DNA from: Bacteroidota bacterium
GTDB taxonomy: Bacteria; Bacteroidota; Bacteroidia; Flavobacteriales; Schleiferiaceae
Reading direction: 5' to 3'
Length of the DNA stretch: 37,786 nucleotides
Assembly (NCBI GenBank): GCA_003045865.1
Contig: PZPB01000020.1
Span: 1-37,786, forward strand
Part shown: one piece after another, positions 1 to 37,786 of the stretch
Position numbering within the stretch: position 1 is the stretch's first letter
Layout: the number at the start of each line of letters is the position of its first letter
Translations under genes and position numbers: made by a program
The notes under the pieces: model-generated
The model's input: only the letters and a program-made list of their open reading frames with translations
The model's database searches: none
Told to the model about the DNA's origin: nothing

Positions 1-129
1 TTGTTTCCAATAATCCGAAAAAAAATAGCATCTCCTCCTTGGGCTGTGGCCCGCCACAGCTGCAGTTCGCAGACTTATTTTTTTCGTCTATTGAAAATCT
101 GATATCCAAATTTACTGCCGGATTCAGCT
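1..129 (-). repeat. Diverged, edge-truncated copy (R1) of the ACGTGA interspersed repeat
   Basis: Read on the minus strand, this stretch aligns by eye with the first half of the 261-bp element at 26597-26857. Shared blocks are CAGATTTTCAAT, AGTCTG, TGCAGCTGT and ATTGGAAA, in the same order and spacing. Its outer end near 117-129 resembles the terminal inverted repeat with several mismatches. The perfect hairpin at 43-60 (GCTGTGGC, CC, GCCACAGC) corresponds to GCTGTAGC, GG, GCTACAGC in the other copy, so both arms changed together. The copy runs off the left edge of the window. Confidence 0.7.
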
Positions 130-134
130 TTAAA

Positions 135-290
135 ACCTGAGTCCGACGTGAAATTAGGCATCAGACCTTTTTAATTCTCAGTTTACTGCTAAGGCACAAT
201 GGCAAGGGCAAATAAGTTGGAGAAAGAAGCGCAAGAAAGCTGTTTATCAAAAATAGATTTTGAGGCTATTGTTTCCGAATAGTATTCAGT
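135..290 (-). repeat. Second diverged copy (R2) of the ACGTGA repeat, adjoining R1
   Basis: Bases 135-172 match the terminal repeat of the 26.6 kb element read on the opposite strand: ACCTGAGTCCGAC against ACGTGAGTTCGAC, followed by AAATTAGGCATCAGACC against AAATTAGGCCTCAGACC. Beyond about 172 the similarity becomes patchy, so the right limit near 290 is a guess. R1 and R2 are separated by about five AT-rich bases, the size expected of a target duplication. I see no gene between 1 and 368; the rest is A/T-rich sequence. Confidence 0.55.
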
Positions 291-368
291 TTATGGTTTA
301 AACCGATTTGTAATTCTGCGCTTTAACTAGAGGAATTCGTTCTCTTACAATTATTCTCTCTTTAGGTG

Positions 369-399
369 TTTGTAGAACAAAACACTCTCCCTACCTTTG
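369..399 (+). promoter_or_regulatory. Bacteroidota-type promoter of the zapA operon
   Basis: TTTG at 369-372, a 19-base spacer and TACCTTTG at 392-399 match the Bacteroidota -33/-7 consensus (TTTG, about 19 bases, TAnnTTTG). Transcription would start near 405, a short leader before the ATG at 421. This decides the start of the first gene: a possible TTG start at 397 lies inside the -7 box. Confidence 0.75.
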
Positions 400-420
400 A
401 CCATTGGAGTAATAAGAGAA

Positions 421-711
421 ATGAGTCAGATTGACGCCAAAATAAGCAGCATCGAAAACTTAGCCAACCAGCTAATCACCGATCATTTGGTAGTTAAATC
501 AGAAAACCAAAAGTTAAAAGAGCATGTGGCCCTTTTAAAGCAAAGTTTAGACGAACAATCTCAATTGCTGCAAAAAACGCAAGCCGAATTGCAAAGGGTG
601 CGCTTAGCACGCGGTTTAGCTGGTAGCCCAGAGGAAGCCAACCAAGCCAAAGCAAAATTAGGCTCGCTTATGCGGGAAATTGATCGCTGCATAGCCTTGT
701 TAAACGAATAA
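421..711 (+). CDS. Small coiled-coil protein preceding zapA
   Basis: A 96-residue protein with no signal peptide or membrane segment. Residues about 5-65 are rich in heptad-spaced Leu/Ile with many Gln, Glu and Lys, a coiled coil, and the C-terminal third is another charged helix ending ALLNE. It lies 15 bp before zapA and shares its promoter at 369-399. A short coiled-coil gene directly before zapA is common in Bacteroidota, and from position and shape it may be a Z-ring-associated partner of ZapA in the manner of ZapB; that role is inference. The ATG at 421 is preferred because the upstream TTG at 397 overlaps the -7 box. No named family could be assigned from sequence alone. Confidence 0.8.
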   Translation: MSQIDAKISSIENLANQLITDHLVVKSENQKLKEHVALLKQSLDEQSQLLQKTQAELQRVRLARGLAGSPEEANQAKAKLGSLMREIDRCIALLNE

Positions 712-726
712 TCGCCATCTATTTAG

Positions 727-1017
727 ATGTCTGACTTACTTAAAATAAAAGTGAATTTAGCCGACCGGGTTTATCCTCTTACCATCCGTAGAGATGAAGA
801 AGAAAACATTCGTAAAGCTGCAAAAAGCATAGACGCTATCCTTCATAAATATGAAGATGGTTATGCCGTTAGAGATAAGCAAGACCTTTTGGCCATGTGC
901 GCCTTACAGCTTGCTTCTCGTTTAGAAAAAATTCATACCGACCATTTGGTAGATGGTGTAGAAGTAGGTCAGCAATTGGATAAACTGGCAATTAAACTAA
1001 AACAAGCTATCGACTAG
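727..1017 (+). CDS. zapA: Cell division protein ZapA
   Basis: A 96-residue ZapA-family protein. ZapA tetramers bundle FtsZ protofilaments at the cytoplasmic division ring. The N-terminal strand-turn-strand (KIKVNLADRVYPLTI, residues 6-20) and the helix beginning DEEENIRKAAKSID are the family hallmark, followed by a long C-terminal helix that forms the coiled-coil dimer. Length is typical. It is the second gene of the operon, 15 bp after the coiled-coil gene and followed by a structured RNA and rny. zapA also precedes the 6S RNA gene in gamma-proteobacteria, which supports the reading of the downstream RNA. Confidence 0.9.
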   Translation: MSDLLKIKVNLADRVYPLTIRRDEEENIRKAAKSIDAILHKYEDGYAVRDKQDLLAMCALQLASRLEKIHTDHLVDGVEVGQQLDKLAIKLKQAID

Positions 1018-1038
1018 CGAACGTTCTTTAATTATTTT

Positions 1039-1205
1039 CCCGCATCCTATTCCTGTATTTGCTAAACTCAACATTAACTTTATAGGAGTTTAGCTCAGGT
1101 TTTCTAGGTCATGCCTCCACGCAGAGGAAGACCGAAATTGCCTGGTAAGCTCCGATCCTGTCTGAACGGAGTTTAGACGAAACACGGAGAGGGTGCGGGT
1201 TTTTT
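1039..1205 (+). ncRNA. Structured RNA between zapA and rny, probably 6S-like
   Basis: About 165 nt closed by a 9-bp stem (1039-1047 with 1191-1199, one G-U) followed by a T-run at 1200-1205, so its 3' end also works as a terminator. Inside are a perfect 9-bp hairpin (1061-1069 with 1086-1094), an irregular hairpin (CAGG 1096-1099 with CCTG 1141-1144, GGTC 1107-1110 with GACC 1130-1133, CCTC 1114-1117 with GAGG 1124-1127) and a 5-bp hairpin (1150-1154 with 1167-1171). The position after zapA and the long closed-rod shape point to 6S RNA, which binds housekeeping RNA polymerase; Bacteroidota have their own 6S families. Identity is inference; the secondary structure is seen in the sequence. It could instead be a processed leader of rny. 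Confidence 0.6.
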
Positions 1206-1223
1206 ATGACCAAAAATTAATAA

Positions 1224-2762
1224 ATGGAAACACTAACAATTATTATGGGTATTGGTGGACTAGTGATAGGCTTTGTAATAGCCTATGTACTAAACCAAAC
1301 CGCCCTAAAAAACAAGAGCGCTAAGATTTTAGAAGAAGCTCAAAAAGAAGCTGAGGGTATTAAGAAAGAGAAAATCCTACAAGCCAAAGAAAAGTTCTTA
1401 GAACTAAAAGCGGAACACGAAAAGGTAATTAGCAAAAGAGAGCAAAAGCTTACGGAGCGCTATAACACCACTAAAGAACGTGAAGCACGTGCTAAAGAAC
1501 ATGCCGAAAATAACAAGCGTGACTTTAAAGAAAACCAAAAGGTAAAAGAAGAGTTAACGCTAAAAGTTGACGCGAACGACCGTCGTGCTTTAGAATTAGA
1601 AAAGATGCACCGCAAGCAGGTGGAGCAATTAGAAGTGATTTCTGGCCTAAGCCCTGAAGAAGCGAAAAATCAAATGCTGGAGGCTCTTAAAGAAGAAGCC
1701 CGCACCAGCGCCGCCGCTTTCATCCAAACTACTATGGAAGAGGCACAACTTTCTGCCGCCAAAGAAGCACGTAAAATTGTAATCCAAAGCATTCAGCGCG
1801 TTGCCACCGAGCAATCGGTAGAAAACAGCGTATCGGTATTTAATATTGAAAACGACGATGTAAAAGGTCGTATCATCGGAAGAGAAGGACGTAATATTCG
1901 TGCTATAGAAGCGGCTACCGGGGTAGAAATCGTAGTAGACGATACGCCCGAGGCAATTATCTTAAGCTGTTTTGACCCCGTTCGTCGTGAAATCGCTCGC
2001 CTATCCCTACACAAACTTGTATCGGATGGTAGAATTCACCCCGCCCGTATCGAAGAGGTTTGTGCGAAAACCAAAAAACAAATCGAAGAGGAAATCTTTG
2101 AAGTGGGTAAACGTACCACCATTGACCTCGGTGTTCACGGCTTACATCCCGAATTAGTGCGGATGGTAGGTAGAATGAAATACCGTTCTTCTTATGGTCA
2201 AAACCTATTGCAGCACAGCCGCGAGGTAGCCAACCTTTGTGGAATTATGGCCGCGGAGTTAGGACTCAATCCTAAAATCGCCAAGCGTGCTGGTCTTTTA
2301 CACGATATTGGTAAAGTTCCTTCCGAAGAAAGTGAACTACCACACGCCATCTTAGGAATGAAAATGGCGGAGAAATACGGCGAAAAACCTGAGGTATGTA
2401 ATGCCATCGGCGCTCACCACGACGAAATTGAAATGAATAGCTTGATCTCACCCATCATTCAGGTTTGTGATGGTATTTCTGGTGCGCGTCCTGGTGCTCG
2501 TCGTCAAATTGCCGAAAGCTACATGCAGCGTTTAAAAGACCTCGAACAATTAGCCGTTGCTCAGAAAGGGGTAACGCAAGCTTATGCCGTTCAAGCAGGT
2601 AGAGAACTGCGCGTTATAGTGGATTGCGAACAAGTTACTGATGCCGATGCTGCAAAAATCAGCTTCGACATCTCCCAGAAGATACAAAATGAAATGACCT
2701 ATCCAGGTCAGGTTAAAATTACCGTTATCCGCGAAACTCGCGCGGTTAATGTGGCGCGCTAA
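1224..2762 (+). CDS. rny: Ribonuclease Y
   Basis: A 512-residue membrane-anchored endoribonuclease that starts mRNA decay. In order: one N-terminal membrane segment (residues about 4-25, glycine rich), a long charged coiled coil (about 30-145), a KH RNA-binding domain with the [12 protein letters not shown] loop at about 213-224, and an HD phosphohydrolase domain with LLHDIGK at about 357-363 and a further HHDE motif downstream. The length is normal for the family. It begins 18 bp after the T-run of the 6S-like RNA, so it may be read through from the zapA promoter or expressed separately. Its last 17 bp overlap the end of the convergent nucleoside phosphorylase gene. Confidence 0.95.
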
Positions 2763-3588
2763 GTACCTCTAAGGCAGCTTTTATTAAGGCCTGAGTACTT
2801 TGCTCAGGCTTTGTGCTAAAAGTTCCTAAAAGACGGTTCGCCAAAATGGCAGAAAGCGAAATGCACTGCATATTTAGTAAAGAGCCCAAAGCATAAATTC
2901 CGGCCGTTTCCATCTCTAAGTTGGTAATTCGGCCGGTTTTTATTTGCATAGATGCCAAATCATTAAGAAAAGTTTTATTCTTAGTAGGACTTATCACGCT
3001 GCGCCCTTGCGGTCCGTAAAAACCATTAGCGGTAACTGTGGTGCCAACATTATCCGCAATGCTGCTAAAGCGCTTTAAAAGGCCTGCATCCGCTTCTGCT
3101 AGATAGGGTCGGGGGAAATCCTTTAGTCCTAAATCAGGGAAATCGAAAGTATTTTCATAGAAATACATTAAGCCATCAAAACCCAGCGCCGCATTTGAAA
3201 TTAAGATGCTATCCAATTCGATTTCCGGACGCAAAGCACCACTGGTTCCTAAGCGTATAATTTGCAAAGGCGGCAGCTCTAACGCGAAAGGAGTGCGGGA
3301 ATGTAAATCCCAAGCATAAGCCAATTGTAGCTCGTTCAAAACAATGTCTATATTATCGGTACCAATGCCGGTGGAAATAATAAGCAGGTCCTCCTGCCCT
3401 ATTCGTCCGGAAGCAATATGAAACTCACGATTTTGCTTGCGCCAAAATACTTGGTCGAGATGTTGAGCCACCGCTTCCACCCGATCGGGATCACCCACGG
3501 TAATTACTTTTTGAGGGACTTCACCGTTTTTTAATTTTAGGTGATAAATACTATTATCGGGATTGACAATTATTTCCGAGGCTTGCAT
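2746..3588 (-). CDS. Nucleoside phosphorylase (uridine phosphorylase-like)
   Basis: A 280-residue cytoplasmic enzyme of the PNP/UDP family, which splits nucleosides with phosphate to base and ribose-1-phosphate for salvage. Visible features are the N-terminal phosphate loop region VGDPDRV (about 32-38), the [10 protein letters not shown] strand-loop (about 110-119) and the family signature [12 protein letters not shown] near residue 227, where the Glu-Met-Glu contacts ribose. Uridine phosphorylase is the nearest match, but the base preference cannot be read from the sequence. It converges with rny and overlaps it by 17 bp. It is divergent from the universal stress gene with only 48 bp between, so the two probably share a regulatory region. 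Confidence 0.85.
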
Positions 3589-3609
3589 GCTTATTTTGGG
3601 TATTAAACT

Positions 3610-3617
3610 TAAATTTG
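3610..3617 (+). promoter_or_regulatory. -7 box of the universal stress gene
   Basis: TAAATTTG fits the TAnnTTTG consensus and lies 19 bases before the ATG at 3637. No convincing -33 TTTG is present at the expected distance, so the call rests on the -7 box and position only. Confidence 0.5.
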
Positions 3618-3636
3618 GGCCAAAGAAAATTAATAT

Positions 3637-4518
3637 ATGTCTGACTCCTTTAAAATTTTAGTGCCAATTGGTTTTTCGGAACAATCACTCAATGCACTAA
3701 ACCAGGCTTTGATCTTCGCAAAAGCCTCTGAAAACGCGCAGTTCACCATACTTTCGGTTATTGAAGACTCTAGAGCATTTGCCAAATTATTTGACTCTAA
3801 AAATTCCGACGACCTGCGTCAGAAGGTAACCGAAGAGATTAAAAAGATTGCAGAAGAGTTCTCCATAAAATCTGGTTTCACCGTAAATACAATGATTGCC
3901 GAAGGAGTCGTTTATGAAGAAATTGCTCGTGTAAGTACCTTAATAAACGCGGACTTGGTAATAATGGGAACGAATGGCAAGCCTCAAAACTTGCGAAAAC
4001 GTTTTATTGGCAGTAATGCTTACCGCACTGCTACCTTGGTTAAACCTCCCGTTGTTACCATTAAAGGAGTTCGTAATATTGAGAAGATTGAAACTATTAT
4101 TTTCCCACTTCTTATGGATCGTCATAGTAAAGAGAAAGTGGGGCCAGCTTTGAAGTACGCCCGTATTTTTGGTTCTAAAATTTTAGTGGTAGGGGTTAAA
4201 GAAGATGAGTCAAAACTCAATATTCTGCGCGGTCACATTCACCAAGTAGAGAAATTTATTACCGATCATGGTGTCGTTTGCGAAACAACCTTAATTGAAA
4301 ATCCTAAGCGTAAAAGTGTGGTTCGTAATATCCTTAACCATGCTTACGAGGCGAAAGGTGATTTAGTAATAATTACCGAGGAAGACGGCCCTGGTAGTGA
4401 TCTTAGCGATTACCTTTTAGGAAATGAACTTCAAGAAGTTATCTACCACAGTGAAATTCCGGTAATGTCTATTACCCCACGTGCCGTTAAATACGATAGC
4501 ATGTGGGATTCTTTTTAA
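3637..4518 (+). CDS. Tandem universal stress protein (two UspA domains)
   Basis: A 293-residue cytoplasmic protein with two UspA folds. The first (residues 1-145) begins KILVPIGFSEQSLNALNQAL and contains ADLVIMGTNGK, the start of the ATP-binding glycine motif. The second (about 150-280) begins IIFPLLMDRHS and ends DLVIITEEDGPGSDLSDYLLG followed by IPVMSITP. In the first domain the usual G-2x-G-9x-G-[ST] motif is partly altered (GTNGKPQNLRKRFIGSNAY), and in the second it is weaker, so nucleotide binding is uncertain in both. It is monocistronic, with a -7 box upstream and a strong terminator at 4541-4570. The role in stress tolerance is family knowledge. Confidence 0.88.
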   Translation: MSDSFKILVPIGFSEQSLNALNQALIFAKASENAQFTILSVIEDSRAFAKLFDSKNSDDLRQKVTEEIKKIAEEFSIKSGFTVNTMIAEGVVYEEIARVSTLINADLVIMGTNGKPQNLRKRFIGSNAYRTATLVKPPVVTIKGVRNIEKIETIIFPLLMDRHSKEKVGPALKYARIFGSKILVVGVKEDESKLNILRGHIHQVEKFITDHGVVCETTLIENPKRKSVVRNILNHAYEAKGDLVIITEEDGPGSDLSDYLLGNELQEVIYHSEIPVMSITPRAVKYDSMWDSF

Positions 4519-4540
4519 AGAAAACCTCCTTTTAAAATAT

Positions 4541-4570
4541 AAAGCTCCGCATCCGCGGGGCTTTTTTTTT
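4541..4570 (+). terminator. Rho-independent terminator after the universal stress gene
   Basis: A 10-bp stem (4541-4550 with 4555-4564, one T-G pair), loop ATCC, then a run of T to 4570. Confidence 0.9.
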
Positions 4571-4628
4571 AGATCCCTCATTTGAACCTATTACCTTGAG
4601 TCGTGTTCTATTGGGGAATTAGAAGTAC

Positions 4629-5087
4629 ATGTATACCATAAAAGCGAAACAGTTTGTTGCCTTAAGTACGCAAGAGGCCTGGGATTTTTTTTCTCAACCG
4701 ATCAACCTCAAGCAGCTTACGCCTCCAGAAATGAATATGCGCATGATTGATGAGCAGCAACAAGAAATGTACGCCGGCATGGTTATCTCCTACAAGGTTG
4801 CCCCTTTATTGGGCATAGCTTTACCCTGGAGTTCGGAAATTACCCAAGTGACAAAAGGAGAGTATTTTATCGATAGCATGATCGAAGGGCCTTTTAAAAT
4901 TTGGCACCATCAGCACTTCTTTAAAGCGGTAGAAGGTGGCACCGAAATTATTGATATTGTAAATTATCAAGTGCCTTTTGGCCTTTTAGGTAAACTATTT
5001 CACCCCATAATTGTAAAAAGTAGAGTGGCGGGGATATTTACATACCGCAACCAACGAATCAAGGAAATTTTTAGTAGCAACAATTAA
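4629..5087 (+). CDS. SRPBCC (START-like) ligand-binding family protein
   Basis: A 152-residue protein with the SRPBCC helix-grip pattern: a first strand (YTIKAKQFVALS), the AWDFFSQPINLKQLTPPEMNM helix region, then alternating strands ending with FRNQ-like FTYRNQRIKEIF in the long C-terminal helix. Such proteins form a deep hydrophobic pocket; the ligand is unknown. It has no signal peptide. Gaps of one base link it to the DUF429 gene and then to the photolyase-like gene, so the four genes form one operon. Homologues of this subfamily often lie next to photolyase genes (family knowledge), which suggests a role in flavin or antenna handling or in the UV response; this is inference. Confidence 0.8.
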   Translation: MYTIKAKQFVALSTQEAWDFFSQPINLKQLTPPEMNMRMIDEQQQEMYAGMVISYKVAPLLGIALPWSSEITQVTKGEYFIDSMIEGPFKIWHHQHFFKAVEGGTEIIDIVNYQVPFGLLGKLFHPIIVKSRVAGIFTYRNQRIKEIFSSNN

Positions 5088-5088
5088 T

Positions 5089-5682
5089 ATGTCTGTAATT
5101 TTTGGCATAGACTACGGCAGTAAACTGTCAGGCAATACCGTTATTGCGATCTTTCAAGATAATCAGATCTTGTTTTTAGAAGCGGAAGCAAAGGTTGATG
5201 CCGATCAGTTTATTAAAAACGCCGTAGCTCATTTTAAGCCCAAGCGTATTTTTTTAGATGCCCCACTTTCTCTACCTGGAGTTTATAAAGGGCTAGCCGG
5301 TTTTTCTAATTATCATTTTCGCAAAGCCGATATCGAAACGAAAGCCATGTCGCCTATGTTTTTAGGTGGCTTAGCGGCACGTGCCATGGATTTAACCGCC
5401 CATTGCCAAAAAGCGGGTAGTGATGTTTTTGAGACCTATCCCAAAATGATGGCACAGCGATTCAACTTAGCCGACTTTGGTTATAAATCGAGTAAAAGTG
5501 CAATACGTGAATGTGCTTTGCGCCTCAAGTCTTGCATTAAAGAGCCCATTCATTTTAACCTATCCGACATTAAAACTTGGCATCATCTCGACGCCTTATT
5601 GGCCCTCATGAGCGCTATGTCTTATAGTTGTGGCGACTTTACTACTTATGGCGATTCAGGTGAAGGGCTAATTTACGTATAG
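5089..5682 (+). CDS. DUF429 predicted RNase H-fold protein
   Basis: A 197-residue cytoplasmic protein of the DUF429 family, predicted to be an RNase H-like nuclease. The N-terminal FGIDYGSKLSGNTVIAI strand pair carries the first conserved Asp (residue 8). RIFLDAPLSLP near residue 58 carries the second. FETYPKMMAQRF and KTWHHLDALLALMSA near the C-terminus supply the conserved E, H and D positions typical of the family. Its substrate is unknown. It starts one base after the SRPBCC gene and ends one base before the photolyase-like gene, so translation is probably coupled. Its placement with a photolyase-like gene hints at a nucleic-acid repair task, but nothing in the sequence proves it. Confidence 0.8.
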   Translation: MSVIFGIDYGSKLSGNTVIAIFQDNQILFLEAEAKVDADQFIKNAVAHFKPKRIFLDAPLSLPGVYKGLAGFSNYHFRKADIETKAMSPMFLGGLAARAMDLTAHCQKAGSDVFETYPKMMAQRFNLADFGYKSSKSAIRECALRLKSCIKEPIHFNLSDIKTWHHLDALLALMSAMSYSCGDFTTYGDSGEGLIYV

Positions 5683-5683
5683 C

Positions 5684-7198
5684 TTGAAAGAAGCCCTAAA
5701 TCTTATCTGGTTTAAACGTGACTTGCGCTGGCAAGATCATGCCCCTCTAAAGCTCGCTATTGCAGATGGGCTTCCGCTTTTAGGACTTTTCATTTTTGAA
5801 GATTTCAATTCGCAAGACCCCTCTTGGTCATTGCGCCATTGGCAAGCACAGTATCACTCGTTGGTAGATATGCAGGCAACTAACAAAGAAGCCTTTAACG
5901 GAATATTAGTCTTGGAAGGAGATAGCCATGAAATATTCTCAGAAATAGCCGAACATTGTGTAATAAAAGGAATTTACTCCTACCAAGAAACAGGCGAAGA
6001 CCTAAGTTATCAACGCGATAAAAAATTAACCAAACTCTTCACTGAAAAGGGCATTTTGTGGAAGGAATTGGAACAAAATGCGGTGCAAAGAGGAAGAAGA
6101 AATCGTGCTGCCTGGGACGAGAACTGGCGAAATTTTATGAGCCAAGATTTGGATAAGCCCAATTTACCTGCTTGGCAGTATTGCCGACCTTCTGTAAAAT
6201 CACATTTAAAAAGCAAATTTGGTATTAGTACGCTTCTGCAGAAGCGCCTAAAAAATTGGCCTACAAATTTTCAGAAGATTGGTGAAAGTGCCGCTCAGTT
6301 TAGGTTAGAAGATTACTTAACTCATAAGATTTACCGAAATTACGGGGCGCATATTGGCATGCCGCACGAAAGTCGCAGCAATTGCAGCCGACTATCGCCT
6401 TTCTTCGCTTGGGGCAATTTAAGTATCCGTCAGGTTTACCAAAGATCAATAAGGGAATTAGAAAATTCCCCCTTCCCTCGCGACTTGAGGGCATTTATAT
6501 CACGTTTACACTGGCATTCTCACTTCGTTCAGAAATTTGAAATGGAGGAAAGCATGGAGTTTGAAAATCTCAACCCTGCTTTTGATAGTTTGCAAAAGGA
6601 GACAAAACCCGCATTGGTGCAAGCTTGGCAAAATGGTCAAACCGGCTATCCCTTAATTGATGCTTGTATGCGCGCAGTGAAAGAAACGGGTTATTTAAAT
6701 TTCCGGATGCGTGCGGTTTTGGTAAGTTTTCTCTGTCATCAACTTTGGCAAAACTGGCAAGAGGGCGCCTCCTTTTTAGCCCAGCAATTCCTCGATTATA
6801 TTCCCGGAATACACTATCCACAATTTCAAATGCAAAGTGGTTGTACGGGTATCAATACGATACGCATCTATAATCCAGTAAAGCAATCGCTAGAAAAAGA
6901 CCCCGAGGCCAAATTCATAAGCGAATGGCTTCCTGAATTAAGAGAGCTTCCACTAGCCTTTAAGCATCAACCCTGGATGATGACCGCGATGGAGCAATCT
7001 TTTTATAATTTCGAACTGGGAAGAGATTATCCTCATCGTATCGTAGATATCTACGAAAGTGGTGCCTATGCCCGTGATGTTTTGTGGGCTTTTCGAAAAA
7101 GCGCTTGGGTACGAAATGAGAATCAGAAAATTTTAGTTAAACATACTACAGCGATTAGAGATCCGCAGCAGCGTAGTAAAAAAATAATGCAGCCTTAA
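5684..7198 (+). CDS. Photolyase/cryptochrome-family flavoprotein with an atypical FAD pocket
   Basis: A 504-residue member of the DNA photolyase/cryptochrome family. The N-terminal alpha/beta antenna domain starts LIWFKRDLRWQDHAPL (residues 7-22). The helical FAD-binding domain contains SRLSPFFAWGNLSIRQVY (about 235-252), TGYPLIDACMRAVKETGYLNFRMR (about 322-345) and IRIYNPVKQS (about 393-402). The segment normally reading NNGGWQWxAGTG, with the flavin-contacting Asn and one electron-transfer Trp, is instead IHYPQFQMQSGCTG (about 376-389). This fits a distinct clade rather than classical CPD photolyases; I cannot say whether it repairs DNA or signals. The start is TTG at 5684, one base after the DUF429 stop; there is no nearby in-frame ATG. 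Third gene of the operon. Confidence 0.85.
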   Translation: MKEALNLIWFKRDLRWQDHAPLKLAIADGLPLLGLFIFEDFNSQDPSWSLRHWQAQYHSLVDMQATNKEAFNGILVLEGDSHEIFSEIAEHCVIKGIYSYQETGEDLSYQRDKKLTKLFTEKGILWKELEQNAVQRGRRNRAAWDENWRNFMSQDLDKPNLPAWQYCRPSVKSHLKSKFGISTLLQKRLKNWPTNFQKIGESAAQFRLEDYLTHKIYRNYGAHIGMPHESRSNCSRLSPFFAWGNLSIRQVYQRSIRELENSPFPRDLRAFISRLHWHSHFVQKFEMEESMEFENLNPAFDSLQKETKPALVQAWQNGQTGYPLIDACMRAVKETGYLNFRMRAVLVSFLCHQLWQNWQEGASFLAQQFLDYIPGIHYPQFQMQSGCTGINTIRIYNPVKQSLEKDPEAKFISEWLPELRELPLAFKHQPWMMTAMEQSFYNFELGRDYPHRIVDIYESGAYARDVLWAFRKSAWVRNENQKILVKHTTAIRDPQQRSKKIMQP

Positions 7199-7199
7199 A

Positions 7200-7640
7200 A
7201 TGGAAAAAGACAAATTTAAAGACTTTGTTAACCCAATAGATAAAGACAAGATTACCGAAAATCCTTCTACTTTGCCTTATGCCCATACCGTTGGTGGTGC
7301 GGTTATTAGGCCCACAAAAGAAGGTGTAATTCGCAGTAGAGCACTTTCGGCGATGGAAGAGCAAACCGACATGCAGCTCTCACAAATTAAAGAGCAAATA
7401 GACCTTTTAGCCCGGCAGGCCAAGGAAATTCAGGATCGGAAAGAGTTGGCGGCACAAATTTACAGCGCCAAAATGGGATTTAAACCCGAAATAAATCACG
7501 TATATCATCTTTACCTAAATAAAGATGATGATTACGTTTTATCGATGATTGGCCCACAAGAATGGCAAAAGCCAAAATTCAAGGAATTTATTAATAGCGT
7601 AAAGTTACTTGCCGACCACACTTGGCAGATAATTAAGTAA
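7200..7640 (+). CDS. DUF2452 family protein
   Basis: A 146-residue soluble protein recognised as DUF2452 by NPSTLPYAHTVGGAVIRPTKEGVIRSRALSAMEEQT (residues about 21-56), a charged helix with repeated Gln (57-90) and the C-terminal block FKPEINHVYHLYLNKDDDYVLSMIGPQEW (about 98-126). No enzymatic function is known for the family. It begins one base after the photolyase-like gene and is the last gene of the four-gene operon. It converges with the response regulator gene, whose stop lies 24 bp away, and no clear terminator hairpin separates them. Confidence 0.8.
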   Translation: MEKDKFKDFVNPIDKDKITENPSTLPYAHTVGGAVIRPTKEGVIRSRALSAMEEQTDMQLSQIKEQIDLLARQAKEIQDRKELAAQIYSAKMGFKPEINHVYHLYLNKDDDYVLSMIGPQEWQKPKFKEFINSVKLLADHTWQIIK

Positions 7641-7663
7641 AGTACATTGATACGTATATTTTA

Positions 7664-8356
7664 CTAGGTTTCATCTACCAAGCGGAAACCTTCGCTGTGC
7701 ACATTAATGATTGACACTTTAGGGTCGTCGCCTAGATACTTACGCACCTTGGCTAAGTAAACATCCATACTTCTGCCAGTGAAGTAGTTATCGTCTTTCC
7801 AAATTTTGTTTAAGGCATCGCTGCGTTTTAACAAGCTATTTTTATTGGTAGCCAATAATTTTAGTAAAGCGCCTTCTTTGGGACTTAAAGTTCTTTCCTT
7901 TGTACCTAATTTAAGAATTCTCATTTCAGAATCGTACTCGTAACGTCCAATTTTAAAGTGAATTTGCTCCTCTTCCCTGTCGCCTTGTTTGCGATTTAAG
8001 AGGGCGCGAATTTTATAGAGTAATACTTCACTATCGAAAGGCTTGGTGAGGTAATCGTCGGCACCAATTTGAAAGCCTTTTACCATATCCTCTTTCATGG
8101 ATTTGGCGGTTAAAAAGATTAAAGGTACTTTTTTGTCAATTTTCCGGATATCTGCCGCAAGGGTAAAACCGTCTTTATTTGGCATCATAACATCAAGGAT
8201 ACAGAGGTCGAAAGACTGCTGCGATTTAAAGATGCGCAGGGCTTCGAGGCCATCGGTAGCTAGCACCACTTGAAAATCGTTAAGCTCTAAATAATCTCTC
8301 AAAACCGACCCAAAATTAGGATCATCTTCCGCCAGTAATACAGAGTTGTTTTTCAT
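7664..8356 (-). CDS. OmpR/RprY-type response regulator
   Basis: A 230-residue transcription factor. The receiver domain (1-120) has acidic DD at 11-12, phospho-acceptor Asp55 in CILDVMMP, Thr83 and Lys105 in LTKPF. The C-terminal winged helix (about 130-228) has the OmpR pattern LSPKEGALLKLLATN and a recognition region ending VRKYLGDDPKVSIINVHSEGFRL. It starts one base after the kinase gene stops, so the two are co-transcribed and translationally coupled. Best comparison is RprY of Bacteroides, a regulator linked to oxidative and metabolic stress; orthology is inference from the pair's architecture. Confidence 0.9.
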   Translation of the reverse strand: MKNNSVLLAEDDPNFGSVLRDYLELNDFQVVLATDGLEALRIFKSQQSFDLCILDVMMPNKDGFTLAADIRKIDKKVPLIFLTAKSMKEDMVKGFQIGADDYLTKPFDSEVLLYKIRALLNRKQGDREEEQIHFKIGRYEYDSEMRILKLGTKERTLSPKEGALLKLLATNKNSLLKRSDALNKIWKDDNYFTGRSMDVYLAKVRKYLGDDPKVSIINVHSEGFRLVDET

Positions 8357-8357
8357 A

Positions 8358-9899
8358 TTAGTTGTTTAATGGTAAATAGATGTAAAACTTGCTCCCCTTA
8401 CCCTTTTCACTTTCTACTTTAATGGTGCCCCTATGCGATTCTATAATTCCTTTCGCATAACTTAAGCCTAGTCCATGGCCTTTTATATTATGCAGGTCCC
8501 CTGCGCTTACCCGATAGAAACGATCGAAAATATGTTTTTGCTCTTCTTTCGTCATCCCCATGCCTTGATCACTAATAATTAATATGAAGTGATTATGAGT
8601 TAGCTCGGTTACCACTTTAATTTGCGGTGCGCCAATTGAGTATTTCATCGCATTATCGAGAATATTAATAATGGAATTGGAAAGGTGATTGGCATCAATA
8701 TTTAGCTCTAAGGACTCATCAACATTTAAGAAGCGTTTCAGGTGGCCATTTTTACTCTCTAATTGCAGAGAAATATGGCTGAGACAATCAACTATCACGG
8801 CATGAATACTAGCTTTATTAAAATCCAAATTCAATTCTTGCTTATCCAGTAAAGCCATTCTTAAAACACTTTCTACTTGCAGGTTCATTCTTTGATTTTC
8901 CTGCTTAATCATAGCAAAATACTTTTCAATTTTAGTGTTATCCTGACGAACCTTGGGGTTTCTTAAAGCATCAATTGCCAGATTTATGGTAGCGATGGGA
9001 GTTTTAAACTCATGGGTCATATTATTAATGAAATCCGTTTTGATATCACTAATGCGCTTCTGCTTAAGCGAGAAATTTAAGGTGCGATAAAAGGTATACA
9101 CAATTGCTACCGTAAACATTAAGCTTATTAAGAGCATGCCCCAAAGCGATCCAAAAAGGTATTTTGCCTTGGTGGGGAAACCAATAGATAAGATTTCATT
9201 AGTTAATATATCGTTGGGAAATAACGAGGTAGTATGTTGGTGAATTTGAGGATTCCAGCTTTTAGAACTGATAATAACCTCTTTTTCGTTGGCTACCGAA
9301 AACTCGTAGGGAAGGTCAATGCCATGCGACTTTAGCTCGAAGGCAATTAATGAATCGAGCATATTGTGATTCATCCAAGTCGTATCCTGTTTCCTGCGGT
9401 TTATTTCGTGCTTTACCATTTTCCGCAGTAGCATGTCTAACTGAGCGCCTTTGCGCAACATTTCATCGGGGCGAGTGCGTAATATAGTATTTCGAGATAG
9501 GCTATCTGACTCTATAAAAGTGAGGGAATCGTTGGGGTCGCTATTGTATATTAAAACCGTATCACTTCCTAGGCGCATGGTTAACTTCAGTTCGCCGGCT
9601 TTCATTCTTTGGGCGCTATCGGTGGCAAATGGCAAGCCTAATTTGGGATTTAATTTCTCTGAAAAGAAAGGCTGAATGTTAAAGCTATTGAACATGAAGC
9701 GCAGCGACTCCAAATTATCAAGTCTTGCGGAAATTCCCGCTAAAGCTAAACCTACCTCACGTTCAAATTTTTCTTCTCGTAAATCGTAAGCGTTTTTTAA
9801 CCAATAGGCCTGAATACCTGTAATTCCCAGTAAGGATAAGGTCATTAGGGATATTAACCAGTTTAGACGCTTTGCGCTTCGCTCTTTATAAGTGGACAT
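8358..9899 (-). CDS. Membrane sensor histidine kinase (RprX-like)
   Basis: A 513-residue inner-membrane kinase. Two membrane segments (about 13-34 and 249-271) frame a periplasmic sensor of about 210 residues with no recognisable domain. There is no HAMP domain. HisKA carries His296 in THEFKTPIATI, and the ATPase has the N box NILDNAMKYS, DQGMGM and GHGLGLSYAKG. This layout is that of Bacteroides RprX. It is transcribed with the regulator one base downstream. A -7 box (9905-9912 on the minus strand) sits five bases from the ATG, so the transcript may lack a leader. It is divergent from the small secreted protein gene. Confidence 0.9.
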   Translation of the reverse strand: MSTYKERSAKRLNWLISLMTLSLLGITGIQAYWLKNAYDLREEKFEREVGLALAGISARLDNLESLRFMFNSFNIQPFFSEKLNPKLGLPFATDSAQRMKAGELKLTMRLGSDTVLIYNSDPNDSLTFIESDSLSRNTILRTRPDEMLRKGAQLDMLLRKMVKHEINRRKQDTTWMNHNMLDSLIAFELKSHGIDLPYEFSVANEKEVIISSKSWNPQIHQHTTSLFPNDILTNEILSIGFPTKAKYLFGSLWGMLLISLMFTVAIVYTFYRTLNFSLKQKRISDIKTDFINNMTHEFKTPIATINLAIDALRNPKVRQDNTKIEKYFAMIKQENQRMNLQVESVLRMALLDKQELNLDFNKASIHAVIVDCLSHISLQLESKNGHLKRFLNVDESLELNIDANHLSNSIINILDNAMKYSIGAPQIKVVTELTHNHFILIISDQGMGMTKEEQKHIFDRFYRVSAGDLHNIKGHGLGLSYAKGIIESHRGTIKVESEKGKGSKFYIYLPLNN

Positions 9900-9904
9900 G
9901 GCTT

Positions 9905-9912
9905 CAAAATTA
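9905..9912 (-). promoter_or_regulatory. -7 box of the two-component operon
   Basis: On the minus strand TAATTTTG fits TAnnTTTG exactly and its last base is only five bases from the kinase ATG at 9899. A start at the usual distance would fall on or next to the ATG, predicting a leaderless or near-leaderless mRNA. No clear -33 TTTG is seen. Confidence 0.5.
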
Positions 9913-10025
9913 CTTTGCTTGATGCTTGAAAATTAGGCTTTAACTACACTTTAACAAAAGAAGGGCAACTCTTTGTATTAGCGATGTAGTCTATCCAATA
10001 AATGTTAAAACTAAAACTCAAGGAA

Positions 10026-10445
10026 ATGAAAAAGTTTAAAACTCTAATGGTCTTAGTGGCAATTCTTGCCGCAAGCGGCGCAAACCGAGTTCTATCGCAA
10101 AGTAGCGCAATTATTAACGCTAAAGAAGTAGCAATACTTTCGGCGCCAATAGTAGGTGAAGGCGAACATATTAACTCGCCGCCCCGCAACCTCGTTTCCA
10201 TAAAAGAAAGTGTTAAAACGACATTGAAACTTTTTCCCAATCGCAGCGCGGGTAACTTTAATTTAGAAACCAATTTAAGAGGCAATCAGAAGCTAACCAT
10301 AATTGACCTCGCAGGAAATGTGCACTTACAAAAAGACATTTTTGTCGGGGATACTGGACTTCTAAAAGTAGATCTCAGTGCGGCCGCTATAGGGTTGTAC
10401 TTGGTGAATTTAGGACAGACCACACATAAATTTCAAAAGATTTAG
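10026..10445 (+). CDS. Very small secreted protein with a type IX sorting domain
   Basis: From the ATG at 10026, 139 residues: a signal peptide (MKKFKTLMVLVAILAAS, cleavage near residue 24), a spacer of about 40 residues with no recognised domain, and a type A C-terminal sorting domain (LKLFPNRSAGNFNLE to the end, with GLYLVNL and a final FQKI). Such domains direct proteins through the type IX secretion system to the cell surface. The ATG at 10002 would put charged residues before the signal peptide and is less likely. The almost missing cargo domain is odd; the protein may be a degenerate remnant or a small surface adaptor. Followed by a terminator at 10492-10526. Confidence 0.75.
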   Translation: MKKFKTLMVLVAILAASGANRVLSQSSAIINAKEVAILSAPIVGEGEHINSPPRNLVSIKESVKTTLKLFPNRSAGNFNLETNLRGNQKLTIIDLAGNVHLQKDIFVGDTGLLKVDLSAAAIGLYLVNLGQTTHKFQKI

Positions 10446-10491
10446 GCCCCCTTACTTTTCTGCAATGACTGAGAGTTCTAGAATAAAAACC

Positions 10492-10526
10492 AAAACCGCT
10501 GCTTGATACTAAGCATCGGTTTTTTT
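10492..10526 (+). terminator. Rho-independent terminator after the small secreted protein
   Basis: Stem AAACCG with CGGTTT, then TGCTT with AAGCA after one mismatched pair, loop GATACT, followed by a T-run to 10526. Confidence 0.8.
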
Positions 10527-10563
10527 AATTGCTATTTTAGCCGTTTAGCCAAACGCTCAGTAC

Positions 10564-11271
10564 ATGCCTAAATTAAGTATAATTGTTCCCGCTTTTAATG
10601 AAGAAGCCACTATCTCTAGCATCCTCGATCGCTTGAAGGAGGTAGAACTTATTGGAAATCTTAAAAAGGAAATTATCGTTGTGAATGACTATTCACTCGA
10701 TAAGACAGAGGAAAAAGTATTTTCGTATCGCGACGCTAATCCCAATTTAGAGCTTAAATACTTTAAGCATAGTGTTAACATGGGAAAAGGAGCGGCCTTA
10801 CATACGGGCATTAAAGAAGCAACGGGCGACTATGTTATAATTCAGGATGCCGATTTGGAATATGATCCCGCTGAGTTTAACATTCTACTCAGGCCTATGT
10901 TACGCGGCGTAGCAGATGTAGTTTATGGCTCGCGCTTTATGGGGGGAAATGCACACCGTATTCTTTTCTTTTGGCATAGTATCGGAAATAAATTTCTGAC
11001 CTTCCTATCGAATATGTTCACCAACTTAAACCTAACGGATATGGAAACTTGCTACAAGCTTTTCCGCCGAGAAATTATTCAATCCCTTAGTCTTAAAGAA
11101 AGACGCTTCGGCTTTGAGCCAGAGGTTACCGCAAAAGTTTCTCGCATACCGAAAATTCGCATATACGAAGTAGGGATTAGCTATTACGGACGAACCTTTG
11201 AAGAAGGAAAAAAAATCAACTGGAAAGATGGCTTTCGCGCAATCTACTGTGTGATTAAATATAACTTATAA
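10564..11271 (+). CDS. Family 2 glycosyltransferase (dolichyl-phosphate mannose synthase-like)
   Basis: A 235-residue GT-A fold enzyme that transfers a sugar from a nucleotide donor to a lipid or glycan acceptor at the cytoplasmic membrane face. SIIVPAFNEEATI (5-17) begins the nucleotide-binding fold, VVNDYSLDKT holds the first acidic site, and QDADLEYDP (about 98-106) is the metal-binding DxD motif. GSRFMGG and FGFEPEVTAKVSR are shared with the DPM1-like subfamily. No membrane helices, unlike longer bacterial relatives. The natural acceptor is unknown. It stands alone between a terminator at 10526 and the bidirectional terminator at 11374-11417. Confidence 0.88.
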   Translation: MPKLSIIVPAFNEEATISSILDRLKEVELIGNLKKEIIVVNDYSLDKTEEKVFSYRDANPNLELKYFKHSVNMGKGAALHTGIKEATGDYVIIQDADLEYDPAEFNILLRPMLRGVADVVYGSRFMGGNAHRILFFWHSIGNKFLTFLSNMFTNLNLTDMETCYKLFRREIIQSLSLKERRFGFEPEVTAKVSRIPKIRIYEVGISYYGRTFEEGKKINWKDGFRAIYCVIKYNL

Positions 11272-11373
11272 TTTCTCAGCTAAGCTCAATTAGCGGTTCA
11301 CCGAGGATGAACTAGACCACTAGACGTCTTTGCACGAGCGAATAGATACTTATAGTGGCCAATTTAAAGTCAT

Positions 11374-11417
11374 AAAAACAAGAAAGCCTCTGCTAAGCAG
11401 AGGCTTTCTTGTTTTTT
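11374..11417. terminator. Bidirectional terminator between the glycosyltransferase and TonB receptor genes
   Basis: A perfect 20-bp stem (11374-11393 with 11397-11416) and a TAA loop, with A-run and T-run on its two sides, serving both convergent genes. The strongest terminator in the window. Confidence 0.92.
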
Positions 11418-11462
11418 GCATATCTAAAATTAATCTCGAGCCTAGGTGCTATTGCGCCAGGC

Positions 11463-13793
11463 TTAGAAAGAATAGCTCAGTGAAATGGTAGGCATAATTG
11501 GCAACTGGTTTACCCTTTTGTTAGCCTCACGATCGTAGAAGAAAATATTCTCGTAATTAAGAATATTGGTCGCTCCTACCGAAACTTCCAATACCTGAAT
11601 TTCGGTAATATCGTAGGTATAGGTAAGGCTCATATCCACTCTATGATAATTTGGTAAGCGACGAGTATTTAACTCCCCATAAAGCACCCCTGCCTCTCCG
11701 TTCTCAGTGGTGTAATCGTAATCAATAGCGGTTTGTCCGCGATTATCAACAAAAGGCTGTTCGCTGTAAAATAATTGCGTGGGAGTAAAAGGGAATCCTG
11801 TTCCAAAATTATAACGCAGGCTCGCTTCCCATTCCTTTTTCTTACCAAAAGTATAATTGGAAACAAAGTTTAGGTTGTGGCGACGGTCAAAAACTGGAGC
11901 ATATTCTCTCAAGCCATCATCGCGGGTAACTTTACCAATAGAATAGGCTAACCAGAGGTATAAATCCTTTTTAGTGTACTTCACCAAAAAGTCAACACCT
12001 TGAGCTAAACCGCGTTCAACAATAAAGTTTTTCACCAGTATTTCTGGCTTACCAATCGACGTTGGACTAGATTCATCATAAATCTGGTTGCGGTTTAAAT
12101 TTGTGATTTGATGGAATTGCTTAATGTAACCTTCGATGTTAACCGAAATTTCTTTGGTAATTTCCACTTCAAAACCAGTTACATAGTGCGTCGATTTTTG
12201 CAAACTACTGGTAATATCGTCTCCTCTAAAGGTGCTAGGAACCTGTCCTAAAGAAACACCACTAAGGAAACCATAGAATAAGTTCACCACATCGCGATCA
12301 GAATTACCGGCCATTAAGTTTTGTGAGTATAAGCCACCGCTCGCCTTAAGACGTAACCAATCGTTTACATTGTATTTTAACCCCAAACGAGGTTCAATAC
12401 TAGCTTCCGACTGACTACCATAATAGTGCACGCGCAAACTAGGCTCGGCAATAAAGCGATTGGAACTGTAGCGATATTTAAAAAAAGTTCCCAATTCAGT
12501 GGTATTTTCGCGTTGTTGAACAGAACGACCTAAAGAAGCGTCAATTTCAAAATCAGTGGTATAAGTTATAGCTTCAATACCAAATTTAAGCTCATCCGCT
12601 TTGCGGAAAAAGTAAGTAAAATCTAATCCCCCGTTAAAACCTGTAATGGAGCTCGTTTGCACTAAATCGGGTTCGATGGCAGTAACATCGTAAACAGAAT
12701 AACTCACATCTCCCGAAAGGAGCATTTTAGAAGAAGCTGGCACTGCGGTAAAATTAAAACCCGCACCACGAGAAGTCCAGTCGATACTATTAGCAGAGCC
12801 ATAACGAACTCCATCATCGAAATTGAAACCAAAGGCATTAATCTGTGAACCGTTATCAGCTTGAGAACTAAACTTAGCGTAGATATCCGTAAAACTAAAA
12901 GGCAAACCATCAAACTCGGTTTCTACATAAGGGTAGAAAATATCGCTGGTTTGATCGAGATACGAAGTTTTAGCTGAAATTAAAAAGGAAGAACTTGCCA
13001 ATCCCCTTTTGTTTTTCTTTCCTAGAGGGGCCTCTAACAATAGTTTAGAAGTATAAGTACTAGAGCTCACCTTACCTGCAAAGCGACGACGATTGCCAGA
13101 ACGAGTACGTACGTCCATTACCGCACTATTTCTACTACCATATTCCGCGCTAAAACCACCCGTGTAAACGTCGGCCGAGCGAATAATATCATTATCGAAA
13201 ACCGAGAAGAAACCAATACTGTGGAAGGGATTATAGATAATCATTCCATCGAGTAAGATTAAGTTTTGAATGGGTGCGCCCCCTCTAATATAAAGCTGTC
13301 CACCTTGGTCGCCAGTAGTGATTACACCTGGCAAAACCTGAATTGCTTTAATAATATCGGCATCACCACCCACGGAAAAACGAGTGATTTCTTTGGGATC
13401 GAGAGTAACTACTGAGGTTAAAACTTTTGTGTCCCGTTCTTTTCGTGCGGCAGAAATCTCAACTTCATCCAAAAGCTCACTGCTTTCACTAAGGTAAATA
13501 TTGGCACTAACTATTCCATTAGCGCTTACTTTAGTCTCTACACTAGTTTCCGTATAACCAATAAAACTGGCTTTTAAGGTATAAGTACCCGCGGGCACAT
13601 CGTTAATAATATAATAACCATTATTAGCGGCCACCGCTCCAAGTTTGGTTCCTTCAATCACCACATTGGCAAATGGAACCGGGTTTTCATTGGTTTTATC
13701 GTAAACAAAACCTTTAATAGTACCTGTATTTTGAGCTAAAGCAGAGAAAAAGCTCAAAACAATTAGGCAAAACGTTAAAATCGACTTTCGCAT
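11463..13793 (-). CDS. TonB-dependent outer-membrane receptor with carboxypeptidase-like domain
   Basis: A 776-residue outer-membrane receptor. Signal peptide MRKSILTFCLIVLSFFSALAQ (1-21); carboxypeptidase-D-like beta-sandwich (GTIKGFVYDKTNENPVPFANV to about 112); plug domain containing VLPGVITTGDQGGQLYIRGG (about 154-173); then a beta-barrel ending TISLSYSF with a C-terminal aromatic as expected. No SusD partner is next to it, so it is not part of a classical polysaccharide locus; the substrate (siderophore, cobalamin, peptide or glycan) cannot be told. It is 29 bp from the holA stop, both on the minus strand, so read-through from holA is possible. Confidence 0.9.
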   Translation of the reverse strand: MRKSILTFCLIVLSFFSALAQNTGTIKGFVYDKTNENPVPFANVVIEGTKLGAVAANNGYYIINDVPAGTYTLKASFIGYTETSVETKVSANGIVSANIYLSESSELLDEVEISAARKERDTKVLTSVVTLDPKEITRFSVGGDADIIKAIQVLPGVITTGDQGGQLYIRGGAPIQNLILLDGMIIYNPFHSIGFFSVFDNDIIRSADVYTGGFSAEYGSRNSAVMDVRTRSGNRRRFAGKVSSSTYTSKLLLEAPLGKKNKRGLASSSFLISAKTSYLDQTSDIFYPYVETEFDGLPFSFTDIYAKFSSQADNGSQINAFGFNFDDGVRYGSANSIDWTSRGAGFNFTAVPASSKMLLSGDVSYSVYDVTAIEPDLVQTSSITGFNGGLDFTYFFRKADELKFGIEAITYTTDFEIDASLGRSVQQRENTTELGTFFKYRYSSNRFIAEPSLRVHYYGSQSEASIEPRLGLKYNVNDWLRLKASGGLYSQNLMAGNSDRDVVNLFYGFLSGVSLGQVPSTFRGDDITSSLQKSTHYVTGFEVEITKEISVNIEGYIKQFHQITNLNRNQIYDESSPTSIGKPEILVKNFIVERGLAQGVDFLVKYTKKDLYLWLAYSIGKVTRDDGLREYAPVFDRRHNLNFVSNYTFGKKKEWEASLRYNFGTGFPFTPTQLFYSEQPFVDNRGQTAIDYDYTTENGEAGVLYGELNTRRLPNYHRVDMSLTYTYDITEIQVLEVSVGATNILNYENIFFYDREANKRVNQLPIMPTISLSYSF

Positions 13794-13822
13794 GTATCTA
13801 AGGCCAGTAGGCCAATATAGGG

Positions 13823-14824
13823 TTATAGATATACAATTTTAAAGAGTAATTCTTTTAGCAATTCGCTGTCGCTACTGCTGGCATTGTTTACTCCTTTAGA
13901 CTTCATATCGGTCTCGCGCAAATATGCCATAATTCGCGCAATTTTCCGAACATCATAAAACTTTAATGCGCCCAAGTATTCTTGCAAGGCATACATGTTA
14001 ACGCCAGCTTGCTTCATCATTTCACCTTGACTAGCCCCTTTAATTTGAGCTAAGATCATTAAAATGCGGAAGTTGCGGTACAACAAGCTGATTGTTAACA
14101 CCAAAGGATTATCTTTAGGATTTGACTGAAAATATTGTTGGATGCGTAAGGCTTTTTCAAAATCGTTGCGGTTTAAAGCATTACAAAGCTCAAAATTGTT
14201 GAAGTCTTTGGAAATACCCACATTGGCTTCGACCAATTCTGGACTAATTTCTTCTCCTTTTTTGGCAATCATCGATAGCTTGTTAATCTCACTATCGATC
14301 CTACCTAAGTCGGTGCCCAAACTTTCGGCTAACATTTGAATTGCCCTGCCATTAGCTTTTAAGCCGTGGTCTTTGAGCATCATACCAATCCAATCGGGTA
14401 CCTGATTATCGTAAACCTTCTTACTTTCAAAAAGGACATGTTTTTTAGCGAGGATGGAAAACACCTTTTTACGCTTATCGGCCTTTTTATACTTGTAGGC
14501 AAACACTAATACGGTACTGTTTTGAGGGTTTTCGGCATAAGCCTCTAAAAGCTCAAGTTTCGTTAGATGCTGCGCTTCTTTAATAATAACCACCACCCGC
14601 TCAGCCATCATGGGATAGCGCTTGGCCTCGCCAATTACCGCATCGATAGAAGTATCAGATCCGTATAGAATTACCTGATTAAAACTTCTTTCTGCCTCAT
14701 CTAAAGCGGTGTGCTCAATTAAGGAAACAATTTTATCAATAAAAAAGGGCTCCTCCCCTGTTAAAAAATAAATGGGGCGAAAATCCTTTCTGCGAATTTC
14801 GTTAATCAGTGTAGAGTAGTCCAT
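13823..14824 (-). CDS. holA: DNA polymerase III delta subunit
   Basis: The clamp-loader delta subunit, which opens the sliding clamp. From the ATG at 14824 it has 333 residues, near the family norm. The N-terminal AAA+-like fold includes FRPIYFLTGEEPFFIDKIV (about 14-32) and the sensor region STVLVFAYKYKKADKRKKVF. The C-terminal third is helical with the collar-domain pattern (NPLVLTISLLYRNFRILM). An upstream ATG at 14866 is rejected because a -7 box (14848-14855, minus strand) lies between the two. It is divergent from the HsdR-N gene, and the TonB receptor gene follows on the same strand. Confidence 0.88.
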   Translation of the reverse strand: MDYSTLINEIRRKDFRPIYFLTGEEPFFIDKIVSLIEHTALDEAERSFNQVILYGSDTSIDAVIGEAKRYPMMAERVVVIIKEAQHLTKLELLEAYAENPQNSTVLVFAYKYKKADKRKKVFSILAKKHVLFESKKVYDNQVPDWIGMMLKDHGLKANGRAIQMLAESLGTDLGRIDSEINKLSMIAKKGEEISPELVEANVGISKDFNNFELCNALNRNDFEKALRIQQYFQSNPKDNPLVLTISLLYRNFRILMILAQIKGASQGEMMKQAGVNMYALQEYLGALKFYDVRKIARIMAYLRETDMKSKGVNNASSSDSELLKELLFKIVYL

Positions 14825-14847
14825 AGAAATGATTGCCTGCAAAGCAA

Positions 14848-14855
14848 CAAAATTA
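14848..14855 (-). promoter_or_regulatory. -7 box of holA
   Basis: TAATTTTG on the minus strand, 23 bases before the ATG at 14824, fits TAnnTTTG and selects that ATG over the one at 14866. Confidence 0.55.
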
Positions 14856-14915
14856 AGCCTTCTCAATTAAAAACTTGGTTCAAAAAAAAGAGGCATCTGC
14901 GCCAGCAATTGAGTT

Positions 14916-14923
14916 TATATTTG
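14916..14923 (+). promoter_or_regulatory. -7 box of the HsdR-N domain gene
   Basis: TATATTTG ends four bases before the ATG at 14928, so the start site should coincide with the ATG and the mRNA may be leaderless. Confidence 0.6.
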
Positions 14924-14927
14924 TGCG

Positions 14928-15383
14928 ATGAAGAATTTGGTGCCTTTAAATTTAAAGCCTGCTCCTCTTAAGCTTTCGCAAAAAGAAGGTCAGGTTTACG
15001 TTTGGGATCAGATTCGCAAAAAACATTTGGTGCTTACGCCAGAAGAATGGGTAAGGCAGCATCTCATCCACTATTTTATTAGCGAATTGCAAGTTCCTTT
15101 GGCAGCCTTTAGTTTAGAAGGTGGCTTTCGCCTGAATGGTAAACTAAAGCGCTCGGATATACTCATCTATAAAAATGCCCAACCCTGCCTTTTGGTAGAA
15201 TGCAAAGCGCCCCAAGTAAAAATTAGCCAAGATACTTTCGACCAAGCCAGTCGCTATAATATGCATTATCAATTACCGTATTTGGCTATTAGCAATGGCT
15301 TGGAGCATTATTGGCTACGCATAAAAGAAGGGGGAAAATCCTATTATTTCACCGAGAAATTAGAGCCTTTTAGCCAATGGTAA
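14928..15383 (+). CDS. Stand-alone HsdR N-terminal (PD-ExK nuclease-like) domain protein
   Basis: A 151-residue protein consisting only of the domain found at the N-terminus of type I restriction subunit HsdR. The PD-(D/E)xK core is visible: Asp in KRSDILIYKN (about residue 84) and Glu-Cys-Lys in LLVECKAP (about 98-105). LTPEEWVRQHLIHYFISEL near residue 36 is the family's helical lead-in. No helicase, methylase or specificity gene accompanies it, so it is not a restriction system. In Bacteroidota it commonly sits beside holA, as here. Its function is unknown; DNA binding or cleavage is inference. It converges with the EI24 gene with one base between stops. Confidence 0.8.
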   Translation: MKNLVPLNLKPAPLKLSQKEGQVYVWDQIRKKHLVLTPEEWVRQHLIHYFISELQVPLAAFSLEGGFRLNGKLKRSDILIYKNAQPCLLVECKAPQVKISQDTFDQASRYNMHYQLPYLAISNGLEHYWLRIKEGGKSYYFTEKLEPFSQW

Positions 15384-15384
15384 T

Positions 15385-16128
15385 TTATCTCCCTAAGCGC
15401 AAAGCCACTTTAGTGCCCGCTATTACCGACCAAGCTGGGGCTAAAATCCAGCCCAGAATGGGAATCAAAAATAAACCATAAAAAAAGAGCCCCACCGTAG
15501 CTACCGCTGCCCGATTTTTCCGCATCCATTTTTCCGTATCTGCGAAAGAATAACGCCAACGCTCGGCATTGTAATCCATCAGGCCATAGCCTAAAAAATA
15601 AGATTGTACCAATAGAATTAGGAAGGGACTGACAATCCCAACCAAGGGAATGAAAGCTAAAATGGAAAGGACAATTGTAAGGGCCATCTCCTTTATAAAA
15701 TTCAGGAGATTTATTCGCAGGGCCCGAATGATATCATTAAACATCTGCGCCAGCGAAAAAGGGGTTTCAATTCCTAGCTCGTCCTTTTCTACTTTCTCGG
15801 ATAAGAAGCTAAGAAAAGGGGACAAGAGAATTAAGGTCGCATATTTAAATAGGCTTCCCATGAAAAAGATCATGATGATTTGGAGGATAATGACCAAAAC
15901 AATGCTGTAGGATTCCAGTTCGCCCAGTTGATAGCCAAAAAGTCCCAGCACTAAGTTTAACCAGCGATTGATGTTATTTAGCATCAGCCAAATTAGACCC
16001 ATCAATAGCCCACTGTATACTAAAATGGGTAAAAGTAAATAACGTCTATAACCCTTTTTAAAGAGCTTTGGGAAGGCCTCAATATAGGCTCCGATACTTA
16101 TCCCAAGATATTGAAAGAATTGCACCAT
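15385..16128 (-). CDS. EI24/CysZ-like membrane protein
   Basis: A 247-residue polytopic inner-membrane protein. Hydrophobic segments lie near residues 30-50, 72-110 (one long or two short), 140-180 and 215-240, joined by amphipathic stretches such as FSLAQMFNDIIRALRINLLNF. The pattern and the SPFLSFLSEKVEK loop match the EI24/CysZ family. CysZ transports sulfate in proteobacteria, but no cysteine-synthesis gene is near and the Bacteroidota members are uncharacterised, so I make no transport claim. It is divergent from purB with 36 bp between start codons. Confidence 0.8.
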   Translation of the reverse strand: MVQFFQYLGISIGAYIEAFPKLFKKGYRRYLLLPILVYSGLLMGLIWLMLNNINRWLNLVLGLFGYQLGELESYSIVLVIILQIIMIFFMGSLFKYATLILLSPFLSFLSEKVEKDELGIETPFSLAQMFNDIIRALRINLLNFIKEMALTIVLSILAFIPLVGIVSPFLILLVQSYFLGYGLMDYNAERWRYSFADTEKWMRKNRAAVATVGLFFYGLFLIPILGWILAPAWSVIAGTKVALRLGR

Positions 16129-16137
16129 AAAGATTTA

Positions 16138-16145
16138 TACTTTTG
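16138..16145 (+). promoter_or_regulatory. -7 box of purB
   Basis: TACTTTTG fits TAnnTTTG and lies 19 bases before the ATG at 16165, which it supports over an upstream in-frame TTG at 16111. Confidence 0.6.
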
Positions 16146-16164
16146 CCGCTTCAAAAATCCGAAC

Positions 16165-17508
16165 ATGGAAAATCAATTAAACGCGGTTTCCCCGATAGAC
16201 GGGCGCTATCGCAAAGTAACTAAAAAGCTTAGCAATTATTTCTCAGAATTTGCTCTTATTCAATATCGGGTGCGGGTTGAAGTTGAATATTTCATTAGCC
16301 TCTGTGAGCTGCCTTTGCCGCAATTAGCGACTTTTGATAAGCAACGCTTCAACGATTTAAGAGACCTTTATTTAGATTTTAGTCTTGCTGACGCAGAAGC
16401 AATTAAAAAGATTGAACAAACTACCAATCACGACGTGAAAGCGGTAGAGTACTTTATAAAAGAACACTTTAGCCGCCTTGGCCTCGAGCAATTTCAAGAG
16501 TTTATCCATTTTGGTTTAACCTCGCAAGACATTAATAATACGGCGATCCCGCTTAGTATTAAAGAATTTATTGAGGAAGACTATACCTCCATTTTAGGAG
16601 ATCTTATTGTTAGTCTTACCAATATGGCCGAAGAGTGGTCGGATATCCCCATGTTGGCCCGAACCCACGGACAGCCTGCGTCCCCTACTATTTTGGGAAA
16701 AGAAATAATGGTTTTTGTGGAGCGCTTGGATCAGCAGATGCGCTTGCTACGCCATATTCCTCACTCGGCTAAATTTGGTGGCGCTACAGGGAACTTTAAC
16801 GCTCATAACCTAGCCTACCCAAACACCGATTGGCATGGCTTTGCCCAAGAGTTTGTTGAAGAAAACTTGGGTTTACAGCATTCTTGGCCTACCACGCAAA
16901 TTGAGCACTACGATAATATGGCCGCGCTTTTCGATTGTATGAAGCGTATCAATACTATAATTATGGACTTAGATCGCGATATGTGGACCTACATATCGAT
17001 GGAGTACTTTAAGCAGAAAATTAAAGAAGGTGAAGTAGGCTCTTCTGCCATGCCGCACAAAGTTAACCCGATTGACTTTGAAAACAGCGAAGGAAACTTA
17101 GGCATTGCCAATGCTCTATTTGAGCACCTAGCCGCTAAACTTCCTCTTTCACGCTTACAGCGCGATTTAACCGATAGTACTGTTTTACGTAATGTGGGGG
17201 TTCCTTTTGGTCATACCATCATTGCGATCAACTCTACCTTGAAAGGACTTAATAAATTACTGCTCAACAAAAAAGCTTTGGAAGCCGATTTAGAAAGAAA
17301 CTGGGCGGTAGTAGCAGAAGGCATTCAAAATATTTTGCGTCGCGAAGGCTACCCTAAGCCATACGAAGCGCTGAAGTCACTTACACGCACCAATAAGGCC
17401 ATCGATGAACAAGCCATTGCAGAATTTATTGGAGGTTTAGATGTTAGCCCTGAAATTAAAGCGGAACTAATAGCAATTCGTCCCGAAAATTACGTGGGAA
17501 GAGCTTAA
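16165..17508 (+). CDS. purB: Adenylosuccinate lyase
   Basis: A 447-residue enzyme of purine synthesis that removes fumarate from SAICAR and from adenylosuccinate. It starts MENQLNAVSPIDGRYRKV, the typical N-terminus. TNHDVKAVEYFI (about 90-101), ARTHGQPASPT (about 168-178) and the superfamily signature SSAMPHKVNPIDFEN (about 293-307), with its flexible catalytic loop, are all intact. The sequence resembles the longer gamma-proteobacterial type of PurB. It is a single gene with a -7 box at 16138-16145 and a terminator at 17579-17614. Confidence 0.95.
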   Translation: MENQLNAVSPIDGRYRKVTKKLSNYFSEFALIQYRVRVEVEYFISLCELPLPQLATFDKQRFNDLRDLYLDFSLADAEAIKKIEQTTNHDVKAVEYFIKEHFSRLGLEQFQEFIHFGLTSQDINNTAIPLSIKEFIEEDYTSILGDLIVSLTNMAEEWSDIPMLARTHGQPASPTILGKEIMVFVERLDQQMRLLRHIPHSAKFGGATGNFNAHNLAYPNTDWHGFAQEFVEENLGLQHSWPTTQIEHYDNMAALFDCMKRINTIIMDLDRDMWTYISMEYFKQKIKEGEVGSSAMPHKVNPIDFENSEGNLGIANALFEHLAAKLPLSRLQRDLTDSTVLRNVGVPFGHTIIAINSTLKGLNKLLLNKKALEADLERNWAVVAEGIQNILRREGYPKPYEALKSLTRTNKAIDEQAIAEFIGGLDVSPEIKAELIAIRPENYVGRA

Positions 17509-17578
17509 TTCGCATTATCAATTGGAGAGAAAGAGACTAAATTCCACGAGGAAATAGAACTCCAAAAAAACTTTCGGA

Positions 17579-17614
17579 AAAAGGCGGTTTCATGCTAGAA
17601 GCCGCTTTTTTTTT
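17579..17614 (+). terminator. Rho-independent terminator after purB
   Basis: A 13-bp stem with two wobble pairs (17579-17591 with 17598-17610), loop ATGCTA, followed by T to 17614. Confidence 0.85.
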
Positions 17615-17661
17615 GCTTTATTGGAAGCAGTTTAACAATTTAGACTGAATATAAAATAAAA

Positions 17662-17706
17662 GCTTTCTAATAGAGGCAATTAGAAAGCCGCCGTTTACTA
17701 TTTTTG
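17662..17706 (+). promoter_or_regulatory. Aconitase promoter with an inverted repeat
   Basis: TATTTTTG at 17699-17706 fits the -7 consensus and lies 24 bases before the ATG at 17731. Just upstream a perfect 9-bp inverted repeat (GCTTTCTAA 17662-17670, TTAGAAAGC 17680-17688) covers the place expected for the -33 contact. It has no T-run and is separate from the purB terminator, so an operator is the better reading. Confidence 0.6.
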
Positions 17707-17730
17707 CGAACCTTGAAAAAATCCAACAAC

Positions 17731-19998
17731 ATGATTTTTGATATCGAAATGATCAAAAAGGTTTACGCCAAATTTCCCGAGCGCGTTGCTGCTGCTCGCA
17801 AAATTACTGGTGGACCTCTTACCCTAGCGGAAAAAATTCTTTATGCCCACCTGTGGGATGATAACAACAATACAGCTCATACGAGAGGTAAAAGCTACGT
17901 AGACTTTGCCCCTGATCGTGTGGCCATGCAAGACGCCACTGCGCAGATGGCCCTATTGCAGTTTATGCAATCAGGACGTAAAAAAGCCGCTGTGCCTTCA
18001 ACTGTGCATTGTGATCACCTTATTCAGGCTGAAACGGGTGCGGTAGCCGATTTAAAAAACGCCAAGCAAAAGAGCTCGGAGGTTTTTGATTTCCTTCAAT
18101 CTGTATCGAATAAATTTGGTATTGGTTTTTGGGAACCAGGCGGTGGTATTATTCACCAAGTAGTCTTAGAAAACTACGCTTTTCCTGGCGGAATGATGAT
18201 CGGTACCGATTCGCATACTGTAAATGCGGGTGGCCTCGGAATGGTGGCTATTGGTGTAGGTGGTGCGGATGCGGTAGACGTTATGGCTGGTATGCCTTGG
18301 GAACTTAAATTCCCTAAGCTTATTGGCGTGAAATTAACAGGAAAACTATCTGGCTGGACCGCCAGTAAAGACGTAATCTTAAAATTAGCTGGTATCCTAA
18401 CTGTAAAAGGTGGAACAGGTGCCATTGTAGAATATTTCGGACCGGGTGCGAAGTCATTAAGCTGCACCGGTAAAGGAACCATTTGTAATATGGGTGCCGA
18501 AATTGGTGCTACCACTTCTACCTTTGGTTACGATAATAAAATGGGCGATTACCTACGTGGTACTGGCCGTGCAGAAGTAGCTGATGCTGCCGATGCTATT
18601 GCAGAACACCTTACGGGAGATGAGGAAGTATACAATAACCCGGAAGCTTATTTCGATCAGGTTATTGAAATTGACCTTAGCACCTTAGAGCCACATATCA
18701 ACGGACCCTTTACACCCGATAGAGCTACACCAATTAGCCAGTTTGCTAAAGAGGTAGAAGCCAATGGCTGGCCTAAAGAATTAGAAGTAGGTTTAATTGG
18801 TTCTTGTACCAACTCTTCTTATGAAGACTTAACACGTGCCGCCTCGATTGCCCAGCAGGCCATCGATAAAAACCTGACTGTACGTTCTGAATTCACCATT
18901 ACGCCTGGTAGTGAGCAAGTTCGATTTACTGCAGATCGTGATGGACTTTTAGAAAAATTCAACGCCATGGGTGGGGTAGTAATGGCGAATGCTTGTGGAC
19001 CATGTATTGGTCAGTGGGCACGCCATACCGACGATCCTACTCGTAAAAACTCAATTATCACTTCTTTCAACCGAAATTTCGCGAAGCGTAACGACGGTAA
19101 TCCTAATACCCACAGTTTTGTGGCTAGCCCGGAGATTGTAACGGCTATGGCCATTGCCGGGGATATGACTTTTAATCCATTAACCGATACGCTGACCAAC
19201 GAAAAAGGTGAGCAAGTGAAATTGGATGAGCCATTAGGAATTGAGATGCCTCCTGCTGGTTTTGCCGTGGAAAACAACGGTTACCACGAGCCTGCCGCTG
19301 ACGGAAGTAATGTAACTATTCGAGTGGCTGAAAAATCAGAACGTTTACAGTTATTAGATCCTTTCCAAGCTTGGGATGGTAAAAATATTGAAGGCATGCG
19401 CCTAATTATTAAGGCGAAAGGTAAATGTACTACCGACCATATCTCTATGGCTGGCCCTTGGTTACGTTTCCGTGGTCACTTAGATAATATTTCTAATAAC
19501 ACTTTAACAGGTGCTATTAATTATTTCAACGATGAGCCAGGGCGCGTTAAAAACCTTTTAACCGGTGAAGAAGGTACTGTGCCCGATATACAGAGAGCTT
19601 ATAAAGCAGCCGGAATCCCAACAATTGTTGTAGGTGATCATAACTACGGCGAAGGAAGCTCACGCGAGCATGCCGCCATGCAGCCGCGTCACTTAGGAAT
19701 GAGAATCGTATTGGTAAAATCTTTTGCCCGTATCCACGAAACCAATCTTAAGAAGCAAGGTATGCTTGGCCTTACTTTCCAAAATGAAGCGGACTACGAT
19801 TTGTTCCGTGAAGATGACATCATCGACACAGTAGATCTAGATCAATTTCAAGAGGGCAAAGCCTTACAATTGAGATTGAAACATGCCGATGGTAGTGAAG
19901 ACTTAATTACCGTTGATCATACTTACAATGATTCACAAATAGCTTGGTTTAAAGCTGGTAGCGCTCTTAATAAAATTAAAAGCGACCTTAAAGCTTAA
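17731..19998 (+). CDS. acn: Aconitate hydratase (mitochondrial-type)
   Basis: A 755-residue TCA-cycle enzyme that interconverts citrate and isocitrate with a 4Fe-4S cluster. The cluster Cys residues are in [15 protein letters not shown] (about Cys361) and [11 protein letters not shown] (about Cys421 and Cys424). The [15 protein letters not shown] block (about 152-166) and the C-terminal swivel domain with [15 protein letters not shown] (near 637-651) contain the expected active-site residues. The length equals eukaryotic mitochondrial aconitase. The ATG at 17731 is chosen because the TTG at 17704 lies inside the -7 box. Single gene, ended by a strong terminator. Confidence 0.95.
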
Positions 19999-20021
19999 AC
20001 TTTAGCAAGCCTAATTAAGAG

Positions 20022-20059
20022 ATCCCTCTCAGCCATTTTGCTGAGAGGGATTTTTTTTT
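20022..20059 (+). terminator. Rho-independent terminator after aconitase
   Basis: A 12-bp perfect stem (20022-20033 with 20040-20051) followed by T to 20059. Confidence 0.92.
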
Positions 20060-20100
20060 GACTTTTCTCCTAAAAGTAATGAAAATCACAAATTGTTAAT

Positions 20101-20274
20101 TATATTTGCATTGTTAATAGTAAAGCTATCATATACGCGTTTAACGCATTTCTATTGTTAGTAACACTATAAAGGAAATTTAATTGAATTGGCGACTAGC
20201 CTATCCCACTAAAGATAGCTTGGTTGGTTTAACTCTCTCGCTCCTTTTTCTTAAGGACGGGAGAGTTTCTTTTT
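20101..20274 (+). ncRNA. Possible small RNA unit: -7 box, paired region, terminator
   Basis: TATATTTG at 20101-20108 fits the -7 box, though no -33 TTTG is at the usual distance. About 160 bases follow with no credible ORF. AAGCTATC (20123-20130) can pair with GATAGCTT (20214-20221), or CTATC (20201-20205) with GATAG (20214-20218). The unit ends in a terminator-like hairpin at 20231-20267. I do not recognise a known RNA family. The remaining bases of this gene-free stretch, 20275-20380, show nothing. Confidence 0.4.
20231..20274 (+). terminator. Orphan terminator-like hairpin
   Basis: AACTCTCTCG (20231-20240) pairs with CGGGAGAGTT (20258-20267, one T-G), extended after a one-base bulge by TCCTT (20242-20246) with AAGGA (20253-20257), followed by a T-rich tract to 20274. 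It is not the end of any coding gene, since aconitase has its own terminator 180 bp upstream. Confidence 0.7.
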
Positions 20275-20380
20275 AGGAACCTTTTCTAGTAACGATTGCC
20301 TTCATTCTAAGTCTATTATAAAAAGAACTAAGACAAGTCAATTCCCTCTAGTGAGGCAAGCCCACTCTTTACCTTTCCAC

Positions 20381-20388
20381 TATCTTTG
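20381..20388 (+). promoter_or_regulatory. -7 box of the type IX cargo gene
   Basis: TATCTTTG fits TAnnTTTG, 69 bases before the preferred ATG at 20458. The -33 element is not convincing. Confidence 0.5.
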
Positions 20389-20457
20389 CAAAAATTCTGT
20401 TAGTCGCTAACCTACTAAGCTTAAGCATCGTTATACTAGCAGATGAAAACTAAAGTC

Positions 20458-21498
20458 ATGAAAAAAATTATTACCCTTTGTTTTGCCCTTGCGGCGTTAA
20501 GCGCACAAGCTCAAAACTTCTCACCTACTCTTAATCGAAATTTCGAGTTGATTTTTGTAGACTATTTGATGCCTTACAATACCCTAATCAATATCGACCC
20601 CAGTACTAACCCAGTGGATACTTTCGGTTTCGTTGAAGTATTAAAAAATGCCAATGGCGCCTATTTACAAGGTCGTGAATTTGAATATGGCAGCTTAGTA
20701 AGTAGCTGGTTATGTTCGAATAATGGTAACGTAAACACCGTTTACATGACAAATCCCATGAATGGCGACACGATGCAAATGGATAAAATTCATCGTGATG
20801 CCCAAGGAAGGGATACACTTTACCAAACCTATTACGACACTACCTTTCCTGCTACTGGAAGCCTAATCTTAAGTGAGGAATTACGTCTTTTTTATGGACC
20901 GCATGGCGTAGATAGTGCTGCGATTTCTGAAGTAAATGGCGGTCTTGGATTTGGTAATAATATCAACTATACCGTTTATCGCAATGCCCAAAACATGGTA
21001 GACTCACTGGTGGCTGATATTGAATTTATGGGCAGCAAATTTCCCATTCAAACCTTGATCTATTTCACATCAAACAATCAATTGGATAGTATCAACCTTA
21101 AAAACACCCTTTCGGGAGAAGTGGAAGAACAAGTGCGTGTTACTAATAATAGTAATGGACTAGTGGAGAAATTTTTCATCTACGAAAGAGGTAATAATAA
21201 TGCTTGGACTCTTTATGATGAGTATCACCTTAGTATCAATACCTTTTTCAGCTTAAGTCAAAAATCTGCTTTAAGCTTAAATCTTTACCCTAACCCAAGC
21301 CAAGGTTTACTAAATTTAAATAACCCCCTATCGGCTGATCTTAAAATCTTCAATTTAAATGGAGAGCTTGTTTGGGAGCAAAGTAGATTAAGCCCACAAA
21401 GCCAAGTTAATCTGAAATCGGTAGCTAAAGGTTTCTACCTTGCTCAGATTCGTTTAAGCGATGGCAGCTTTTACAGCGAAAAAATCTTATTGAATTAA
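20458..21498 (+). CDS. Secreted protein with type IX C-terminal sorting domain
   Basis: A 346-residue exported protein. Starting at the ATG of 20458 it has a clean signal peptide (MKKIITLCFALAALSAQAQ); the in-frame ATG at 20443 only adds MKTKV. The central 240 residues have no recognised domain and consist of beta-rich, Asn/Asp/Thr-rich sequence with short repeats of the type YDTTFP and MDKIHRDAQGRDTLYQTYY, like YD/RHS-style text-adaptor proteins. The last 75 residues form a type A sorting domain (LNLYPNPSQGLLNL to EKILLN). It should be secreted and surface attached through the type IX system. Single gene with its own terminator at 21515-21545. Confidence 0.85.
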   Translation: MKKIITLCFALAALSAQAQNFSPTLNRNFELIFVDYLMPYNTLINIDPSTNPVDTFGFVEVLKNANGAYLQGREFEYGSLVSSWLCSNNGNVNTVYMTNPMNGDTMQMDKIHRDAQGRDTLYQTYYDTTFPATGSLILSEELRLFYGPHGVDSAAISEVNGGLGFGNNINYTVYRNAQNMVDSLVADIEFMGSKFPIQTLIYFTSNNQLDSINLKNTLSGEVEEQVRVTNNSNGLVEKFFIYERGNNNAWTLYDEYHLSINTFFSLSQKSALSLNLYPNPSQGLLNLNNPLSADLKIFNLNGELVWEQSRLSPQSQVNLKSVAKGFYLAQIRLSDGSFYSEKILLN

Positions 21499-21514
21499 AA
21501 CCAAACTTCTTGCT

Positions 21515-21545
21515 AAAAGTCCGCCTTGTTGCGGACTTTTTTTTT
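21515..21545 (+). terminator. Rho-independent terminator after the type IX cargo gene
   Basis: A perfect 10-bp stem (21515-21524 with 21531-21540), loop CTTGTT, and T to 21545. Confidence 0.92.
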
Positions 21546-21704
21546 GACTTCGCCTTTACCCTAATACAAAAAACTTTTCTAAAATCTTGGCTCCCCAATC
21601 TAACCGAGTCCCTAAACCATAAATCTTAAAATACTTTCCGATAAACGAAATTATCACGGGGCGCTCTTGAAACTTATCATCTTTACACCTTAATACAAAG
21701 AGAC

Positions 21705-23441
21705 ATGAAGAAGAATGTAATTTTTGGACTTAGCCTTCTAGCTTTGGTAGCGTGTAATAAAGAAGACAACCAAGCCATTCAAAACGCCGCAGGAGAGCAA
21801 AATGTTAATTCTATGCAAGAGCTTAAAGTAGCAGATAACTTTAATTGGTCTGCTTCTTTTCAGTCTAAGCTAGAAGTTACCTTCACTAATCCGCATAACC
21901 TTTCGGTAGAAGAGGAACTAATTTACATTCTCGATAATAATGATAATACTCTGGCTAAAACTAGAGTTAGAAATGGTTTAGCCTCTTTTGACGTTTACTT
22001 ACCTTCTAACGGTCAGTATAGTTTATACCTTCCTTTTACCTGTCATCAACAAACCCTAAGTAAGCAAGCGAAACAAAACTTCGATCTTAGTCAGAAAATG
22101 ACAGGAAAAAGAGGAACTCAGTTCAACAAAACTAACAGTAGTTCTTGCACGGTATGCGAAACACCCATGACTAACAATCTTGCTGAACTACCTGTTCTTC
22201 CTTTAGGACGTCAAACCATCATTTCACAAAATTCTGTTCCAGGATGGCAAACTACCGCTACTGACGGAAAAATCGAAATTTGGTCTACTGGCTTTGGTGG
22301 TGTAACAGCCCAAGAAGGCAATCAGTTTTTTGAAATCAATGCCAACCGTCCAGATGCTTTATACCAAGAACTTTGCTTAGAGCCAGGCTCTACTATTTCT
22401 TGGTCCGTTTGGCATCGCGGTAGAGCGGGCGTTGATGTAGCTCAAGTTAAAATTGGGGGTTCATTAGCCACTGCTACAGTAGAAGCTACTATGACAAGTG
22501 GAAATTCTGCTTGGAACAATTATACTGGTACTTATGCCATTCCGGCCAATCAAACCACTACCCTATTTATTTTTGAAGCCGTAAGTGCTACTGGTGGTGG
22601 ATCAGTAGGCAACTTCCTTGATAATTTCCGTATCAGCTGCGACCAAGATGGCGATGGTGTGGCCGATATTAATGATGATTATCCAACCGACCCAAGTCGC
22701 GCTTACCGCAGTTTCTTCCCTAGTGCAGGAAAACAAATTGTTGCTTTTGAAGACTTATGGCCAGCTACCGGCGATTACGACTTCAACGATTTAGTTTTAA
22801 GCAATCAAGTTGAGATTAGCCACAACGCCAATAACGAATTAGTAGATGCTAAATTCGCCATAAGTATTGATGCAATTGGTGCTGGTTTAGCGAACGGAAT
22901 TGGCCTCATGCTCCGCGATGAAAGCAAAGCAGTATTAGCGAATGGTTCTATCACCTCTGTAAGTGGTAATGTAAGTTTAGACCCAGCTAATAACAGCGGA
23001 TTAATTGTAAGCAATGATGTTTTTGCAAGTATCAGCAGCTATTACCAAAACAATGGTAGTGGTCCCTCGAGAACTCCAGATACTCTAAAATTCACGGTAA
23101 ACTTTGGTGCCAATGCCGGTAGTGAATTATTACCTGAGCTATACCTTTTCCGCACTAACGACAGAGCTTTAGAAGTACACCGCAGTGGCTTCTCACCTTC
23201 CGCTGCTTTTGATGCGGCACGTGCAAATACCATTGACGATAATGGTGATTTTAAAACTGCCAATGGCTTACCATGGGGAATTGAAATTATTACGGAAACT
23301 TCTTACGATCATGCCTTAGAAAAAATTGACATGGTGCAAGCTTACCCCCAGTTTACTAGTTGGGCCGCATCGGGCGGAAGCCAAAACACATCGTGGTTCT
23401 TAAACCCGGATGCTGAAAAAGTATTCGACGCTAATCCCTAA
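21705..23441 (+). CDS. LruC-domain lipoprotein
   Basis: A 578-residue surface or periplasmic lipoprotein. Lipobox LLALVAC gives lipidated Cys17. Residues about 45-120 look like a beta-sandwich; 160-310 resemble a galactose-binding-like/DUF642-type domain (VPGWQTTATDGKIEIW, FFEINANRPDALYQELCLEPG). DQDGDGVADINDDYPTDPSRA near 314 is a thrombospondin-type-3-like calcium loop. From about 330 to the end is the LruC domain with DUF4842 (FEDLWPATGDYDFNDLVL). LruC proteins were first described in Leptospira; their function is unknown. Many paired Asp/Asn residues suggest calcium binding. Four Cys remain in the mature part, two in SSCTVCETP. Ended by a terminator at 23467-23499. Confidence 0.85.
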   Translation: MKKNVIFGLSLLALVACNKEDNQAIQNAAGEQNVNSMQELKVADNFNWSASFQSKLEVTFTNPHNLSVEEELIYILDNNDNTLAKTRVRNGLASFDVYLPSNGQYSLYLPFTCHQQTLSKQAKQNFDLSQKMTGKRGTQFNKTNSSSCTVCETPMTNNLAELPVLPLGRQTIISQNSVPGWQTTATDGKIEIWSTGFGGVTAQEGNQFFEINANRPDALYQELCLEPGSTISWSVWHRGRAGVDVAQVKIGGSLATATVEATMTSGNSAWNNYTGTYAIPANQTTTLFIFEAVSATGGGSVGNFLDNFRISCDQDGDGVADINDDYPTDPSRAYRSFFPSAGKQIVAFEDLWPATGDYDFNDLVLSNQVEISHNANNELVDAKFAISIDAIGAGLANGIGLMLRDESKAVLANGSITSVSGNVSLDPANNSGLIVSNDVFASISSYYQNNGSGPSRTPDTLKFTVNFGANAGSELLPELYLFRTNDRALEVHRSGFSPSAAFDAARANTIDDNGDFKTANGLPWGIEIITETSYDHALEKIDMVQAYPQFTSWAASGGSQNTSWFLNPDAEKVFDANP

Positions 23442-23466
23442 TCAAATCTTTGTATTGTAGAAAATA

Positions 23467-23499
23467 CCCTGTCTTTTTAAAGAGACGGGGATTTTTTTT
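23467..23499 (+). terminator. Rho-independent terminator after the LruC lipoprotein
   Basis: CCCTGTCT (23467-23474) pairs with AGACGGGG (23483-23490) with one T-G pair; T-run 23492-23499. Confidence 0.85.
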
Positions 23500-23531
23500 A
23501 TAAAATTCACGCATTCTGAGAAATTTGAACT

Positions 23532-23557
23532 TACTTTGTACTTCAAAGTACTTTTAA
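23532..23557 (+). promoter_or_regulatory. Operator/promoter copy 1 of the creD unit
   Basis: An inverted repeat TACTTTG, five bases, CAAAGTA (23532-23550) followed by CTTTTAA, ending just before the ATG at 23559. The same 25-base element with one mismatch is in front of creD (24484-24508). Its left arm overlaps a -7-like TTACTTTG, so a bound repressor would block the polymerase. The likely ligand is the winged-helix protein encoded in the operon (inference). Confidence 0.75.
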
Positions 23558-23558
23558 T

Positions 23559-24179
23559 ATGAATCAGGAAAAATACCTCCAAGACTTAGCTGAGATCAAA
23601 GAGATGATGAATCGCTCTTCGCGCTTTATATCCCTTAGCGGTTTATCGGGCGTATCAGCGGGTATTTTTGCTCTTATGGGTGCTTATGCTGCTTACGAAA
23701 CAGTATACAATAATCAGAACTATTTCGATTACCGTCATGCTTATATTACCCAAGAAAGTTTATTCCAATTAGTGCTAATTGCAGCTCTAACTTTAGTGGG
23801 AGCGATAGGAACGGGGATATATTTCACCACCCGCGAGAGTAAAAAACGCAAACAAAAAATTTGGGATTCGCAGAGTAAAAGGTTGCTTATTAACCTAGCC
23901 ATTCCCTTGTTTACGGGAGGATTTTTATCGCTTATTTTAATTCGAGAAGGACTAATAGGATTAGTGGCCCCGATGACTCTCATTTTTTACGGACTGGCCT
24001 TGGTTAATGCTAGTAAATACACCTTAGGGGAATTGAGAAGTTTGGGGATTTTAGAAATCATTTTGGGTTTAGTGGGCTGTATTTTCATCGGTTATGGCCT
24101 CGTTTTTTGGGCAATCGGCTTCGGCATTTTGCACATCGCTTATGGTTTAGTAATGCACTTTAAATACCAACAAGCGTGA
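23559..24179 (+). CDS. Four- to five-helix membrane protein of the creD unit
   Basis: A 206-residue inner-membrane protein of unknown function. An N-terminal amphipathic stretch (MNQEKYLQDLAEIKEMMNRS) is followed by hydrophobic segments at about 23-45, 67-90, 108-125, 128-150 and 160-200, with a Lys/Arg-rich cytoplasmic loop (TTRESKKRKQKIWDSQSKR) between the second and third. Proteins of this shape are repeatedly found before a winged-helix regulator and creD in Bacteroidota (family knowledge). Its stop overlaps the GTG start of the regulator by four bases, so translation is coupled. It could be a sensor that holds the regulator at the membrane, but no such domain is visible. Confidence 0.8.
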   Translation: MNQEKYLQDLAEIKEMMNRSSRFISLSGLSGVSAGIFALMGAYAAYETVYNNQNYFDYRHAYITQESLFQLVLIAALTLVGAIGTGIYFTTRESKKRKQKIWDSQSKRLLINLAIPLFTGGFLSLILIREGLIGLVAPMTLIFYGLALVNASKYTLGELRSLGILEIILGLVGCIFIGYGLVFWAIGFGILHIAYGLVMHFKYQQA

Positions 24180-24466
24180 AAAACATACTCAAAGATTTAA
24201 ATAAGGCCTTCGAAAATAAAATTCGCTTGGCCATTATGTCGGCCCTGTTGGTGAACGATTATCTAGACTTTAACAGCCTGAAGGATTTGCTAGATGTTAC
24301 CGACGGTAATTTAGCCAGCCATCTAAAATCGCTGGAAACAAAAAACTACGTCAGCTTTAAAAAAGAGTTTTTAAATCGGAAATCGCATACCAAGTATTCG
24401 GCTACCGAAGAAGGCAAATTGGCTTTTAAACTGCACATTCAAGCAATCGAGAAATTACTGAAATAA
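24176..24466 (+). CDS. Winged-helix transcriptional regulator
   Basis: A 96-residue DNA-binding protein of the small winged-helix type (MarR/ArsR-like, PF13601-like). LDFNSLKDLLDVTDGNLASHLKSLETKNYVSFKKEF (about 30-65) is the helix-turn-helix and start of the wing, and TKYSATEEGKLAFKLHIQAIEKLL ends the domain. There is no ligand or metal site (no Cys). It starts with GTG at 24176 inside the stop of the preceding gene. The identical palindromes before this operon and before creD suggest that it represses both, including itself. Which signal releases it is unknown. Confidence 0.85.
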   Translation: MKNILKDLNKAFENKIRLAIMSALLVNDYLDFNSLKDLLDVTDGNLASHLKSLETKNYVSFKKEFLNRKSHTKYSATEEGKLAFKLHIQAIEKLLK

Positions 24467-24483
24467 TATTTTTTTACCTAATC

Positions 24484-24508
24484 ACTTTGTAATTCAAAGT
24501 ACTTTTAA
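24484..24508 (+). promoter_or_regulatory. Operator/promoter copy 2, in front of creD
   Basis: ACTTTG, TAATT, CAAAGT followed by ACTTTTAA: 24 of 25 bases identical to 23533-23557. It ends 11 bases before the creD ATG at 24520, whereas copy 1 ends one base before its ATG. The left arm again forms a TCACTTTG -7-like box. Confidence 0.75.
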
Positions 24509-24519
24509 ATAATAGAGAA

Positions 24520-25860
24520 ATGACAACAAAAAACAAACCCTTAGAAAAAGTAAACCACATGATTCGCAACTCCATCATGCTAAAGCTGCTGGTAATAACC
24601 GCATTGATGCTTTTATTATTGATACCCGCCTCAATGATTAACTCCATTATCCAATCGCGCGAGCAGAAAAATAATGAAGCGATTGCCGAGGTGAGCGACA
24701 AATGGGCCGATGCTCAAGAAATTAATGGGCCCATTTTAAGTGTGCCCCTTATTTATGAATATGAAAAAGATGGCAAGCTTATTCGCAGTAATAAAAACCT
24801 ACAAATTCTCCCTAAAAGCCTTTCCATTAATGGCGAAGTAGAACCCGAAAAACTCCGCCGTGGTATTTACGAAATTGTGGTTTACAAATCGGATCTGCAT
24901 TTAGCGGGTGAATTTGACTTAAACCTCGATATCGACAGTACCAATCTCAAGGAAATCCAATTTAACAATGCCTTTGTAACCATTGGCATCTCCGACTTAA
25001 GGGGGATAAAAAACATCATTAAATTTAAATGGAATCAAGAAGACCTCGAAGTAGAACCGGGTTCCAAGCTCAGTAAAATTATTTATTCTGGCATTCACGT
25101 TAAAATTCCGCATCTGCAAAAGCAATGGGGCACAAATTCTAACTTTGAGTTTAATTTGGATCTGCAAGGCAGTCGTAACCTATCCTTTATTCCCCTTGGC
25201 AGTAATACTGATGTAAGACTCAATTCTAGTTGGAACTCCCCTAGTTTTAATGGAAGTTTTTTACCCGATGAACGCGAAATAAGCGATAGTGGCTTTAGCG
25301 CTTCTTGGAAAATTTTACAATTAAATCGCAACTTCCCCGAAAACTGGATCGGCGATTTTAACGCCAAAACTTTGCAAGAAGCTTCTTTTGGTTTAGACCT
25401 ACTCGTGCCCTTAGATGATTACCAAAAATCTTTGCGATCTTCTAAATATGCGGGAATGACTATCGCCCTTACCTTCTTGATTTTCTTTTTGGTGGAAGTC
25501 TTAAACCAGCGTAAAATTCACCCGCTGCAGTATGCCTTGGTAGGATTATCTTTAATCCTATTCTACACTTTATTGGTATCCATTTCGGAGCATTCTAACT
25601 TTAATTTGGCCTACGGAATATCTACCTTGGGTATTGTTGCCATGATTAGTCTCTATAGCATTAGCATCTTTAAAAAGGTGAAAGTAGTTCTGCTGCTAAC
25701 CACTATTCTAATCGTTATTTATGGCTTCCTCTTTGTAACCTTACAACTAGCCGATTATGCCTTATTAATGGGAAGTATTGGCTTAAGTCTGATTTTAGGC
25801 GGAACCATGTATTTCACCCGAAATATCGACTGGTACAAACTCAATTTCGAGAACAACTAA
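24520..25860 (+). CDS. creD: Cell-envelope integrity protein CreD
   Basis: A 446-residue inner-membrane protein of the CreD family, linked in other bacteria to envelope stability and beta-lactam or colicin responses. It has one N-terminal membrane helix (about 22-44), a large periplasmic beta-rich domain (about 45-300) opening with the family signature WADAQEINGPILSVP (about 67-81), and a C-terminal block of about six helices (305-440). Length is typical. There is no CreBC two-component system in the window; control seems to rest on the adjacent regulator and the shared palindrome. The gene is 53 bp from the regulator stop and has its own copy of the promoter. A terminator follows at 25884-25918. 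Confidence 0.92.
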   Translation: MTTKNKPLEKVNHMIRNSIMLKLLVITALMLLLLIPASMINSIIQSREQKNNEAIAEVSDKWADAQEINGPILSVPLIYEYEKDGKLIRSNKNLQILPKSLSINGEVEPEKLRRGIYEIVVYKSDLHLAGEFDLNLDIDSTNLKEIQFNNAFVTIGISDLRGIKNIIKFKWNQEDLEVEPGSKLSKIIYSGIHVKIPHLQKQWGTNSNFEFNLDLQGSRNLSFIPLGSNTDVRLNSSWNSPSFNGSFLPDEREISDSGFSASWKILQLNRNFPENWIGDFNAKTLQEASFGLDLLVPLDDYQKSLRSSKYAGMTIALTFLIFFLVEVLNQRKIHPLQYALVGLSLILFYTLLVSISEHSNFNLAYGISTLGIVAMISLYSISIFKKVKVVLLLTTILIVIYGFLFVTLQLADYALLMGSIGLSLILGGTMYFTRNIDWYKLNFENN

Positions 25861-25883
25861 AATAAGATCGTTTAGCATTTAAG

Positions 25884-25918
25884 CCCTAGTCATCAAAAGC
25901 CGCATGACTAGGGTTTTT
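25884..25918. terminator. Terminator between creD and the methyltransferase remnant
   Basis: A perfect 10-bp stem (25884-25893 with 25904-25913) and T-run to 25918. The stop codon of the minus-strand methyltransferase remnant (25908-25910) lies inside its right arm. Confidence 0.88.
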
Positions 25919-26984
25919 CTTTTTTAGCTCGCAAGGCGTACACCATGGGTAATTTGCTTTCGAAGTCCTTAATCTGAAACTTATTGGGTGAAATTTCTAG
26001 GGTATTGGCAAAGCAATTGTAGGGCGAATAATCAAACTCTTGAAAGGTTTCCAATTGCAAACCCGCTCCGAAAAGACTGCCTAAAACCTCAGCTAAAGAA
26101 TGATTCCAACTAATGGTTTCAATTTCAATCTGCTCCTCTTTAGCGGCATAGGTTCCTTGCTGCTTTTCAATAATTGGATCCACTTTAAAATAAGAGTACT
26201 CTACCTTTTTGAAATCATTATCGAACATCCACACCACCGGATGAAACTCGGCAAATACCAATTGTCCGCCAGGCCTTCAGTAACGCGCTATCAAATTCGC
26301 CCATTTCTCTAAATCGGGTAACCAACCGATGGTACCGTAGCTACTAAATACTAAATCAAACTGCTCGTCCTAATGCTGCTCTAAAGAATAAATGTCGCAA
26401 CAAATAAAACGGGCATTTAACTTACAAGCTTCGTTTAATTCGCGCGCCTGCGCAATGGCTTTATCGGAAAGGTCCACTCCTACCGCATCTGCTGCCAAGC
26501 GCGCTAGCGACAAAGTATCTTGCCCAAAATGACATTGTAAATGCAACACTTTTTTACCCTGCAGATTAGGCAAAAGAGCGGCTTCGATACTATTTAACGT
26601 GAATTCGACAATAAATTAGAGCCTCAGATTTTCAATGGAAGGAAAAGACTAGTCTGGATCGTGCAGCTGTAGCGGGCTACAGCAAATGAGCTAGATGCAG
26701 GATTTTCATTTTTATTGGAAAATCCGTTTAGGCCCCTTCTAAAAAGCGACTTTCCACGCCTCAGTAGCTCACAATAGCCCGCTATTGCTTCACTACTTCG
26801 GCTTGAAACCCACTATTTACAAGAGGTCTGAGGCCTAATTTTACGTCGAACTCACGTTATTTAACGAAGTCTTTCCTTTCAGGAAACTAGCAACATCGTA
26901 AAAATCGGATTGATAATGCGAGTCGATACGCTTATTCCACGAAGCGCGATTTATCTCTAAATACTCATCTGCCTTAGCGCTCAT
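25908..26984 (-). pseudogene. SAM-dependent methyltransferase broken by two stops and an insertion
   Basis: Remnant of a class I methyltransferase. The ATG is at 26984 and the protein begins MSAKADEYLEINRASWNKR. At 26863 it is cut by the 261-bp element; removing the element and one 6-bp duplicate restores the frame exactly (KGKTSLN joined to SIEAALLPNLQGKKVLHLQC). The glycine-rich SAM site CHFGQDTLSLARLAADAVGVD is intact. Two in-frame stops follow: TAG at 26370-26372 after YSLEQH, and TGA at 26277-26279 in LIARY*RPGG where Leu is expected. Then the C-terminal domain reads on to 25908. Without the insertion the gene has 270 codons with no frameshift, so the decay looks recent. The substrate is unknown. 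Confidence 0.9.
26597..26857. mobile_element. MITE-like element (R3), 261 bp, in the methyltransferase gene
   Basis: The ends are imperfect inverted repeats of about 30 bp: ACGTGAATTCGAC on the left and GTCGAACTCACGT on the right, extending inward to GCCTCAGA and TCTGAGGC. It is flanked by TATTTA on both sides (26591-26596 and 26858-26863), a 6-bp target duplication. There is no ORF for a transposase. Inside are two hairpins with the same core: 26666-26683 (GCTGTAGC, GG, GCTACAGC) and 26772-26787 (CAATAGC, CC, GCTATTG), the second enclosed by AGTAG/CTACT arms. It is non-autonomous; the mobilising enzyme is not in the window. Confidence 0.85.
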
Positions 26985-27073
26985 AATTTTATTGTTTTGA
27001 ATAGGGAAATATAAAGCTTAGTTGCCAAGCATATAAAAAAACCGAGCTCAAAAAAAACCTAGTAAACAACTTT

Positions 27074-27095
27074 GTTAACTAATTCGTTAACTTTG
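27074..27095 (+). promoter_or_regulatory. Promoter and palindromic operator of the first toxin-antitoxin pair
   Basis: GTTAAC (27074-27079) and GTTAAC (27086-27091) flank TAATTC, making an 18-bp near-perfect palindrome. Its right half overlaps the -7 box TAACTTTG (27088-27095), which ends four bases before the GTG of the toxin. This is the arrangement expected for autorepression by the antitoxin. Confidence 0.65.
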
Positions 27096-27099
27096 TAAG

Positions 27100-27437
27100 G
27101 TGGTTAGAAAAGTTATTGCGTATAAAACTACTTCCTTGACTTTTATAGAGATCAAGACAAAAAGGTTCAGCTGAAGATTGAGTATGTCCTAGACATGATT
27201 CGGTTTGAACAGAGAGTTTCAACAAAGTTTTTTAAGCAGCTGCAGAGTAGCGATGGAATTTACGAAGTTAGAGTTATCACCTCTTTTAAAAGCATTCGAA
27301 TACTTTGCTTCTTTGATGGCGCCGACCTTATTGTTTTAAGCAACTGCTTTGTAAAGAAAACTCAGAAAACACCAAAAAAAGAGATTACGAAGGCAGAAAA
27401 AATCAAGACGGAGTACTTAAAAGATAAAAGCAGTTAA
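27100..27437 (+). pseudogene. HigB/RelE-like (Gp49 family) toxin with a -1 frameshift
   Basis: From the GTG at 27100 the frame reads MVRKVIAYKT and then leaves the family pattern, ending at a TGA at 27172. Shifting back one base after the ACT at 27127-27129 gives YFLDFYRDQDKKVQLKIEYV, continuing without a stop into MIRFEQRVSTKFFKQL, IRILCFFDGADLIVLSNCF and KKTQKTPKKEI, the hallmarks of Gp49/RelE-type toxins that cleave mRNA. One missing base therefore explains everything, and the repaired length is 112 residues, normal for the family. The rest is open from an ATG at 27195 (80 residues), which lacks the N-terminal strand and helix. Probably inactive. Two bases separate it from the antitoxin gene. 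Confidence 0.8.
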
Positions 27438-27439
27438 AC

Positions 27440-27730
27440 ATGAAAAATACAACAAGTTTCGAAGATATATTAGTAAATAAGTACGGTAATAAAGGGACTG
27501 AATCTAGAGATAAATTTGACACTGAGTCTCTTGCCTTTCGACTTGGAATAATGTTGAAAGAAGCTAGACAAGAAGCCCAGTTAACACAAGAGCAGCTCGC
27601 TGAGAGAACCGGGACGAAGAAAAGCTATATATCAAGAATTGAACGCGGATTAAGCGACATTCAAGTGTCTAGCTATTACAAGCTAATCGAAATTGGACTG
27701 GGTAAAACTCTGAATATTTCTATCGGATAG
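27440..27730 (+). CDS. HigA-like XRE antitoxin
   Basis: A 96-residue helix-turn-helix antitoxin. The N-terminal 30 residues are polar (the toxin-binding part in this family). The XRE domain runs from FRLGIMLKEARQEAQLTQEQLAERTGTKKSYISRIERG (about 34-70) with a standard recognition helix, and ends LIEIGLGKTLNISIG. It is intact although its toxin is frameshifted. Toxin before antitoxin is the HigBA order. It probably binds the GTTAAC palindrome at 27074-27091 (inference). A 49-bp repeat derivative starts nine bases after its stop. Confidence 0.88.
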   Translation: MKNTTSFEDILVNKYGNKGTESRDKFDTESLAFRLGIMLKEARQEAQLTQEQLAERTGTKKSYISRIERGLSDIQVSSYYKLIEIGLGKTLNISIG

Positions 27731-27738
27731 ACTAAATA

Positions 27739-27787
27739 ACGTGAGTTCGACTATAAATTATAGCCTCCGATTTCGTCGAACTCACGT
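27739..27787. mobile_element. 49-bp mini-derivative (R4) of the ACGTGA element
   Basis: It starts ACGTGAGTTCGAC and ends GTCGAACTCACGT, with perfect 13-bp inverted ends. Its interior matches only the left end of R3 (ATAAATTATAGCCTCCGATTTC against ATAAATTAGAGCCTCAGATTTTC), so it looks like an internal-deletion product. TAAATA flanks it on both sides (27733-27738 and 27788-27793). This is the reverse complement of the R3 duplication, so both copies used the same 6-bp target. The hairpin could also act as a terminator for the two convergent genes around it. Confidence 0.8.
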
Positions 27788-28239
27788 TAAATACGGTTCG
27801 ACCTGAAACTATAACTTAGTCCCAAGAGGCTGCGCAGGGTGCCGCCGTCAAAATTGCTATTAAGATAAGGGGATATCTCAAAAGCGACTTGGAAATTGGG
27901 ATGTTTCCGCCAAGGCTTAAAACGCAGTCCGAAATGCAGTAAATAACCATTGGTAAAAGTCAAATCTTCGGCCGCATAAAAAGGATTAAAGTTAAAGCCC
28001 AAGCCGCTGTATACGCTGTAATAATCACGCTTTCGGAAATTCACCATGGCATTTACTTCCATATTCACATTGCTCAAAAAGGTATTGCTTTCCAGTCGTC
28101 CATCCAGCCAAAGTGTTTTTTCGCTGTCGCTAGATAGCGCCACAATCGATTGAAAGGGATAATAGGATAAAGCCACCTGCGCCTTAAGGCCATTTAGGCA
28201 TAGAAAGGTAAACAACAAAGTATTAATTAGTAGTCTCAT
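27787..28239 (-). CDS. Small outer-membrane beta-barrel protein
   Basis: A 150-residue exported protein: signal peptide MRLLINTLLFTFLCLNGLKAQ followed by alternating amphipathic strands (VNMEVNAMVNFRKRDYYSVYSGLGFNFNPF, GYLLHFGLRFKPW, FQVAFEISPYL, SLLGLSYSFRS), the look of an eight-stranded barrel. Function unknown. Its ATG overlaps the stop of the upstream xylanase gene by four bases, so the two are coupled. The TAA stop is made by the first base of the repeat R4 end and the target duplication; before the insertion it would have been TAG with the same C-terminus, so the protein was not changed. Confidence 0.75.
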   Translation of the reverse strand: MRLLINTLLFTFLCLNGLKAQVALSYYPFQSIVALSSDSEKTLWLDGRLESNTFLSNVNMEVNAMVNFRKRDYYSVYSGLGFNFNPFYAAEDLTFTNGYLLHFGLRFKPWRKHPNFQVAFEISPYLNSNFDGGTLRSLLGLSYSFRSNRI

Positions 28240-29273
28240 AACAAGTCAATTAGTTTGCAATAGCAGGCTTTAGGCTGATAGAAGTCATCAAATAATAAGG
28301 GATAATCTTCACGTTGGTAAAAATCGCGAATCCACGAATTGGCATCACTTAAACCCCAAAAGCTAATGCCGTATTGATAGCGGCTGGGCAAAGCTTTGTA
28401 GGCTAAAACTACCGTGGCCAAAACATCGGCCTGCCGGTTAAATAACTCTTCTTTATCTAAATCGCCTTTATTAAAGGGATTTACCGAAATATCCACTTCG
28501 GAGAGGTGAACTAACAAACCGGTTTCACCCGCTGCCTGAATCGCGCTATTTATTTGCCCTCGGCTAGGGTAATTAATGGCGATATGCATCTGCATGCCAA
28601 TGCCATCAATAGGCAACCCGCGCTGTTTCAGCTTGCTAAGAAAAGTGAGAACTGCTGCGCGTTTACGCTCGTTATAGGCTAAATTAAAATCATTGTAAAA
28701 CAGTAAAGCCTGCGGATCTGCCTCATGCGCGTAGCGAAAAGCTTTTTCTATGTAGGCATCGCCCAAATGTTGCCGCCAGATAAAATTTCGCAGCGTACCA
28801 TCCTCATTAAAGGCTTCGTTAATTACATCCCAAGCTTCTACTTTTCCCTTAAAATGTTGACAGATAGATTGGATGTGATTCTTAAACATCGCTTCCCACT
28901 GGGCTTTCGTCCCTTGATAGTTTAGCATCCAAATGGGCAATTGCTTATGCCAGATTAAAGTGTGGCCGTGGATGCGTTGCTTATTTTGTTGGGCACGCGC
29001 TACGAGATTATCGGCCTCCCACCAAAAAAAACTATTCTCTTGCGGATGAAGATAAGAGGGCTTAAAAATATTTTCGGGGGTAATGCTATTAAACTGTTTG
29101 CTTACCAAAGTATCGTACTGCGGCAAACTGAAATAAGTCGGATCGACCGCCACACCCAGAGGGAAATTCGCCTGCTGATAGAGGGACTTTTCTAGTCCAC
29201 ATTCTTCCGAACTAGGCTTTTTACAAGCGCTCATCAAAATAAGTAATACGAAAGTGAGTAGGGCTCTGGGCAT
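28236..29273 (-). CDS. GH10 endo-1,4-beta-xylanase lipoprotein
   Basis: A family 10 glycoside hydrolase that cuts the xylan backbone. From the ATG at 29273 it has 345 residues: lipoprotein signal MPRALLTFVLLILMSAC, then the TIM barrel. FNSITPENIFKPSYLHP and HGHTLIWHKQLPIW are typical substrate-cleft segments. The acid/base Glu is in EAWDVINEAFN (about residue 153) and the nucleophile Glu in HLSEVDISV (about 259). An in-frame ATG at 29309 would add 12 residues before the signal peptide and is unlikely. It is coupled to the downstream barrel protein gene and divergent from the polymerase gene. No SusC/SusD pair is nearby, so it is outside a classical polysaccharide locus. Confidence 0.92.
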   Translation of the reverse strand: MPRALLTFVLLILMSACKKPSSEECGLEKSLYQQANFPLGVAVDPTYFSLPQYDTLVSKQFNSITPENIFKPSYLHPQENSFFWWEADNLVARAQQNKQRIHGHTLIWHKQLPIWMLNYQGTKAQWEAMFKNHIQSICQHFKGKVEAWDVINEAFNEDGTLRNFIWRQHLGDAYIEKAFRYAHEADPQALLFYNDFNLAYNERKRAAVLTFLSKLKQRGLPIDGIGMQMHIAINYPSRGQINSAIQAAGETGLLVHLSEVDISVNPFNKGDLDKEELFNRQADVLATVVLAYKALPSRYQYGISFWGLSDANSWIRDFYQREDYPLLFDDFYQPKACYCKLIDLL

Positions 29274-29369
29274 AATCAAATGAAGGATATAAACCTCTAT
29301 AAAGGGCACAAGTTAAAGCCTTCTCTCGACTTGAAAAATATTCCCTTTGAAAACCAAGCCCTTGACTTT

Positions 29370-29416
29370 TTCGCATCTACGCGAAGTGTAAACAAGAGAT
29401 ATTTTATCTAATTTTG
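29370..29416 (+). promoter_or_regulatory. Promoter of the polymerase pair with possible damage-response operator
   Basis: TAATTTTG at 29409-29416 is an exact -7 box, 25 bases before the ATG. Upstream is an inverted repeat TTCGC, six bases, GCGAA (29370-29385), and a smaller one, AGATA with TATCT (29397-29409), abuts the -7 box. Either could be an operator of a LexA-like repressor; no such gene is in the window. Confidence 0.5.
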
Positions 29417-29441
29417 CTATCATTCTAAAATAAATATCATA

Positions 29442-30665
29442 ATGCAGAGCGGAACCCCAAAAACAGTCCTTCATTTAGATCTTGATAGCTTCTTTGTTTC
29501 GGTAGAACGACTGACTAACAGCGCTTTAAACAACAAGCCTGTTTTAGTGGGAGGCACGGGCGGAAGAGGTGTGGTGGCTTCTTGTAGCTATGAAGCGCGG
29601 CGCTACGGTGTTCACTCGGGAATGCCCATGCGCACTGCCCTTCAGCTTTGTCCCGAAGCAATTGCCATTAAAGGCGACAGCAGTCGCTACAGCAAGTATT
29701 CGGATATCATTACCGAAATAATTAAGGAGGAAGTGCCCCTTTTTGAAAAGCCCAGCATCGATGAATTTTACGCCGACCTTACCGGCATGGATCGCTTTTT
29801 TGGTTGTTTCAAAATGGCCACCGAAATGCGCAGCAAAATTATTAGAGAGACTGGTCTTCCTATTTCCTTCGGGCTCTCTACCAATAAAACTGTAGCTAAA
29901 GTGGCAACCGGCGAAGCCAAGCCGAACAATCGCTTAGAAGTTTCCAGTGGTTTCGAACGTCCTTTTCTCGCTCCCTTAGCGGTGAAGAAAATTCCTATGG
30001 TAGGACAAAAAACGGGTTTATTATTAAACCGCATGGGCGTGCGCTATATTCACACCTTACAGGAGATGCCCGTAGAATTAATGGAAAAGGCCATGGGCAA
30101 AAACGGCATTAATATCTGGCAAAAAGCCAATGGCATCGACAACAGTCCGATTATTCCTTATCAGGAAAGAAAATCCATTTCTTTAGAACGCACCTTTCAG
30201 AAGGATACCATTGATGTGCAAAAATTAGAGACCCTCATTATTGCTATGGCCGAAACCCTCGCTTTTCAGCTAAGGCAAGGCAATAAGCTCACGGCCTGTA
30301 TTACGGTGAAAATCCGCTATTCCGACTTTAATACCTACACCCTACAAAAGCGCATTCCCTACAGCAGTAACGACGATGTACTAATTGCCAGCGCGAAAGA
30401 ACTCTTTAAAAAACTCTATAACCGTCGCTTATTGGTGCGCCTTATTGGCTTAAAGATGAGTCATTTAGTAGGCGGTGGTCACCAAATAAACCTCTTTGAA
30501 GACAGCGTAGAAAAAATCCGGCTTTACCAAGCGATGGACGCCATGCGTAATCGCTTTGGGCAGAATGCCGTTTCGCGGGCCAAAACCATGGAATCGAAAG
30601 GACTGGGGCGTTCCAATCCCTTTAATGGTATGCCTTCCGCAATAATGGCGCATCGCCGCGGCTAA
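29442..30665 (+). CDS. Y-family translesion DNA polymerase (DinB/ImuB-like)
   Basis: A 407-residue low-fidelity polymerase. The palm contains LDLDSFF with Asp13 and SIDEFY with Asp107-Glu108, so the metal-binding residues are complete. Fingers motif SYEARRYGVHSGMPMRTA is normal, helix-hairpin-helix segment IPMVGQKTGLLLNRMGV follows, then the little-finger domain. QINLF at about 348-352 is a canonical sliding-clamp-binding motif, followed by a 55-residue tail. It is separated by 10 bp from the dnaE gene; together they form the mutasome-like pair common in Bacteroidota. Complete catalytic residues argue for an active polymerase (Pol IV-like) rather than an inactive ImuB. Confidence 0.93.
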   Translation: MQSGTPKTVLHLDLDSFFVSVERLTNSALNNKPVLVGGTGGRGVVASCSYEARRYGVHSGMPMRTALQLCPEAIAIKGDSSRYSKYSDIITEIIKEEVPLFEKPSIDEFYADLTGMDRFFGCFKMATEMRSKIIRETGLPISFGLSTNKTVAKVATGEAKPNNRLEVSSGFERPFLAPLAVKKIPMVGQKTGLLLNRMGVRYIHTLQEMPVELMEKAMGKNGINIWQKANGIDNSPIIPYQERKSISLERTFQKDTIDVQKLETLIIAMAETLAFQLRQGNKLTACITVKIRYSDFNTYTLQKRIPYSSNDDVLIASAKELFKKLYNRRLLVRLIGLKMSHLVGGGHQINLFEDSVEKIRLYQAMDAMRNRFGQNAVSRAKTMESKGLGRSNPFNGMPSAIMAHRRG

Positions 30666-30675
30666 AGCTAAAATC

Positions 30676-33621
30676 ATGCTCAACAATCACAGTTATTACA
30701 GTTTAACTTATGGCATACTCTCGCCTAAAGAGTGGGTAGAATGGGCGCAAGAGAATCAGGAAAAGCAGGTTTGCCTCACCGATATTAATTGCACCGCCGG
30801 GAATATTGAGTTTATCCGTCTCGCTAAAGAAGCGGGCATTAAAGCTATTGTTGGCATCGATTTTAGGAATGGTGTGGAGCAACTTTATATTGCCCTTGCC
30901 CGTAACCGCAGCAGCTATGCCGAAATGAATCGCTTCCTCTCCCAAGAGCAAATAGAGGGCAAAGGCCTTCCGGCAGAAGCGCCCCTAAAAGAAGCCTTTA
31001 TTATTTACCCCTTTAATAAGGTTCCCAAGCGCGCGCTCTACGACTACGAATTTATCGGCATCGCCCCTCATGAGCTCAATAAACTGCGCTTTTCGGTTTT
31101 AAAAAACGAAACCGATAAAATGGTTATGCTGCGCAGCAATAGCTTTCGCGAGAAGCGCGACTATAATACCCATCGTTTATTAAGAGCCATCGGTGAAAAC
31201 AAACTATTAAGCAAATTAAAACCCGAAGAACAAGCGCCAGCGCAATGGGGCCTGCTAAACAGTAAAGAGCTGAGCGAACTTTACCAAGACTTCCCCAAAA
31301 TTATCGCCAATAGCAAAAGGCTTTTAGAGGAATGTCAAGTCGACTTTGAATTTAAAAATTACAGTCGCAGTGAAAACCGCCGCTACTATACCGACAGTGC
31401 CACGGGCGACCGCGAAATTATTCGTTCCCTCTGTTATAATGGTTTGGAATACCGCTATCCCAATCCTAGCCCAGAAGTATACGAACGCCTAGAAAAAGAA
31501 CTAGATGTAATTGAGAAACGCGGTTATTACAGCTATTTCCTCATTAATTGGGACATTGTAAACTACGCCCGTCGCAAAGGTTATTTTTACGTGGGACGAG
31601 GTAGCGGCGCCAATAGTTTAGTGGCCTATATTTTACGCATCACTGATGTAGATCCGATTAAACTGGATTTGTACTTCGAGCGTTTTATAAACCTATCTCG
31701 GCGACAGCCCCCCGATTTTGATATTGACTTTTCTTGGCGCGACCGGCAAGATATTACACGCTATATTTTCGAGCGCTTTCCTAAAGCCTGCTTACTAGGT
31801 TCACATACTACTTTTAAGTACAAGGCTATTGTGCGCGAGTTGGGGAAAGTATTGGGTTTACCCAGCCGCGATATTGATCAATTAAGCACCTGGCGTAAAG
31901 AGAAGGCAGAACTGGACGATATGCAAAAACTGGTCTTAAAATACGGTCAGCGTATTGAAGGCTTCCCGCATCATCTTACCATACATTCCAGTGGCATTCT
32001 TATTCCCGAAAATGATATTTACCAATATGGCGCTACCATCCTACCGCCCAAAGGTTTCCCTACTAGTCATTTCGATATGTATTCGGCCGAAGATATTGGG
32101 CTTTATAAATTCGATATTTTAGGGCAAAGAGGTCTCGCTAAAATTAAGGATGCCCTCCTGTTGGTCAAGCAAAATTACCCCGAAGCGAAAGATTTAGACA
32201 TCCATAAAGTGCAACCTTTTTATGAAGATGAAAAAATAAAAAGCATGCTGCGCGAAGGACAAACCATGGCTTGTTTTTACGTGGAGTCGCCTGCTATGCG
32301 CGGACTGTTGCGCAAGCTTCGAGCCGATAGTTACCTCGGCCTGGTAGCGGCCAGTTCCATTATTCGTCCGGGGGTTTCCGCTAGCGGCATGATGGCCGAA
32401 TACATTAGGCGCTTCCGCGATCCTAAACTGCGAAAATACATTCACCCGAAGATTGGCGAAATATTAGGCGAAACCTTTGGGGTGATGGTCTACCAAGAAG
32501 ACGTCCTTAAAGTGGCGCATTACTTTGCGGGCCTCAGTTTAGAAGAAGCGGATGTGCTGCGCCGCGGCATGAGTTGGAAGTTTCGCGAGCGCAACGAGTT
32601 TGATAGTATTAAGGATAAATTTTTTAGCAATTGTAAAGAAAAGGGCTATCCCGATGCTGTTACCAGCGAAGTGTGGCGACAAATTGAAAGCTTTGGTAAT
32701 TATGCTTTTGCCAAGGGACACTCGGCTAGCTATGCCGTAGAAAGTTACCAAAGTCTTTACCTCAAAGCCTATTACCCGCTAGAGTATATGCTGGCCACCC
32801 TAAATAATGGCGGAGGATTTTACAGTGTAGAAACCTACCTCAACGAATTTCGCTTGAACGGAGGAACGGTAGAAGCCCCCTGCGTTAACCACTCTGAAAT
32901 GGAAAGTACGCTGCATCAAAAACACTTGTTTTTAGGCTTCCAAAACTTAAAGGACTTTGAAGACCGGGTGGTGCTAAATATTTTACGTGAAAGACATTTG
33001 AGGGGAAAATATACGAGTCTGCACGATTTTACCGAACGCGTGGAAATTTCTTTGGAACAACTTATTATCCTCATTCGCATTAATGCCTTTCGTAGCATTG
33101 AGGCCGACAAGAAAAAACTATTATGGGAAGCGCACTTTCTGTTAGGATCGGCTAAAAAATCAGCCCCAGTAAGCGACCTCTTCCGCAATGAGCCCCCCAA
33201 ATTAGTAATCCCCGAGCTGGAGCATCATCAGCTCGAAAATGCGGTAGATGAAATTGAACTGCTGGGCTTCCCTCTAAGTTCGCCCTTTCAGCTTGTGCCA
33301 AGCCTACCCGAAAACACCATTGCCGCCCAAGACATTCCGCGGCATAAAGGGCAAAAGGTGCGCTTATGCGGATACCTAATCCACATAAAGAATCTTAACA
33401 CCCGCGCCCAAGTTTCGCAGCACATGATGTTTGGAACCTTTTTAGATCAAGCCGGGCATTTTATTGATACCGTTCACTTCCCGCAATCGGCGGCCCAATA
33501 TCGCTTTAAGGGAAAAGGGATTTATTTAATTGAGGGCCTGGTAATTGAAGAGTACGATTTTTATAGTGTAGAGGTTTTGTATTTAGAGCGGCTGCCTTAT
33601 GTAAATTTTGAGGATGTGTAA
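30676..33621 (+). CDS. Short DNA polymerase III alpha subunit (DnaE2/ImuC-like)
   Basis: A 981-residue C-family polymerase, shorter than the replicative DnaE (about 1160 or more). The N-terminal PHP domain (1-200) begins NNHSYYSLTYGILSP but several expected metal-binding His are missing, so proofreading is unlikely. The catalytic aspartates are present in PDFDIDF (about 347-351) and KFDILGQRGL (about 480). VGRGSGANSLVAYILRI and FAKGHSASYAVESYQSLYLKAYYP are standard. An OB fold (KVRLCGYLIHIKNLNTRAQ) ends the protein; the tau-binding tail is lacking. Such truncated alphas paired with a Y-family polymerase carry out mutagenic repair. Ten bp after the partner gene, same operon. Confidence 0.93.
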   Translation: MLNNHSYYSLTYGILSPKEWVEWAQENQEKQVCLTDINCTAGNIEFIRLAKEAGIKAIVGIDFRNGVEQLYIALARNRSSYAEMNRFLSQEQIEGKGLPAEAPLKEAFIIYPFNKVPKRALYDYEFIGIAPHELNKLRFSVLKNETDKMVMLRSNSFREKRDYNTHRLLRAIGENKLLSKLKPEEQAPAQWGLLNSKELSELYQDFPKIIANSKRLLEECQVDFEFKNYSRSENRRYYTDSATGDREIIRSLCYNGLEYRYPNPSPEVYERLEKELDVIEKRGYYSYFLINWDIVNYARRKGYFYVGRGSGANSLVAYILRITDVDPIKLDLYFERFINLSRRQPPDFDIDFSWRDRQDITRYIFERFPKACLLGSHTTFKYKAIVRELGKVLGLPSRDIDQLSTWRKEKAELDDMQKLVLKYGQRIEGFPHHLTIHSSGILIPENDIYQYGATILPPKGFPTSHFDMYSAEDIGLYKFDILGQRGLAKIKDALLLVKQNYPEAKDLDIHKVQPFYEDEKIKSMLREGQTMACFYVESPAMRGLLRKLRADSYLGLVAASSIIRPGVSASGMMAEYIRRFRDPKLRKYIHPKIGEILGETFGVMVYQEDVLKVAHYFAGLSLEEADVLRRGMSWKFRERNEFDSIKDKFFSNCKEKGYPDAVTSEVWRQIESFGNYAFAKGHSASYAVESYQSLYLKAYYPLEYMLATLNNGGGFYSVETYLNEFRLNGGTVEAPCVNHSEMESTLHQKHLFLGFQNLKDFEDRVVLNILRERHLRGKYTSLHDFTERVEISLEQLIILIRINAFRSIEADKKKLLWEAHFLLGSAKKSAPVSDLFRNEPPKLVIPELEHHQLENAVDEIELLGFPLSSPFQLVPSLPENTIAAQDIPRHKGQKVRLCGYLIHIKNLNTRAQVSQHMMFGTFLDQAGHFIDTVHFPQSAAQYRFKGKGIYLIEGLVIEEYDFYSVEVLYLERLPYVNFEDV

Positions 33622-33675
33622 AGCTTGATCTTAATCACAATCTAAAGAAAATTGTCTTCCAAAATCAAGATTTAG

Positions 33676-33696
33676 TAACTTTGATAAAATTATCAA
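33676..33696 (+). promoter_or_regulatory. Promoter and palindromic operator of the second toxin-antitoxin pair
   Basis: TAACTTTG (33676-33683) is a -7 box. A perfect palindrome, TTGATAA, AA, TTATCAA (33681-33696), overlaps its end and covers the start site, with the ATG at 33701. Further TTGAT half-sites lie upstream near 33629 and 33666 in opposite orientation. This fits autorepression by the antitoxin. Confidence 0.65.
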
Positions 33697-33700
33697 GTAA

Positions 33701-33943
33701 ATGGATCTGCAGACCCGAAAGCTAGAGTTTATAAAGGACTTCTTGAAACTGACCAGTGAGGAAGCTGTAATTACATTAGAAAAGATACTTAAAAAGCAAA
33801 AGCAGTCGGATTTTGAAAGCGACTTAGCACCCATGCCCTTGGAGGAACTAAATTCTCGAATTGACCAGTCACTTGAAGATTCAAAAAACGGTAGGCTAAC
33901 TAATACGACCGAGCTTAAGTCTGAAATAGACAAATGGACTTAG
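33701..33943 (+). CDS. Small type II antitoxin (ParD/RelB-like)
   Basis: An 80-residue charged helical protein beginning MDLQTRKLEFIKDFLKLTSEEAVITLEKILKK, with a disordered acidic middle and a C-terminal amphipathic helix (LEELNSRIDQSLEDSKNGRLTNTTELKSEIDKW). The order and size fit a ParD/RelB-type antitoxin of the kind found in Bacteroidota, where the conserved C-terminal EELxxRIxxSLxDxxNGR segment wraps the toxin. It overlaps the toxin gene by 10 bases (toxin ATG at 33934), a typical coupling. It is intact, while the toxin is frameshifted. The palindrome at 33681-33696 is its probable operator. Confidence 0.82.
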   Translation: MDLQTRKLEFIKDFLKLTSEEAVITLEKILKKQKQSDFESDLAPMPLEELNSRIDQSLEDSKNGRLTNTTELKSEIDKWT

Positions 33944-34253
33944 AAGTTTTCTGGACACATTTTGTAAAGAGAGAACTTCGACAAATTTTTGACTATCACA
34001 AAGAAAAGGCTACTTAACCATTGCCAGAAAAGTAGCGAAGGGTATTTACCGAGCCACACTTCGACTTGCAAAAAAACCAGAAATAGGTCAAAAGGAAGAA
34101 CTATTAGCCGACAGGCCAGAAGGTTTTCGTTATCTGATCCACACTAATTATAAAATCATTTATTGGATAAACGCCAAGTCTAAAAGAGTCGAGATTATTG
34201 ATGTATTTGACACTAGGCAAAACCCGATAAAAATTCAGCGAAATAAAAAGTAA
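33934..34253 (+). pseudogene. ParE/RelE-like toxin with a -1 frameshift
   Basis: The frame from the ATG at 33934 reads MDLEVFWTHFVKRELRQIFD and stops at TAA 34015-34017 after 27 residues. Re-reading one base after the ACT at 34012-34014 gives LTIARKVAKGIYRATLRL, GQKEELLADRPEGFRYLI, YKIIYWINAKSKRVEIIDVF and DTRQNP, the ParE/RelE core through the C-terminal strand, ending at TAA 34251-34253. Restoring one base gives 106 residues, the usual length. As it stands the toxin is truncated before its active part and should be harmless. The shift site context (CTACTT) is the same as in the toxin at 27100. Confidence 0.85.
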
Positions 34254-34367
34254 GAAGATCTTTTCGAACCTTTATAATAAGACACCTAATTCACCGTGCA
34301 AATCGCAAATTAGCCGCAGAGAACAACGAAACCTTGGCGGTTCAAAAACCATCCTTAACTTTAACCC

Positions 34368-35180
34368 ATGTGTTACGATTCTGCCGCCCTATCCAAAAGA
34401 AGTCTTGACTATGCCAAGCGCGTGGGGTATGGCCCCGAAACCATTGAAGAGCTGGAACAACAATTTTTACGTTTACGCGAAATCAGTGGTCCCGTTTTCC
34501 ATGCCAATGGCTATGATCATCCAGCATTGCCGATAGTTTTAGAGGAGGAAGAAAAAAAAGAAGTAAAACTCTTTCAATGGGGTCTCGTTCCCCAGTGGAC
34601 AAAGAATTTAGAACAGGCGCAGCAAGTTTGGAATCGCACTTTAAACGCCCGCTCCGAAACCATTTTCGAAAAACCCGCTTATCGCGAAGCAGCCGAAAAA
34701 CGACGCTGCTTAGTGGTACTTGATGGATTTTATGAGCATCACCATAAGGGCAGTAGAACCTTCCCTTATTATATTCAAATGGCTAACAAAGAACCGATGA
34801 TTATGGCAGGAATTTACGAACGTTGGCTTAATCCCGAAGATCAAAATAGTCTTTTCACTTTTAGTATTGTCACTACCCAAGCAAATAGCTTATTGCAGAA
34901 AATTCATAATAATCCCAAAATGAAGGAGGCTCGCATTCCCCTCATCCTCAGTCGTGAGAAACAGGAATTATGGTTAAGTAAGCTATCTCCCGTAAGGGAT
35001 AAAAAAACCTTTGCGGAGATTTTTAAACCCATTGCCAGTGAGGAGCTTATAGCGCATACGGTGGCCCCTTTGCGGGGGATGCGTAAAGTGGGAAATGTAC
35101 CGATAGCCCAAGAAGAGAAAGTTTATCCCGAATTAATGCAGGAAGATAGTGATGAGCACGGGCAGATTTCCTTGTTCTAA
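34368..35180 (+). CDS. SRAP-domain abasic-site crosslink protein (YedK/HMCES family)
   Basis: A 270-residue protein that protects abasic sites in single-stranded DNA by forming a thiazolidine crosslink through its N-terminal cysteine. Cys2 follows the initiator Met. Asn93 and Arg95 are in LNARSETIF, Glu123 in DGFYEHHHKG, His180 in KIHNNPKMKEARIPLIL, so all the catalytic positions of YedK are present. The protein ends HGQISLF: QISLF at 266-270 is a canonical sliding-clamp-binding motif, recalling the PCNA motif of human HMCES. It lies downstream of the translesion polymerase pair on the same strand, separated by a toxin-antitoxin remnant, and directly upstream of an SDR gene. Confidence 0.93.
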   Translation: MCYDSAALSKRSLDYAKRVGYGPETIEELEQQFLRLREISGPVFHANGYDHPALPIVLEEEEKKEVKLFQWGLVPQWTKNLEQAQQVWNRTLNARSETIFEKPAYREAAEKRRCLVVLDGFYEHHHKGSRTFPYYIQMANKEPMIMAGIYERWLNPEDQNSLFTFSIVTTQANSLLQKIHNNPKMKEARIPLILSREKQELWLSKLSPVRDKKTFAEIFKPIASEELIAHTVAPLRGMRKVGNVPIAQEEKVYPELMQEDSDEHGQISLF

Positions 35181-35231
35181 ATGAACGTTCAGGCTTCGGA
35201 GTCGTTACCTTTTAAAGACAAAGACCAATCC

Positions 35232-35948
35232 ATGAAATTAAAAAACAAAGTAGCCTTCATTACAGGAGGCAATAAAGGCATCGGATACGGCATCGCCGAA
35301 TATCTATTAAAAGAAGGTATGAAGGTAGCGATAAGCAGTCGTAGTATCGCATCTGCGCAAGCGGCGGCTAAAGACCTAGCCCCACACGGTGAAGTACTAG
35401 CTTTAGAATTAGATGTGCGCGATTACAGCGCCCAAGAAAAGGCAGTAGCCGATATTTTGGGGAAATGGGGACAATTAGACTTAGTGGTGGCCAATGCCGG
35501 TATCGGTCATTTCGCCCCCATCGATGATATGAATATTGAAGAGTGGAAAGCAGTAATCGATACCAATGTAAACGGCGTATTTTACACTTCCAAGGCCGCC
35601 ATTCCCGCTTTAAAAAACAGCAAAGGTTATATCATTACCATCAGTAGTTTGGCAGGAACTAACTTCTTCCAGCAAGGCACGGCTTATAATGCCAGTAAAT
35701 TTGCCGTTACCGGCTTTAGTCAGGCCATGATGCTCGACTTGCGTAAATATGGCATCCGCGTAAGCACCATTATGCCCGGCTCCGTAACCAGTCATTTTAA
35801 CGGTCACGAACCGAGTGAGGGTGATGCTTGGAAAATTCAGCCCGAAGATATTGGCGAATTAGTGGCGGATCTTATGAAAATGAACCCCCGTACCTTACCC
35901 AGTAAAATTGAGGTAAGACCTACTATTCCTCCATCTGCGAAAGCATAA
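35232..35948 (+). CDS. Short-chain dehydrogenase/reductase
   Basis: A 238-residue NAD(P)-dependent oxidoreductase of the classical SDR family. From the ATG at 35232: cofactor loop TGGNKGIG (about 11-18), NAG at about 88-90, catalytic Ser in ISSLAG, Tyr and Lys in YNASK, and PGSVTSHF. The Ser-Arg-Ser-type residue after the second strand (SSRS) suggests NADP preference. An in-frame ATG at 35181, directly after the SRAP stop, would add 17 polar residues; the later start gives the usual SDR N-terminus. The substrate cannot be told. Probably co-transcribed with the SRAP gene; terminator at 35967-35997. Confidence 0.9.
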   Translation: MKLKNKVAFITGGNKGIGYGIAEYLLKEGMKVAISSRSIASAQAAAKDLAPHGEVLALELDVRDYSAQEKAVADILGKWGQLDLVVANAGIGHFAPIDDMNIEEWKAVIDTNVNGVFYTSKAAIPALKNSKGYIITISSLAGTNFFQQGTAYNASKFAVTGFSQAMMLDLRKYGIRVSTIMPGSVTSHFNGHEPSEGDAWKIQPEDIGELVADLMKMNPRTLPSKIEVRPTIPPSAKA

Positions 35949-35966
35949 GAGACCCATTTTTAATTA

Positions 35967-35997
35967 AGCCCATTACTTCTAGTGATGGGCTTTTTTT
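35967..35997. terminator. Terminator after the SDR gene
   Basis: A 10-bp stem with one wobble (35967-35976 with 35982-35991), loop TTCTA, and T-run to 35997. It stands between convergent genes, 11 bases from the acyltransferase stop. Confidence 0.88.
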
Positions 35998-36007
35998 GTG
36001 GGGTATT

Positions 36008-36562
36008 TTAGAAAATCTGGGGATTATAATCCTTTTTATGCTTGGGACCGATATTGCGATAAATCTCTTGGATATAGCTCATATCTTCCTCAAAATTCCC
36101 TTTTGGATGATAAACACCGAGTACGCCCGCTTCTTTTTTATCGTAATCTAAATAGCCTAAACTGATGGGAACATTGGCTTCTATGGCAATGCGGTAAAAA
36201 CCAGTTTTCCATTTTTTCACCCATTTTCGGGTCCCTTCGGCGGGGACTAAAACCACCATTTTTTTAGCTTTAAGCTGATCAATGGCATAATCGGTTAAGT
36301 TGTTGCGCGACTTCGTACGGTTTACCCCTACCGCACCCGTCCAACGGAAGAAATACCCATGTAAACCCTTGGTATACAAATCTTTAATAAAGTATTTCAG
36401 ATCTAAACCCATCACCCAAAAGGCCGCCAAAGCAAAGGGGAAATCCCAGTTTGAGGTATGGGGCGCGGCCACCATTACCGAATGCTTCATTTCCTCTGTA
36501 ATCTCTGCTTTTAACTTCCAACCCGAAAGTTTAAAGAACATATTTCCCAAAAACCTTTTCAT
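36008..36562 (-). CDS. PlsC-like acyltransferase
   Basis: A 184-residue member of the 1-acylglycerol-3-phosphate acyltransferase superfamily. The catalytic HX4D motif is APHTSNWD (His35, Asp40). The second block is GVNRTK, and the third, LVPAEGTRKWVKKWKTGF (about 104-121), contains the EGT loop. P(I)SLGYLDYDKKEAGVLG follows. It is shorter than phospholipid PlsC enzymes (about 240) and lacks an N-terminal membrane segment, as usual for this Bacteroidota subfamily, so the acceptor may not be lysophosphatidate. It is divergent from the GluQ-RS gene with 66 bp between starts. Confidence 0.87.
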   Translation of the reverse strand: MKRFLGNMFFKLSGWKLKAEITEEMKHSVMVAAPHTSNWDFPFALAAFWVMGLDLKYFIKDLYTKGLHGYFFRWTGAVGVNRTKSRNNLTDYAIDQLKAKKMVVLVPAEGTRKWVKKWKTGFYRIAIEANVPISLGYLDYDKKEAGVLGVYHPKGNFEEDMSYIQEIYRNIGPKHKKDYNPQIF

Positions 36563-36590
36563 GGCTGCAAATTACTATAATACTGATTAG

Positions 36591-36598
36591 TATTTTTG
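36591..36598 (+). promoter_or_regulatory. -7 box of the GluQ-RS gene
   Basis: TATTTTTG fits TAnnTTTG, 30 bases before the TTG start at 36629. No clear -33 element. Confidence 0.5.
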
Positions 36599-36628
36599 AT
36601 AGCGGATAAGATTACTAAACCCTAAAGA

Positions 36629-37510
36629 TTGAAAGGCCGAACCCGCATTGCTCCAACTCCTTCGGGATACCTACACCTAGGAAACTTGTTTTCCTTCGTA
36701 AATACTTGGTTATTGGCGCATGAATGGGAGCTTGAGCTATTGCTGCGAATCGACGATATGGATCAGGCGCGCCTGCGGATGAGCTATTTAGATGATATTT
36801 TCCGCACTTTAGAAAGCCTTGGTCTCGACTATGATATTGGCCCTTCTGGCCCTGGAGATTTCCTAGAAAATTGGTCTCAGCGCAAACGCAAATCGCAATA
36901 CGACGATATCATTGAATGCCTTAAAAACAAAGGGAAACTCTACCCCTGCGCTTGCTCTCGCAAAGAACTTTCCACCCACAAACGCTCCGAGCATTTTAGC
37001 CAAAATTGCTGGAGCAAAAAGCACTCATTTGCCGCGAAGGGACAAAAATGGCGTTTACACTACCAAGGCGAATCTGTGCACATTTTAAATGGACAAGGCG
37101 AAAGCGAAGAGTCGCAGCTCGCTAATGAAGTTTGGGATTTCGCGGTGCGTCGAAAAAATGGCGACCCCGCTTATCAGCTTTGCTCCTTCAGCGATGATTT
37201 ACATTTTGGCATTAGCCACATTGTGCGCGGTGAAGATTTGCGTTATTCCAGTTTTGCCCAAGCCTATTTAGGGGAAGTTTTAGGCGAAAAAAGCTTTCGC
37301 AAGATGCGTTTTTACCACCATTCTTTGGTTAAATATGAAGGAGAAAAGCTTTCAAAAAGTCAGTCTGCCCCCGCCGCTAAATATTATTTAGGCGGCCGTA
37401 GCAATAAAGAAAGAGTTTTAAATTTTATTGCAGCGGAATTAGGGTTAAAAGGTTCATTTTCGGTTTTGGCCGATTTACAAGAGGCGTATTTGGAGGGGAG
37501 AGATTCATAA
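36629..37510 (+). CDS. gluQ: Glutamyl-queuosine tRNA(Asp) synthetase
   Basis: A 293-residue GluRS paralogue without the anticodon-binding domain. It attaches glutamate to the queuosine at position 34 of tRNA(Asp). RIAPTPSGYLHLGN (5-18) carries the HIGH-like motif and LLRIDDMDQARL the substrate-binding Asp. PCACSRKEL and NCW (about 106-127) supply the Cys of the zinc site. HIVRGEDLRYSSFAQAYL and KLSKS (near 244-248) complete the catalytic core. The start is TTG at 36629; there is no in-frame ATG that would keep the APTPSG motif. A TTG start and the single -7 box suggest low expression (inference). Confidence 0.92.
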   Translation: MKGRTRIAPTPSGYLHLGNLFSFVNTWLLAHEWELELLLRIDDMDQARLRMSYLDDIFRTLESLGLDYDIGPSGPGDFLENWSQRKRKSQYDDIIECLKNKGKLYPCACSRKELSTHKRSEHFSQNCWSKKHSFAAKGQKWRLHYQGESVHILNGQGESEESQLANEVWDFAVRRKNGDPAYQLCSFSDDLHFGISHIVRGEDLRYSSFAQAYLGEVLGEKSFRKMRFYHHSLVKYEGEKLSKSQSAPAAKYYLGGRSNKERVLNFIAAELGLKGSFSVLADLQEAYLEGRDS

Positions 37511-37542
37511 TTCAAAGAGCTAATCGAGTTAGAGTTCAGTTG

Positions 37543-37766
37543 TAATTCAATTGAAATTCGATTGGAAGAAGAGGATTATGGAGAGTAAATTCAATTGTAG
37601 ATCGAATGCCACATAGCCCTGCGATTTATCGCGGGGATTGCAGAAGGTAATTTGGTTGGAATGGGTTTTTGATATTCTAGCTGGGAGTTGATTTTGATGA
37701 TTTTTTTGAGCAGCATCATGTCACCCCTCCGGGTAGGGTGTCCAATCTCTCGTTCCAAAAAACGAG
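37543..37766. repeat. Non-coding tail with palindromes (REP-like) at the right edge
   Basis: No gene is visible from 37511 to the edge. Two similar AT-rich segments (TAATTCAATTGAAATTCGAT at 37543 and TAAATTCAATTGTAGATCGA at 37586) are about 43 bases apart. A strong hairpin follows (CCCTGCGAT with ATCGCGGGG, 37617-37636). CACCC and GGGTG frame an imperfect palindrome at 37722-37740, and CTCGTT with AACGAG forms a terminator-like hairpin at 37749-37766. Such clusters often precede REP-associated transposases in Bacteroidota, but the window ends before any such gene. Confidence 0.45.
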
Positions 37767-37786
37767 TATTTTTCGGGCTTATTTTG

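Follow-up and report, generated by a model that had tools for sequence, protein, structure and literature searches.

In the window (the whole 37,786-nt stretch of DNA analyzed here), a putative methyltransferase gene is split by 261 bp of sequence that does not belong to it, which raises the question of what this sequence is and what carried it there. A sequence-only reading had taken it for a non-autonomous element with a 6-bp target duplication. This was confirmed by many further copies in the genome, by target duplications elsewhere, and by orthologs that run on without the element. As set out below, it is highly likely that the element is a MITE of the IS982 type, moved by an IS982 transposase, which landed in the methyltransferase gene.

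The element and the gene it interrupts

The element occupies positions 26597 to 26857 (no strand assigned), exactly as had been proposed, with inverted ACGTGA(A/G)TTCGAC ends and a copy of TATTTA on either side (26591 to 26596 and 26858 to 26863, no strand assigned). Taken raw, the flanking direct repeat is 9 nt (TATTTAACG) rather than 6, because ACG opens both the element and its right flank; the start at ACG was fixed by comparison with the other genomic copies. The terminal inverted repeat shows 84% complementarity across 25 nt (arms 26595 to 26619 and 26835 to 26859). Allowing up to 2 mismatches, the window contains the 13-base end motif 5 times; 100 shuffled sequences averaged 0.60 occurrences, and none of them reached 5. 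The 2 internal hairpins that had been described are both present as palindromes: GCTGTAGCGGGCTACAGC at 26666 to 26683 (composed of GCTGTAGC GG GCTACAGC) and CAATAGCCCGCTATTG at 26772 to 26787 (CAATAG CCCG CTATTG, element positions 176 to 191), neither assigned a strand. The absence of a transposase was likewise borne out, as no open reading frame (ORF) of at least 80 aa overlaps the element. It is thus short, bounded by terminal inverted repeats, and without coding capacity for a transposase, as is typical of MITEs.

The interrupted gene lies on the minus strand. Its upstream coding part (26859 to 26984, 42 codons, MSAKADEYLE..KGKTSLN) and its downstream coding part (25908 to 26591, beginning SIEAALLPN) were both assigned by translation and homology, and they join in frame across the element (KGKTSLN / SIEAALLPN). 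The name methyltransferase was given by the earlier reader and is kept here as an assumption; the 117-aa tail of the split protein, searched alone, had no Pfam match. The uninterrupted form of the gene had been thought to be rebuildable. This stands insofar as the halves join in frame once the element is removed, but an open frame is not restored: the downstream half contains 2 in-frame stop codons besides the insertion. The host gene is therefore a pseudogene beyond the insertion, decaying in addition to being interrupted.

Alignment of orthologs, a check put forward in the sequence-only reading, agreed with an insertion at this point. Among 80 fetched ortholog loci, one half was matched in 79 and both halves in 78, and in 77 of these 78 the halves are continuous at the exact joint (gap 0); no ortholog was found in which the stretch forms normal coding sequence. 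Within the genus, the gap was 0 in all 7 loci from 6 other genomes, one of these loci being a paralog, and the best locus in each of the 6 genomes was continuous at the joint.

A family of copies in one genome

Searching the element against its own genome, as had also been suggested, gave 46 matches that merged to 41 places, so that further copies clearly exist. Twelve of the 41 places lie 10 bp or less from the end of a contig in this assembly, which consists of 169 contigs, is 89.9% complete, and is broken at repeats; the number of copies is therefore probably underestimated. A longer end pattern had 69 matches in the same genome versus a single one for the reversed control. The family appears confined: the end pattern had 0 matches in the other 87 genomes of the taxonomic family (reversed control, 3), and the element was not found in 6 other genomes of the genus. 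Across 395 genomes of the order, 2 others matched the end pattern, each singly and at 2 mismatches. One of these matches (G399) sits within an ORF, while the other genome (G036) has four ACCTGAGTTCGAC ends, none of them paired and at least one in coding-like sequence. A 30-nt match in G010 was set aside, as it sits in apparent coding sequence, and the 13-base motif in G001, G002, and G006 did not exceed the level of the reversed control. The 261-bp element had no match in plasmids and phages, nor did 2 exact patterns in viral contigs. In one of the end-comparison runs the R position was always scored as a mismatch, making the effective threshold one stricter; the survey of duplications was unaffected.

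When the fetched stretches were searched with a profile, 27 places spanning at least 225 positions were found, plus shorter forms, and the copies fall into size classes of 49, 74, 160, and 261 bp. Two relatives lie in the window itself. A degenerate member is found at the very start of the window and contig (4 to 246, minus strand, with profile matches at 4 to 126 and 136 to 246). A 49-bp minimal relative, containing little beyond 2 inverted ends, lies 0.9 kb from the 261-bp element (27739 to 27787, no strand assigned) and is flanked by TAAATA at 27733 to 27738 and 27788 to 27793. The space between the 261-bp and 49-bp elements is taken up by an apparent toxin-antitoxin pair (27195 to 27730), in which a Gp49/HigB-like ORF is followed by a helix-turn-helix ORF; by our reading, the first residues of the toxin seem to lie in another frame.

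Exact duplications of at least about 6 nt surround 9 other complete MITE copies in the genome; in all, 11 MITE copies have duplications, 2 of which are 5-nt repeats that may have arisen by chance. The 160-bp form shows an identical deletion joint at 4 places (C97, C102, C66, and C122), with exact duplications at 2 of the 4, and this common joint indicates that the deletion derivative probably spread by itself. The two 49-bp copies, one of which is that in the window, have exact duplications and different interiors, and may be separate deletions that followed insertion. Judging by the 160-bp and 49-bp forms, hardly anything apart from the ends seems to be required in cis.

Among the copies, identity to the one in the window varies between 77% and 99.6%. 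The alignment was limited to 17 long copies (of 27), which we picked among those whose ends are nearly complete. The third base of both ends is concordant in 15 of the 17, reading ACG/CGT in 8 and ACC/GGT in 7. In a tree of the interiors, the 8 ACG copies form one side of a branch with support 99/98, while most other forks are weak. From the concordance of end types together with this tree, we read the ACG copies, the window copy included, as a younger burst that came after the older ACC set.

Two loci beside lone family ends were inspected. One such end (L173, approximately 2438 to 4772; G000:C160, near 25031) lies between gene pieces, with part of the gene missing; the pieces read like a gene that we presume to encode pyruvate carboxylase. 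The other, on C112, lies beside an ORF that was considered as a candidate transposase. It had no Pfam match, and a paralog stands beside its own second copy on C157; we read the ORF as a host lipoprotein.

IS982-family elements with the same ends

The search for an insertion sequence with the same ends, named in the sequence-only reading as a further check, led to IS982-family elements in other Bacteroidia, with duplications of 5 to 8 bp. The pattern AACGTGARTTCGAYNTAA, taken from the ends, matched in 12 of 395 genomes of the class (own genome included), versus 1 match in all for the reversed control, and in 23 stretches of viral contigs. One of the elements, in G542 (L226:1502-2519), is a complete insertion sequence with perfect ACGTGAGTTCGAT ends and identical, TA-edged duplications (TAAAGCTA), in which it resembles the MITE. 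It differs in its length of 1018 bp, in its 8-bp duplication, and in its one large ORF, which encodes a 300-aa transposase with a DDE_Tnp_1_3 domain by Pfam and an IS982 assignment by NCBIfam (NF033520, 269.9 bits, cut-off 130). A second insertion sequence, on a viral contig (L261), is without an identical duplication and encodes a transposase 59% identical to that of G542; a profile search of the viral contigs with the alignment of these insertion sequences found only 2 relatives. The same ends are thus present on elements encoding an NF033520 transposase. Both the ACG and the ACC end types occur on IS982 elements, and where the MITE ends read GAC, those of the insertion sequences read GAT.

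A transposase search across 295 genomes of the class was positive in 16 at E ≤ 1e-30, own genome included. Among 28 fetched transposase loci, both ends were found at up to 3 mismatches in 14 (13 places) and at least one end in 27, while in L303 neither end was matched. Some of the 14 loci without a second good end run off their contig; at least L297, L302, and L303 do not. Single-end matches of like quality were seen in 278 of 2,000 control windows, a chance rate that is overstated, since these windows were drawn from loci that contain family ends.

Between the insertion sequences and the MITEs stands a 468-bp element in G541 (L218:1502-1969). It has the same ends as the MITE and differs from it by the remnants of an internally deleted transposase, encoding pieces that match transposase residues 1 to 51 and 232 to 300, and is an intermediate between the two forms; no exact duplication was found around it. 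MITE-sized relatives with duplications were also found in other sources, with lengths of 215 bp (TAATATTA), 160 bp (TATTTA), 140 bp (TAAATTA), and 279 bp (TAATTA).

In the genome of the window, the transposase query matched only C160:4102-4671, with 39% identity and 7 stops in the matched frame. This match is part of a 795-bp relic (C160:3934-4728) with ACGTGAGTTCGAT/ATGTGAGTTCGTT ends and a TAATTA duplication, of which 2 stop-free pieces scored 28.4 and 80.4 bits against NF033520, under the cut-off. Contig C146 stops 48 bp into another copy of the right end of the relic. The two agree at 36 of the first 40 bases and, past the shared end motif, at 21 of 23, so at least 2 copies of this insertion sequence once existed. 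The 89.9% complete assembly yielded no intact IS982 transposase; an intact copy may lie in the unassembled 10% of the genome, or may already have been lost. Beyond the ends, the interior of the MITE has nothing visible in common with the relic.

Target sites, mobilization, and known relatives

To describe the target sites, we collected 21 deduplicated complete elements with exact repeats of 5 to 10 nt, 12 from the genome of the window (relic included) and 9 from others. Their duplications measure 5 nt (5 elements), 6 nt (10), 7 nt (4), or 8 nt (2), within the range of 2 to 10 bp that PMC7335449 lists for direct repeats of the IS982 family. Nineteen of the 21 begin with TA, 16 end with TA, and 16 do both, compared to 0.6% of random k-mers from the same sources; the exceptions are 2 duplications without a starting TA, and 5 are only 5 nt long. 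Those of the window's genome include TATTTA, TAAATA (2), TAACTA (2), TAGTTA, TAAATTA, TAAACTA, and TATAAAC. Furthermore, TA lies just outside 94 of 113 distinct end motifs.

From these TA-edged duplications of varying length, we infer that strand transfer is anchored at TA, with a loose stagger. An IS982 transposase would act on the 261-bp element in trans, joining its 3′ ends (..CACGT) to 5′-TA steps on both target strands, and repair would duplicate the intervening bases, usually as TA-N(2-4)-TA. A single insertion event would then have struck TATTTA within the methyltransferase gene. Where PMC7335449 lists the variable direct repeats of IS982, it gives them without explanation; TA anchoring may provide one. 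A broader proposal joins 2 parts: that this branch of IS982 has no fixed stagger and is anchored at TA steps, and that the MITE ends changed together from ACCTGA to ACGTGA, as if the lineage had swapped its driver. We put this forward tentatively, and would lean slightly against it. If true, the spacing of opposed TA steps would set the length of the duplication, which would explain the 2-10 bp scatter seen in IS982. The TA-edged duplications and their variable length provide a rule of target choice in this family that can be tested.

Judged by the shared ends and their transposases, an IS982-family insertion sequence would very probably be the mobilizing system of the element. A transposase of another family that recognizes the same ends, such as an IS5-like one, seems improbable as the driver. 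The IS982 transposases do give weak matches to IS5 profiles, and ISPg3, with similar ends, is classed under IS5 in PMC4596501. However, the IS5 models reach at most 41.3 bits, versus 269.9 and 246.3 bits for NF033520, and ISPg3 is equated with IS195 in PMC9328147, which in turn is listed under IS982 in PMC7335449. The latter also lists ends starting with AC for 57 of 69 IS982 elements, as do the ends of the present element (5′-AC).

It is more improbable still that the element is no transposon at all, but a REP/REPIN-like or other structured repeat with a regulatory or RNA role. Its single-strand fold is strong compared to shuffled sequences (z of -7.2 and -8.6, with 0/200 shuffles equally good), and in 10 older copies the palindromes are conserved at 0.94 and 0.98, versus 0.87 for the remainder of the element. 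Yet a strong fold is expected from a nested inverted repeat, covariation in the alignment is minimal (-0.14 out of -49.36 kcal/mol), and nothing in the window reached the gathering score of an Rfam family, while the target duplications and the interrupted gene show insertion. Least probable of all is that the stretch inside the gene is normal sequence or was misassembled. The fragmentation of the assembly and the many places at contig ends could be taken to favor misassembly, but the copy in the window is internal to its contig and flanked by exact duplications, and the orthologs lack the element.

As an IS982-type MITE, the element has precedents. The left end printed for MITE239 of Porphyromonas gingivalis in PMC4596501, which relates it to ISPg3, is ACGTGAGTTCGATATAAAGGAA, and fits the shared end pattern. 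MITE239 (and MITE700) differ in their host, P. gingivalis, and in the IS5 placement of ISPg3 there; the comparison covered the ends. MITECca01 of a Cardinium endosymbiont, as described in PMC9769881, is approximately 240 bp long, has 169 copies, is lineage-specific, and sometimes disrupts genes. Compared by this description, it is alike in being without a transposase and in having ends that resemble those of an IS982-family element, ISCca4; it differs in that intact copies of the parental insertion sequence persist there, while only a relic was found here. Because MITE239 and MITECca01 precede it, the 261-bp family is another case of a kind already known. No published description of this family was found in a literature search of non-subscription papers, nor any literature on the IS982 family together with target site duplication. 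Its assignment links an otherwise anonymous repeat with a specific partner family, and would date a burst of small elements within a single lineage.

The shared ends also occur outside the elements discussed so far. In G752, 7 exact ends of the shared pattern were found (L219, L231, L236, L239, L241, L243, and L245) with at least 2 kinds of interior, which probably represent additional MITE families of this kind.
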